This document shows, one piece after another, positions 1 to 64,000 of a DNA stretch of 64,000 nucleotides. Below the pieces are notes generated by a model, which searched no databases, was not told the DNA's origin, and was given only the letters and a program-made list of their open reading frames with translations. Both the position numbers and the translations under genes were made by a program. The DNA is from Axinella damicornis. Lineage: Eukaryota > Porifera > Demospongiae > Axinellida > Axinellidae. The first letter of the stretch is position 1, and each line of letters starts with the position of its first letter. The stretch is from positions 6,054,646-6,118,645 of the forward strand of contig OZ007514.1 in NCBI GenBank assembly GCA_963931865.1. Direction: 5' to 3'.

Positions 1-290
1 CAGTGAGTTTTGGGCTGTAGCCTGCAAGTGAGGAGAGCAGGTGGTAAATCCATCCGTAGTTTTTGGGCCTGTTTTGTGTGTGTATTGATGATGGGGTCAG
101 AGTGTGGGTGGGGCCTTGGAGAGGGTCCAAATTTTCAGTTTTGTAGAGGGCCTTAAAATTGAGTTTTAGGGCATTTTCAAGCAGAGGGAGCAGTTTGATG
201 CAAAGTATTGCTGAAACTTGTGTACGCTTTGATGCTGCCCATTTATCCATCAACTTGGTTTCGGAGATCGCGGTACCCATGTTTACTACC
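1..290 (-). mobile_element. Partial copy of a TTAA-type DNA transposon (one end)
   Basis: These bases are almost identical to 19058-19347, which is the right-hand part of the complete element at 18363-19347. The similarity stops exactly at a TTAA (291-294), the same target-type sequence that borders the complete copy, so this is the end of a second insertion whose other end lies outside the window. Seen: near-identity and the shared break point. Inferred: same element family, non-autonomous. The strand is nominal. Confidence 0.75.
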
Positions 291-294
291 TTAA

Positions 295-1380
295 ACATGA
301 CAATTGTGTGTATACAGTTGGGGATGATATTCATTGGTGTACAGGTACACAATGTATATTCAGTATTGATTGTGCAGTCATTATTTGACCTGATTTTTGT
401 GTGGCCCATGTTGGTTGCTAGGCAACATGAAATACTGGTGCTTGTGCGAACAACCCTACACACCCACCATTTGATGTACGCACATAATATGTGCATGAAT
501 TGCCATTCACAAAGCAAATATCCGCCTGCAATGGGCTCCCTGTGGTACATATACGTAGCTGCAGCCAATTGAAGGGTGTGGGACTAGGACAGTATAATAT
601 GGGTTTACATTCACAACGCAATATTCATGTCATTAGACACTTTTTGCTGACATGGGATGTATAGCCATCAGTGTATCTTAATTTCTGTTGGTTAGTTTAG
701 TCGAATAATAACCCTTGACTAAAGGACAACGTAGTATTGCAGCAAAAGCAGCCACTTCATATTAGTTTTAGGTGTCTTGATGAGGTAACATTCAAACCTA
801 AACCTGCATGTGTTAGCTAACCAAAAGTGTTGTTAGCAATGGGTTTTTGTTGCTACAGGTGCATGTTCTAAGTGTTGATTTCCCCTCTCACAGAACTGAG
901 ACTCCACCCACTAGGAGGACAGGGAGAGACACACTATTCTCCCTTCATGATGAGAAGAGTGAGTGGGATTTACTGTTCATACACCATGTGCACCATGCAA
1001 TGACACACAGCCTCTGTAGCCTCAATCTCCTATCCATGAAGCTTTCTCACTTCCTTTGATTTCTTGTGGTTAACATACAAGGATATTTCCCCCTCCCGAG
1101 CTGACATTGATAATACCTAGCAGATAACTATCATATAATTTGCATCATATAATTATCCCAAGAGATCCCAACAACATAACTTCCTTATACATGTAGATGC
1201 AGGAGAAATTGGTATCAAGTTGATGATGACCTCCATCCTTTAGCTACATTCACCACTGCTTCTCAGTCCAATCACCAACAAACAAACGTCCGGGAATTTA
1301 ATTTCAGTGCATGGTCACTTCATGTCTGAAAATGGCGTTTTTTACACCGTGCAGTTCTAGTAATGTTATTTAATCTCTCC
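295..1380. repeat. Gene-free stretch with interspersed repeat modules
   Basis: I see no convincing gene. Bases about 400-480 carry a module (GGTTGCTAGGCAACATGAAA followed by CCACCATTTGATGT) that recurs inverted at 13.86-14.0 kb and 15.81-15.9 kb. Bases about 850-960 are the inverse of about 14825-14930. The two matches point to one older repeat present here in the opposite orientation to the 14 kb copy. The short open frames are shadows of these repeats. Confidence 0.5.
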
Positions 1381-1386
1381 TCGAAG

Positions 1387-1420
1387 ATGGCGAAGGGTCG
1401 GGCTACACTGTTTCGAGGTA
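1387..1420 (+). CDS. Possible first coding exon (weak)
   Basis: An ATG in good context opens a short frame reading MAKGRATLFR and then runs into a consensus splice donor (GTAAGA). No downstream exon was identified, and the protein family is not recognised. It could equally be chance inside repeat-rich DNA. The evidence is only a start codon, a short frame and a donor. Confidence 0.2.
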
Positions 1421-1618
1421 AGAAGGAGTATGGTTGTAGTAAAATCTACCTATATTGGTCAAAGACGGCAAGCATGAAGGGAATTAGCAAATTAGTGTGC
1501 TCATGTTGACCTTTTGTAAGGTCAAATTTCATGTCTTCTTCCTAGGGGCTGGAACACGGGTGTTTGTGCTAATAGCAGTTAGCACATAATTATGGAGACA
1601 CACAATAACGTAAGGCCG

Positions 1619-1743
1619 CTACACGTCTAATTCATGATCACTATCTTCACCGAATTCATGTTCTATAACCTCTTCTAGCTCTTCATCATCTCTCATCCCG
1701 TCCTTCTTGCAGAATGTCATCATATTCTGCTTGTCCAGTGCTC
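1619..1743 (-). CDS. Possible terminal exon encoding an acidic C-terminus
   Basis: On the minus strand a consensus acceptor (CAG, ending at 1744) is followed by an open frame of about 41 residues that ends in TAG at 1619-1621. The peptide is rich in Asp and Glu towards its end (DDEELEEVIEHEFGEDSDHE). Acidic tails like this occur at the ends of many eukaryotic and transposon-encoded proteins. No upstream partner exon was found in the next 250 bases, which hold nothing else I recognise. Family unknown. Confidence 0.35.
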
Positions 1744-2007
1744 CTGTATTATATCGTCAACTTTGAGATCTGTTACTCTCACATGCATGGAAGGTGAACC
1801 CCAATGGTACAAATAACACTGGTCCACTTAGAACCAATTGTGCCTATCAGGCTACACTTTCTGAATGTATGTTCACTGCATACCTCCAGTACCACTGACA
1901 GTCGGCCTTCTTCTCAATTCCATCCTTATATACTCAGTTCAAGCTGTGGATTCATGTGACAACATATGTAGTGTCAATGTATAGTGTTTTGCCTGTAATG
2001 ATTAACC

Positions 2008-2615
2008 TCGTCCCTCACCCCAGCATTTGTCGCTTGCAGTACTAACACGGGGGAAGGCTTGGTAAAACTCATCACGTGCAAGTGACGTAGGTGGACGTAA
2101 TCTAGATGTATGGAAGAGTGGCACATTCCTGAGTATTTAAAACTGCAAGGCCGTGTGTAGAGCGCGCGCTGTACGCTTCGACCACCGACATCAGACTACC
2201 GTTCTACAGCGACTGAGCGGTTGACATCGGGCGAGCTTGGTGACATTTCTCAAGTTCAGAAAGCTGCCCCACAGCCGTGCAAGAGTCCGAAGGCAGGAAA
2301 TACAGCCACATTTTGGAGTTCAGATGGCCGACTGTTGGGTACCCGCAGTGATGAAGTGTGCTTGAAAATTTCTACACAACAGCAAGTCTGAGGCTATATA
2401 AACAGCATCTAGACTAAACGTGTGTATACTATGCTACCAGAACTGGCTATAAAGCTTAAAGATGGCCTTGCTGTTTTCTCGAGAATGTGCCACTCCTCCA
2501 TACGTCCAGAATACGTCCACCTACGTCACTTGCACGTAATGAGTTTTACCAGGCCTTCCCCTGGATTATTACTGCAAGTGACAAATGCTGGGGTGTGAAG
2601 CCTTGGGAATGAGGC
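2008..2615. mobile_element. Foldback MITE with long terminal inverted repeats
   Basis: Arms of about 130 bp (about 2008-2135 and 2478-2615) are inverted copies of one another. They begin with a variant of the CCTCGTTCCCAGGC motif and share the internal blocks GTGACGTAGGTGGACGTA and AGTGGCACATTC. The middle, about 340 bp, has no coding frame. This is one of the larger members of the family seen throughout the window. Confidence 0.7.
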
Positions 2616-3500
2616 TAGGTAATGATCAGTATACACAATCCAATTGGCCCTACCCTGGCTCTGCATGCATCAAATTCTATTATCGAGCATCTCCTGGAGC
2701 CTGTGTGCTGTGGTTTTGCTGTACACTGGATGTTCGCAACTCTTAATATTGCATTTGGTGTGCTATATAACCTTAATTGGTTTTGGTATCCCAGTGTGGG
2801 TGCATAAAATCTGTTTTGGACATAGTGCGCTAATGCATTCAATGTTGGTCAGCATGTACCCTTCCCTCTGTTTTTCTTTCACTGCTGTAGGGTGTGTGTA
2901 CCTTGTATTACTCTTCTTGAGCAGGAGCTGCACTGGCCAGGTTGAACTTTGGATGCCGATAGCTGAACCTTAATAAGACCTATCTGCTGACTCTGTTTGC
3001 TAGCACTTTATACTTTCACCTGGAAGTGTGAAGTGCTCTGTATCATCTGCAGACTCAGGAACTGACTTCAGAGCCTCTATGTAGAGTTCTCTGTCATGCA
3101 TTAACTATTATTAATGCCGGTGACTATACATTTTTTCATTCCAGCATGCATTAAATTGTTTATACCATTGCATTGCTGGAACACGGAAACTCATGTAGAC
3201 ACTAACTATAGCATTCTTACTAAAATACCTGCAATAGCTGTCCAGGAATGCAAATGGCACCAATTTTGTGAAGATGGTGCTCATTTTCACTCAAATCCAG
3301 TTGTCAGGTCATAGCTCTCATTCTGAGTAAGCTACAAACTTTGCACATGTGTGCATTGGTGCGTAGAGCTGCTATAGCTGAGCTTTCATATCAAACAAAA
3401 TTAAAATCACTACATCACATCCGACCATTTATGTGCAGTCAATTAATAATTATTTCAGATTTAGCTATACCACATACTTCCGGAAATGTTCCGCATTACA
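2616..3500. other. Gene-free stretch, nothing recognised
   Basis: There are only short overlapping frames on both strands with no domain, no paired splice signals and no clear repeat structure. I see nothing to annotate. Confidence 0.4.
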
Positions 3501-3509
3501 CATACGTGC

Positions 3510-5020
3510 CGTTGTAAATAAATTTATACAGGCATGTGAACGGATTTCCGGTATGCTGGCGATTGAACTGTTCTGGCATAGCAATAGTTGCCATTGCTGC
3601 AAATCCAATTATTGTGTGACAGGTGTTCAGAATTCAGTAGCTGTAATATTATGTGACAGATGTTCAGATGTGAACATTCATTATTGGAGTTGATATTCAG
3701 TGGACCCCAAATGGAGTGTAAAACGGATGCATACCTGACTGATAAGCAGAATGGACAAGCCTGAATTGTGTGGCTCATGCAGGGACAGTGACAGCATGTT
3801 TTGATGGTTTCCAGTCATGCAGCTATTTGCAACAATTAAATTTTGATAGATATCACTCTGTTTGTTTTGTTTTTATTCGAGTGGCAAGTTGGCAACCACA
3901 CTACTGGTAGCCGGTGGATATGGGATATCAATGCAAATGTAGTATTTATTGTAAGGAGAGAAGACAGCTATAGTGTCAGACTGTAGCTTATATGAATGCC
4001 TCAATATCCTGCTTCCCAATACCAATACGTGCCATTGTAAATACATTTATACAGGCGTGAATGGATTTCCGGTATGCTGGCGATTGAACTGTTCTCGCAT
4101 AGCAACAGTTGGAATAGTCATTGTTTGATATTCAGTAGCTGATGCGACAGATGTTCAGATGTGAATATCCATATTCAGTGGAGGAGTGTAAATCGGATGC
4201 ATACCTGACTGATATAAGCAGAATGGACAAACATGTTTACCATCCTCCATTCCGCCATCTAGGCTGCTACTCCCATCTGCTTGCTGATCAGCCTGCACAA
4301 CACTGTTTCCATAGCAACAACTCCCGTTCAAAATGAGCTTGGTGTCCGCTGGTTTGCGAAGCATCAGTAATGGGTGAAAGTCCACCTTGTGGGGGGCATG
4401 GATTTGTCTTCATGGTAGCACAGCTATTACTGACTTGTTGGAAGGGGCTGCAATCCATCTCGCATTTGAACTGGAGCCTACCGCTGCTCACATGCCACAG
4501 CTGCTAATCCACTGGGTTAGGTGGAAAACAGGCTAAACATGTCAAATCAAGCCTCAGTTGAAGTCTGTTCCAAAACCTAGTGTGTTGTTGCCTTAGTCAC
4601 TTAGTGAGTTTTGTGATCATAAGTTAGCGGCTACTCACAGTGTGAATTGTGTGGCTCATGCAGGGACAGTGTGTTTTCCAGTCATGTAGCTATTTGCAAC
4701 AGTTTGATAGATACAACTCTGTTTGTTTTGTTTATTCGAGTGGCAAGTTGGCAACCACACTATAGCTACTGGTAGCCGTGGATATGGGATATCAATGCAA
4801 ATGTAGTATTTTGTTGTAAGGAGAGAAGACAGTATCAGAGCTAGCTTACTGTGGCTTATGAATGCCTCAATATCTTGCTTCCCAATACCACAATCGTCAT
4901 GCCATTGAAAAAAAATTATACAGGCGTGAATGGATTTCTGGTACATGGTATAGCAACAGTTGCCATTGCTGCAAGTTATTGTGACAGGTGTTCAGAATAG
5001 GATATTCAGTAGCTGTTATT
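3510..5020 (+). repeat. Direct duplications of a ~300-400 bp module
   Basis: The block at about 3750-4080 recurs as about 4640-4940: the same order of GAATTGTGTGGCTCATGCAG, TTCGAGTGGCAAGTTGGCAA, GGATATGGGATATCAATGCA and GCCTCAATATC. A smaller block (CATAGCAATAGTTGCC through ACAGATGTTCAGATGTGAA) occurs at about 3575-3690, in part at 4095-4170 and at 4945-5010, and inverted at about 14350-14460. Copies differ by small indels, so the duplications are old. No coding content is supported. Confidence 0.65.
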
Positions 5021-5242
5021 ACCAGCTTTTTACATGCTACACATAATATTGTACAAAATATGGACATAATGGCATACATGCATGGGTAATGTAACGTGGT
5101 GAAATATTCCAACAGTTTTCAGCCGCAAACGAGACAGTGTAAATAATGAATTAACTTCAACAAATAAGGCTCCTATGCACTTGCACACCATGTGTTACAA
5201 CAACTACTTCTTGCCGGACAATAACCACTTCGGAAAAGAACA

Positions 5243-6013
5243 CTACATGTCAGCGAAAGAATCAAAGAAAGCAATTCCTCCAAAGCCAGAAGGAGTATAA
5301 CGAGAAGATATAGGCGTAAACCGCCAGTATTTCAAAGCCTTGAAGATACGTGGAATGTCAAAAAGCAGTGTATTCAACAATGTTTTGCCAGTGTTCCCTG
5401 TGTGAGCTGCACATATAAATTTACTGGTGAAAGTCGTGCCAGTCCACTCACTTTGCTCTTTTGCTCTGCATGCTGCTTGTATGTAAATATCGTGCCTCGG
5501 CATCTCATTCACTTGCTTCACTAATTCTCCTGAGTGGCACGAATCGGATATTATCATTAAGTAGCGTTGTCCTTGGTTCCCGGTCATGGCATTGTCCCAC
5601 ATACGTACTATATCTTGCAAGGTTATTTGCTCTCCCTTTTTCGGACCTTCTACTTGAAAAAACCAGCCCCCAGTCCCTTCATATCCATGCCCTGAATAGC
5701 TCAGTATGAAATGAGTAGTACCAGGCTGCGCAAAAAATTTTTCTATTTCTTGCACGATAGGTTCCTTCCCCTTGCGTTGAAGTTCGTAAATCACGGCCCG
5801 TAAGTTGGCCGGTAATATCCCTCTGTCCTTAAAGAATCCCATCATCATATCTTTATCTCGAGTCGCAAACCTGGTCTCGTCGATTGATTCTTTGTGCTTG
5901 GGTGCTTTTGGTAATCGTTTGTACGTAACGCCTGCGACGTTCTTGTCCTTATCCGACCTAGTGGATGGGCTGCCGATAAACAATGCACTCACAACGGAGC
6001 ACAAGGTAGCCAT
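5243..6013 (-). CDS. Caspase-fold cysteine peptidase (peptidase C14 / metacaspase-like), 256 aa, single exon
   Basis: The catalytic dyad of the caspase fold is visible: His in YSGHG (about residue 109) at the end of a hydrophobic strand (THFILSYSGHG), and Cys in DSCHSG (about residue 159) after a second strand (RYLMIISDSCHSG). The frame is open further upstream to a GTG at 6037, but the first ATG is at 6013 and an in-frame TAG lies just beyond, so I place the start at 6013. The protein has no CARD, DED or other prodomain, and no intron. About 95 residues follow the Cys, enough for a small p10-like part. The SGHG/DSCHSG pair resembles metacaspases and bacterial caspase-like proteins more than animal executioner caspases, which carry QACxG. 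Known for the fold: cleavage after Asp or after Arg/Lys depending on subgroup. Specificity here is undetermined. The N-terminus is mildly hydrophobic (residues 3-13), too weak to call a signal peptide. The closest neighbour is the LINE remnant downstream of its promoter side. Confidence 0.85.
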   Translation of the reverse strand: MATLCSVVSALFIGSPSTRSDKDKNVAGVTYKRLPKAPKHKESIDETRFATRDKDMMMGFFKDRGILPANLRAVIYELQRKGKEPIVQEIEKFFAQPGTTHFILSYSGHGYEGTGGWFFQVEGPKKGEQITLQDIVRMWDNAMTGNQGQRYLMIISDSCHSGELVKQVNEMPRHDIYIQAACRAKEQSEWTGTTFTSKFICAAHTGNTGKTLLNTLLFDIPRIFKALKYWRFTPISSRYTPSGFGGIAFFDSFADM

Positions 6014-6357
6014 TTCGACAACTGTATTGCTCCTCACCGCTTTCGAAACAGCTGTTGCTAGTAGCTAGCTAGAGCGCAACTGCAAGCTCAGTACCGACGA
6101 AGGACTATTTATGGCGGTTGATTATGCCAGCAGTATGCATATGACGCATGCATTAAATATAGTCGAGATTATGTAATATTAGCTCGTGATTCTTGGTAGA
6201 TGGGTACTTCCGGGGTAGTAAGGTCTGGGGGGCCATTTTTCCGGTGGAAAAATGGTGCATGCATGTGTAGCTAGTCAGAGTAAATTACATGTGAACAACA
6301 AAAGTGATGTGTTACTGTGCTGCTGATGGCAGCCACTAGCCCCCCCCCCCCACTCTC
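6014..6357. promoter_or_regulatory. Upstream region of the caspase-fold gene
   Basis: These 340 bases separate the protease start from the LINE fragment that points the other way. No TATA box or initiator can be picked out with confidence. A C-rich run (about 6341-6351) sits at the far end. It should contain the promoter of the minus-strand gene by position only. Confidence 0.3.
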
Positions 6358-7226
6358 ATACTGCTTCCGCCGCCTGGTTGCGACTCGCCGTAGCGCAAGC
6401 TAGGTATTGCAGTTCGTTCCAATATTACTGTCACGGGCCCTTCAATCCCTTTCAAGTCAAGGAGATCAAGCTCTTAGAAGATGTCCAACGTCGTGCCACT
6501 AAATTTATCCTTAATGACTACACTTCCAGTTACAAGTCTCGCCTCATGAAACTAAATCTCCTACCACTTACAATGATATACGAACTCAATAATGTTTCCT
6601 TTTTTGTCAAATCTTTTCAACAACCCTCAGCCTCATTCAATATCATGGATTTCGTGGCATTCAGCCCCAACAACACAAGATCTGGCTCTCATTGTAAGTT
6701 GGTACAACAACTTGCAAGAGTCAATAGATCTAAACATTTTTACTTCAATAGACTTCCCCGCCTCTAGAATTCTCTGCCTCCCATCAACCTATCCAACAAC
6801 TACCGTCACTATTGTCGGCTATCTAAAGAGGATTCTCTGGGATCGTTTCATCTCCACTTTTGACCAGTACTTACCATTGCTGCTGCCCCTGTGCGAAGTG
6901 TCAAGTCCTCACAAAACAATCATTCAGAGACTCCACATTTCCTTGAAATTCTCCACTCAATGATAAGTCCATAACTCCACCACTGTTCTTTGGTTTGTGT
7001 AGTTTTGTTCTGTAGTGGATTGTCTCCTCCCATCCATATTCAATTGTAATTTGTAGCTAAATAGCTGTGTCTTATGCTTTGTTGTGTTCCAGGCTGCCAG
7101 TCAAATCTGGCTGTCCCTCAGTACCCTTATCACGCAACCACAATTTTCATTCGGCCACCATCCCCACCCACATTCATGTCACCACATATCTGTGTACTGT
7201 AAAGCAATAATAATAATAATAATATT
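6358..7226 (+). pseudogene. 5'-truncated non-LTR retrotransposon (LINE) 3' end
   Basis: The translated region reads like the C-terminal end of LINE reverse transcriptases: KLLEDVQRRATKFILNDY, then SRLMKLNLLPL, a pattern typical of the segment after the RT core. The frame breaks between 6700 and 6770 and resumes in another frame up to 6963, so it is not functional. A non-coding tail follows and ends in an AAT microsatellite (about 7206-7226), as expected for a simple-repeat LINE tail. 5' truncation is the usual outcome of target-primed reverse transcription. The clade (CR1, L2 or similar) cannot be fixed from this fragment. Confidence 0.8.
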
Positions 7227-7231
7227 ATATA

Positions 7232-7380
7232 AGTATCACCATATATAGTACCAAGCTATACCGGAAAATACCACGAGTTTGTTGCCGTAGTATTGTTACG
7301 AGTGCGAAGCACGAGTAACAATGCCGAAGGCGACAAACGAGTGATATGTTTCCGGTATAGCTTGGTACTATGGTGATACT
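7232..7380. mobile_element. MITE, copy 1, TIR AGTATCACC...
   Basis: A 149 bp imperfect palindrome has ends AGTATCACCATA and TATGGTGATACT, with inner matches TACCAAGCTATACCGGAAA and TTTCCGGTATAGCTTGGTA. A second copy lies at 46175-46319 in the opposite orientation. The flank GATTTTATCATACAAACCTGG is shared as well, so the repeat unit extends beyond the hairpin. Confidence 0.7.
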
Positions 7381-8069
7381 GATTTTATCATACAAACCTG
7401 GAATTTCATTGCACATTCCTCTACCAATGAACGTAGCGAATGCGCGTTACCATAGCTTGCTCATGGCGACAATATTTTCATTTCTGGTTGCCAACCCTTC
7501 GCGTTAGTACGGCAAGCTTCAAACGCTTGGGCGAGAAGGCCTGCGTACCAAGCCCCGGCCCAAGGCGGAGCCACGCCGATAACTGGCAGCTGTACGGTCG
7601 GTCCACGCTGGGCAGTTGTACGGTCCATTTCAAACGGAGTATACGAACGAGTTCAACCTCGACTTCCGGAAGTATCGAGACGTAAGTCAGCCCTAGCCCT
7701 CTTCAGGAGCCCAAAAGGTAGTCAGTACCAGGTAGTCTCTGACACGAAACTATCACAGAGTTGCTGTAGCGCACGTGACTTACTGTACATAATACGGATT
7801 TCTCGCGTGACCAACAGTACTAATACGGATTTTTCACGTGACCTACAGTACAAAATATGGGTTTTTATCAACTGCGCTTGCGTACCAGGCTTTTCCATTG
7901 ACTGCTGTACATTATTCAAACGTAGGTGTATGATAATGTAACAATATTACCCATGCCGAAGGTAAGTCCCTGTAATGGCCTGTATGGTATGATTTAGCTA
8001 TGTTGCTACTTCTGTATTCTGTGAGCACGGTGAATGCATGCTTATCTCAAGGCTCAAGTATGGTTTAAC
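7381..8069. repeat. Gene-free stretch with a short tandem repeat
   Basis: Bases about 7765-7875 hold about three diverged units of roughly 40 bp built on CACGTGACxxACxGTAC and AATACGGATTT. The rest of the stretch has no supported gene. Confidence 0.45.
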
Positions 8070-8158
8070 TAGCCTCCGGCGTCCCCAGGCCTCCGCCCAG
8101 ATTTTCGCAGCCGCTGCGAGATAAAATCTGCATGGGCTGAGGCCTGGGAACGAGGCTA
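8070..8158. mobile_element. Foldback MITE of the GCCTCGTTCCCAGGC family
   Basis: An 89 bp hairpin has a left end AGCCTCCGGCGTCCCCAGGC, a right end GCCTGGGAACGAGGCTA, and inner arms CCCAGATTTTCGCAG and CTGCGAGATAAAATCTG. Confidence 0.7.
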
Positions 8159-9773
8159 TGCATGGTTTAACAACATAATGAATGTCCCTAACTATTAACT
8201 GCCGAATGGTTTCATCTTCAGACAGGGAGCGCTGGCTTTGCCATCCATCCAGGGAAAGGAAATGCCTGAGCCTGATTCTTCAGACAAAGTGACGAACTTC
8301 CTGCAGAGGCGTGGCTACCTGGACACTTTGGCCCCTCCCACATACTTGAAAAAGTTCTGAACGCACGCGACAAACCATTGTGTGCAGAACTGCACCTTCA
8401 GCTTCAGGACGCGGCTAGAAGACATGAATGTCTAGCTAGCTATAGTGACGTGACAGAGCTGTACTGAATGGACAAGTAATTAGCCGAGCATCTCTGTCAC
8501 TAGATAGGCTATAAGAATGTTATTAGCAGCGATTTGAATGCCTATTTCCAACTGAATGCCCTTTTTGGAGACAAACTTTGTCGCATGCGTGATTAAGACT
8601 TCGCGCGCAACGTAACGTGCAGCTGCCTGTATACACGTACGCGCTAATTAGACTTTGCTACTTCCGGTACCGTCGTGAGTATGTGCACGTGCCGCGCCTA
8701 CTATATAACACCGCAGAATATGTGCCTATAAGCGAGATGCCCTTATAACGAACGCTGTGGCTATTGGTCCAGCAGTAAGTACATACTCTAGGCATAGGTA
8801 CCGGAAACGCGCGCATCTAGAACCGGTGTCACGGCCCCCTTAAATTGGGGCCTTCCGATAGCTATACTCCCCGTTTTTTGTACAGTATATGCGACAAAAG
8901 CTGGGGAGGAGCCTGGGAACGAGGTTACTCTGCAAACTTCATCTCAAACATGCGCCTGCTGCTAAAAGTAGAAAACGTAACAAGGTATAGGGATAGCAGA
9001 ATTGCAAAAAGTAAGGCAACAAGGTAGGGATAAAACACCTGGTCCTTTAAACCCCTTTCATGTCTTTATTTATAGCTACACGTTATGAATAAAGATGTCT
9101 GTATCATCCCTACTTTGTTTCCTTGCTTATTGCCATTCTGCTATCCCAACATTACGCCATGCAGTGTCCAATGCATTTCCGGGGATAAAAAAAAACCCTG
9201 GCCATAGTACCCATCAGCATCAGCACTTTACGTACTCAGGTTGACGTAACATTGTGTAAGTATTGCATGTTATGATTACAATTATTACACACAATAATTA
9301 TACTTAATATTATAAGTTTCAACAACACGTGCTCAGTGTACTATTATTCATGGCTTGGTTGTAGTAGCTATATTGGGCCATGGCCAATAGCAGTATACAA
9401 TTTTCTGTAGTTGGTCTTTAACCAATTGCAACTACTCAGACAAAATTATCACCACAATTTCACACCTTGTGATGTTTGTAGCATCAGCCTTGTGCAGTTG
9501 TAACTACCCTTTTTCAAACTTCAACCCCTGTTTGCCAAACGTAGCTATATGGCATTTAAATTTCTAGAAAGATTTGCAACAGACAGTTATGCATCTAGAT
9601 TCAAATGAAGGGTTTACAGCAAAAATAAAGCACCATTTGGTATGTACATAATAATGCACACCTAAATTGTACACTCATCATGTCATCATGCATTGCTAAT
9701 AACACAAATAATACAGTATGTGGTCTATAATCTGTAGATATTATATGCACATGTTGAAACTGTCTAAGCAGCA
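8159..9773. repeat. Mostly gene-free stretch with three inverted-repeat remnants
   Basis: At about 8660-8815 CTTCCGGTACC...GAGTATGT is inverted as ACATACTC...GGTACCGGAA. At 8860-8928 there is a half MITE ending GCCTGGGAACGAGGTTA. At about 8985-9030 the block GATAGCAGAATTGCAAAAAG returns inverted at about 9105-9150, spanning about 165 bp. Bases 8220-8470 contain an open stretch (LNARDKPLCAELHLQLQDAA) that could be an exon but has no convincing splice sites. The remainder up to the receptor stop is AT-rich 3' flank. Confidence 0.45.
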
Positions 9774-10751
9774 TCACGCATTGAGTGGTTGAAAGTTCTG
9801 CGACCTCTCAACAAGGTGTTTGGGGGACACAAATTGCACTGTTACCAATACAAGAGCAGCACCAACCAGGAATATCTTGGACAGCGGTGTCAATGTAGCA
9901 TAGGTATACCACAAGTTTTTGGTGTTCTCACTGCAGTCATTCCTTTGGTCCAAGCGCACTACTGACTCAATGATTCCCAAAATAATGTGTGTAAAATAGA
10001 ATATCAATAGAGCCAAAATTAAGCAAAGCATAGGCTTCTTCTTCCAGTGAATCTCATCATAACAATTACATCCACAATATAATATGAGGAGGGCTACCAC
10101 AAAGCAAAAGAATCCTATGACACGAAAAAGCCAAAAAAAGCCATACCAAAAGCGCCATTGTGCATTCGTCCCTTCGATCCAACACCAGGGCCCAGAATTT
10201 CCATAGCTGCCACCATTACTCTCAACTACAGCAGGACTGTTGTACACCAAGCAAATTATAAAGAATATTAGTCCGAATACAAATACAGTCGCAGCATGCC
10301 CACAGTAGCACAATGTACTTGACCCTGCTTGCTCATCTGCATGATCATCTGTCAGTGGCTTCCCTTTACAGATCATGTAAACTACAAAGTAGATAGCAAA
10401 GAAAAGAGTTGTCCAATTTTCAAAAGATTCAGTGACCTGAATAAGAAACCCAGAATTTAGACAGTAGGAATTCTCATTAATGGAGCCGAGGTTCAAAGAA
10501 AATGCAAAGGATGTGACTGTGGATGAAACTGCTAGCCAAAGGAACGGATTGCAGAAGAAGGTGTGTAAACAGGGCGCAGAACAACAATTCCCAGTCTGGA
10601 CACGCACCTGCTTACATTGGTGCCAGCATAACTTCAATAGCACGAATAGTATCAGCAGCAACGATAAAATTCCTACGGTAAGTGACATTCCACCTCTTAC
10701 TCTTCCGATCTTATAGAATTCGTTCACATCTAGAATGGAGCAATTATCCAT
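9774..10751 (-). CDS. Seven-transmembrane receptor, cAMP-receptor-like (class E / adhesion-like GPCR fold), 325 aa, single exon
   Basis: Seven hydrophobic helices can be placed: about residues 21-42, 69-90, 111-130, 153-171, 199-228, 240-266 and 287-311. The segment before helix 5 reads GPWCWIEG, a motif shared by Dictyostelium cAMP receptors and related receptors such as GPR157-like and adhesion/secretin-like proteins. Cysteines in the loop between helices 2 and 3 (EN-S-YC) and in the GPWCW motif could form the conserved extracellular disulfide. The N-terminus is short (about 20 residues) with no signal peptide or adhesion domains. The start is ATG at 10751-10749 and the frame has no intron. 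The ligand is unknown. The plasma membrane is the expected location. Upstream, 10752-10980 is low-complexity (GT-rich) DNA with no clear promoter element. Confidence 0.8.
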   Translation of the reverse strand: MDNCSILDVNEFYKIGRVRGGMSLTVGILSLLLILFVLLKLCWHQCKQVRVQTGNCCSAPCLHTFFCNPFLWLAVSSTVTSFAFSLNLGSINENSYCLNSGFLIQVTESFENWTTLFFAIYFVVYMICKGKPLTDDHADEQAGSSTLCYCGHAATVFVFGLIFFIICLVYNSPAVVESNGGSYGNSGPWCWIEGTNAQWRFWYGFFWLFRVIGFFCFVVALLILYCGCNCYDEIHWKKKPMLCLILALLIFYFTHIILGIIESVVRLDQRNDCSENTKNLWYTYATLTPLSKIFLVGAALVLVTVQFVSPKHLVERSQNFQPLNA

Positions 10752-10977
10752 GGTTGTAGCAGGTCAAGCTGTTAAATTGATCTATAATTACCATAATTAA
10801 TTGGATACATTGTACATTGTGTGTGTGCATGTGTGTGTGTGGGTGCATGGGGGAGGGGGAGGAGGAAGAAATATGCAATTGTCAAATTTTGGTAGTCACA
10901 TATCCATGAATGCAGTGGTGGATAAAAATTCAGAGGGAGCTGCAATGCACGCGTGCGAGGGTCTGGCTGCGCCAGAC

Positions 10978-11381
10978 TAGGCCACTGCAAATTAGACTTT
11001 AGTTTCCCGTCCACCCCTTCCTGGAAATTCCATGCGGGCGGGCGGTCCATTTCCATTATCGTGAATATCATTAATTACTCGCCGTTTCGTAGAATTTGGC
11101 CAAGGTTAGACGGTCAACATCGCTGCTCAGGATTGTCCAACAAAGTAGGGACTTGCTGCAACACGTACGTATCATAAGCACATACATTGACTAGAAGCAT
11201 GCCAAACCAGCAACAGGACGTGCATGAGAGAAAGGACTGGCAAACTTCAGCAAACTTGTCCGCGCCACGTGGCAAATAGCTATAATGGAGTTCAAGGGTC
11301 AATAATGGCAAAATCATGCGGTCCCCTCAGAAAGGGGCGGGCGGTGGACGGGAAACTAAAGTCTGATTTGCAGTGGCCCTA
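10978..11381. mobile_element. TIR element / MITE of about 400 bp
   Basis: GGCCACTGCAAATTAGACTT followed by TAGTTTCCCGTCCACC (10980-11017) returns inverted as GGTGGACGGGAAACTAAAG then TCTGATTTGCAGTGGCC (11343-11380). The arms are about 37 bp with two mismatches. The interior has no coding frame. Target duplications were not resolved. Confidence 0.65.
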
Positions 11382-12340
11382 TGGTCCAGTATCGACGGTT
11401 GCATCTCACCACGGCTGTCATAAAGAGGTGAAACAGGTGTAGCTACTATAAATCTATCCAGCATGATAGGGGGGATGAACCTTACGCAAGCGGGCGATGA
11501 ACGACTACGCAGATAGCAAAACGAGCTACCGTTCAACCACTGAGTCACATTCCGATGCAGCATCAGCGGGTGTGGCGAACTAGGTTATCGCAAACGTTTT
11601 CTTCACACTATTCGCGCGAAAAATTTCTCCCGCGAAGGAAACCTGCTATAACCGCATCCATGCAGATCACTTTTTTTATACAACTGTGATGCAGGTAGCT
11701 AGTATACATCGCTTGCAGTATAGCTAATGCAACGTGCAAGATCATGCATCAGCGGACGATGCCTTACGTACCGCGCGCGGTATGACTGGAGGTGCAACGT
11801 GGCTAGGCCTACACGGCAATAGTAGTTTCAGTGATCTAACGTTGATGAGTAATCACAATCATGCAAGGCCAGTCAAGTGACTTTTCTTTTACCATTAGCT
11901 ACCGCACAAATTGACAAGGAAAATGATAGCTACACTTAGACATTGTAGCGAGGACTTACAGTGTTCCGTTCCCGTACGTCTGTGGCCAGGCGTCGATTTA
12001 CGGTTATATAGAAAGAGCTTGGGATCGCTTACGGTTCAAAATGCAAACCTCTGAGTCTGACACACTTCTATCGTCTGCTACTCTTAATATAATTGCTATA
12101 GGTAGGGAGAAAAAAAAACCCTGTAAAGTCTCGCCTGAAATATGCTATGAATCTACTTTCCAGTCCTGATGAGTGTCCAGCCGGGGTCGGATGTTTCTGC
12201 TTTCGAGGCGGATACGCTCATATGATTACGCAATCGCGCATGGGGACAATACTTTGGCAATTACGTGATTGGCAAATGGTGTGCATGGAGGCAGCAAATC
12301 TGACATAGTCACGTACCACCATGCAAGACCCAAACACGGT

Positions 12341-12342
<2 letters not shown>
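11382..12342. other. Gene-free stretch, nothing recognised
   Basis: No supported gene, paired splice sites or repeat family. An A-rich run followed by CCC (about 12107-12121) resembles the one at about 9186-9199 but is too short to define a family. Confidence 0.35.

Positions 12343-12389
<47 letters not shown>
12343..12389. repeat. Poly-G run of 47 bases
   Basis: An uninterrupted run of G. Runs of G or C longer than 20 also occur at 30089-30112, 41820-41847, 42016-42043 and 56801-56833. Their exact lengths are likely to be unreliable in the assembly. Confidence 0.9.
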
Positions 12390-12390
<1 letters not shown>

Positions 12391-12719
12391 GACATAGCTT
12401 GAGCCTGAGTGAAGCAGCCCCGTAGTCAGTCACCAGTCTAGGTGCCTATATTATTGGCTCAGGGGAGTTCTAGAAGATCTAGAAGCAAGAGAGATGAACA
12501 GTTGTACCTTGTAGTTGTACCTGCCAGCACTAGTAAATACCCTTTTGGAATTTGTAATTGCCGAGCGGGAAGCGAGGCAACTAATCGTGCAGTGTGGTGA
12601 GCTATATTAATTTTGTCTGTAACGCATTTGAAGTGGCCCCGCACGTAAATTACGCGTTGGACCCTGGCCCGCCGCGCGCGCGTATACAACCCGCACGCGC
12701 AACCTTTGTCCTCTACAAA

Positions 12720-13001
12720 ATGGTTTCTGACAGGAGACGACGATTGACAAGGCAAAGAGTGCAGCGACATCGAGGGAGAACTGATGAGGCGAGGAGGGAG
12801 ACTGCCAGAGCGGCTGACCGCAAGAGACTTGGCAGGCAGAATGAAGTTGACGTTCGCCGTTCACAGAGACTCGCTATCACTCGTGGTTATGTTCTGAAAC
12901 TGCCAAATTGCTTCCCGCGAGGCATCTCTGCGTGGTCAACCACGTATGCACTAGTATATATTGCAGCTATAGGTGAACACCATCCCCTCGGTGGTATATA
13001 G
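12720..13001 (+). CDS. Arg-rich reading frame, possibly the N-terminus of a transposon protein (weak)
   Basis: The frame opens at ATG 12720 (MVSDRRRRLTRQRVQ) and is strongly basic for about 50 residues, with charged helical repeats (RRRR, RRETARAADRKR). Arg/Glu/Ala-rich helical segments of this kind are seen at the start of Helitron and PIF1-type transposon proteins, but no helicase or Rep motif is present here. A downstream exon was not found. It may be a relic. Confidence 0.25.
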   Translation: MVSDRRRRLTRQRVQRHRGRTDEARRETARAADRKRLGRQNEVDVRRSQRLAITRGYVLKLPNCFPRGISAWSTTYALVYIAAIGEHHPLGGI

Positions 13002-13443
13002 TTACAGCAGTACACACAACAAACACTTGACCATGTTTGAAACATGAAAGCAGTGTACGTAGTGAAATCTGGACACTGCACGTTGCCAAGTTACGCTATA
13101 GCAGATGCATGGATGCCGGTAAGTAGTATTACCATAAGGAGAATGGACAAACAACATGCATGTTCACAATCTCCAGGAGCGTATATTAATTCCGTCAAGC
13201 AAAGGTCCACTAGCTGAAGTATATAGTATGCATGTGCATGGCACTCCCCCAGTTAGTTAATCTGCATGCTAGCTAATTTATAGCTGACTAAAACAATCAG
13301 AGCTCACCCAATCTGAGCTAATTACTCGGTGGGTTGTTGTAAGTGAAGGACTCTCACACTGCGCAATTGAAGCACAAAACGGAACATACCAAATATAGTT
13401 GATAGTAAGTGATGAGAGAGAAATTAATCCACAGAAAAAATTC

Positions 13444-13515
13444 TGGGACCAGCTGGGATTCGAACCCAAGACCTGGATACTAGTCAGATGCTCACACCAC
13501 TAAGCCACTGGGCCC
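13444..13515 (-). tRNA. tRNA-like sequence, probably a pseudogene (Thr-AGT-like), left arm
   Basis: On the minus strand the A box (TGGCTTAGTGG) and B box (GGTTCGAATCC) are intact, and the anticodon loop CTAGTAT would place AGT (Thr) at the anticodon. It is 3 bases shorter than the right-arm copy between anticodon stem and T arm, which weakens the fold. The 3' end pairs with the 5' GGGCCCA only with a mismatch. Confidence 0.5.
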
Positions 13516-13610
13516 ACAGCAGAGGAGCAGCACACAAGCTACATATAGCCGAATTCCAACTGATTCTCTCTCTCTCTCGCGGCCAAGGATGTGTGCTGCT
13601 CCTCTGCTGT

Positions 13611-13685
13611 GGGCCCAGTGGCTTAGTGGTATGAGCATCTGACTAGTATCCAGAAGGTCTTGGGTTCGAATCCCAGCTGGTCCCA
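13611..13685 (+). tRNA. tRNA-like sequence (Thr-AGT-like), right arm
   Basis: This is a 75-base sequence with an acceptor pair GGGCCCA / TGGTCCC (one mismatch), A box TGGCTTAGTGG, anticodon loop CTAGTAT inside a 5 bp stem with one A-C mismatch, and a perfect B box GGTTCGAATCC. An A follows as discriminator and no CCA is encoded, as usual in eukaryotes. Poor acceptor and anticodon stems suggest a SINE-type derivative rather than a working tRNA gene. Confidence 0.5.
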
Positions 13686-13845
13686 GAATTTTTTCTGTGG
13701 ATTAATTTCTCTCTCTCTCATCACTTACTATCAAGCAAGCCCCTACTGAGCTTCAGTAGTTATCAGCCATCTCGCAACATACCAAATAGTTATGTGATCA
13801 AACATTGTCAAAGAATGGAAGAATAATATTCCACTGCACCTACCT

Positions 13846-13945
13846 ATACACACTCACCATTTGATGTTTTCGCAGAATTATAAACAATTAGCACCAATAA
13901 TTTATATTCTGTGAAAACATCAAATGGTAAGTGTGTAGGGTCGAT
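13846..13945. mobile_element. Short palindromic MITE
   Basis: CACACTCACCATTTGATGTT at the left returns inverted as AACATCAAATGGTAAGTGTG at the right around a short AT-rich core. The right flank carries the module TTTCATGTTGCCTAGCAACC that is also found at about 420-440 (inverted) and 15865-15890. Confidence 0.7.
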
Positions 13946-15190
13946 CCTTTGCGCAAGCACCAACTATTTCATGTTGCCTAGCAACCAACCTGGGCCACAC
14001 GGAACCATAATAATGTTTTCTTGGGTACGCAATGAACAATGAACATTGCATGTCTGAGTATATATATATCAATCACCCCCTTGTAGGTACTTACATATAA
14101 TGTAGCTACAGCTGTACACATTACTGTGACTTGTCTGAAACATTGCTCATCTATAGCAAATATTGGGCATCATAATCTCCCTTGTATATAAGTAAACATT
14201 TATCCAACAAGTCAACAATACATGTAGCTGAGCAATCAAACAACCATGAAGGTATACTAATGTAATTGCCTCAGTATGAAGAGAATTAAGTTGTTGCTAT
14301 GGAAACAGTAGTGTGGGTTGTTCATCAAGCAGATGGGAGCAGCAGTGTTTGGGGTCCACTGAATATCAATTCCAGCAATGAACATATTCACATCTGAACA
14401 TCTGTCACATGTTATAGCTTGTCACACAATTATTGCAGCAATGTGCAACTGTTGCTATGCCCATCATCTACTTCATATCAATTTCTCATCAAACAGCATC
14501 TATATAAGGAAAACACACCAGTAATGTCGTTGGGATCACTCGGTACATATACAATTGCAAATCAGTTATTCTATACATAATATAGGTAATGAGAGAGCTA
14601 GCTTCAATCTCTAGGGAGTTTGAGTGTGGTATACACATTGTGTGTTGTCTGTGAGAAATACCCTCGTATATGAAGTGCAAAAAGGCTGCAGGGTCGGAAG
14701 ACCAGTATGAATTTGAGGATATACATAGGCTGTGTGTGTAGCCTCGTTGCCTGGGAAGGAGGCTAGCTGTGCATCATACAGTGTAAGTGCGTTGTCATAC
14801 AGTGTAAATGCGCATTGTGTGTGAACTGTAAACCTTCTCATTATGAAGGGTGAAGGGTGTGACTGCAGAGAGCTGAGTCTCTCTGTCATCCTAGTGGGTG
14901 GAGTCTCAGTTCTGTGAGAAGTGAAACAGAGAAAAAGAAAAATCAACAGCCGTATCTTAATAATTGTAGCATGTACACATATGTAGCAGCACACACCCAG
15001 TTTTTGCTAACTCTGATAATAACACTTTTACCTAGCTAGCACATGCAAGTCAGGTCTTAGAATTTTAGAATCTAAAACCTCAGCTAATTTGAAGTGGCTG
15101 CGTTTTAGCAAAACTATGTATAAGAATTTACCTCAGTCTAGTTCTTACAACAGTGCAAGGCACTTCTAATTCAGCGATCTTGAATAATAA
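13946..15190. repeat. Gene-free stretch made of diverged repeats
   Basis: Bases about 14340-14460 are the inverse of the 3575-3715 module. Bases 14740-14767 are a minimal hairpin of the GCCTCGTTCCCAGGC family. Bases 14825-14930 are the inverse of 850-960. Bases 15059-15075 contain a small palindrome (AGAATTTTAGAATCTAAAA). No gene is supported. Confidence 0.5.
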
Positions 15191-15194
15191 TTAC

Positions 15195-15680
15195 GTATCG
15201 TTGCTAAGTGATCGTTTAAGTGCGCATGCGTACAAACATGAAAATGGCGTGACAAATGAAGCCATAGTTATTGAGTGGACAGCTGTAGCCGCCTGGTGAA
15301 GACTTGGAGGTAGCGAAAAAGCGATGGGACGTTGCACTGCTCGGTTGAAAATGCTGCTGTTTCGTGCGAAAACCATCGTGACAGATTGAGGCAACGTTGA
15401 GCTAAGTTGTCTGAAGAAGAAGAAGAAGAAGAAGAAGAAGAAAGAAAGAAAGAAAAACAATTTGCCCGTTTTGCGAGTGCCTGGTGTGGTACTTTCGCGA
15501 CGGTTTTTCGCGATGCGAGGAGTCTTGTTGGTCATGAAAACACTTGAAGATGAACGGTATGTGGTTATAAAGGCTTATAAGTGTACCGTTTCTGAGATTT
15601 GGAGAGATTTTTTTGTATTGGCATGTATTGCGTGTACTTCGTATCCCTACATATAGACTCTACCGAGTCTATGATAATTA
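15195..15680. repeat. Repeat copy lacking the 985 bp insertion found at 18.36 kb
   Basis: This sequence aligns with 18225-18358 joined to 19352-19660: GAAGCCATAGTTAT..., then TGCACTGCTC(A/G)GTT, then AAAATGCTGCT..., GGTGTGGTACTTTCGCGACG, and TCCCTACATATAGA. A GAA-type trinucleotide run (about 15413-15440) lies inside. It therefore shows the state of the repeat without the inserted transposon. Confidence 0.7.
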
Positions 15681-16145
15681 TTGTGTTGTGTAACCATAAT
15701 TGTACTGTTCTAGTCCCACACCCTTCAATCGCCTGCAGCTACATGTACCACAGGGATATTTGCTTTGTGAATGGCAATACATGTACAGAGTGAGTGAGTA
15801 CCTATATTACGTAATGTACATCAAATGGTGAGTGTAGGGTTCTTCACACAGTCTAGCACCATTATTTCATGTTGCCTATAGCAACAAACCTGGGCCACAC
15901 AAAATCATGTTAAATAATGGCAGCACAATCATTACTGAAAATCGTGTCCTGTATACATCAACGAATACTCCACCCCTTTGTGGGTATATAACTGTATACA
16001 CACAAGTGTCATAGGCTTGAACAAACGGTGCAGTGCATAATTATGTGCAAACCTTTGTCACCATAATCTCACATCATGTATTATACGTATACATGAGTGG
16101 AAATCGCACTACTGGTAGCCGGTACAACTCGCAGGTAGCACAAAT
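15681..16145. repeat. Gene-free stretch with one dispersed module
   Basis: About 15812-15905 repeats the module ATCAAATGGTGAGTGTAGGG ... TTTCATGTTGCC ... CCTGGGCCACAC also present at 0.4 kb and 13.9 kb. Nothing else is recognised. Confidence 0.45.
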
Positions 16146-16146
16146 A

Positions 16147-16292
16147 ATAGGTTAAACGATGAAACCGAGGGGTCTACGGGATTTAGAGCCCCGCGGAAAC
16201 TATATAGACACCCGCGCACGAAGCGCAAGGGTGTTTATAGGTTTCCAAGGGGATCTAAATCCCGTAGGCCCAGAGGGTTTCATCGTTTAAGG
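16147..16292. mobile_element. Palindromic MITE of about 145 bp
   Basis: TTAAACGATGAAACC...GGGATTTAGAGCCCC is mirrored by GGGGATCTAAATCCC...GGTTTCATCGTTTAA. The tips ACCCGCGCACGAAGCGCAAG form the loop. No coding content. Confidence 0.7.
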
Positions 16293-18210
16293 TATTTATA
16301 CGATACAGCTGGCAGCCAATCAAATCGCTGTCTGTATTAGCAACCGAAACAGTTAGCAACCGTTCAGTCAGAAGACTTTGCACAGAGCTGCTCTCGACAT
16401 TCGCTAACCGACAACTCTAGCTCTGCGTACTCATGCCTCATGTTTGGGACTGTGACTCTGAAGCGGAACCAGACTCTGGGATCGCACCAAATACACCCCA
16501 TGACACTTACGGAGGCGTTTTTTTGTTGATGCAGCTCCGGCTCCACGCTACCTGTATTCATCTGGCCTGGCTAGGCTACAGCGCTCGCGCACATGACGCT
16601 CGCGCGCATGACGCTTGCGCTCGCCGCAAGACCGAATCATGAACTGTACAACAGAGGTATCTATGATGCTAAATGTAGCTATGACACTAGGCCTATTACA
16701 CTCCTGGTATAGGAAAAATTGTGCCGCGTAATGTAATATAATATAAATAATATATATAATGTTCGAGTACTTGGGATTGGCCTACAAAGATTCTGACTAC
16801 ACTGCCGTGATCGCTATCCAGCACTGACCTGAACGTATAAAATTGGTGCTGAAACTCACCTTGGTCGAGGAGATATGAGCGCTTTTGTCTCGCCGTTGGC
16901 CGCCATTGCTCGAGCGCTCTCTCGACTTCCGGTGGCAGTACCGTTCTTAGGAAAGGCACACGAAGATTCTGACCACACGGCCGTGATCGCTGTCGTTCAC
17001 TGACGCTAACATGCCGAAACTCACCGTGCTGGCTAAGTTGTGAGTGCTGTAATAATGTCTTGTCTTCCTTTTGGTCGCCATTGCTCGCGCGATCGACTGA
17101 GCGTGTTGCCACGTAGCATGTGCGTTAATTGGAAAGCATTGCAATACTTAGCTTGCGCTACGACGGCAAATCGTGGAACGAACTGTCACACTTAGCTTGT
17201 GCTACCGTTTAACCGCGGCTACCAGGAGTGCGGTTGCCCCTCGTAACTACAGGAAATTTACAGGTGTATAATGTATAAGTAAAATTTACAGGTGTATAAG
17301 TGAAATAAACCCCCTTCACTTGGCCAATCATATCGCAGTATTTCATTAAAGTATAGTATAAGAACACTTAACACACATGTCACATGACGACCACGCTCTG
17401 TCAATCGAGTATATATCGACGTTGCGTTGACAATATAGCAGTGGTGCAGGCAAGGGAATTATTACAGCACTCACAACTTCACCAGCATGTTCAGTTTCAG
17501 TACATAAGCGTCAGTGAACGACAGCGATCATGACTCTGTGGGCCTTTCGTAAGAGCTGTATACACTGTTAATTATAGGGTGGAGTGGTTACACCACAGGG
17601 TGGAAGTACGTTGTAGAATTAGGGTTTCAATATACTCCAGGGTGTAAACTACGTAGCACATAATGTTATAGGTGTAACTTCGTGTAACTTCGTGCACATA
17701 TTATAGGTGTTAGTCAGAAAATGGCCTCTGGCGGCTTGATGCGCCCTTGGTAGTATTAGGTGTTATTGGTGAAGCAAGTCTACCAGTTAGCTAGGAACGT
17801 GAAATGGAGTGAAATGAAATGGAATGAAATGGAATGGAATAATAGTAGCTGGACCGAACACGCACGTGCACGAATTAAAATTGTAAGTAGCTACAGGTAG
17901 CTGTAGTACAGCTAGCTGTGAGAGAGTGCTCTTACTTTCGAAGATAAGACTGTGGTGAGAGCCCCTCGAAGGAGTGTGCAGCGGTGTGATTTTCTTGCAT
18001 GGGGTCATGCCATCGGGAGCTGTGAGAGAGCTGCTCTTATTTATGGTTTTGCAGTCTCATAAAGGGTTAAACAGCTGCCATGTCCTCTGCATGATTCTAG
18101 CTGATACCTAGTTGTGCTGAGACACATCAAGTCCTTTAAAGACTCACTCGTTACACTTGTTTTTGTAGCAGCATACTTGTTAGCATTCACTCCGCACACA
18201 GTACACAATT
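16293..18210. repeat. Gene-free stretch with an imperfect ~180 bp tandem duplication
   Basis: About 16770-16930 and 16955-17110 are two diverged direct copies (AAGATTCTGACxACAC, GCCGTGATCGCT, GAAACTCACC, GCCATTGCTCG). Part of the unit is inverted at about 17460-17530, and a fragment lies at 24137-24190. Bases 17263-17305 repeat AAATTTACAGGTGTATAA. The rest holds no gene that I can support. Confidence 0.5.
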
Positions 18211-18362
18211 TTGAGTTCAAAGTTCAAAGTTGCTCTACGCATGTGCACAAATGAAGAAAATGGCATTGCACATGAAGCCATAGTTATCGAGGGGTGGTTT
18301 CAAGCGCCTCGTGAGACTTCGAAGTTGTCAAAAAGCAATGGGATCATGCACTGCTCAGTTAA

Positions 18363-18599
18363 GGTAGGAAGCACGGCATCGGCGAAATCGCGCAATTTTG
18401 CTCATGAATAATTAATGAGATGACGTCACTCGCATACGGTTATTTAGAGTTATTCATCTGTTTACGTTTTCCCATGGCGGCAACCGGAATAAACAAGGGG
18501 GGCTTCTCTCTTTGATGCGGCTAGCGGCCCTTTCAAGTTTCAAATCGGTACTCTGATGTGGCCGTGCGGTACCTTGAAGATTTGTTTGAACACTCTTTT

Positions 18600-18630
<31 letters not shown>

Positions 18631-19347
18631 AAGTAAAGAGCTATTCTGGCTTATTGAATGTAGCGATGGGCTATCTGAGTGTGAATAGCTAGGTGGAGTG
18701 AGCAGGAATGTTTGTGGGTCTGCTGAAGTGGCCGAAGAACAGCCTGGAAAGTGAACAGCCTCCGACAGCTCCCTGGCCAAGGTACTCTAGAGAGTTGACC
18801 TTTCGGCATTACAGGCCCCGCCCATTTTCGTGTTAGGGCGAATTTGGCTGGTTTGGTAGCTGGACTGGGCTGGTGAGAGGGAGTAGATGTGTGGCCAAAA
18901 CTCTGTAACCGAGAGGTGAACGTGGAAAAGCATCCCTAGTTTTGCAGGGGGTAGGTTGACCTTTTGGAAACTGGCCTTGGCTTGAGTCGGTTTTAGTTGG
19001 TGTGCGTGGAATTTTTTTTGAAAGCCTAGGGTAGCCAAACCTCTGTTTTTGAGGGTGACAGTGAGTTTGGGCTGTAGCCTGCAAGTGAGGAGAGCAGGTG
19101 GTAAATCCATCCGTAGTTTTTGGGCCTGTTTTGTGTGTGTATTGATGATGGGGTCAGAGTGTGGGTGGGGCCTTGGAGAGGGTCCAAATTTTCAGTTTCG
19201 TAGAGGGCCTTAAAATTGAGTTTTAGGGCATTTTCAAGCAGAGGGAGCAGTTTGATGCAAAGTATTGCTGAAACTTGTGTACGCTTTGATGCTGCCCATT
19301 TATCCATCAACTTGGTTTCGGAGATCGCGGTACCCATGTTTACTACC
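18363..19347. mobile_element. Complete 985 bp non-autonomous DNA transposon with TTAA target duplication (piggyBac/Kolobok type)
   Basis: TTAA borders both sides (18359-18362 and 19348-19351). The ends match as an imperfect inverted repeat: left GGTAGGAAGCACGG, right (read inward) GGTAGTAAACATGG. Removing the insert and one TTAA gives the continuous sequence seen in the related repeat at 15.2-15.7 kb. The 3' end of a second copy is at 1-290. TTAA specificity is typical of piggyBac and Kolobok superfamilies. Short frames run inward from the right end on the minus strand, but no transposase DDE motif or cysteine-rich tail is visible, so mobilisation would need an enzyme encoded elsewhere. A T-rich run (18596-18630) is internal. 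Confidence 0.8.
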
Positions 19348-19351
19348 TTAA

Positions 19352-19829
19352 AATGCTGCTCTTTGTGCAAACACCGTCGTGAGAGGGAGTCAGCCAAATT
19401 TGAACTAGCCGGTCTAGAAGAAGAAGAAGAAGACAAAGAAAACCAATATTGGCGGTTTGGTGACTTTTTGGTGTGGTACTTTCGCGACGGTTTTTCACAG
19501 CACTGGGAGTCTTCTTGGCCAGGAAAACACTCAAAGATGGATAGTAAGTTGTCGTAAAGGCTTATTTGCTGCTCGTTTTTGAGATTTTGAAAGATTTTTT
19601 TGTATTAGCATATATTGCGTGCCTGTTGTATCCCTACATATAGAGTCTACCAACTCTATGATAGTGAAGCATGGATCAAGAGAGAAAACAGTTGGGAAAT
19701 GCATTGAAAATTGTTTCTGACCAACCATTTGCTTTGTAATGCACTGAAAATTCAGTTATACTGCATGGTATGTAACTGTATGGTAACAGAATTCCGAATG
19801 CTTTTCCCAACTGAAAACAAAACAGTTGG
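19352..19829. repeat. Right part of the repeat that hosts the TTAA transposon, then unique sequence
   Basis: Bases 19352-19660 align to 15343-15680, including GTGTGGTACTTTCGCGACGG and TCCCTACATATAGA. The following bases to 19829 show nothing recognisable. Confidence 0.55.
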
Positions 19830-20345
19830 CTGCATGGTTCCATTCCCATACCCTCCCTGCCTGAATCTATTATCTTGTTTACACCAAACCTAAATGGTCC
19901 CCAACAGAGTTATGAATATAAAGGCGACGAACATGATGAGTTTCATAACATTCCACTATCACCAGATCACAGAAAAAAGGAGAGGGAGTGTACCTACCAC
20001 ATGTTCAACACACCTGCTATATGTTCTCTATAGCAATCAACAAATCCTTGACAGTTCCCCCAGAGTCCTAGAGAGACTCAATGTGCTAGGGTGCACACCA
20101 TCACAAAGACTCCGGAGAACTGTCAAGGATTTGTCGGTCATCAATAATAACCTTAGTGCCCTGAGGAAGACCACAGTATGGCAGTTGGCAATTAGTACAG
20201 CTAAGTACAATTCCTGCAGGTTTAATTTGCTGCACACAAAGAGCAAACTGGTTGTTGCAAGGTGTAGTTCAGGAGTGGGGGCTGCTGTCATTTCATCACA
20301 TTTACATACACACTTCAACAATTATAAATGGACCACCATTTCAAC
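19830..20345 (+). repeat. Tandem segmental duplication, unit 1, with an unrecognised reading frame
   Basis: This segment is repeated almost unchanged at 21300-21826 and begins again at 21832-21998. One frame stays open for about 150 residues from 19894 in both complete copies. It contains NQQILDSSPRVLERLNVLGC and later KTTVWQLAISTAKYNSC. Conservation of the long frame in two copies may only reflect recent duplication. I cannot assign a family; a transposon-derived protein is possible. The end runs straight into the 51 bp minisatellite. Confidence 0.55.
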
Positions 20346-20359
20346 TAATATTCATAAAG

Positions 20360-20770
20360 GTACAATATTCATATATTCCTGGAACTCAAGTTTCAGCAGC
20401 CCTGGAACAATATTCCAGGAACAATATTCCTGGAACTCAACTTACAAGGGCCCTGGAACAATATTCCAGGAACAATATTCCTGGAACTCAACTTACAAGG
20501 GCCCTTGGAACAATATTCCAGGAACAATATTCCTGGAACTCAACTTACAAGGGCCCTGGAACAATATTCCAGGAACAATATTCCTGGAACTCAAGGTACA
20601 CTAGCCCTGGAACAATATTCCATGAACTATACATTCCTGGAACTCAAGTCATGGGCAGCCCTGGAACAATAATCCAGGAACAATATTCCAGGAACAATAT
20701 TCCTGGAACTCAAGGTACAGTAGCCCTGGAACAATATTCCTGGATCTCAAGGCAGAATATTCCTGGAAGG
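20360..20770. repeat. 51 bp minisatellite built from ACAATATTCCAGGAACAATA
   Basis: Units of about 51 bp contain nested short palindromes (GGAACAATATTCC, AGGAACAATATTCCT) and a TTACAAGGGCCC segment. About seven full or partial units are present, the last ones diverged and shortened. The long open frame across it is a by-product of a unit length divisible by three. Confidence 0.8.
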
Positions 20771-21299
20771 AACAATGCTCAGTGGAAGGACTCGTGGTGA
20801 AACATAGTCAGGTAGTCAGCCATGTCCAAGTTCACCATCAAAGGCTTGGAGCCATTGTTCATTCATTATTTGTCATTGTTTGTGTCGTTATCCTACCCTA
20901 ACCCTAACCCTTTGTCCTTTCATTATGGCTCCCCTAAACCCAACCTCCTTCACTTCCGCCATTGGACATTGATGACTTTGAAACAGCTGCCACTGAAGAT
21001 CGATCTCTGTATAGGGGTTGAAACGTTTGGCTTTATTAAAATTTCTTGGCTAGTGTTTGCACAAACAGTGTTTAACCAGAAATCATGAATAGAAATGAAG
21101 TATCAAAGTGCCACTACACAAACCTCAAACCATTCCTAAATCATTCCATGCTCACACTGTGAGAGCCATCTTCTACCTTATCAACTATGGGTCCATGTGG
21201 ACCCACCGAAATTTACTGGTACATACATCAAATTAAAATCGCAAACTATGTCTGCCTATTCAACGATGGCAGAGAGAGGGTGTTGAATGAACATGCAGT
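20771..21299. other. Gene-free spacer between the duplicated units
   Basis: It contains a short telomere-like tract (CCTAACCCTAACCC, about 20893-20908), too short to mean a chromosome end. Nothing else is recognised. Confidence 0.4.
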
Positions 21300-21998
21300 T
21301 GGCTGGTTCCATTCCCATACCCTCCCGGCCTGAATCTATTATCTTGTTTACACCAAACCTAAATGGTCCCCAACAGAGTTATGAATATAAAGACGACGAA
21401 CATGATGAGTTTCATAACATTCCACTATCACCAGATCACAGAAAAAAGGAGAGGGAGTGTACCTACCACATGTTCAACACACCTGCTATATGTTCTTTAT
21501 AGCAATCAACAAATCCTTGACAGTTCCCCCAGAGTCCTAGAGAGACTCAATGTGCTAGGGTGCACACCATCACAAAGACTCCGGAGAACTGTCAAGGATT
21601 TGTCGGTCATCAATAATAACCTTAGTGCCCTGAGGAAGACCACAGTATGGCAGTTGGCAATTAGTACAGCTAAGTACAATTCCTGCAGGTTTAATTTGCT
21701 GCACACAAAGAGCAAACTGGTTGTTGCAAGGTATTGTTCAGGAGTGGGGGCTGCTGTCATTTCATCACATTTACATACACACTTCAACAATTATAAATGG
21801 ACCACCATTTCAACTAATATTCATATCCCGGCCTGAATGCATTATCTTGTTTACACCAAACCTAAATGGTCCCCAACAGAGTTATGAATATATAAAGGCA
21901 ACGAACATGATGAGTTTTATAACATTCCACTATCACCAGATCACAGAAAAAAGGGGAGGGAGTGTACCTACCACATGTTCAACACACCTGCTATATGC
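21300..21998 (+). repeat. Tandem segmental duplication, units 2 and 3 (partial)
   Basis: 21300-21826 repeats 19830-20345 with very few changes. At 21827-21832 the sequence jumps back to the start of the unit (CCCGGCCTGAAT) and a third partial copy runs to about 21998. The internal blocks TCAACAAATCCTTGACAGTT and AACTGTCAAGGATTTGTCGG form an inverted pair inside each unit. Confidence 0.8.
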
Positions 21999-22627
21999 AT
22001 GTTGATTTAACTAGAGGTGTTCATAGAACACATACCCCGCGTGGAACGTTTACAGGATACAGTGCAGCTACAATCGACGTGACATCTCTGCCGATGCATC
22101 GAACAGGTGCTATCGTGTATACTGTGTTCGTGTATGGCCATATCCAAGGTGTGGGAGTGATCGCTTACCTAGTCTCGCGGGCCAGACTTCACATTCAAGG
22201 GAACGAGACTACCGCTTACCGTATATACAACATATTATATTGTGAAGCTGAAGAGGTGGGGCCAAGTGTGACGAATAACTGAATAAAAAAACAGCAAAAA
22301 CAATAGCATAAATCGTGAGAAAAACTGTTTCCTACGAATAATTGGAAAAAAAACCCAGCCAAAACAATAGCATAAATCGTGAGAAAAACTGTTTCCTAGC
22401 GGTCATCTCGAAGCATGAAGTTTCCAAATGCACTGTGTGTCCTGTTCTTGATGGGACTCTGAGGTCACGAAGAGGTGGAGCCAATGTTATGAAAAGTAGG
22501 AAATACAGCGAAACGAAGCGCTCTTCAGTCAGGTACACACAGAGGAGTTTTTTGCTATTTGCTATTGTTTGACTCCATTTCGATGGTTTATGAGAGTCTA
22601 TGTGGCGAGATTTCACAAATTTTTTGC

Positions 22628-22659
<32 letters not shown>

Positions 22660-23360
22660 GACAGACTGACGGACAAACCGATTGCTTAACCCTGCTTCGT
22701 GCATGCGCGCGCGGGGTAACAAGTGACAGCTAGTGTGTACATGCAGACTTCATCTTTGCTGGCTTCAATGTGTATCCTCATTGCACTGTCACTCACCAGG
22801 AGTGCTGTTTCTACCAATTTTGGTTAGTTGTTCCATTTTTTGGGAGAAATGGCACATCAGTCACACTACAGAATAGGAGTGCTGTTTCTGCTAATTTTGG
22901 TTGACTTGATATGTCAAAATGTGGCAGAATTGGTTTCCAAAATGTGCCACTTTTGGTATACGAACATACGTACATGCCCCCAACCTCTCCACCAAGATGC
23001 ACAATCTCAAACAAGACCCAGTACATGCAATTCACTGGTGCTAGGACATGCTAATGTTCAGTTCACCAACACAACTGCTATTACATTCAGCACACAAGTG
23101 CTAGCAGCGTGCCTCACCATCAACATCTACACTGCCTTCAGTAAACGATTGCCCTCAACGGAGGCATGTTGCTGAAAGCAAGTCCATGCACCTAATGTCT
23201 ATGACGTATTTTTCCAGCTTTGCTTCACTTGCTCAAAGGTCAAGTATGCGGTCAAGATAGTGGAGCAGGCGAGAGCCTAGGAACGCATATACTACTGTTA
23301 TAAAGAATTGTCCATTGTCTTCTCATTGACAGTGGGCCAATAACAGCCTCAAAATGCTGT
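21999..23360. repeat. Repeat-rich, gene-free stretch
   Basis: About 22277-22327 and 22346-22398 are direct copies (AACAATAGCATAAATCGTGA then GAAAAACTGTTTCCTA). A CAGA microsatellite lies at about 22628-22660. About 22850-23010 shares TGTTTCTGCTAATTTxGGTT and GGTTTCCAAAAT with 51027-51125. About 23145-23255 shares CATGCACCTAxTG...ATGACGTA...CAAAGGTCAAGTATG with 32865-33000. No gene is supported. Confidence 0.5.
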
Positions 23361-23569
23361 CTTGTCGGCTCCTCCCTCCACCCCCTTCCCCTCCACCCCC
23401 CTCCCCTTCACCCTTTTCCTCCTCTGGCCCTTGGTAAGGTACCCAACATTTGAATGTAAGTCAGTAGTCAACCACGTATACATACCGTCCTTGCTGGCAG
23501 CTGCATGGTCTCTCCTTCAATTCTCCTATGCTCATAGTGCCCTACAGATACACACAAGCTTGGTTCATA

Positions 23570-23720
23570 TTTCTCTCTCTCCCTTCCCTCCCTCCCTCTC
23601 TCCCTCCTCGATCCCTCCCTCCCTCCCTCTCTCCCTTCCTCCCTCCCTCCCTCCCTCCCTCCCTCCTCCCTCCTTCACCCTCCTCCTCCTCCTCCTCCTC
23701 CTCCTCTTCCTCCGGCACTA
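23570..23720. repeat. Polypyrimidine (CCCT)n and (CTC)n tract
   Basis: About 150 bases of almost pure C and T, first with CCCT units and then CTC units. Such tracts can form triplex DNA. The reading frames through it are not genes. Confidence 0.85.
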
Positions 23721-23764
23721 AGATACACAATATTTGAATATAACGATCATACATACCGTCCTGG

Positions 23765-23946
23765 CTTGCAGCTGCTCCTCTTCCTCTGACACTTGCTTTC
23801 AGCTGCTCCTCTTCCTCTGGCACTTGCTTGCAGCTGCTCCTCTTCCTCTGGCACTTGCTTGCAGCTGCTCCTCTTCCTCTGGCACTTGCTTGCAGCTGCT
23901 CCTCTTCCTCTGGCACTTGCTTGCAGCTGCTCCTCTTCCTCTGGCA
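23765..23946. repeat. 31 bp minisatellite
   Basis: About six units of GCAGCTGCTCCTCTTCCTCT plus GGCACTTGCTT are nearly identical in sequence. The flank ACCGTCC(T)TGCTGGCAGCTGCATGG appears on both sides (23486 and 23976), so the array expanded inside an older direct repeat. Confidence 0.85.
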
Positions 23947-23973
23947 ACATTTGAACGTAACAATCATATACAC

Positions 23974-25516
23974 ACCGTCCTTGCTGGCAGCTGCATGGTC
24001 TCTCCTTCAATCAATCTGCTGGGCTCGCAGTGTCCTACAGGACAAACACCAATACACACAAGCTTGGTTCACTGAGTAGTTTAGGGTAAGATGTCCACGT
24101 GCATAACCAAACCTCACAGCTCGCAGGAAAGGGCTACAAAGATTCTGACTACACTATTGTGACAGTCGTTGTGCACTGATGCTTACATGCCTGCTGAGCC
24201 TTATACAGTTCAACAAATGGACCTCATCTAAACGTGTGCATGGACAAACTACATGCACAATCATGGTGTTACAGTGAGTACGCTGTGCCCAGGTCCATGG
24301 TGGGACACGCAATCGAACAGCAGGCAAACCGATCCACAAGGCAATCAATACAGCACTATACTACACCTGTCATGCCTGTACACTAACATCATTGACAAGG
24401 TGCTCTTTAGTTATGTGGAAAAGTCTCTAGCTCGTTCCCAGACCACTCATGCGGTGGTGGACGGAGTCTGGAAACGAAAAAAGCCACCAATTTCTATTTG
24501 TACTGCAGTGAAACAATTATGAGGTATTATGAGACATGCACCATAGTTTCATATAGAACTAGTCTCGTGCCCAGATCCTCATTGGCACACCCTACCAGCC
24601 TAGAAGATCCACTACTGTCAAATATGCTCTGACGTTAATTGTTGCTGAAAACAATCTCACTGCATGTAAGGTCTGGGTCGAGTTGACCACAGCAAGAATT
24701 TCGCGCGCCGTGCGTATCTATGGAAACGATTGCACACGGCACTAAATGTCATCTGATTGCGGTTGGTTTATTACGTTACAGAATGCCATGAATACTGATT
24801 TCGTGTTTTATTGGACTGCATACGACATCCATCTTCAAGCGATTGCAAAGCGCTAGCGATCTAGCATTAGACGCCGATGTCCGAGGTGCCCTGCCTGCTG
24901 TACAGACGAGTTTGTTCGTTGGAAACGGTCAAACGACCCCATGAGAATAGTGGGGCGTGGTCACTTGTCCCGTGACTTTCAGGCCTTTGCGGTTGATATG
25001 GCCGCAAATCAGAGAGTGAACAAAAAGTCGAGCGATACGGATTACTTGTGCTTTGGTATTCTTGACCTTACCGGTGGCAATCCAAAGAGTACGAATGGCT
25101 GCGTCTTCCTACCGGGTAGATTGTGGAAAAATTGCTCGTAGGAGTTGCTGTGACAGAAACTATGCTCTCACTGGCCATCTCTGGAGTGGCTGTTTGCGTC
25201 GTTGAGCAACTTCCCAGCTGAGTTCGAGAAATCTACCCGGTATGTTTTGAGTTGGTTATGTGTACGTTCAAACGGTACCACTCAGTACGCTCTAGCTAAC
25301 CGGCACATAATCCGTATATCAGTCTTTCTGTATGTTTATGTTGGCAACGCCGGTCCCACCCACTGACGTCATGTAATAGTTATGACGTAATTGAATATAC
25401 ATGGACGGAGTTTTGAGGCTTCACTTTCATATTATCATCAACAACATGGAACACAATGATCTATGTCTGTGTAAAACCAAGGTGAAGTTGGCATACTAAT
25501 ATGTACATCCTAGCCC
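23974..25516. other. Gene-free stretch, nothing firm
   Basis: A fragment of the 16.8 kb tandem unit lies at about 24137-24190, and a small hairpin GCTCGTTCCCAGACC...GGAGTCTGGAAACGA at 24431-24477. A GC-rich open stretch at 24870-25140 has no splice or domain support. Confidence 0.4.
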
Positions 25517-25534
25517 GACCCAGCCCTTACATGC

Positions 25535-26382
25535 ACTGAGATAAATTCGCTGTTCTCATGCACCCCGATTCTATCCTCAATTGTTTCATTAAACGTTGCA
25601 TGATTTGGCTAAGAAATTGTGCTGAATTTAATGGTGTTCCCATTTTGAAAATCCACTGTCTGAAGTACGAACAACATTCAAAAATTATACTTGATACCAT
25701 CTTACACACCTATACTCTAGCCCCACCTCCATGCTCCCACCAACCCCCAGCCCCACCCATCCCAGCCCCGCCCACCTACCCCCATGCACCCACCCAGCCC
25801 CACCCCACATGCTCCCACCCTCCCCAGCCCCACCCCCCATGCTCCCACCCTCCCCAGCCCCACCCCCATGCTTCCCCCCTCCCCAGCCCCACCCACCCCC
25901 ATGCTCCCCCCTCCCATGCTCCCCCCCCCTCCCATGCTCCCCCCTTCCCATGCTCCCACCCCACCCTGGTGGTGAAAGGTCGTAGCTAGGGTTAGGTTAG
26001 GGTGAGGGCTCACCTCACCTTTACCTAACCCGAGCTAAACCAAACCCGAATGACAAAGATACAATTTGATGCTCTTTATATACTCGCAGGGAGCCAGCCG
26101 GCAACGCGTGACCCAGCCATGTAACGCTCTAATTTGATTGGTTAGTATCCGCGTGAAACAATTGCGCGTGCCTGGCAAATGTGCACGCGCAGACCACAAC
26201 CAACGAGGAGCGTGTCCGCGTCTTTGTCGTTTTCTGGTACTACTCACCTCTATCCTCTGGTAGGTCCTCTGCCATTGGCACTCCTTCTGTTGCTGTCGTT
26301 GTAGTTAACTTCACAGGCCTTCTTCGATCTACGCCTCCCGTTTACTCCGAATGCCTTTCAGCAGGCAGCTAGTAATCTGGTA
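25535..26382. repeat. Segmental duplication copy 1 (empty site for the 51.9 kb transposon)
   Basis: Near-identical to 51203-51920 joined to 53188-53268. It includes a G/C-rich minisatellite (25725-25975, units built on CCCCAGCCCCACCCCC and CATGCTCCCACC), a GGTTAGGTTAGGGTGAGGG motif and a block starting TTTGATGCTCTTTATATACT. Here TGTTGCTGTCGTTGTA runs directly into GTTAACTTCACAGGCC (about 26307), whereas copy 2 has 1261 bp inserted at that point. Confidence 0.9.
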
Positions 26383-26782
26383 CTGGCGGCTAGAGACAGG
26401 AATAAAATAAATTAGTGAACTTTACCCTTTTCGCGCCGCGGTTCCAAACTGACTACATGGACCGTGGTTTTGTCATCATGCTGCCTGCAAATGGAGTCGT
26501 GCAGTATCATTGCATGCAAACGGTGATATGAACCCACGAGGTGAGTATATAGTAGCATGATACAGAGGTGGGTATATCTAGTAGCATAGAATTGGTATAC
26601 AAGAATAGCTCATGAAAAGTAATTTTCGCTTTATCTGAGGTAGGCAAGTGAAACAAAACCAGTTTCCTGAGGGTTCTGCTGATAGGTTTACACATGACCT
26701 GAGGTGGTGAGCATGTTCAAATTCACCAGTAGATCGTAGTTATTCATACAAACACTTACCAGTGAATCACATAGCCTCATTC
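26383..26782. repeat. MITE end and gene-free flank
   Basis: GGCGGCTAGAGACAGGAATA followed by AAATTAGTGAACTTT starts right at the edge of the segmental duplication. It is the inverse of blocks at about 27110-27157 and 31290-31340. Nothing else is recognised. Confidence 0.5.
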
Positions 26783-27493
26783 CCAGGCTGTCTGCCGCTT
26801 GTTTTTATTCGCATACGTGACCTTTGAACCCTTGTCAGATAAGCTGGCAGAAGGCCTGGTACCACTCCTACGTCATTTACAAGCAAAGTGGACACGGTTA
26901 TGAAGCAACTCGACTACACGTATGCTTTCGAGTTTATATTGATACCACTAAGACAGGAACTTGATGCCAACTCAGCGCTCACGGGAATACAGCATGCACT
27001 AACGTTTGACTACTCAGGCGTACCAAGTGCTTGGTAAGCTACTGTAGAGGTAAGCTATTGTAGTTACCTAGGCTACTGCCGCATTGCGCGCGCAATGCGG
27101 CTAGCGCGTAGGTTCAAAGTTCACTAATTTATTTTATTCCTGTCTCTAGCCGCTAGTGTGCTTGGTAAGCTACTGTAGAGGTAAGCTATTGTAGTTACCT
27201 AGGCTACTACAACTGTACAACAAGGAGAACCATACCTGACACCTCCAGTGGTCCACCACGGTAGCGTAAAAGCCAACAATAACTCGCTAGGAAACCTGCC
27301 GTTAGCCCGTTGAACTTCTGGCACGCCGCCATTTTACATGAAATCGTGTCCACCTACGTCACAATCGTGTCCACTTTGCTTGTAAATGACGTAGGAGTGG
27401 TACCAGGCCTTCTGCCAGCTTATCTGATAAGGGTTCAAAGGTCACATATGCGAATAAAAACGAAGCGGCAGACGGCCTGGGAACGAGGCTACA
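26783..27493. mobile_element. Long foldback MITE of about 710 bp, with a nested repeat
   Basis: Arms of about 115-130 bp are inverted copies: left CATAGCCTCATTCCCAGGC, CTGCCGCTTGTTTTTATTCG, TACGTCATTTACAAGC; right the reverse order ending GCCTGGGAACGAGGCTACAT. Inside, GGTAAGCTACTGTAGAGGTA occurs twice (27031 and 27165), flanking a copy of the TTCACTAATTTATTTTATTC element, so a second repeat has inserted into the core. Confidence 0.75.
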
Positions 27494-27647
27494 TATGACA
27501 TGTGTCGCACATGATCATGTTGATCTTTGTTGTGACATCATCACACGCCCCGCATTTCCACTCCTCCTTTGCTTGCACTACCAAACAAGTGCAATTGCCA
27601 CATATCAAAAACCTGTTTAGCTATTCAATTCACATTACTGTACTTAC

Positions 27648-27804
27648 CTGCCTGTTGTACTAGGTTCCAGCCACTGGCTGTAAAGAATTGTGCAAGGGAC
27701 GAAATATCATTGTCCATAACTTTGTCCGGAATACAGTCAGGCTGTGCCTCCACCTCAGTCTCTTCTACACGCTGGCCTCCTCCTGCCACTCTGTCGACAA
27801 CATC
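27648..27804 (-). CDS. Internal exon of an unrecognised gene
   Basis: A 157 bp open segment is bounded by a consensus acceptor (CAG, ending at 27805) and a strong donor (GTAAGTAC from 27647). It encodes 52 residues, starting DVVDRVAGGGQRVEETEVEA and ending GWNLVQQA, acidic in the first half. Neighbouring exons may lie in the 28.7-29.4 kb frame on the same strand, but I could not join them. Family unknown. Confidence 0.5.
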
Positions 27805-28200
27805 CTGATCACAGAATCAGAGCAGCATTCCTGTGCAGTGTGAACAAGGTACATAATACTATACATGATCGTTACAAAACAAACCCATGCCCATATGTTA
27901 TCACCCCACACACATCATTTGGGCCAATGTAATGTCCTTTGGGGGGGCGATGCCTAGTGTTGAAGTAGGTCTTCTGGGGTTCATGATTGACCACAGGCTC
28001 CCCTATCACGTCCACTACGGCCATCCTGAAGCTCAGTGGTCCGTCGACGCCAAATGGCGCATTTAATCACCAGCTTCATTCAATTCAGACTCAAACTTGT
28101 CGCGTCCATCTAGTATTTTAGGGACCATCACAAACGCCACACTACCAATGCCTTTCTGGGTCAACACCCAGACTGTCTTACTGCCTTCAAATGGAGTCGT
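27805..28200. other. Gene-free stretch, nothing firm
   Basis: No supported exon. The short sequence AAATGGAGTCGT at 28189-28200 also occurs at 26489-26500, too short to call a repeat. Confidence 0.3.
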
Positions 28201-28247
28201 CATACCTAGCTAACTAACATCACATGATCATAACACTCAAACTGCAG

Positions 28248-28613
28248 GCTTTTGCTACTGCTCTGTGCAGGGCTCTCAAAGAGGAGTTGGAGAACTATGA
28301 GGAGACTACTGATGTCTGGGCCATTAAACACAAGGTGTGGCATGCTGCCTGGTTGGATACAGACAGCAAGTTTGCTGCCATGAGGCTGTTGTGGGACGAG
28401 GCTTGTGCAATGCACCCTGCTGCCAATATAGCTCATATTCTGTGCACTTTCCAGAACCACTTGCTCTACGATATGGATGTTTGTGGTGTGGCCAGTGATC
28501 TTTTGCGAAGGCTTGGTGCCATCCATACTGCGTTCGGGGGGGGGGGACTGTTCATGATGCTAGAGTGGCTCTGCAGAGGCTTGCTGATGAACACGCATCC
28601 TATGGTTGCCACT
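28248..28613 (+). pseudogene. Exon-like frame of an unrecognised protein, interrupted at a G run
   Basis: After an acceptor-like CAG (28245-28247) a frame runs about 98 residues with good protein character (ALKEELENYEETTDVWAIKH; HPAANIAHILCTFQNHLL). An 11-base G run at 28536-28546 follows. Beyond it a second frame reads ARVALQRLADEHASYGCHYD. A change in the length of the run would join the two, so either the run is misread or the gene is broken. The content is helical and rich in Ala, Leu and Glu. Family not recognised. Confidence 0.4.
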
Positions 28614-28701
28614 ATGACTAACAAGACATCTATACATACTCATGCATGCATATACTCTTGTTCTGTAACTTTTGTTGACATTTCCATTTGGTATCCAAAG
28701 A

Positions 28702-29355
28702 TCACGAGCCCACACACTTCCACATTGTCATCCTCAGGCACCACGTTGCCATGTTCCCACCATCATCCATCATGGTATCATCATTGCTTTCCACCAGCTC
28801 ACTAAGTGACACCATACCGCACACATCATGCTCTATGCCATCCCTAGCTGCCTGTAGGGTTATTCCTCCTTTCTTCTTATCCACCTGGATCAGTTTCATT
28901 GCAGGGTCTCGGGATGGCACGCTGTGGTGCTCTGCAAGGTCCTTTTGCAATGCCTTCAGCTTGGTACAGTAAACTGCCTCTGCAATGTACCCCTGCTCGA
29001 ATGCAATCTTGTATACATTCCCCTCCTTGAACATGCTTATTCCAGCCTGCACGCCTGCCAATGTAGTTCCTGGTGGGTCCATATCGAGGGCTGTCATCTC
29101 CAGCAAGCCTGACACAAGGTCCTGCAACTTTTGGTCTGTCCCTTGGTTGGGGCACACTATAGCCACCATGATATTCCCACTTATATAGACACCCATGTGC
29201 TTGGGGCTGCTCCCATCATCCGTCTGCTCATCTCCACCCCTATTGCTGAGGTACTGCTGCAGTTGTAACATGGTCTTTTGTACTTGTCCTCCATGTTTGC
29301 CCCCAAGAATAACAGAAATGACAGCAAAATGACAGCAATGTTTAGTCACGTGCAC
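28702..29355 (-). CDS. Long exon-like frame of an unrecognised protein (up to 217 codons)
   Basis: The frame stays open for 650 bp and has ordinary protein composition, with hydrophobic stretches (NIMVAIVCPN), a mid part GYIAEAVYCTKLKALQKDLA and a Lys-rich then acidic end (KLIQVDKKKGG, ESNDDTMMDDGG). The true exon borders are not clear. A second minus-strand frame at about 29380-29620 (KAVKQEAKTKVEATERVMCH, KALLQKARKATKRFR) may belong to the same gene. The first residues of the frame probably are intronic. No domain is recognised; a transposon-encoded protein remains possible. Confidence 0.4.
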   Translation of the reverse strand: MHVTKHCCHFAVISVILGGKHGGQVQKTMLQLQQYLSNRGGDEQTDDGSSPKHMGVYISGNIMVAIVCPNQGTDQKLQDLVSGLLEMTALDMDPPGTTLAGVQAGISMFKEGNVYKIAFEQGYIAEAVYCTKLKALQKDLAEHHSVPSRDPAMKLIQVDKKKGGITLQAARDGIEHDVCGMVSLSELVESNDDTMMDDGGNMATWCLRMTMWKCVGS

Positions 29356-29619
29356 CTATGGATACAAGTTTGTTACAGGCCGAACAGTTGAATTTGTTGG
29401 CATGTATCTGTATTATAGACTGTAGTTCGCCATTGGCTGCTGCAAACGCCTCCTCCAGGGTCATGTGCCCTGAACCTCTTTGTGGCTTTCCTGGCCTTCT
29501 GGAGAAGAGCTTTGCTATCTCCTTGTACGTGGCACATGACCCTCTCTGTCGCTTCCACTTTGGTCTTGGCCTCTTGTTTCACAGCTTTGACTGTATGTAG
29601 GACGCCTGGTCGCCACAAT

Positions 29620-31042
29620 GCACTGACATGTTGGTTCAGGAAGGGGTGGGTATGGGCCGGGCCGCCCATTGATAGGGCCCCAGTGGCCAGGGCCAAGGGG
29701 CCCCATTGGGAAGGTAGGGCCCCATCCCACAAAATGTTTATCGCTTAATGTGGTGTTGGTATGCAGTGAGCGTTGCAAGATACTGTAAGGGGTCCCCACC
29801 CTTAACATGTCCTGGTGAGACCTTTCATTAGCTGGAGCTGTATGCTGGCCCCTGGTCACTGATGAGTTGTTATTGATATAAATGTCCTTCCTTATTTGGG
29901 CCCCATTAGTGTTTTGATTTTACACTTTTCTCATCTTGCATCAGCTGTTTTCTTGTTGTCGAGCATGTCTGTGGTTGTGTGTGCACCATATCACCATGGT
30001 AACCTTGTACATCCACCTTTGTGTTTGTCTTCAAACCCTCAGTTTCACAGCTGCATGTAGTTTGGGTGAGGGTTGGGGACCAACGACACCCCCCCCCCCC
30101 CCCCCCCCCCCCTCCCTCCATTGTGCATCCTTTTTCGTGATCTTATTATTGGGGCCCAAACATGGGGAAGACGTTTAGCTGGTGTGGCTCTCACCTTCAC
30201 ATTGTATTTACCTGTGGTATTGATGGAAATCCCAGTGGCTGTTCTTGTACATGCTGCCCATAGCTGTATGCTGGGAATAAGTTGCAAATGTGGTAGCAAC
30301 CTCTCCACATGCTCCCCTATACTACAGCCAGTGCATTAGGCGTACTTGTGCTACAGAAGGCTATCTGTGAACTCTAACTGTCCCTCCTATATTGGTGGAT
30401 CTATTGGAGAGCATTACCCAGTGTCAAAGTTCAACTGTAGTCCATTGAATTTTGCTGTATGTACCCATGCACACTATGATACTTGTTACACTACATCTAG
30501 TGTGCGACCCCAAAAACACAATTACCTGTTTGAATAGTTCTATTATGTTCAGTTGTTGCTCCATAAGGGATATTATCAGAAATCCATAAAATTAATACTC
30601 CAGAAGATAGACTTGTCAGTCAACTCAGAAGTGCGGACAGAGAATAGGCGGAACAAAAATGTTTGTGCTACACTATATAGCTACAGTGCTACACCCACCT
30701 CAATCCTGTTGAAAACTATTGATCAAGAATCGTAGCAGAAACTCGTGGGCATCCTGTTGGCTTCCTGGTATCCATGCTGGTAGTATTGCTGAGAGCAGAA
30801 ATTGTACATCATGCATGAATAAATTAAAACTTAGTCTTATAGTGCACTAGTCTTCTGTCTTACATTTCAGGCCTTTGTACAGCTGCTTTGGAGCTACAGG
30901 AGCTACACATGGATGCTGTTGGCACTGAATTCCAAGACTGTGTAATGTACTCAGGAGCCAGAACTCATTCCCTCTTGTGTGACCTGTGTTATTGATCATT
31001 TTTTCATGCAAATAATATGCACAACTGCATGATGCTTGCATA
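29620..31042. other. Gene-free stretch with a poly-C run
   Basis: A run of 24 C (30089-30112) is present. Bases 29640-29730 are GC-rich with repeated GGCCC(A/C) words. No exon pair or repeat family is recognised. Confidence 0.35.
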
Positions 31043-31093
31043 TAGCCTCGTTCCCAGGCCCGATTTTTCGTATGGGGCCTGGGAACGAGGCTA
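31043..31093. mobile_element. Minimal hairpin MITE (51 bp)
   Basis: TAGCCTCGTTCCCAGGCCC and GGGCCTGGGAACGAGGCTA are separated by about 13 bases. It is among the shortest complete members of the family. Confidence 0.8.
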
Positions 31094-31249
31094 GCTTGCA
31101 TATGCATGTAGCTAGCTGCTAAACTCACGGTGTAGTGGCGTAATGATTCCACACTGGAGTGTGGAAAATGCACTGCAACACGGAATTTGCGAAGCAAGTA
31201 TTGAATTCTGTAACCAGCTATTCTTTCCAGCTAGCTAGCCATGCGCATA

Positions 31250-31345
31250 TGCGATGCTGCGGCATTGCGCGCGCAATGCGGCTAGCGCGTAGGTTCAAAG
31301 TTCACTAATTTATTTTATTCCTGTCTCTAGCCGCTAGTATGGTAG
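31250..31345. mobile_element. Copy of the TTCACTAATTTATTTTATTC repeat
   Basis: It begins with the self-complementary GCATTGCGCGCGCAATGC and continues through GGCTAGCGCGTAGG to CTGTCTCTAGCCGCTAG. It matches 27078-27157 over its whole length. A shorter inverted fragment follows at about 31405-31445. Confidence 0.65.
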
Positions 31346-31480
31346 CAAACAACTTTGAAGCCTCGTTCCCATGCTGTGAGCCGGAGTACGGGAATGGGGA
31401 TGAACGCAGGAATTAGTGAACTTTGCCCTTTTCACGTCGCGGTTCCGACTTCTTATGGTGGCAGTGCTCTGATCTGACTG

Positions 31481-31527
31481 TAGCCTCGTTCCCAGGCAAT
31501 TACCAAGAGCGCCTGGGAACGAGGCTA
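31481..31527. mobile_element. Minimal hairpin MITE (47 bp)
   Basis: TAGCCTCGTTCCCAGGC and GCCTGGGAACGAGGCTA are perfect inverted copies around a 13-base loop. Confidence 0.85.
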
Positions 31528-31679
31528 ATCTGACTGATGGCTAGATTCTCAGCATGAGTCATGATCCAACAAAAGGTGGTCGTGCTGTGGTGTGTTACCC
31601 CCATGAGATGTTTGGCAAAGGTATTAAAGATTTGTTTCTATTTTGATACCATAGCATAGTGTTCTTTCTGACATCTTCA

Positions 31680-31801
31680 GGCATCTGTGCTGTTGTGATC
31701 CTGAAAGATGGTGAGAGTGACAGTGGTGAGGAGACGGCTCAGAGTCCGAAGCAGTTAGTGAAAGAAGATTGGCTCCTTTGCTGTCCCTCAGTTTGTTGTG
31801 G
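31680..31801 (+). CDS. Possible exon, AMP-forming acyl-CoA synthetase-like (weak)
   Basis: An acceptor (TTCAG at 31675-31679) and a donor (GTATGT at 31800) bound a frame reading AVVILKDGESDSGEE and later PKQLVKED. The start resembles the strand-helix at the C-terminal lid of acetyl/propionyl-CoA synthetases (xAFVxLKDGE followed by ELxxLV). The second half does not fit that family, and no catalytic motif is present. Low confidence. Confidence 0.25.
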
Positions 31802-32680
31802 TATGTGTGATGCACCTATATTTATCTCGTGTTGCATGAGCAGTACCGGTAGTCACTGCAAAACACACTACAGCAACCAAGGGCATGTATTTCTCTTTGA
31901 TGTTTGATACACTAGGACCAGGGCATATGTTCCCGTGATTCTTGTAAGCACTATGGGTCTATCCAAGGTACGGAGCATTTGGTTACTATCAGTTTGCGTC
32001 ACAGTTTGCGTGGCCAGACCCAACCTTGGAAACCAGAATCTAACAGAGTTGGCTTCTTACAGCTCACTTCACATGAGCGAGCCCACATTTCGCTCATCAC
32101 CATTCCGTAATTTGATTCGAATTGTACTGTACCGCTCATCAATCCATATGATGTTGCTTGAGCCTTGCTTTGTGTTTGAGCATTGCTTTCTCTGTACTGC
32201 AGAAGATCCAGCAGAGGTGGACTTCGTTACCATCCAGGTACATCGGACTCGAGGTTGGTCCACCCTGACCTCCCGCCCAACGTGTTTGGAGGGACCAAAG
32301 GTGAGCCCAGTGCTGAGATGCTAACTGCTGCTGTTGTTGTCAGTGATGTGTGTGAATAGGCAAGGTCATGTACGCAGACACAGACACAGAATGAGTGTCA
32401 CACATGTGCATGTACATGTACTAAACATTTGTCCGTTCATAGTTTAGATGAGGACGCTATTTGTTGAACTGTTTACGGCTCAGCGGGTGTTATGCAGCTG
32501 ATTAGACAGCATTTCAGGCTGGTATCGGGCCAAGTAAGCCTAACCGGCCACAGCAAGTGACTCTAGTGAGCTGAACATGAGCTGTACAGAAGGGTGAATT
32601 GCACACGCCGAATACCTTTCAATCAGCATTTAAGGATGATGGGATACATGTACAGCCCATGTGAGCCAGTGCCTCCAGCC
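31802..32680. other. Gene-free stretch, nothing firm
   Basis: An open segment at about 32203-32300 is bounded by CAG and GTGAGC, but its peptide resembles nothing I know. The rest is without signal. Confidence 0.3.
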
Positions 32681-32860
32681 TCAATCCCAACCTCCCCCAG
32701 CCTCATTCCCAGCCTCCCCCCAGCCTCATTCCCAGCCTCCCCCCAGCCTCATTCCCAGCCTCCCCACCGCCTCATTCCCAGCCTCCCCTCAGCCTCATTC
32801 CCAGCCTCACTCCAGCCTCCCCCAGCCTCATTCCAGCCTACCCCAGCCTCATTCAGTAAA
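32672..32860. repeat. ~20-22 bp minisatellite derived from the MITE motif
   Basis: About nine units of CAGCCTCATTCCCAGCCTCC with a variable C run. The core GCCTCATTCCCAG is the tip of the foldback family, which suggests that the array grew from a MITE end. A similar array on the other strand is at 45855-46045. Confidence 0.85.
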
Positions 32861-33143
32861 CGTTTGTCCTCAGTGTGGGCACATTGCCTTAATTACTGAA
32901 AATTAGTCCATGCACCTAGTGCCTATGACGTACAGTATAATTATGCTAAGCTCTTTGCTGCTGTGCTTCGCTTGGTTCAAAGGTCAAGTATGTGGGTCAA
33001 TAATGCAGAGGGGACGAGTCAACCACTTCAGTTAGAACTGTCCATTTTCTTCTCACTAGGTTATTTGTGGGAGTACTGTTCAGGCCCCAGTTTCATTTTG
33101 GGAAGTTGTCCGTAGTAATCTGTAGTACTCTCTGGTAACCTCC

Positions 33144-33471
33144 TAGCCTCGTTCCCAGGCCTGCGTATCGGAAGGCTTGGTATGTTTCCTCATGTGCGTG
33201 ACGTCGAGGGAAGAAAGGTGGTAGAAAGGACGTGATTGAACGTGGGCAAACTTGGGCTCAAAACAGCAAGAAGAGCTAAGGTGTGAGGTAACTTACCACA
33301 CATATCTAGCTAGCGGGGTGACTGTCATATACACCAAGCATTGAATGTGTAGTTGGTTGAACCTTCGCTTTATCGTTCTTAAAATGTTTTGCCATTTATC
33401 AATTACGTCATGCTCATGTGAGGAAACATACCAGGCTCCCCCCACTTTTACGTACTGGCAACGAGGCTATA
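33144..33471. mobile_element. Foldback MITE of about 330 bp
   Basis: Ends TAGCCTCGTTCCCAGGC and ...GGCAACGAGGCTATA. Inner arms TTGGTATGTTTCCTCATGTG and CATGTGAGGAAACATACCAG are inverted copies. The core of about 200 bp has no gene. Confidence 0.75.
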
Positions 33472-33484
33472 GTAACCTCCAGCA

Positions 33485-33640
33485 TTCACTAATAGTCTAG
33501 TATTCCCTGTACATCATTTTTAGTAATCTCTAGTACTCTCTAGTAATCTCTAGTAATCTCTAGTAATCTCTAGTAATCTTCAGTAATCTATAGTAATCTC
33601 TCTAGTAATCTCTAGTAATCTCTAGTAATCTCTAGACAAT
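33485..33640. repeat. Decamer tandem repeat TAGTAATCTC
   Basis: About 12 units of TAGTAATCTC and close variants (TAGTACTCTC, CAGTAATCTT). The inverse array (AGAGATTACT units) is at about 34792-34866, and a trace lies at 56730-56752. Confidence 0.8.
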
Positions 33641-35040
33641 GTGGATGCTGATTGAGTGAGTATTCACTGTTATGTGTTTTGTGTTATGTGTGATAGGCTT
33701 GATCATCTTGGGACAACTGGAAAAGCAGGCAACAGGAAACAGGACAGGAGTGGGAACGATAAGGGTGGAGCTTGGTTTCTACCTATTTGTGAGAATAGCT
33801 GCTGCTCTTGTATTACCCTTGGGGCTAAATCATTTTAATTAAAGGTTGGTGAAGGTGCTTTCCCAACGAATGCACAAATACGTGTGGCATCTATAAGAGA
33901 CAGTGGATAGCCAGAGCCACCTTCGTTGATGCTCATCAAATATGGACGTGACCTTTGACCTCTCAGAAATCAAGCAGACCATGCCTCAACAGGCTTGAAA
34001 GCAACTTGAGACAGAGCTGGAGACAACCCCTTTTAGCTTTGGTGACGTTTGCTGTCTGTATACAGCTGTTTCGGTCAGTCAAGTCCAGAGTCCAGGTTTT
34101 ATTGTGACCCCAAAATGAGCCACGCTTAGGATTGTGTCGTTCCTGCTCCCAGCCTCCCATCCCTTTTTGCCTTTCCCAGCTTTTCCACTTGCCCCTCATC
34201 TTGTGCACATCATGTGCTTACTAGTGCTCATCTTGTGCTCATCATGTGCTCATCATGTGCACAGCTAAGCTGAGTGTGGTGAAGCAAGGGAGGAGGAGGA
34301 GGAGGGAGATGTTGAGGGAGATGTCCCCATCATCATACGTACGTACCACCTGGCTGGAGCACATGCATGTGTTTCAGTATACAATATATCATACGTAAGT
34401 ACCACCTGGAGCACATGCATGTGTTTCAGTATACAATATATGTGGTTCATTATACTGTGTAGTGAACTTCACAGTAGTTTGTGATTCTGCTCGCGATTCT
34501 TTCCCTTACATGCCCTTGCACACACATGTACCTTAAGGTCACTATTATTTGTGGGTACCAATTTTACTGAATTTGAAAAAATCGCTCAACTTTGAACCCA
34601 GAAGCAGTAGTATTGGCACCAAGTGACGTTAAATGTGTTTAGTTGAAGAGATTCATAAGCTAGCGGCCTACAAAGTGCGATCTGAGAAGGAAATTAGCTG
34701 TACAGGATGAATCAGTGTGTAGCTATTATGTGAGTGCAAGACCTGAGACATTGTTCTGAACCGTGAGTTTGTGCTATCTGTTGCTCAGCAGACTAGAGAT
34801 TACAGGAGATTGCTAGAGATTACTGAAGATTACTAGAGATTACTAGAGATTACTAGAGAGTACTAGTGTGCTATCTGTTGCTCTGTAGTTTTTACCAGCA
34901 GACTGAGCGGTACAGTTGCCACTTCCAAGATTTTAAGAATGCTAACATTAATACCCACAAATAGTATTGACCCTACGATACAACTACACATGTAGTCATG
35001 CAAACAAATTTAGTAATGTATGTACACATGCACGCACACA
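33641..35040. repeat. Gene-free stretch with small tandem repeats
   Basis: About 34328-34440 holds two copies of a 55 bp unit (CATACGTA...ACCACCTGG, AGCACATGCATGTGTTTCAG). About 34210-34262 repeats CTCATCATGTG. 34792-34866 is the inverse decamer array. An AC microsatellite begins at 35033. A hydrophobic frame at about 33690-33838 could be an exon but is unsupported. Confidence 0.5.
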
Positions 35041-35067
35041 CACACACACACACACATAAATTCCCAG

Positions 35068-35160
35068 GTGCTGGTGGTGGAATCGGTGAATATGTTGGAA
35101 AGATTGCTGAAGGTTGGCATGGACCAAGACCCAAGAGAGGCTGTGCTCAAATACACAAAG
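35068..35160 (+). CDS. Internal exon of an unrecognised gene (31 aa), duplicated at 56.88 kb
   Basis: The 93 bp segment is bounded by CAG and a donor GTCAGT and reads VLVVESVNMLERLLKVGMDQ followed by DPREAVLKYTK in one frame. A diverged copy at about 56880-56971 keeps the 3' half and the donor but has lost the frame. Helical, Leu-rich, family unknown. The 35-39 kb and 56.8-58.7 kb regions are paralogous, and this copy is the better preserved. Confidence 0.45.
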
Positions 35161-38140
35161 GTCAGTTATACCATGTTAGATGGATTTCTTGACCATCCAA
35201 TCCTTGAGCAAGTCAGCGGGTGATAGCCTCATTCTCAGCCCTCCTCCCAGCTTTTTGGGCAACAGCTGGGTCAAGGTCCTCTTGGGTGAATGCTAGTCCC
35301 GTGTCCACATTGGGTCAACTGAGGTGGCCTCGTTCACAGACGGTAAAAGGAGAGGAGAAACCGTCTCCTCTGTCGGTTTATAGCCTGGGACCAATGCAGC
35401 AATTGGTGGCATCCATGTGTTCGAGCAGGACTTTGTTTTCTCCAGTCAAGAAAGTCCTCAGAGAATTCCCATCAAGGTCCAGAGCTCCAGAACTAGGAAC
35501 AAGAGTTTCAGACTAGCTCTCACAACACAGGGCTTACTGGAGGTGTGGTCACTCATGGGCACACCTGTGCACCTGACTTGAGTGGGTGTGTTCAATGGTG
35601 GAACCCGCTGATCATAGCCTCATTCCCAGGCCACGTGGGAGGAGAGAGAGTGGCCTGGGAACGAGGCTATCACTCTGATTACTGTGCTCTCACTCGACAT
35701 ACCCATCAAAGTTCATCAGCATTTGCTGTTGCCTACAGTATATCTCAGAACCACAGACTGTGTGGTTGTCAGTGGGTCACGGGGACACAACCTTTCATTC
35801 AAGGTGTCCACATTCCTATCCTGATACCTTTGTACACAACTGGAGGGGGCGGGGCACATGGGATGGCCCTTGAAAGAAATATCCTCAAAGCACTGATTTG
35901 AGTTACCTGATATTTTAATAGACAAAGGTCAAGTACCCTCCTCTAGCTCAGCTGAGTCCAGTATAGGATGCATGTTCTTATGTCAGCTTAGAGCAAAGGT
36001 CCAGTTTACATACCTAAGCTGTTGCTGAGGAACTACATTGTGCTATAGTTACAGGGTCCTCTGGACATTCTCCACAGCAGTGGCAGTTCACATTGTAGCA
36101 AATGGAACAAGACTTTCTCAGTCTTAGACCGGTCTGTCTACATTAAACCAAAGCAACGGTAGGCATGTAATGACTGGGCAAAATTGCAGAACTGACGTCA
36201 CGTAAAATGTTGTGTGGACCCTGCCTTCCATACTCCATAGTGGCATTGATCACTTCACTGGTCAGTACAGTCACAGCTGTCATTCTTGCTTACAAGAGCG
36301 CTTCTTAGTCAGGAAAAAATGAATATATTATATCCAGTAATTATTACGTATGACTCCATGTGAACACTGCTCAAATTGACCGACCCTCCCTCTTCCATAG
36401 TTACTTTGTGCGAGTGGGGTGCCATTGGGATCAGCATGACAATTATCAGCCAGTGTCACAATCCTCAGAAAGTCATTTGTCATGATTGAGATACGAAGCT
36501 GTGGATTATGCCTGTGCAATGAGCAGGAAAAGAGCCTTGAAATGATGTTCTAAAGTGTCTCCTGGCCCGGGCCTGCTTGCCTGGCCTGGTGCCATATTTC
36601 ATAATCATAAACTTGAAATCAATTTGGACTTAGGTTGCATTAGCGCTGAAGTTGCACTAGACCAAAGGCTATAATCTATGGTTTTTCATGATGGGGTCGA
36701 AATCCAACCTACAGCAGAATGGACCTGATTTGAAAGCTCTATTCATGCTGATCACAATGGCACAAACCACAGGCCCATATCTCGTTCCTAGCCCTGGATA
36801 AATGACATAGTACAAGACATTTCACTTACCACATGAACTTGGAATGTCATAAGATTGAGATGTGACGCTGTGGATTGTGTCAGTAGGAATGAACCTTCAA
36901 ATAATAAATGAGTTTCTCTCGACCTGCTTGCCTGCCAGCCTGGCTGGCTTTGTGCCAATTTCATCAGCAAATGATGTCCTACAAATCGATTTGAATGTAA
37001 GTCACAGTTGTGGCAAAATCACACTAGACCAATCTATAATCCATGCTTTTTCATGATTGGGTCAAAATCCAACTTGCAGCTCGCTTGCCTGCCCGTCATG
37101 CCTGCCTGGCCTTGTGCCGTCTTGTCCTAAAAGTCGATTTGAATGTCAGTCACATTTGTGCCAAAATCACAGTGTAGTCATGGTGTGGTAGCTAAAAGGG
37201 TCAAGTATGTTCCCCAACTTCCCCTCCTCTGTGAGCAGCTGGTGTTGTTGATAAGGTACAAGTGCACATGTTCTTATGTCAACTTCAGTACTTTCAGCAA
37301 CATTCTCGTCCTGGACAGAACCAGAAGCCCTATGCGTGAAATAATATACATAATTGAGAAAGTTGAATTCTCTATGATTTCATTGGCAGTCTGAAATTCC
37401 TGCCTAAAAGGTGTGACTTCAAAGACCGAGCTTTCTGCGCAAACTCGCCAGACCCTCTTTCCCACGAGGGGTGGGGTCTGGGCACGAGACTACTTCAGTA
37501 CAGCAACACTGGCACTATCCCGTTGCTAAGGTGTTGCTAAGGAAATGGGTAGTATTCCCATGCAGTGAATAGTTGCACGTCCCCAGGACAGCCTCCACAA
37601 CAGTGGCAGCATACACATAACAAACAGGACTTGTATGCTTCCAGGCGTTCCCCATTTTACACCACTCTTCAGCTTGGGACGCTGTAAAACGCGGAATAGC
37701 GGAATAACGGAATAACTTTTTATTGACCGGAAATGAAATTTTGAAAATATGCTTTGTTCTTTGCCGACACAGCATGTGTACTAGTATCATGCTTGCATGA
37801 TTGAGGGATCCGGGAGCTGCGCTGAGAGCTATGATAGTACACGTGCCGTGTCGGCAAGGAACAAAGCATATTTTCGAAATTTAATTTCCGGTCAATAAAA
37901 GTTATTCCGTATTCCGCGTTTAACAGCGTCCCGTTCAGCTTCTGTGTATCGTTGTCAATTTAACCAATGAACAAGTATATAGGTCTAGGCCTGGGAACGA
38001 GTCTACAGTTGTTGGGCCTCTTATATTGTTCCAAGGACTATTATCAACAGCTTGTTAACCTCTAATCTGCATGGGACAGGGACAAGCTTGTTCACCTCTA
38101 ATCTGCATGGGACAGGGACAGACTGTGTGTAAAGTAAATG
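35161..38140. repeat. Part of a large diverged segmental duplication, no firm gene
   Basis: 35520-35910 matches 57590-57970 and 38200-38530 matches 58190-58480. A hairpin MITE lies at 35615-35670 (copy at 57677-57731). About 36430-36720, 36830-37060 and 37060-37180 are diverged tandem copies of a unit with CTGCTTGCCTG...GTGCCA and ATGxTTTTTCATGAT. Possible minus-strand exon at about 36421-36525 (MTNDFLRIVTLADNCHADPN), unsupported. Confidence 0.5.
37676..37932. mobile_element. MITE of 257 bp with long TIRs and flanking 8 bp repeat
   Basis: Arms of about 90 bp begin GGGACGCTGTAAAACGCGGA (left) and, read inward, GGGACGCTGTTAAACGCGGA (right), then share TTATTGACCGGAAAT and AAATATGCTTTGTTC. TTCAGCTT stands directly before the left end and one base after the right end (37934-37941), suggesting an 8 bp target duplication as in hAT-type elements. 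No coding content. Confidence 0.8.
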
Positions 38141-38384
38141 CTGACAGTATTATCAGCTGGAAATTAGTACACGACATATTAGCTGGTGCACCAGAAGCCG
38201 TCAGTGCAGTGTTGAGGTCCCACCAGATCAGACATTCAGTTTCAGTACTGACCCACTGTGTAGCTAGCCAGGAATTGACCTCTCATGGCCGTGTGAATGT
38301 GTGTTTGGGTGTTCTGAATGGACCAGCTCAGAGAGTCTATATTCCTTACCTCCATATATACAGTTGAGAACATTGCTACCGACT

Positions 38385-38513
38385 GCTGCTCCGTGGACAG
38401 TGTAGGCTGTGATCGTGTCTGTGTTGCTGGCTGGAATGGCAGGAAAGGGAAGAAGGATGGCGTGTACATACAGACAAGCTACTCCCTGACTCAAGATGAA
38501 CAGTCATGTTTAG
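38385..38513 (+). CDS. Possible exon, Cys-containing, duplicated at 58.36 kb
   Basis: One frame reads CCSVDSVGCDRVCVAGWNGR and ends YSLTQDEQSCLG before the donor GTAAGG at 38514. The paralogous copy (about 58350-58480) retains the same donor but carries indels. Family not recognised. No upstream acceptor is certain. Confidence 0.35.
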
Positions 38514-38649
38514 GTAAGGCAACTCTACTGTGTTTGCAACCTGCCCGTACATGTATCTAGGTACCACAGTGATAATCTTTAGTAGCTAGTTATTAGCAGA
38601 GGCTGAGTAAGTCCATCCTCAGAGAGCACGCATCCTGGTCTCAGTTCAT

Positions 38650-39022
38650 GTGTAATGGAGTACTACCACCACAGTCTGTCCCACGAGCTTGCCCACCTTC
38701 CCCCACATCTCATCCATGTCATACCCCTGTGCAGTTAGCTCCGCCCACACAGAGGTCAGAGTCCGCTTGCTCCCTTCTTCTCCTCCCCCCCCCCTCCTCC
38801 TCACTGTGCACATAGTCCTTGCTCCTCTTGTTCAGAGAGTAGTTGGTAAGGTGCATAAACGTCTTATGGAAGTTCTTCACACTCGGAGGCTGATAGGGAA
38901 TCGTGCAGAACCGAACCATCCCAGAGGTACTCAGGTAGACCTCGGGGGGATCAAGACCAGCAACCAACACGTACAGCCTCAGGTCAAACTTCAGCCCACG
39001 TATAGTAGTTTCATACTCCCTC
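38650..39022 (-). pseudogene. Tubulin tyrosine ligase-like (TTLL) exon, frameshifted
   Basis: The minus strand encodes the hallmark of TTLL tubulin glutamylases/glycylases: KFDLRLYVLVAG, then GMVRFCTIPYQPPS and FMHLTNYSLNK. This part of the ATP-grasp fold contributes substrate and nucleotide contacts. After YVHSEEE the frame runs into ten consecutive G (38785-38794) and then reads nonsense. A different frame after the run continues with TTLL-like SVWAEL...DMDEMWGKVGKLVGQTV. A single-base change in the run length would account for it. The acceptor is plausible at 39023. No other TTLL exon was found nearby. The paralogous segment at 58.6 kb lacks this exon. Either a pseudogene or a sequencing error in a real gene. 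Confidence 0.7.
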
Positions 39023-39029
39023 CTGTTGT

Positions 39030-40390
39030 GTAATACATATATCAGCAGTTCACTAGTCCTGTGCATCACTCCTTGTGTATAAAGTCATCCCTTCCTGTAC
39101 ACAGCACATGACATGCAGCGCTGGGTGTGAGGACGTCCCAGAATACTCCTCTCATTACCCCTCCTGTCAGACTGCATGGACAATACATTATACTCAGACC
39201 TATCACCACAGCATGTCATGATCATGAAGAATACTTTATGCAATCGTTTTGAACATTGGCATTATACTTCAGAAATGGTGCATATACGACAAACACTGCT
39301 ACAAAAGCAAAATTTAAATGTTGCGAAATCAATATAATGATCTATTCAAGTGAATTATGAAATGTTGCACATGTGAACGGGCTTATAATAATGTTATACT
39401 GAAATTCACTCTATAATGTGCATAATCATCTGATTGCCATGCATGCATGGAGATGGCACTTTGAAGTCGCAAAAATCCAAATCATTATAATAATTATACA
39501 ATTCTGCCACTTCTCACTGAATTTTGTCCGCAGTCTCATTCTGGGCCATAATTATAGCCTCGTTCCCAGGTAGCATTTTGTTGCATACCTCCTCCCCAGC
39601 ATTTCGTTATACTCAGTATGCAACAAAATGCTGGGGAGGAGCCTGGGAACGAAAAAATAAATGACGATTGTGATGAAAATTATATAACATGGCAATTATA
39701 ATGGGAGCCTGATCCACCCCATCCCTCCCAATCGATGGTCGATCCCCCCATCCCTCCTGATGCTTCAACCCGGACTTCCCATGCACCTAAAAATAGTAAT
39801 CAGTGCTAATCACACTCCTCTATGCTCCACTCCTAATTGCATCATGCTCACACACTGGAAAATGAGTGACAGAAAATGACGATTGTGATGTCAGGTAAAA
39901 GAATACACACTCCTCTATGCTCCCTAAAGGTGAAAAATAAGAATGAAATAGAAACATGAATAATGTACCATGGCAAAATGAAAAAAACTAAATCAGAGGA
40001 AGAATGTGACTAAGTGCTCAAGCTCAACCCTATTCCTCTATACTCCACACCCTTCCCTAGCTCCTCTCAATAATGCTTCACCCCTCCCAATGATCACCGC
40101 ACCCTCTCTCCTTAAAAACAAAACAAACACGAGTAATGTGTTGAGAAAGTGAACAAAAAGAAACCATGGAAACTGAAGAGGTGATGTGAAAAATATAGAA
40201 AGGATTATTGTACACTTCACAGGATGCTCAACATATTGTCTTCCAAGTCACAGTACACAGAGGTATAGCCTTGGAAAGCTGAATTCAACAATTTCCGCAA
40301 TTCAACTCTTGTTGACTGTAGACTAACCACCGTTTGATTCTTATTGCTCCTGCTTCAAGAGAATTTGGATATAATATACTGAACTGTGCA
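39030..40390. repeat. Gene-free stretch with one hairpin MITE
   Basis: 39555-39652 is a foldback MITE (TAGCCTCGTTCCCAGG, inner GCATTTTGTTGCATAC / GTATGCAACAAAATGC). 39055-39150 has the single-copy ancestor of the 61 bp minisatellite at 58.7 kb (GTGTGAGGACGTCCC). The rest is AT-rich with no gene. Confidence 0.5.
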
Positions 40391-40395
40391 AATGT

Positions 40396-40605
40396 TCATG
40401 TGGTGCAGACTCTGATCAGTCTCTGGTCACCCCTGATGTTGCAGATGAGTACTTGGTATTTCTTTTGGGGTAGCATGTGACCTCTTAATTCTCTGCACCT
40501 GTAGTTTGTGAATCTCCAATGCATCTTCTTGAGCTGTCTCATAATATTATATGGAGGGTTGATAGGAGACTGGATGGCAGGCTCATACAGTATGTCATCA
40601 GTGCC
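40396..40605 (-). pseudogene. FTSJ1/TRM7-like C-terminal exon, copy A
   Basis: After an acceptor (AG at 40606-40607) the frame reads GTDDILYEPAIQSPINPPYN and runs to a TGA at 40396-40398. The PIQxPIxPPY word is the signature near the C-terminus of FTSJ1, the methyltransferase that 2'-O-methylates the tRNA anticodon loop. The same exon is better preserved at 45159-45440. Past INPPYN the copy has lost the CKLKK segment through indels. It belongs to a series of three tandem partial copies. Confidence 0.6.
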
Positions 40606-40659
40606 CTATGACCACGGAGACATGCATACAAACATAGGGATTACACACAGTTAGGTTTA

Positions 40660-42711
40660 TGCATATTGTGTGCGCATGCTACATATGTTGTGCTTAGTAG
40701 AGTAATGTCCTCATGTGGACATTGCTATGCAAGACCAAGGGAGGGTAGTAGAGTAATGTCCTCACGAGGACATTACTATGCAAGACCAAGGGAGGGAGTC
40801 GCATCACCAGTATCGGCAAAGACTTGCAGCCTGATGCGCAAGACTGGCACAAAAGCCAGCCATTTACTAGGCTAGGCTGAGGGCTCCTCCACTGCTAATT
40901 CCAAGCACAAATTTTATAGTGACTCGAGGGGTCAGCATCTATGTGATCGATCGATCTAGCTAGTGATGTGAATTTGAGAGTGTGGAGCTGAGATCATGTC
41001 GATTACACTCACTGTTCACTACACATGTAGCTGGTCAAGCTGTGTGAGCCCTGAAGGCCCCGCTATGCTTGTACCATAACCTCTGGCTACTTGAGACTAT
41101 AATTATAATATTATCGTGTATAAACCATAAACAGCTGTCGACTGCACAGGCTGTTTGATATAATTATGTAGCTCTGTAAGCCCTGGAGGCATCACACACT
41201 CATCCACTGACCTGAGTGTCAAGGTTGTACTTCCCGCACCATCAAGTCCTCGCGGCAAATAAAACTCAATTGGCCAGCAGGAAACCCACAACATTCCTAT
41301 GAGTGATAATATGTTCCAGTATGTGTACATACGCATGTACATTATAGTGAGAAATAGATCCCCCATTCAGAGCCTCACACTAATCCGCTCGGCTATGTTC
41401 TTATCAACAAGAAATGATTGGGTGAGGTGTGTAAGTTACAAGAAACAAGGCAAGCACTCATGTAGTTTATGTCAAACGTTCTGTGCGGGTAAGACAGCTG
41501 TGCATAGACTAGCTCCAACCAAAGACATTGACAAAGGTACAATTACGAGACCATTTTCTTTGAGAAGACAAGGGCAGCTGCTTGCCAACAACTATGCATT
41601 GTCTGCCTGCTTCTAGTCAAGCAGTATTTGCGCAAGCGAGCATTGCTCACCACTGCTCTCAAGAGTAGCTCGCTTTGCTGAGTGACTTTAACTACAGTGA
41701 GAACAAGTGGAGCGTGTGCTATTTTAACAATATGGTTACGACTCACCATAATTGTGATCCAGGAGGGGATTGGTCATTGTAGGAGCGTTTTATACAATGT
41801 GCAGTCTTGGGGCTGGGAAGGGGGGGGGGGGGGGGGGGGGGGGGGGGACCGTTTGTACTTTTGTAACTGTGAACATGAACTTTGGCGGTGTCATAATAGT
41901 TTGTGTACATAGCAAAACGTTTTGAGGGTGCGTATAGTTGAGACCAAAGCTTGCACTAATTGCTTATTCGAAAATACGCCCACTCCCCACTTTGGCTGGA
42001 TGTAGTGTACAAAAAGGGGGGGGGGGGGGGGGGGGGGGGGGGGCGGCATATTAACGGGAGACTACTGTAAAATAAAAATTAATGTTGCTTGGCTTTATAA
42101 TTTTGGATATGCCATCCATATGATCATCACCAGTTCAGAGATCGCAAGTTGCAAGTTATGCCTCTCTACATGGCAGAAAGGTAGCTGCAGGTCTGTCATT
42201 TCTGAGCCAAAGAAATGAGAGTTACAAGTTGGTGAAGTGGGTATCAGTTGGACATTATAAAATGATTGAGTTCCCATCCCTGGTAGGATAGTTCTTCAGC
42301 AGTCCATAGATCCTTGTAGGTGTGTTTAGCCTCGTTCCCAGGCTGCATGGGCCTGGGATCAAGGGTTAGCCTCTGGCTTCCATAGATCCTTGTAGGTGTG
42401 TTTAGCCTCGTTCCCAGGCCGCATGGGCCTGGGATCAAGGGTTAGCCTCTGGCTTCCATAGATCCTTGTAGGTGTGTGTTAGCCTCGTTCCCAGGCCGCA
42501 TGGGCCTAGGATCAAGGGTTAGCCTCTGGCTTTTGTGAAAGTCTTTCTCTTGGAAGCTGTTATCCTTGATCTCCCTAACAACTTTCATGCAGTCTGAAGA
42601 GGGTGCTTTCAGGATGACCAACGTGAAATTCTAAAGCCCTGAAATTTTACACATGCAAACATTTCCCCATGTGGTACAATCCAAACTTGCATCTATTCTA
42701 CGGACATGTAC
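40660..42711. repeat. Intronic and repeat DNA of FTSJ1-like copy A
   Basis: 40680-40800 holds two copies of GTAGAGTAATGTCCTCA...GCAAGACCAAGGGAGGG; a relative lies at 46865-46935. 41743-41790 (minus) is a remnant of the exon with AATCCCCTCCTGGATCACAA, also at 45592-45650 and 47284-47380. G runs of 28 are at 41820-41847 and 42016-42043. 42302-42533 has three copies of a 76 bp unit that contains the MITE motif (TAGCCTCGTTCCCAGGC). Confidence 0.55.
42302..42533. repeat. 76 bp tandem repeat containing the MITE motif, three copies
   Basis: The unit runs from CCATAGATCCTTGTAGGTGT through TAGCCTCGTTCCCAGGC, GCATGGGCCTGGGATCAAGG to GTTAGCCTCTGGCTT. The three copies differ at very few positions. Confidence 0.85.
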
Positions 42712-42863
42712 CTATGCTGGAGTTCTGCTGCAGTGTGGTTTACAGCCGGTGACCCTCCCAAGATCTTCAGCTGAGAGGAGAGCAGCTGCACATTCTTGCC
42801 ATGGAAGACCTTGGCCACAAAGTTTCCACCTTCCTTCAGGACAAGGCTTGTGATGTTCAGCAC
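42712..42863 (-). pseudogene. FTSJ1/TRM7-like methyltransferase exon, copy A
   Basis: Bounded by an acceptor (CAG, ending 42864) and a donor (GTACAT from 42711). It reads [20 protein letters not shown], the strand-helix of the Rossmann core of FtsJ-type methyltransferases (animal FTSJ1: GG-FVAKIFRG). The frame then drifts: the KPRSSRNSS segment expected after it is lost in a short deletion. So the exon is recognisable but damaged. Compare the copy at 48961-49119. Confidence 0.7.
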
Positions 42864-43495
42864 CTGAGAAGTATCGAGAGCAAAGACGTGTACAGAGTCA
42901 GTTGATTGACATTACATAATGCATGTTGATATAGAGTGGACATGCTAACAACATAATATGGTATACCATCCTCTCTCCTTAACCGTTTACCAGCTAATGA
43001 CGCCTTAAGGTGTCATGAGACTTTCAGCTTCATGATGTCACATCCGGCAATGTCCTTGAGAGATAGGCTCTGCGCCAGCAGAAAGGGCGGGGCACGGGGA
43101 GGTGGGTGGGTGCACCCGAAGGGTGCTCGCCCGTTTTTCAGCTACGGCAGGTTGGCATTTCTCGGGAGGCTTGATTGCAAGCTCGTTAATTGGTGGGTGT
43201 GGTTAAGTCACGTATACGCTCAGTATAGCTGAAATTACCTGTGTGAGCAGTTTCGAGCCCAGCAATGCCAGGGAACAGAAATTAGGGTATGTTTAAGTGT
43301 TCTATAGACTGAAAATGACCTAGAGAAAGAATTTGGCCCCTAAAGAGTTAAAACAACAAACCAACACGAGTAGATTAAATGTGATGCGAAAAGTGAATGA
43401 CAAGAGGTGATGATCCGTATGCTCCCCCCTCCCTCAACAAAAACAAATGACAGCAAAACAAAGCGAAGAATGTAAGTGATGAAACCCATGAAAAA
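42864..43495. other. Gene-free stretch, nothing recognised
   Basis: No exon or repeat family apart from short A-rich words next to the minisatellite. Confidence 0.35.
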
Positions 43496-43509
43496 AACGC
43501 ACCCTAAAT

Positions 43510-44285
43510 ATGCTCCCCCATCCGTCCCCTATATGCTCCCTCAACCATCCCCTATACGCTCCCTCACCCGTCCCATAAATGCCATCCCCTATATGCTCCC
43601 CCTCCCGTCCCCTATATGCTCCCCGACCCATCCCCTATATGCTCCCCGACCCGTCCCCTATATGCTCCCCAACCCGTCCCCTATATGCTCCCCGACCCAT
43701 CCCCTATACGCTCCCCTACCCATCCCCTATATGCTCCCCCTCCCGTTGCCTATATGCTCCCCGACCCATCCCCTATATGCTCCCCTACCCGTCCCCTATA
43801 CGCTCCCCGACCCGTCCCCTATATGCTCCCCAACCCGTCCCTTATATGCTCCCCAACCCGTCCCCTATATGCTCCCCGACCCATCCCCTATATGCTCCCC
43901 AACCCATCCCCTATATGCTCCCTGACCCATCCCCTATATATGCTCCCCGATACGCTCCCCTACCCATCCCCTATATGCTCCCCCTCCCGTTGCCTATATG
44001 CTCCCCGACCCATCCCCTATATGCTCCCCGACCCGTCCCCTATATGCTCCCCTACCCGTCCCCTATACGCTACCTGACCCGTCCCCTATATGCTCCCCGA
44101 CCCGTCCCCTATATGCTCCCCGACCCATCCCCTATATGCTCCCCAACCCGTCCCCTATATGCTCCTCGACCCATCCCTTATATGCTCCCCCCCCCTATAT
44201 GCTCCCAAACCCATCCCCTATAATTATGCTCCCCGACCCATCCCCTATATGCTCCCTGACCCATCCCCTAGCTATATTATGCTCT
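43510..44285. repeat. 23 bp minisatellite, about 33 units
   Basis: Unit TATATGCTCCCCGACCCATC plus CCC, with alternation of GACC(C)/AACCC/TACCC and CAT/CGT. Because 23 is not divisible by three, all forward frames stay open and give long false proline-rich proteins. A few units are truncated (43580, 43935, 44190, 44270). Confidence 0.95.
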
Positions 44286-45158
44286 CCCACCCTTCTAAAA
44301 ACAAACAAAAAAAGAACTAATGCTCCACCCTTCCCCTATATGCTCCCCCTACCTAATAAAGAGTGAAGGAGTCAGAGAAGTGAACGATGGGCATGAGCAA
44401 CCCCTGGTCAGACTGGGACTGTACCTCCACAGTTAGCAGCGGGCAAACTCTGTTTCCAACGAATCACAACCCCCCTCTCCATCTTCCACCGCCCAGCCCT
44501 ACACACCACACTCCTCGTTCACACATCAGGCGGTACAGCCCCGAAATGCAAAGTCTGGAGGTAGCAGCAGAACCAGTTGGCGTCAGACTTCAAGGCCCTC
44601 AAAATAAACATTAAGGTAATATTCGCCCAAGAGTTTCTTATACCTGATGGTGTTCTTTGTCTTGCCACAAGGAGCGCAGCAGCGAGGTTTGGCTTCTGCA
44701 GAACGATTCGGAGTGTGACCCGGAGTGTTGCAGAATGTGACCCAGAGCAGCCCTTCCCCCAGTCACGCTCCACGAAATTAAAATCTGGCGCGTGGGCGCC
44801 GGGCGCGGGGAAGTGCGCGCGCACACGCAGAACAGCAGATCTTAGCCTCGTTCCCAGGCGGTCTCGGGCCTGGGAAAGAGGCTAAGCAGCTCTGTACTCA
44901 CCAAGCTTTCGACAAGATAACAAAACCTGTTAAAGTTCTCCCCCAACCACCCCTTTAATCATGGTGTACATCTGTCTACACAGCTTACAGACTACCTGTG
45001 AGTACCAATGCTTATACCTAGCACAATACATTCACATTCAGATCCAGTGAACTGGCATTTCATTGTAAAGAAATTATTGTCTCCTAAGTTACAGCACACA
45101 TAGGTACATCCTTGGGAAGCTGAATTCAGCAATGTTTGATTAACTTGTTGACTGTAAA
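44286..45158. other. Gene-free stretch with one hairpin MITE
   Basis: 44843-44885 is a hairpin (TAGCCTCGTTCCCAGGC...GCCTGGGAAAGAGGCTA). Bases 44560-44830 are GC-rich with open frames on both strands but no splice-site pair or domain. 45065-45158 is the 3' flank of the next FTSJ1 copy. Confidence 0.4.
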
Positions 45159-45440
45159 CTAGTCACCATTCGTTTCTGCTTCAAAGGAAATTCTGCAAAT
45201 CTTCATGTGGTTGCAGACTTTGATCAGTCTCTGGTCACCCCATGACGTTGCAGTTAAAGGTTGGTATTTTGTTCGGGGTAGATCCTCTTTACTGTCTGCA
45301 ACTGTAGTCAGTGAATCTCCAATGCGGCTGGATGTATATAGAAGGTTGGTCTTCTTGAGCTTACAAGCTGTCTCATACGGAGGAGGGTTGATAGGAGACT
45401 GGATGGGAGCCAGTGGCACATACAGTCTGTCATCAGTGCC
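45159..45440 (-). CDS. FTSJ1/TRM7-like C-terminal exon, copy B (best preserved)
   Basis: An acceptor (AG at 45441-45442) is followed by an open frame to a stop at 45159. It contains YVPLAPIQSPINPPPYETAC then KLKKTNLL, matching the order found at the end of animal FTSJ1 (PTQPPISPPYQEACTLK in the human protein). FTSJ1 makes 2'-O-methyl at tRNA positions 32 and 34 with a WD-repeat or THADA-type partner. The last 45 residues are not conserved in the family. An in-frame exon alone does not show the gene works: the upstream exons of this copy are damaged (see 46583-46700). Confidence 0.65.
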   Translation of the reverse strand, partial: GTDDRLYVPLAPIQSPINPPPYETACKLKKTNLLYTSSRIGDSLTTVADSKEDLPRTKYQPLTATSWGDQRLIKVCNHMKICRISFEAETNGD

Positions 45441-45500
45441 CTATGACCACGGATACAAACATAGATGAAGGATGCTTTGTGTGTGTATGTGTGTACCATG

Positions 45501-46110
45501 TAGCCTCGTTCCCAGGCCATCGCCCAGCTTTTTGTCGCTTGCAGTACGGTAAAGCGGGGAGGGCCTGGTACATTTCCTCACGTGAGCATGACTCACCATA
45601 ATTGTGATCCGGAAGGGGATTGACCATATTGTAGGGAGGAGGTTATGGCACACACCCTCTGCAGAAGAAGGATCAAGATGAGTTAGCCACTAGGCATACA
45701 TGCACACACATGTACAAATAGTGTACTGTGCAGTCTCACTATAGTGACCATAGTATATAGTGGTCGACTAGATTTTAGGAGCTATTTCCCAGGCCAATAG
45801 CAACATGCACTCCCAAATTTTGTACTGCAATTGATGCTGGCAATGATCAAGGTTGGGAATGAGGCCTGGGGGAGGCTGGGAATGAGGCCGGGGGAGGCTG
45901 GGAATGAGGCTGAGGGGAGGCTGGGAATGAGGCTGGGGGGAGGCTGGGAATGAGGCTGGGGGAGGCTGGGAATGAGGCCGGGGGAGGCTGGGAATGAGGC
46001 TGGGGGAGGCTGGGAATGAGGCTGGGGGAGGCTGGGAATGGGAAGGCAAGCTGTGCTAATGCAAAGGGCTGGCAACCAGAAATGAAAATATTGTCGCTAT
46101 GGTAACACAC
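45501..46110. repeat. MITE half, FTSJ1 exon remnant and MITE-derived minisatellite
   Basis: 45501-45580 is a half MITE (TAGCCTCGTTCCCAGGCC ... GGGCCTGGTACATTTCC). 45592-45650 (minus) is the exon remnant with AATCCCCTTCCGGATCACAA. 45855-46045 is an array of about nine 20-21 bp units GAGGCTGGGAATGAGGCTGG, the same unit as at 32.7 kb in the other orientation. Confidence 0.7.
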
Positions 46111-46174
46111 ATTTGCTATGTTCATTGGTAGAGGTACGTGCAATGAAATTCCAGGTTTGTATGATGATAAAATC

Positions 46175-46319
46175 AGTATCACCATAGTACCAAGCTATAC
46201 CGGAAACATATCACTCGTTTGTCGCCTTCGGCGTTGTTACTCATGCTTCGCACTCGTTACAATACTACGGCAACAAACTCGTGATATTTTCCGGTATAGC
46301 TTTGTACTACGGTGATACT
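46175..46319. mobile_element. MITE, copy 2, TIR AGTATCACC...
   Basis: Inverse copy of 7232-7380 with ends AGTATCACCATAGTACCAAG and TACTACGGTGATACT. Internal differences are about one in ten. The flank (GAAATTCCAGGTTTGTATGA) is also shared with the other copy. Confidence 0.7.
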
Positions 46320-46582
46320 TATATAGTATCATCGTCATGGCCAAAGAGAAATTCTAACACCCTTTGCAAACTGCAGGTCATAAAAATTACAAATTACAAT
46401 ATTCACATCCTCAATCCAATGTCATTCCAAGATTGCTGTAAGCTCATTCGCCAGGAGTCATTGAGCAGGAACAAAATGAGAAGCAAAAGAGGAGCTTGCA
46501 ACACTTGGAATAGGGCCATCCCAGGATGTGTAATGTATAACTGATAACTCACAGTCAGCAGCAGATGAGCCGGGACGTATAA

Positions 46583-46700
46583 TTATTCGTTCAGGTGGTG
46601 CTGTCCAGTGATGTCAGGTGCCTCATCACCAAATGCTAGGTCTGCTATGCCATGCACCCTCAAAAACATAGTCGATGATTTTCATCAGCTGTTGATTCTG
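46583..46700 (-). pseudogene. FTSJ1/TRM7-like exon with the catalytic-site region, copy B
   Basis: The minus strand reads MKIIDYVFEG in one frame and ADLAFGDEAPDITGQHHLNE in another. In FTSJ1 the corresponding stretch is continuous (EIIxxF-G, then ADLVVCDGAPDVTGLHD), where the CDGAPD word holds the catalytic Asp of the K-D-K-E tetrad. Here C is replaced (GDEAPD), a frameshift lies between the halves, and a TAA follows soon. So this is a decayed exon. Confidence 0.65.
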
Positions 46701-48086
46701 AATGTAGGAGACATCAGTGTATGAATTCAGTGTATGTGTGTGTGTGTGAGGGAGGGAGGAACTAACCCGGTATTCTTAATTTGGGAGCATTACATTATGA
46801 CAATGGAAACATGCATACAAACATAGACTAGGGCATGTATATACAAATGTATGTACTATGCATGTTGTGCTTAGTATACAGTGATCTCATCACGTGGTCA
46901 TTAGGTTGATGCAAGGGAGGGAGTGGCATCAGCAGTTAGGAAAGACAGGCCCTGATGTGCAAGGTATGAAGTCAACCTTGTTCCTGGCTCCTCCCCAGCT
47001 ATTGCTGCATACTGTACAGAGAGTCAGCAGAGGAGCCGGGAAGACTGGTGCCGTACTGCTCCATGCATGGGTCATGTGAGTCCCGCTATATGCTGCTGAT
47101 GCCACTCCCCCATCCTGCATCCACCAAACATCCTCTCTACAACATCTTCCAAGCTCTGCAAACCGATAATGGTTGACAGCCCATTATACCGTACAAGTTC
47201 CTGCCCAAGTTATGTGGGTTCCAGGATTGCTGTACTGGAGGGGTGTACAACGAGTGGTAGTATTCCGTATACGACTCACCATAATTGCATGTGATCCAGG
47301 AGGGGATTGGCCATTGTAGAGGTGTAACCAGGCGGAGGTTTGGAATTCTGGTACACAACAAATGTCTCTGGAGAAGAAGGATTGAGATGAGTTATCCACT
47401 AGACACACACAACATACATGTACAGTGTAATGTGCAGTCTCACTGTAGTGACTATAGTAGTGGTCGACTAGATAGATCTTAGGAGTCAGACATTTCTCAG
47501 GCCAATAGCTACAGTCTGCACAGCCCAAACTTTCCAGGCCCCAGGCCGGGGCAGCCCGGGAATGAGGCTGGGAATGAGGCTTGGGGGAGGCTGGGTATAA
47601 GGTAGTATATATAGCATGCAATGTCACAGAGTGTAGTAGTTTTGCCTCATTCCCAGGCTCCTCCCCAGCTTTTTTTTCGCATACTGTAGTAGTGACAAAA
47701 AGCTGGGGAGGAGCCTGGGAACAAGGCTATAGTAGTTCACAATTGTCGTGATTGTCACCAGTTCAGAGATCGCAAGTTGCAAGGTTACGCCTCTCAGTAC
47801 GGCAACAAGGCAGCTATCGTTTTAGCGTCAAAACAATGCATGGTTAGAACATGGTGAAGTGGGTATACCTGTTGGAATATTGGATCTCTTGGCAGGATAG
47901 TTCTTCAGCAGTCCATATGTAGATTCAAGACTTTTGTGAAACTATGTTTCTTGGAAACGGATCTCGCTAAGAAACTGCAAGCTTTCAGTCTTAAGAGGGT
48001 GTGTCTTCACCATGATCAATGTGAAATTCTGAAGCTGTGCTTATGCCATATTTTCTACCTGCAAAATATCCCAATGACATCCAGAC
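46701..48086. repeat. Repeat and intron remnants of FTSJ1-like copy C
   Basis: 46795-46935 resembles 40605-40800, 47750-48060 resembles 42115-42660 in order, and 47284-47380 (minus) is the remnant of the exon with GGxxxxxMANPLLDH. 47643-47728 is a hairpin MITE (CTCCTCCCCAGCTTTTT/AAAAAGCTGGGGAGGAG). Confidence 0.6.
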
Positions 48087-48484
48087 TTAGCCTCATTCCC
48101 AGGCCGTTCCCACCGCCAGTATTTCATCGCTTCCAGTATGAAATACGACGGGGAGAGGCCTGGGAGATCTGGTCACGTGCGATGCCATCAAGTAGACACA
48201 TGGTAGACACACGGAGGGCGGTGCCCAACGAAGAATCTCGACGTCCTGTGTTGTACTGTCCAATGGCTGGATATCAGAGCGTTCTCAAGGCAGATGATCG
48301 ATACCGTTTGTTGTTCACAACGCCGGGGACAGTACGACGCGAAACAGGTATTTTAACGGTTGGGCACCACCCCCATGTGTCTACCATCTGTCTACATGAC
48401 GTCATCGCACGTGACCAGATCTCTGTATTTCATACTGGAAGCGATGAAATACTGGAGGTGGGAACGGCCTGGGAACGAGGCTAA
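48087..48484. mobile_element. Foldback MITE of about 400 bp
   Basis: Arms TTAGCCTCATTCCCAGGCCG, CCAGTATTTCATCGCTTCCA / TGGAAGCGATGAAATACTGG and CGGCCTGGGAACGAGGCTAA. A second inner pair, GATCTGGTCACGTGCGATG / CATCGCACGTGACCAGATC, extends the stem. It lies within the copy C intron equivalent. Confidence 0.8.
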
Positions 48485-48506
48485 TCCAGACTTGCACTAA
48501 CCTTGT

Positions 48507-48925
48507 TCCCAGTCAGTAGGAGAAACATTTCTCCTACAGTCTAGGAACAAGGTTGGACTTGCACGTTAGGGCGCAGCTGTTGTAAAGAGTACCAATGCTA
48601 CCATTTCGACTTGTGTATACTGGTTCGTGTCCAACCTCCTCTGGGTATACGGGTACAGTCCTGTCTATGACGCTAGATCATATTTCTCTCACTCCAGAAG
48701 TTGGGGCTGAGCATAGGGCTTCTCTCACTCTTCCCTACGCCCCACCCCCAACTTTTGGAGCGAGAGAAATTCATTAGACTAACTTGCATGTATATAGCAA
48801 CTGAAAGTTTGCTTTCACCATACCTGCAAAATGTCCCCAATGTATATGATACATTCCAGACTTGCACTAACCTCGTTCCCAGTCGGTAGGTGAAACATTT
48901 CTCGTATGGCCTGGGAATGAGGTTA
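48507..48925. mobile_element. Two hairpin MITEs of a sub-family with GTAGGxGAAACATTTCTC loop
   Basis: 48507-48556 and 48870-48925 share AACCT(T/C)GTTCCCAGTC(A/G)GTAGG and the loop. A further inverted pair, CTCTCACTCCAGAAGTTGGG / CCCAACTTTTGGAGCGAGAG, spans 48690-48770. Confidence 0.65.
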
Positions 48926-48960
48926 GACTTGCATGTATATAGCACTGAACGTTTCCATAC

Positions 48961-49119
48961 CTATGCTGGAGTTTCTGCTGCTGCGTGGTCTATAGCAGGT
49001 GGCCCTCCCAAACAAGATCTTCAGCGGAGAGTATAGAGCAGCTGTACATTCTTGCCATGGAAGATCTTGGCCACAAAGTTCCCACCTTCTCTCAGGATAT
49101 GGGTTGTGATGTTCAGTGC
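48961..49119 (-). pseudogene. FTSJ1/TRM7-like methyltransferase exon, copy C, with 2-base insertion
   Basis: Acceptor CAG (ending 49120) and donor GTATGG (from 48960) bound a 159 bp exon. One frame reads [20 protein letters not shown] then HGKNVQLLY. The next part is in another frame: SPLKILF and YRPRSSRNSSI, the segment that in animal FTSJ1 reads CAKPRSSRNSSIE. The shift is explained by a duplicated TA at the junction (CTATACTC). Every core motif is present, so decay is recent. Confidence 0.75.
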
Positions 49120-49660
49120 CTGTGAAGTATTGAGAGCAAAGAGGGCATATAATCAGGGGTGAGATGGGAATCGGCAGTCTCGTTCCCCGCCAGGAACAAA
49201 AGGACACAGAGGGGAACATTCAACCTGCTGTGACTCTTACCGTCTAGAATCTTAGTTGCACATGGACACTCTGCCTAACGTGAAGTTCAGTACAGTGAGA
49301 GGAATTCCTTAGATACCAGGCAATTAACCTGCATGCATTCTGCAGGTATATTTGCAGCCTCGTTCCCAGGCGCTCGGAAAGGGGCTGGGAATGAGGCTAG
49401 TACATTCGATTCACTAGCATGTTTTACTACCCAGAAGTCACCACGTTCTGATTGGGTACACTCATTGATCTCCATAGTTACATACACGTCCTCTCTAGCC
49501 TCGTCCCAGGCCCCGACCAGCTTTTCGTCGCTTGTAGTACGGCAACTGGGCGGTACCTGGGGACGAGGCTATGTCCTCTCTACGCTGGATGTCATTGCAT
49601 AAGTGACTAGAAAATATGGCCAGCAAACTATAACAGCATGTCATTCATCACCTCTAGTTA
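49120..49660. mobile_element. Gene-free stretch with two hairpin MITEs
   Basis: 49357-49403 (CAGCCTCGTTCCCAGGCG...CTGGGAATGAGGCTAG) and 49496-49572 (TAGCCTCGTCCCAGGC...GGGGACGAGGCTA). No gene in the rest. Confidence 0.65.
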
Positions 49661-50190
49661 CACTTCTGGTAGGGGAAATATTGTGCCACGTAAATAATAT
49701 AAACAAGTAGCTTCACTCGCTTCGCTTGCTCAGCTACCCCTCGTTCACCTACGTGAGTAATCCGGCGCCGGACAGGTCTCTGTGCAGAGCTGCTGCTCTC
49801 CGATTGTGTCCGCTTCAGCTGCTGCTCCCCAATTGTGTCTGCTTCGACTGCTGCTCCCCGATTGCATCCGCTTCGACTGCTGCTTTCTAACCAATGCCCA
49901 ATGTTCTCGAACATTCTTCGCAGAGTTTGAGGTTCTGCATTCTGTAGATGACTTCTCCAGCCAACCAGCTGCAGGCCACCTGGCTATGATGCAAGAGCTG
50001 TGTGACTTGACTTGCAAGATCATTCTTAGCTGTGTTGAGGGGTGGGTGGTGTTGACCAAAGAACAAGTAGAACACTTTAACCCTTTGAAAGAGAAAGCAA
50101 TTCAACACTCTCAAATTACTTTCGCTATAATATTATAGTCAGTTGCTTATGAGTAAACCAATGGATGAATCATTACGTCACCTAGCACCT
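49661..50190. repeat. Short minisatellite and exon-like frame, unrecognised
   Basis: 49785-49885 has about three 36 bp units built on GACTGCTGCTCCCCGATTG and CCGCTTC. The same words occur inside the 51.9 kb transposon (52055-52085, inverted). A frame from about 49905 to 50138 reads EFEVLHSVDDFSSQPAAGHL and VVLTKEQVEHFNPLKEKA, of protein-like composition but unknown family. Bases 49668-49710 resemble 16700-16745. Confidence 0.4.
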
Positions 50191-51202
50191 GGTCTCATTC
50201 CTATAGGCCTTCACAGTCTTTGATTGCTTACAGCATGAGAATACGTAGGGGGGAGGCCTGGGAGATCTGGTTACGTGCACTGACGTCAGATAGACACACA
50301 GAGGGTGCTGTAGTCTATCAAGCCAGACCGATTTCTCTTGCTCAGGAAGTTGGGCGAGGCCGTAGGAGTGCAGGTGTGAGAAGGATCAGTCCACACAGAC
50401 TAACTGTAACCTAGCCAGTATGCACACACAGTGGAATCAACTGCATCTAAACTTTGCATACTCCATACTAAGTTCACTGCAATTTCAGCAACACAAAAAG
50501 GGAACACTGCTCTCACTACAGCGTCATAGGGGTGTCTCAAATCACTAAAAAATGGACTGGAATGGTGGAACTGAAATGGACTATGGAATCCGGAAGAAAC
50601 GCCCAGAAAGATTATTTCCATGGCACTGACTACTGGGCTGTGCTGCCTGGCTATTTAGTAACCTCCTCACAGCCAGCTCTACCTCCTAACATGGCAATGG
50701 CCTACATTCATGCATCACTTTCACAACTTTGATGGAGTTGAGTGTTTACATGAAAGTAATTTAACCTCAACCACAAATCAGTTTACTCGGAATAGCCAAT
50801 TAGCTGGACTCCTTAGTGGTACCTAATTGAGGGCCCCAATATAACACATCCAAAATGAACAGAGGTACCACTAGAGGGTATTTACTGATGAACATTATGA
50901 GGTGATATAATGCATGAAAATTATTCTACAGTACACAGAAATAAGCTTGGCTGGTGTGCTGCCTTAACCTCGTTCCCAGCACCGTCTCGGGCCTGGGAAC
51001 GAGGCTAGTGCTATGGATGTCCGAAATGGCACATCAGTCACCCTACAGAACAGGAGTGCTGTTTCTGCTAATTTCGGTTTAATTGATATGTCAAAATGTG
51101 CCAGAATTGGTTTCCAAAATAGCATGGAACATACATACACACATGCTCCCAACCTCTCCATAATACAAGACGCAGTACGTGCTGACACTTGTTGCTGAAA
51201 AC
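50191..51202. repeat. Gene-free stretch with MITE parts
   Basis: 50191-50290 is the end of a long MITE (GGGGAGGCCTGGGAGATCTG, as at 48151). 50966-51009 is a hairpin (AACCTCGTTCCCAGC...GCCTGGGAACGAGGCTA). 51027-51125 resembles 22870-22965. Nothing coding is supported. Confidence 0.5.
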
Positions 51203-51920
51203 AATAAATTCGCTGTTCTCATGCACCCCGAATCTATCCTCAATTGTTTCATTAAACGTTGCATGATTTGGCTAAGAAATTGTGCTGAATTTAATGGTGT
51301 TCCCATTTTGAAAATCCACGGTCTGAAGTACGAACAACATTCAAAAATTATACTTGATACCATCTTACACACCTATACTCTAGCCCCACCTCCATGCTCC
51401 CACCAACCCCCGGCCCCACCCATCCCAGCCCCACCCACCTACCCCCATGCACCCACCCCCCATGCTCCCACCCTCCCCAGCCCCACCCACCCCCATGCTT
51501 CCCCCCCCCCCCCTCCCCAGCCCCATCCACCCCCATGCTCCCCCCCTCCCATGCTCCCCCCCTCCCATGCTCCCACCCCACCCTGGTGGTGAAAGTTCGT
51601 AGCTAGGGTTAGGTTAGGGTGAGGGCTCACCTCACCTTTACCTAACCCGAGCTAAACCAAACCCAAATGACAAATATACAATTTGATGCTCTTTATATAC
51701 TCGCAGGGAGCCAGCCGGCAACGCGTGACCCAGCCATGTAACGCTCTAATTTGATTGGTTAGTATCCGCGTGAAACAATTGCGCGTGCCTGGCAAATGTG
51801 CACGCGCAGACCACAACCAACGAGGAGCGTGTCCGCGTCTTTGTCGTTTTCTGGTACTACTCACCTCGATCCTCTGGTAGGTCCTCTGCCATTGGCACTC
51901 CTTCTGTTGCTGTCGTTGTA
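51203..51920. repeat. Segmental duplication copy 2, left part
   Basis: Near-identical to 25535-26307. The main difference is a shorter G/C-rich minisatellite here (51388-51590 against 25725-25975). It ends at GTTGTA (51915-51920), the target-site duplication of the inserted transposon. Confidence 0.9.
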
Positions 51921-53181
51921 GGGGTCAACTGACTTATACGGACTCAATACTTAAGGGGGTATTACTAAAGTTCGAGTTCGAGTTCGAGTTCGAGTTCGAG
52001 TTCGAGTTCGAGTTCGAGTTCGAGTTCGAGTTCGAGTTCGAGTTCGAGAGCAGCAGCAGCTGAAGCGGACGCAATCGGGGAGAAGCAGCTCTTCAGAGAG
52101 CTTCGAGTTCGAGTTCGATCATAGATAATATGGGCAGACAGAGTTCCAGATGGAAGATAGTGACTGTCACCTTTATGCTGCTGTCTTTTGAGTGTGCAAC
52201 GTATAGGAACAGCCCAGCTACTCAGAGGTAAAGTGATTTGTCAGACATTGCACGTTCTCAAGGCCAGTAGCTCTAGTTGGAATTTTGTCTCAGATACATG
52301 ACGATGATCATGACACCATGTTCCTTACCTTCAGGAGCCTGACAAGAATCTTGCAGTGACTATAACGGAAAATTGTATGTATTGAAGTTGGACTCTAATG
52401 TTAGGTTTCTCCTTACAAACTATAATAATTATTGTACACTCCATTGTTGTCAATGACTTATTTCCAACTGGGGTCCAAGTAGGACAGCCATATGCATAGT
52501 CCATAATTATAGCTACTGTAGGACAAAACACAGGTCCATAGTCTGCGAATTGACCACTGCTTCATTTTCCATCAACGATGTTGTTTGCATCTTTGCTCCG
52601 GCACAATACTGTGGTGCTATCTACTTAAGTCATTGTAGTACAGGCACATGACAGTATACGCAGTGAGCAACATATATATATCACATATGTAATGACATCA
52701 GCATGCACTATAGTGGGTGTGGTTTGGAGATGGATGAATCTCAAAACTGAATGGAACGTGTGAATATAACAACAAAAAATGTGTGTGTGTGCTTTGAAAA
52801 AATAGTAGCTACTCTATATCAATCCCACAGCTGCAGTTCAATGCAATTGAAACATGTTCCCGTGTGATTGGCATATCAAGATCCACGATGATCCTAGGTG
52901 GTAGAACAGTTAGATTGCTGCAAGCGACGATAAGCTGGGCGGGGCCTGGGAACGAGGCTAGCAGCCTAGCACCTGGCATTATGTAGGAGAAAATCCTAGC
53001 GCTGTAGGGGCGGTACCGGTATACTACGACAGGAATTACGGTGTGTACTGCGCGCGCGCGACCGTCAACTCGAACTCGAACTCGAACTCGAACTCGAACT
53101 TTAGCAATCCCCTACTTAAGGTATATTAGGGACAGGGCAGGTACTAATTATCCATGTTGTCCGTATAAGTCAGTTGATCCC
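51921..53181. mobile_element. Complete 1261 bp non-autonomous DNA transposon with 6 bp target-site duplication
   Basis: The ends are inverted copies (left GGGGTCAACTGACTTATA, right, read inward, GGGATCAACTGACTTATA; 22 of 23 matching) and are flanked by GTTGTA at 51915-51920 and 53182-53187. The paralogous copy at 25.5-26.4 kb has a single GTTGTA and no insert. Just inside both ends lies CTTAAG, then AAAGTTCGAG..., i.e. a (GAGTTC)n array in inverted orientation: about 12 or more units on the left (51971-52048), about 5 on the right (53068-53100). No open frame longer than about 70 codons and no transposase motif. The 6 bp duplication does not fit hAT (8), piggyBac (TTAA) or mariner (TA). Dada-type elements have 6-7 bp. 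Superfamily open. Confidence 0.9.
51971..52048. repeat. (GAGTTC)n subterminal array, left
   Basis: A pure hexamer array (GTTCGA units) of about 78 bases that belongs to the long terminal inverted repeat of the 1261 bp element. The right-hand counterpart is shorter (53068-53100), so the two arrays changed length independently. Confidence 0.9.
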
Positions 53182-53187
53182 GTTGTA

Positions 53188-53270
53188 GTTAACTTCACAG
53201 GCCTTCTTCGATCTACGCCTCCCGTTTACTCCGAATGCCTTTCAGCAGGCAGCTAGTAATCTGGTACTGC
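53188..53270. repeat. Segmental duplication copy 2, right part
   Basis: Continues the match to copy 1 (GTTAACTTCACAGGCC through CTAGTAATCTGGTACTG, 26308-26387) after the transposon. The two copies diverge at the end of this block. Confidence 0.9.
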
Positions 53271-53381
53271 CCACTCCATGAAATTCAAACCTCGTTCCCA
53301 TGCGGACTCCATGGAGTCTGGGGACGAGGTTTAGAGTTTATTCTAGTCCCATCACTAGCACTACCGGCTACTGTATGCAGA

Positions 53382-53489
53382 ATGGGCCGGGCCTCACGTC
53401 CAAAGACGAACGTCTACCGACTAGCTAAGAGAGCAAGGAGTGCCGACAAGCTCATTCATGAAGAGTATGGCAACTGCTCGGGTACATAG
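53382..53489 (+). pseudogene. Possible FTSJ1-like first exon (plus strand)
   Basis: From an ATG the frame reads MGRASRPKTNVYRLAKRARS and stops at TAG after 35 codons. Animal FTSJ1 begins [20 protein letters not shown] then WRARSAFKL, so the start, the VY-RLAK word and RARSA-KL are alike while about four residues are missing. The K of the catalytic tetrad lies in this region in the family. It lies on the strand opposite to the three partial copies at 40-49 kb, 4 kb away. Likely a decayed or misplaced first exon. Homology by eye only. Confidence 0.4.
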
Positions 53490-54490
53490 CTAATTTGTTC
53501 TGTTTGTTGTATGCTGCAGGCAGTATCAAATCTACTCAGGGAATAGATCATATCAGTCAGAATAGATCATGTCCCTTTCTAGATCTGGTGCTTTCCATTT
53601 CGTGCTGTCATCAAGTAATCCCCTCCCCTCCCTCTTGTGCCCTTCCCACGCCACTCCTCCTGCCTTCAATGTGTGTAGTGCCACCTTCAATTGCAGTGGA
53701 TTCACTCTGATCAATAACAGTCATGTCAACACATAAATCACTTTACAGGGGGCGAGATCACTTTACAAAGCCTCGTTCCCCGCCTCCCCGGCCTTCAATG
53801 CCTCTAGTTTTTTATCGCTTACAGTATGCAAAACTGCGGGGAGATGGCCTTAGCATGTGATCCGCCGCACAGCTTACGTCACGGATTCTGGACAGACTAG
53901 CTTAGTTACATTCCCATACACAGCTACAGAGTAGAAAACTGAAGCAAGTTCCAGTGAAAATGTGATACAGTCAAAGATGATGCAAGAACTAATAGTCAAC
54001 AACTGAAAAGTAAACGGTTTACACAAATCTCCCACTGATGGTAACGCCGAATGTTCGTATCCAATTTACTGCATGGATGTTCCGGTAATTGGAGTATCGG
54101 GCTCAGTCGATTGGGGGGTACTTTCCGGGCTGGTCCAATCAGACTCGTGAGTTGGAAGGAGTATAGTTTGTGGGACGGAGGGTGTATCACCATCGATCTG
54201 CAAAATGGTCCACATGGCGTTTTCTTAGCTGGTCATTGCCTACCTTCATGAGTTAAATCAGCAGACCGAGCCTCTCCGCCGCCACACCTGGTAGCCATGG
54301 CGCTCCAGGTCTTAGGTTTCTAGCCATCACAATCGCCAATGAGGAATGCTTGTGGGTGTGCATGTTTGATTCTGCTTACTGCTGACATATCGGTCACAAC
54401 TCGGTTTCAATAGGTCAAGTCAAGTGTGAATTCTTGTTCCCATGAGCAGTTGACTGTGAGTCTCATCAGCGGTAGCATGAGGTGTACGTA
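53490..54490. other. Gene-free stretch with two MITE hairpins
   Basis: A hairpin ends just before (53286-53333, ACCTCGTTCCCATGCGGACT/AGTCTGGGGACGAGGT) and a diverged MITE lies at 53767-53852. No exon is supported. Confidence 0.4.
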
Positions 54491-55320
54491 TGGAGCATTT
54501 AGTGCCAAAATTCGAACTACCGTATGCAAATTTGTTGAGGTCGCTCAGAAATGTCATGAGGTTCAAATATGTATGAGGTTGTTCAAGAATGTATGAGATC
54601 GCTCAGAAATGTATGAGGTTGCTTAGAAATATTATGAGGTCGCTCAGAAATGTTACTAGATAATGTCGCTTGAACATGTGCAGTCGCTCAATAATACCAT
54701 GGTCATGGGATCGTCGGTCAGCTGCTTGGATTGCCTGGTGGTTTCAAATCTCTGAGGGAGCCGAACGTTTGGAGTCGCTCAATACATTTGCAAGAAGTGA
54801 CCACCGTGCACGCTATGTTTCAACTAATTTTTTTACTGTGCACGTGTGGGTGTGGCTTTACATGTACACGTGACCACACTTACGAACTAATGTCTGTCCT
54901 GTTCCCAGGCCTTGATTGCACAATGGGAACAAGACCTGATAATTGGCTAGGCAAGCTTGATCACAGCTTGATGGCACTGTGGGGTCACAAGGTCAAACTG
55001 TGTCTACCGCTCTGAGCAGCAGATTTCTCGCTCTCTCAAAGTTGTCTGCCATCAATAACATGCATGCGCTTGCCTGGCCCTGTGACTTGGAGCTGTACAT
55101 GGCTAGGCTTGCTCTGACCATAGTAGTCTGGCTTGGCTAGGCTGGTTTTGAATTGTATCACTCTCATAGAATTACCGACCGACCTCCTGATATAGCCGAG
55201 TGACCTCATAACATTTCTGAGCGACCCCATAACTGTTTTAAGCGACCTCATAACATTTCTGAGCGACCTCGTCAAATTTGGGAACTGGCATTTGAATTTT
55301 GGCACTAAAACACTCAATAG
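54491..55320. mobile_element. TIR element of about 830 bp with repeated TGAGGTCGCTCAGAAATGT
   Basis: The outer arms carry TTTAGTGCCAAAATTC (54498) and its inverse GAATTTTGGCACTAAAA (55294). Inside each arm are several units of ATGAGGTCGCTCAGAAATGT (54535-54665) or the inverse (55190-55278). The core, about 520 bp, has no gene. Target duplications not resolved. Confidence 0.65.
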
Positions 55321-55344
55321 AGGTGAGATCATTTTGCTGATCTA

Positions 55345-56215
55345 CTAGCTACCCCCAGCCAGGGTTGCAAATAAATCCTCTGGTTTGGTAGAGGGTACTC
55401 ATCAACCTCTATAATGCAGGGTTTATGGTGACCTTGTAGTCACCACACAGCCTAATTCGACCTTCACCCTTGGGAACATATACCACTGGTGCCGCCCACT
55501 GGCTGTGTGTGACCTCGACGAAAATCCCTTCCCCTTCTAGGCAACCCAATTCTCGTTAAATGGACTGGTTTAGGGCAAAAAGAACAGGTCGGGCCTTGTG
55601 GATCTTTAGCCGAGGCTTCAATTGTAGATATGCTTCAAAAGTGTTCATTAAACCTGGTCCTTCAAACTCCTCATTGTACTCCCCTAGCAAGGCAGACAAG
55701 GAAGCCGACCAAATACTTTTCCAGTCCAGCCTTATCCAATCTCTGCCCCGAAGACTAGGGCTTTCTCAGGTTTGGTAGAGTGTATTCCTCCCGGCGGAGT
55801 CACTCGATAGTTTTTGTGTCCCGTCATCGATCTCAGTGCAACCTCTTGGCATTATTTTCCGCACCCTCCATGCCTTGGACTATCTCACCAGCCTTTGTGA
55901 GAGTCAGGTCGGCCTCTGACAAGAGACACTTCTGGATGCTAGCATTTCTGAGACAACACGCGAAGCAATCTCTCATCGTATCGCTTAGCTCGATATAATT
56001 TATTTGCCGAATTCACAATTCACAGTTCGTGGTGAGCGTCCGTATCTCAGCAAGGTACTCAGTGATGGATTCGCTGGCCCCATGCTTCCTGCGATGTAAT
56101 AGAAGTGTTCCACTATAACCAACGGTTTCACCCCAAATGATGTCTCAAGAGGTGTTTCCAGTGTATTCTCTTGCGGTTTCAGCAGAGATAGTAGGTCCCA
56201 CAACAAGGAACACGT
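55345..56215 (-). pseudogene. Decayed Ty3/Gypsy LTR retrotransposon fragment (gag to start of RT)
   Basis: Read on the minus strand from 56.2 kb: a gag-type segment (ACCLRNASIQKCLLSEADLT), a linker, then the entry of reverse transcriptase (HSQWAAPVVYVPKGEGRIRL, CGDYKVTINP) and a last piece with the YPLP word. Stops and frame changes separate the pieces, and most of protease, the RT catalytic motif, RNase H and integrase are absent. No LTRs were seen. The order gag-RT and the wording are typical of Ty3/Gypsy. The element is dead. Confidence 0.85.
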
Positions 56216-56798
56216 TTTCCCCCTACCGCACTCAGGAATACCAGGTAAATTCCCTGGTATCTTAAGGAATACCTCTCACCGTCCTGAACTTCACATTAGG
56301 TAGATGGCCCATGTGTAACTAAGATTCAAGATGCTAAGAGTCACAGCAGGTTGAATGTTCCTGGCAGGGAACAAGACTGCCGATTCGAGGTTTAAAATTA
56401 ATGCTAAATTGTAAATATTGCCTCTCTCACACAGTCATGTAAACTAACATCATTGTAACTTGCTGCAACCATCAAACTAGGTGAATTGATTGTGGCCCTA
56501 TTCTACCCGTGATGTGCTGATGGTACACGTGTATCTGTTGTGCAGGTGAGGGTTCTGGACAGAGATGGGCATGATGTCATGCAGTGTCCAAAGGGATGGC
56601 AGTGTACTGCTGACATGGTTAACACTGATGTAAGTTCGTACCTACATTTGACTTATAAGGGTGCCTATGTTTGAACATTCTCTCTGGGGTAATTTCTATT
56701 GCTCTTTAAATGTTCTCTGAATGTCCATTCTAGTAATCTCTAGTACTCTCTAAGACTTGTGGTCTCAGTGAACTTCATAACGTTGTGATACATTCCCA

Positions 56799-56800
<2 letters not shown>
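56216..56800 (+). CDS. Gene-free flank with one possible exon (56552-56631)
   Basis: A CAG at 56546-56548 followed by an open segment VRVLDRDGHDVMQCPKGWQC and then a donor-like GTAAGT (56630) could be an exon of the gene whose neighbour is duplicated at 35068 and 56880. Family unknown. Otherwise the stretch is without signal; a trace of the AGTAATCTC decamer is at 56730-56752. Confidence 0.3.
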
Positions 56801-56835
<35 letters not shown>

Positions 56836-58600
56836 CACACACCCACATATGCAGCACATGCTCTTCCCATGTTCCCATGGTGCTGGTCGTGGAAGTGGTG
56901 CCAACATGTTACTGCACCTGGGAAGTTGGCATAAACCAAGATCCAACAGAGGCTGTGCTCAAATACACAAAGGTCAGTTGCGGCAAGTGAGATGGATTTC
57001 TTGGTCATCCAATCCCTGAGCAGGTTTGATAGCAGCCCTCCTTGATTTTTTAGCAAATGCTGGGCCGAAGTCCTGAATTCTAGCTCTGTGTCCAATGTCC
57101 ATATATGGACCCCGTTCCCAGGAGAGGAGAAATTGAGTGTATATCCTGGGAATGGAATGAGACAACCTGGTGTCATCCATGTGTTAAGCCAGACATGCCA
57201 ACTCTCACGCATTGTGCGTGAGACTCATGCAAGGACATTCGTCGGCAATCTCACGCTTACTACAGCAAATCTCACATTAGTAGCTAGCTAGGCTTATTTT
57301 GTGGATGGGGCCTGGGAACATGGCGCGCGAATGTGTATTGCTGTACTAGTATGGCTGATGTAGCCTCGTACCCAGGCCCACACACGGAACGGGGTATGAG
57401 GCTATGGCTGGGAGACAAGGACGACTGCAATTCGAGAGCAACTCAAATGGACTCCTAGCCTAAGTCCATCCACATTGAAGAGGATAAACACAGGTGCTAC
57501 CACCTTGTCAAACTGCAAAATGTTGTGTAGTGGAGCCTTCTGCCTTTGGGATGACCAAGATGGCTCCAGAATTTGGAATGAGACAACACAGGGCTTACTG
57601 GAGGTGTGGTCACTCATGGGCACACCTGTGTACCTGACTTGAGTGGGTGTGTTCAATGGTTGAACCCGCCGATCATAGCCTAATTCCCAGGCTGTGTGGG
57701 AGGAGAGAAAGCAGCCTCGAATGAGGCTACCACTGATCACAGGTCTCGCTCAACATTCCCATCAAGTTCAACCTTTTGCTAGCTGTTGCCTACAGTATAC
57801 GACCATCACACTGCAGACTGTATGGTGGTCATGGGGTCAAGGGGACATGACGTTTCCAGTCAGGTTCTCAATAATTGCCACATTCCTATCCTGCTGGTAT
57901 CTTTTATACAGAAGGTGGGGCACATGGGGTGACCCTTGAAAGAACTATCCTCCCACACTGGTATTGAGTTACCTGCAGGATTGGGATGTGATGAACCTGA
58001 TTGCGCAAAGGTCAAGTCTATAGGATGCATGTGCTTATGTCAACTTAGGGCATGTAAACAATGGTCCAGTAGCTGTTGCTAAAGAAACGGGGAGTGTGCT
58101 GGTTCCTTGGACACTCTCCCCACCAGTGGCAGTACACATGTAGCAAATGGAACTTTGAAAAAAGACTTGTCTTGGTCTCAGACTTGAAGAAGCTGTCAGT
58201 GCAGTTTTGAGATCCCACCAGATCAGACATTCAGTTTCAGTACTGACCCACTGTGTAGCTAGCCAAGAATTGACCTCTCATGGCCGTGTGAATGGGTGTT
58301 TGGATGTTCTGCTCTATTCCTTACTTCCAAAAATACAGTTGAGAACATTTCTATCGACTGCTGCTCTGGAGTCTGTGATTATGTCTGTGTTGCTGGCTTG
58401 AATGGCAGGAGGCAGAAGGAGGCCGAGGGTGCATGTGTACACAAATTACTCTCTGACACAAGATGAACAGCTATGTTTAGGTAAGGAAGGGAACACTTAA
58501 AGTATCGTTTGAATAGCACTGGAAGGCAGATCTACTGATAGCTATGAGAATGCATTGTAGGGCCAGTGTGAGCAAGTAATTTCTCATCAATTTTTGAGAA
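56801..58600. repeat. Diverged paralogue of the 35.0-38.6 kb segment
   Basis: In order: poly-C (56801-56833), the decayed exon (56880-56971), a hairpin MITE (57362-57405), the block 57590-57970 (with MITE 57677-57731) and the block 58190-58480. About 36.0-38.1 kb of the other copy, including the 257 bp MITE at 37.68 kb, is missing here. So insertion and deletion have acted since the duplication. Confidence 0.7.
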
Positions 58601-58689
58601 TGGTCATGCAGTAGGTCCATACTCCCACCTGCTGTGTATACAGTTCACTAGTCCTGTGTGCCACTCTTTGTATATGAAGTCATTCAGTC

Positions 58690-59335
58690 CCTTCCTCCCA
58701 CAGAGTATGGCACAGCACTGGGTGTGAGGACGTCCCCAGGACACTCCTCTCCTTACTCTTATCAGAACTGACCCTGCAGGTCCCCAGGACACTCCTCCCC
58801 TTGCCCCTCCTATCAGAACTGACCCTGCAGGGTGTGAGGACATCCCCAGGACACTCCTCCCCTTGCCCCTCCTATCAGAACTGACCCTGCAGGGTGTGAG
58901 GACGTCCCCAGGACACTCCTTCCCTTGCCCCTCCTATCAGAACTGACCCTGCAGGGTGTGAGGACATCCCCAGGACACTCCTCCCCCTTGCCCCTCCTAT
59001 CAGAACTGACCCTGCAGGGTGGGAGGACGTCCCCAGGACACTCCTCCCCTTGCCCCTCCTATCAGAACTGACCCTGCAAGGTGTGAGGACGTCCCCAGGA
59101 CACTCCTCCCCTTGCCCCTCCTACAGAACTGACCCTGCAGGGTGTGAGGACGTCCCCAGGACACTCCTCCCCTTGCCCCTCCTATCAGAACTGACCCTGC
59201 AGGGTGTGCCACTGTGAGGACGTCCCCAGGACACTCCTCCCCTTGCCCCTCCTACAGAACTGACCCTGCAAGGTGTGAGGACGTCCCTAGGACACTCCTC
59301 CCCTTGCCCCTCCTATCAGAACTGACCCTGCACGG
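58690..59335. repeat. 61 bp minisatellite, about 10 units
   Basis: Unit GGTGTGAGGACGTCCCCAGG, ACACTCCTCCCCTTGCCCCT, CCTATCAGAACTGACCCTGCA. Units are 95% or more alike; two lack a T (CCTACAG). The paralogous site at 39110-39180 has a single unit, so the array arose after the segmental duplication. Confidence 0.9.
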
Positions 59336-60557
59336 GTTGTACACACTCAGACTGATTATTGTCTGAGGACTATGCTAGTGCATTTGAACTTTTAGTAAAG
59401 CAGTTTTTGCTGGACGTATTTTCTGAAACTAAGGTGCCACTATTTTCCTTTCATATAATAATTATGTTTTTGTTCTGTTCATCAATAAAATGTTTCTAGC
59501 TCTTTACTGGTGCTATTGTGCAGTGTGATTGGGTAACATTCATGACCATGCACAGCAGTTGACCATTTTTTAGTCGAGAGACAGCTAGTAGAATATAGTT
59601 ACATAGCAGTAGCAGTGCAGCCTCATTCCCTGGCCCCACACAGCTTTTCATTGCTATAGGAGTACAGAAGGTGTAGCTGCGTGGGCAAATTCAAAGTCTG
59701 CATGGGAACGAGGCTATAGCAGTATAGCACTCGATCATGCAGGCAATTTAGTATTTAGTCCAACATGCAGCTAGGAACTACAATTAAGCATATTGTACTT
59801 GCATGCAATATAATTATAGGTAATGGACACATGCATTCAACACCTGCCCTGGCCCTAACCCTAGCTATAACCATGCATAATTATTGTAGTGCCCTACTAA
59901 GTTCCTGCTATACCAATAGCCAGTATAATATATAGTTTGCTAACAAAAAAAATCATACCAAGGGCGTATCGAGCCGCCGAAGGTGGCTCGATACGCCCTT
60001 GGTATGATTGGTTAGCAAAGTTTATGCACCCTTGAAAAGTCATGCATGCAGTCATGTAATAATAACTCCGAATGCAGATTACGTATTTTGCATGCACGGT
60101 TCTATGTTTTTTGCATCCTGCTGACTAGCCTACAAATTCAGTATATTGGATATCATACCTCTTTTATGGCATGGCAAGCCGATGGAATGGTTTGTAACAA
60201 TTGTAATTCCAGTGTTTTTGTTTTGCAACAATCCCATGCACTATAATATGTACGACACAGGAAATGAGTCTTGGTTCAAAGATCTTGTTTCAAAACGACG
60301 GACATTTACAATTGAAGTTGTGACAACCAACAAATTTTAACAACAGAGTGAACCTGACACAACACAAAGAGGAGCTCAATAGCATGCGTCTACAAAGTTA
60401 CAAACCTAGTGCAGACTTGGTTAAAAAATTGATAGACATTTACAGTGCATTGAAGTTGTGACAACAAAGTGGTACACAAATTAATAAAAACACTGACTTA
60501 ATGACACCTGAGACAATAGTCTATAGGAAGAAAAGCTCAATAGCACACATAATTATA
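59336..60557. repeat. Gene-free stretch with a MITE and a perfect hairpin
   Basis: 59619-59718 is a diverged foldback MITE. 59952-60010 is a hairpin with a 25 bp perfect stem (AATCATACCAAGGGCGTATC...). 60290-60560 is the AT-rich 3' flank of the Roco-Death gene. No gene is supported. Confidence 0.55.
59952..60010. repeat. Perfect 25 bp-stem hairpin
   Basis: CATACCAAGGGCGTATCGAG and CTCGATACGCCCTTGGTATG pair without mismatch around a 9-base loop (GCCGAAGGT). Possibly a short MITE, or a transcribed hairpin. Confidence 0.8.
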
Positions 60558-60871
60558 TTACAAACCTAGGGCATCTTTAACCTGTTCAGCAAGTTGTTTT
60601 CGTTCTGAGTCAACTAACAGTTCAATCAGATCTCCCCAGGTGGCATCTGGACTGTCTAGCCATAGTTCGAACATCTCCCGGCAGCAGATGCGTAGACCGT
60701 TCTGTTTGTGTGCATGTTCTGCGTCGATGCACCGAATTCTTCGTCCCTCTGGGTCGAGGTCCATGAGGAACCCGACATCCTTCCAAACTGGAGCAACCGA
60801 TTCAATGATGTTCACCCTCTCTCCCTTCTTGGTCTTTAGCTTCATCAGTTGGGCCATCCTGGGCTTCATAT
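60558..60871 (-). CDS. Exon: Death domain of the Roco-Death gene
   Basis: The last exon encodes 103 residues, nearly all Death domain: six amphipathic helices can be drawn, with the Trp of VWKDVG (helix 2) and that of TWGDLI (helix 5) at family positions. A phase-1 intron in front makes it a shuffling-competent exon. The stop follows the domain after a short tail (DALGL). Confidence 0.8.
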
Positions 60872-63622
60872 CTGCAACACAAAATACACAACACAAAATA
60901 CACAGGAATCAAACACATTGTACTATAGTGGAATCAAACACATTGTACTATAGTGTGTGGGTGGATCATGGCTTCAGAATAGTATTCTGAAGCCATGTGA
61001 CAGCTGTGGTTTATAGAAATAGAACATGCATGCTGACTATAGCAAGTTTTCGTTTCTAAATAACTCAGATACTTGTGGAAAATAATATTTGTACTGACTG
61101 TGCTGTTGATTAAATAGTGCCTTTACCATAAAACCTAGCAGAAACTAAAGAGCATATCTGACAGTCGAGAGATCTATTCATGCATACCAGCAGTGATGGC
61201 TCCAGATGCACCGGGACTGCAGACCTTGGGAGTCAGTTGGCCTGCTACATCTGAGGGAGGTGTACCTGTGGAATAATATTACGATACACACCGTTAGTTC
61301 TAGTGATGCAGTTAATAGCCAATGTTATCAAGGTGTAGGTGCACATCGTAATACATAACATACCGAGGATGCCAATCGTGTCCTTCACAGCAGGTGGTGA
61401 AAGCTTCAGCTCAGACAGTTTTTCTGTAAAGGTATAAACAAAGAGATGAGAAGTGTATCAGACCAAGACATAAGCAGACGAATCTCACAACCACACTATC
61501 CCATAGTCGGTCACATGATGACCATGTACTCAAACCTCATCACCATAACACGTACCAACTGCACCAGAAGTCCGAGGGAACCACACCAGGTGCTGCTCTG
61601 TCAGTTTGCTGCAGACCTCAGCTCGATTCACGGTGCAAGTCATCCACCTACGGTTGCTTTCAACTGTGGCGACGTGCATGCGTGGAACGGGTGCATCTGT
61701 AGAAGTAATGTGGTCACCTGAACAGAAGAAGGCATCTTGTGGCACAGAATTGTTGTAGTTGAGATTGCGCGATGCACTGCGCAAGCCTGCAATGATTGCT
61801 TCCCGAATTTGTGGACACACTTCTGGAGACAGCTCTGAAGCAATGGCTGCAGGAAGTTGAATACTCACTTGGAAGTAGGTTGAGAACGAATCGGTGAGTG
61901 TGATTCTTCCGGGACGACCTCCTGGGACTTCGAACTCGATGGTGTTGCGGTCAACTTTGGCTGGGCATTGACCGCTAGCATCACTGAGCAGCTTCCATTT
62001 GGCCTGAGAAAGAAGGTACGCTGCTAGACCACAGAACACTCCAACTAGAGGACTGTGGGGGAAGTAAAACAGCAGGGACAGGACACTGCTACTGGGAGAG
62101 AGGAGAGTGGGGTCCTCTGTCACTGGTAAGAGACAGGGCATGAGGTACTCCTGTTCAGTGATCGGGGACACTATGAGGAGCTTTGTGAAAAGCTTCAGCA
62201 GCTGGACAGGACCAAAAAGGCCTGGGACATAATGTTTCGAAAACTCCGGCTTGCTAAGGAGTTCTAGCGTCACAATTCCCTGATCACGAAATCGAAGCAG
62301 CTTACCTTCAACTGCTTTATGTTGACTTGGATCGGTTTTCAACCTGTGGATATGCTCTACTAATTCTGCTATCTTGTCAAGGAGCACCTGGGAGTCACAA
62401 AAGATGATATCAGGAAGCACGTCCTTGTAGTAGAAGAGAATGTTAAGATTGTCAAGGTACTTCAGAGCTTCCTCAAATGACTCCTCATCGAAGTGAAATT
62501 TTTGTGCCACTGCAAAGCCCTCAGCTTTGCTGAGCACACCTCGCCCTAGTTCCAGCATCCGCTTCTCAAGTGCATGCTCAAGGGCATACCATCGAAGTGG
62601 GATTTGCTTTGGTTTCACACGCGATCTTTCCACTATCACTCTTCTTATTTCGGCGGCAAATTCTCGTTCTTGAGGCCCGGGGTGTTTGGCATTCAATGGG
62701 AAAATGAGCTCCTTCAACCCTTCACCACAGTAGATGACATCATCGTGTACTGCTGGAAGGAGCATATCTCGAATCTTCTGATTTTTCTCCTCTCTTGATT
62801 CTGGGCACTGGTCCTCCAGATCCTTGTGGGTTCCTATGAAGATTGCATTGGGACAGAGGCCTTCCGCAGACTGGGATGCCTGTGACTGCATTACCCTCAT
62901 GCAGTGTCTCAGAATCTGTTCGTTGGTGTAAGCTGAGTAATACGGGATGCCAACACGCTTGCCATTGTCATTGAAGTACTCAATCAGTGGGTGATCACTG
63001 AGACTTGCATCGAGCCTGATTGCAAACATAGTGGCTGAAGTATCCCGCATGAATATGGGGAGTACCTCATGAAACTGCGGCTGTCCACCTGTGTCAATCA
63101 GACAGATTCGATCCTTCTTGAAGGCCTTCTTTGCATTTGCATGTGGTGACATCTCGATGCGTCGAAGTAGCTCATCTTTGGCAGAAGTGGAGACCGAGGA
63201 CGGAGTTTCATGGGTGATGGAGGATGGTATCGTGTGCTCTGGATGGCCAGTTTGTGGCTTTGAAGTACCTGCTACTGTGGGTGCGCTGGAAGATCCAGCT
63301 GGGGTTTTAGCATTCACAGCAGGCGATGGCTTTGATGGAAGCATTGTTGATGTGTCGGCAATAGTCTGCGCAAGTTGATCGTGGGTTATTCGGACAAACT
63401 TATTACCTCTTTTCTCAGCCCTAGTCCTCGATACGGCTCTAACCGGTCTTGTAGCACATGGTGTGCTACAGCGGACAGCGGGTGGATCTTCGTCCATAAT
63501 TAGCGCGATGGTGTGACTCTTTCCTGTTCCTGCTGCTCCCATAATGAGCGCTTTAATGTCCCTTGCCTCCACGTATCCATGTGTCATTGCCTCATCAAAC
63601 AGCTCCTTGGACTTCTCACTCG
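60558..63622 (-). CDS. Roco-family GTPase with C-terminal Death domain, 3' part of the gene, four exons
   Basis: Exons (minus): 63622-61556, 61423-61364, 61265-61188, 60871-60558. All introns are GT-AG and phase 1 and the joined frame is open to TAA at 60558. Exon 1 starts inside the gene (acceptor at 63623-63624). Roc domain: P-loop MGAAGTGKS, about 30 residues in; G3 DTGGQPQF after a Ser/Thr/Pro-rich insert of about 60 residues; G4 THKD in place of NKxD. The COR region follows (WYALEHALEKR...LDNLNILFYYKD, FGPVQLLKLFTKLLIVSP), with no kinase domain after it. The two small exons encode a Pro/Ser linker. The last exon encodes a Death domain (VWKDVGFLMDLD, CREMFELWL, ATWGDLIELL). Roco proteins are dimeric GTP switches; Death domains recruit partners by homotypic contacts, so a role in death or innate signalling is inferred. 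LRR or ankyrin repeats may lie upstream, beyond the window. A role in a known pathway is not shown. Confidence 0.9.
61556..63622 (-). CDS. Exon: Roc-COR module of the Roco-Death gene
   Basis: This is a single 2067 bp exon, with donor GTACGT (61555-61550) and acceptor CAG at 63623-63625. All the switch motifs and the whole COR region sit in one exon, which is common for animal Roco genes that spread by exon shuffling. The ATG at 63587 is internal and is not the gene start: the frame is open back to the acceptor (SEKSKELFDEAM precedes it). Confidence 0.9.
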
Positions 63623-64000
63623 CTGTATGGTGGAAGTGTTACCAACTTCATGTGATACTATAGAGTTATTAATGATTTTATTGACAGTAAAGGCCAGAAG
63701 GCCCATTAGTCACAGTATAAGTGTGTACATGAATGTGATGAGTTGAGGGTGGGCTGCGGTTTAACCTTGAAATTGAGCAGACCTGTGCTTATTATAAGCT
63801 CATGATGTAGTTAGTAGAAGCCCATCCTCTTTGTTTTCAAAGCATTGGGTTAGGCCCAGTCATGAATTTGTTACTGTGGAATTTTAAGTGGCTTTACAAG
63901 TTGAAGTAAATTCATACACTGTTTTGTCTGCTGTTCTACCAGTCACCACAGGCGCTAGGCAGGCACTATATAAGTAATTGAATACCTATAGTATCAGCCT
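63623..64000. other. Intron or upstream sequence of the Roco-Death gene
   Basis: No further exon is visible to the window edge. The splice acceptor at 63623-63625 shows the gene continues beyond it. Confidence 0.5.

Follow-up and report, generated by a model that had tools for sequence, protein, structure and literature searches.

What occupies the DNA between positions 51914 and 53188 of the window, one transposon or more than one, and how did its parts come to lie as they do? The window is the whole stretch that was analysed, 64,000 nucleotides at C10:6054646-6118645, and the genome searched comprises 226 Mb in 120 contigs. A sequence-only reading had described a single 1261 bp transposon at this place. 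Its ends turned out to be those of a MITE of 94 bp. The 1156 bp that separate them have ends and a 9 bp duplication of their own: the locus is an outer MITE interrupted by an inner element. The features are as follows.

25541..26385, + strand: host repeat copy with an uninterrupted site, CGTTGTAG once at 26297-26304
51914..51921, no strand: outer target duplication, left copy (8 bp, CGTTGTAG)
51922..51956, + strand: outer MITE left of the insert, with its left TIR (22 bp, 51922-51943, GGGTCAACTGACTTATACGGAC) and one of the two inner 9 bp duplications
51948..51956, no strand: inner target duplication, left copy (9 bp, TACTTAAGG)
51957..53112, + strand: inner 1156 bp non-coding Mutator/Foldback-type element with flipped interior
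51957..51970, + strand: T-type terminus of the inner element, GGGTATTACTAAAG
51971..52048, + strand: (TTCGAG)13 array, T-type side
52049..52101, + strand: foreign patch within the array, about 53 bp, from an unrelated dispersed repeat
52102..52118, + strand: remainder of the array, inward of the patch
53069..53098, - strand: (TTCGAG)5 array, G-type side
53099..53112, - strand: G-type terminus of the inner element, GGGGATTGCTAAAG
53113..53121, no strand: inner target duplication, right copy (9 bp, TACTTAAGG)
53113..53180, + strand: outer MITE right of the insert, with its right TIR (22 bp, 53159-53180)
53181..53188, no strand: outer target duplication, right copy (8 bp, CGTTGTAG)

The duplications differ in length, 8 bp for the outer and 9 bp for the inner element, and end searches (up to 3 and 2 mismatches) found the outer ends and this interior joined in the window only. 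The inverted ends described earlier (51921-51943 and 53159-53181) do match at 22 of 23 bases. The hexamer arrays reported near them are real (13 and 5 units) but belong to the inner element alone, outside the outer inverted repeat. Elsewhere in the window, the longest of the 54 open frames listed spans 685 codons at 61530-63587 on the minus strand.

Unlike ends and flipped interiors in the inner family

An interior probe matched at least 92 pieces in the genome (40 of 176 candidates scored). We measured 25 copies, made up of 20 fetched stretches, the window and four loci from the interior search; they range from 737 to 9041 bp, and the 25 include neither L060, whose other end was not found, nor L071, whose second end fell beyond the stretch first retrieved. 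Allowing up to 2 mismatches, the inner-end pattern occurs at 54 places genome-wide (27 + 27), against 1 + 1 for the reversed control. Pairing these ends by hand gave 26 elements and two unpaired ends (C1:3334989 and C5:20097151). Every one of the 26 pairs joins one GGGTATTACT (T) end to one GGGGATTGCT (G) end, with variants counted by type (ATGTATTACT in L064 and GGGCATTGCT in L067b); none is T/T or G/G. In L071 the G end has decayed farther inward.

The T and G termini, 14 bp each, differ at two positions and are each followed by a (TTCGAG)n array, whose first run holds 4-19 units at the T end and 2-16 at the G end across the 25 copies. Such composite inverted ends, built of tandem repeats in variable number, are a mark of Foldback-type elements, for instance the FB/NOF elements of Drosophila. 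The hexamer run is also found outside the family, at least at four loci (C1:17433053, C1:18509791, C2:9699468 and C2:18493989) among the matches listed from a search that gave 323 overlapping ones. Of the 25 copies, 19 lie between perfect duplications of at least 8 bp and six do not; the mismatched-flank control gave 1 in 600. This control belongs to the repeat of a scan that had tolerated shifted ends. With the ends fixed, 14 of the 25 carry a 9 bp duplication, and the duplication of L080 sits within a TATC run. Lengths of 8-11 bp, usually 9, are those of Mutator-like (MULE) elements.

In the window copy, the left array is broken by the patch of about 53 bp. Over 49-53 bases the patch is 98-100% identical to a repeat family whose units measure roughly 28-30 bp and which is present at 39 or more other loci (40 of 569 candidates scored). 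A 41 base patch probe was present in all seven repeat-family loci viewed and in one of 25 element copies, that of the window. The patch looks like filler, probably copied in while a break in the array was repaired. The donor repeat itself (L002-L008) consists of degenerate 28-30 bp units and, at five loci, carries towards one end a sequence resembling a hairpin (GCTGAGC...GCTCAGC or a close variant).

The interior does not always face the same way. In L063, the side that starts TTGACGGTCGCG adjoins the T end, an arrangement found in 20 of the 25 copies and in L071. The same side adjoins the G end in the other five of the 26 (the window, L067a, L068, L069 and L070). Aligned with L063, the interior of the window copy runs backwards (7612 to 7247, 7014 to 6598 and 244 to 37), and the first 70 bases of the window element are 100% identical to the T end of L063 and 97% to its G end. 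The interior is inverted relative to the termini in these five copies, as judged from two bases per end and the interior alignment. Four of the five are bounded by clean duplications, and the flipped form has therefore transposed. L067 (C4:6620832-6622769) is a flipped copy nested within an unflipped copy of the same family.

A tree was built from one interior stretch (25 rows, 17 of them different; L078 and L079 left out). The five flipped copies and the unflipped L071 fall on one side of a branch with 100/99 support; for the five alone, support is 70/76 from a bootstrap that had not settled, which hints that the flip may have had a single origin. Because the inner inverted pairs of at least 18 bases listed for the window are its termini and arrays, an exchange between arrays is the simplest cause, and we infer that recombination between the inverted arrays likely turned the interior. 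It is possible, though we hold it unlikely, that nothing was inverted and that gene conversion or template switching through the arrays swapped the two distinguishing bases between the ends: GGGTATTACT and GGGGATTGCT differ at two positions, so short tracts would suffice. However, both ends would have to change in opposite directions, where an inverted-array exchange takes one step, and the absence of T/T and G/G pairs also speaks against a swap.

Coding relatives and the class of the inner family

The sequence-only reading had predicted an autonomous partner for this non-coding element, and the genome holds two. These inner-family copies of 7908 bp are one base apart, each has its own duplication, and they encode a DDE transposase (1058 aa) and a separate OTU-like protein (245 codon frame). 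Their transposase presumably moves the flipped copies. As the window interior is about 70-93% identical to the known coding copies, another, unseen one may have moved the window element.

In an alignment of 18 transposase rows, D422 is invariant and D492, C516, H519 and E608 are conserved at 90% or more. A C..H pair between the second D and the E is the arrangement of MULE DDE transposases. Among solved structures, the catalytic region comes nearest to ISCth4 (6xgx, 6xg8, 6xgw), a bacterial insertion sequence transposase of the IS256 group, which heads both fold comparisons. The match covers model residues 236-547 with 8% identity over the aligned part, its TM-scores are low (0.17-0.18 by query, 0.32-0.38 by target), and the model was built on a homologue about 35% identical rather than on the element's own protein. 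On these comparisons, the catalytic fold is IS256-like. A WRKY-GCM1 type DNA-binding domain is another trait of Mutator-like elements; the GCM domain 1odh_A ranked fourth in the Foldseek list (E 3.8e-4), which states no model range, with a TM by target of 0.54 and an rmsd of 15.5, and is missing from the 50 rows of the second comparison.

Profile matches at E 0.1 among the 18 proteins were few: Pfam MULE (PF10551) in one (P0017, E 0.0012, 19.7 bits, below the cut-off of 27.6), OTU in one, below cut-off, the SWIM finger, which many but not all MULE groups have, in four, and FLYWCH, the N-terminal finger of the Phantom subgroup, in none. The SWIM finger scores 17.1 bits in the element's own protein against a cut-off of 19.6, and 21.3, above it, in P0004; a profile search of solved sequences returned the SWIM finger alone (E 0.022). 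A weak zf-IS66 match (E 0.0086, under the cut-off) was seen in the element's own protein too, and a comparison of the transposase with phage records at E 1e-5 gave no match.

Other superfamilies also make 8-9 bp duplications (hAT, P, KDZ), and the inner family might belong to one of them rather than to Mutator. We consider this very improbable given the first rank of the IS256-type ISCth4 fold in both comparisons, the usual length of 9 bp, the C..H pair and the SWIM-like finger; the hAT, P, RAG and retroviral integrase folds rank lower in a fold list that by itself excludes no family.

The inner family is of Mutator/Foldback type and is built like Tm1, a Mutator/Foldback family of root-knot nematodes (PMC3169594). 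In the sections of that account cited here, Tm1 shares with the inner family unlike short terminal motifs followed by variable tandem arrays, duplications mostly of 9 bp, nested insertions, and many short non-coding copies beside few coding ones; its plan includes a short common motif, and tandem-repeat inverted ends are given as the Foldback trait, as here (PMC3169594). The array unit is 13-15 bp in Tm1 and 6 bp in the inner family, and the Tm1 transposase is likened to the Phantom subclass, whereas the inner family shows a SWIM-like finger and, in a frame apart, an OTU-like protein. Identical motifs at the two ends occur in one Tm1 copy but in none of our 26 pairs, and a flipped class, as seen here, does not appear in those sections (PMC3169594). 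The Phantom MULEs have 8-10 bp duplications and variable ends, as in the inner family (PMC6446971). In the part of the same source cited here, the entry for the cnidarian Mutator element MuDR-6_HM (group 14) names an 'Ovarian Tumour Gene', a likeness of description to our 245 codon frame, which resembles this type of domain; the entry gives no inverted repeats and no duplication length (PMC6446971).

The outer MITE and its target

The outer-end pattern (up to 3 mismatches) occurs at 23 places genome-wide, against none for the reversed pattern. At six loci (on C2, C3, C7, C8, C11 and C12), forward and reverse ends start 72-73 bases apart, giving solo elements of 95-96 bp by pattern and about 94 bp by corrected ends. 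Joining the two parts of the window MITE, minus the inner element and one TACTTAAGG, likewise yields 94 bp, of which 93 match the solo copy L020. The 8 bp duplication is perfect in the window MITE, L017, L019 and L020, agrees at 7 of 8 bases in L012, and is not clean in L009 and L029. Since solo copies fix the boundary of the element, the duplication is 8 bp, CGTTGTAG, and not 6 bp as first proposed. Short, non-coding, with inverted ends, several copies and 8 bp duplications where clean, the outer element is a MITE. Against this background, the reading as a single transposon of 1261 bp, with a 6 bp duplication and hexamers inside its inverted repeats, can be set aside. The outer ends do match as inverted repeats and the flanks match, but elsewhere these ends bound solo elements of about 94 bp, whose duplications, where clean, are 8 bp long, and the interior recurs within ends of its own, mostly with 9 bp duplications.

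Besides the window, one outer-end pair among the matches listed spans 516 bp (C7:6589006-6589521). A sister MITE family has different inverted ends (GGATCAGTTGGAATATAYGGCACCGGAAGT; 60 matches genome-wide, control 0) and a 37 bp core in common with the outer MITE; its 8 bp duplications are perfect in L086 and L088, near in L082, and absent in L084 and L085. One pair above 1 kb among the matches listed is L088 of the sister family (C5:278056-279404; 1349 bp, duplication CAGCAGGC); with a longest frame of 110 codons, it was rejected as a coding relative of the outer MITE. A Merlin origin was set aside, as PF12762 (IS1595-type transposase) had no match in the genome at E 0.001, though a lost or diverged partner could remain. 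IS3EU, Dada and Polinton, superfamilies with 6 bp duplications, were dropped once the duplication proved to be 8 bp.

The paralogous empty site reported within the window exists: 25541-26385 is uninterrupted and 92% identical to 51204-51921 and 96% to 53170-53269. The paralogue, however, is one copy of a dispersed repeat with at least 47 matching pieces (40 of 165 candidates scored), and this repeat is the target of the outer MITE. Five copies at 96-100% lie on C10, four uninterrupted across the site and one occupied, which bears out the earlier view of an insertion into one copy of a repeated segment; weaker copies are found elsewhere in the genome. On the simplest reading, and in agreement with the sequence-only one, the outer MITE was inserted after the repeat copies had arisen. 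The close C10 copies of the host segment (window 25541-26385 and 51204-53269) lie between 5.69 and 6.11 Mb.

Proposed history and significance

For what is seen here (the nesting, the duplications, the coding relatives, the unlike ends and the flipped interiors), we propose a history of successive cut-and-paste insertions, to which we give a probability of about 90%. The 94 bp MITE would have entered one copy of the dispersed repeat through a transposase making 8 bp duplications, and a 1156 bp, internally deleted Mutator/Foldback-type relative would then have entered the MITE with a 9 bp duplication. Short copies of the inner family would be moved in trans by the transposase of the 7.9 kb members. 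In an ancestor, recombination of the inverted arrays would have turned the interior with the termini fixed in place, and the flipped form would have spread afterwards.

A further idea, which we regard as doubtful, is that transposition of the inner family requires a T end paired with a G end, in the manner of unlike recombination signals, the arrays acting as a built-in recombination site that turns the cargo and leaves mobility unharmed. If so, the orientation of the interior would be free and the pairing of the ends would not. This rule is offered as a suggestion, since descent from a shared ancestor would by itself leave every copy with unlike ends.

The locus is mostly ordinary, and what stands out is the flipped isomer together with the uniformly unlike ends. 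Nested insertions of this kind can mislead the reading of both duplication length and family. The set forms a compact, apparently recently active family, with two coding copies that show a single difference in 7908 bp. Two dozen further paired copies and a form flipped by nature make the roles of the unlike termini and of the arrays addressable.
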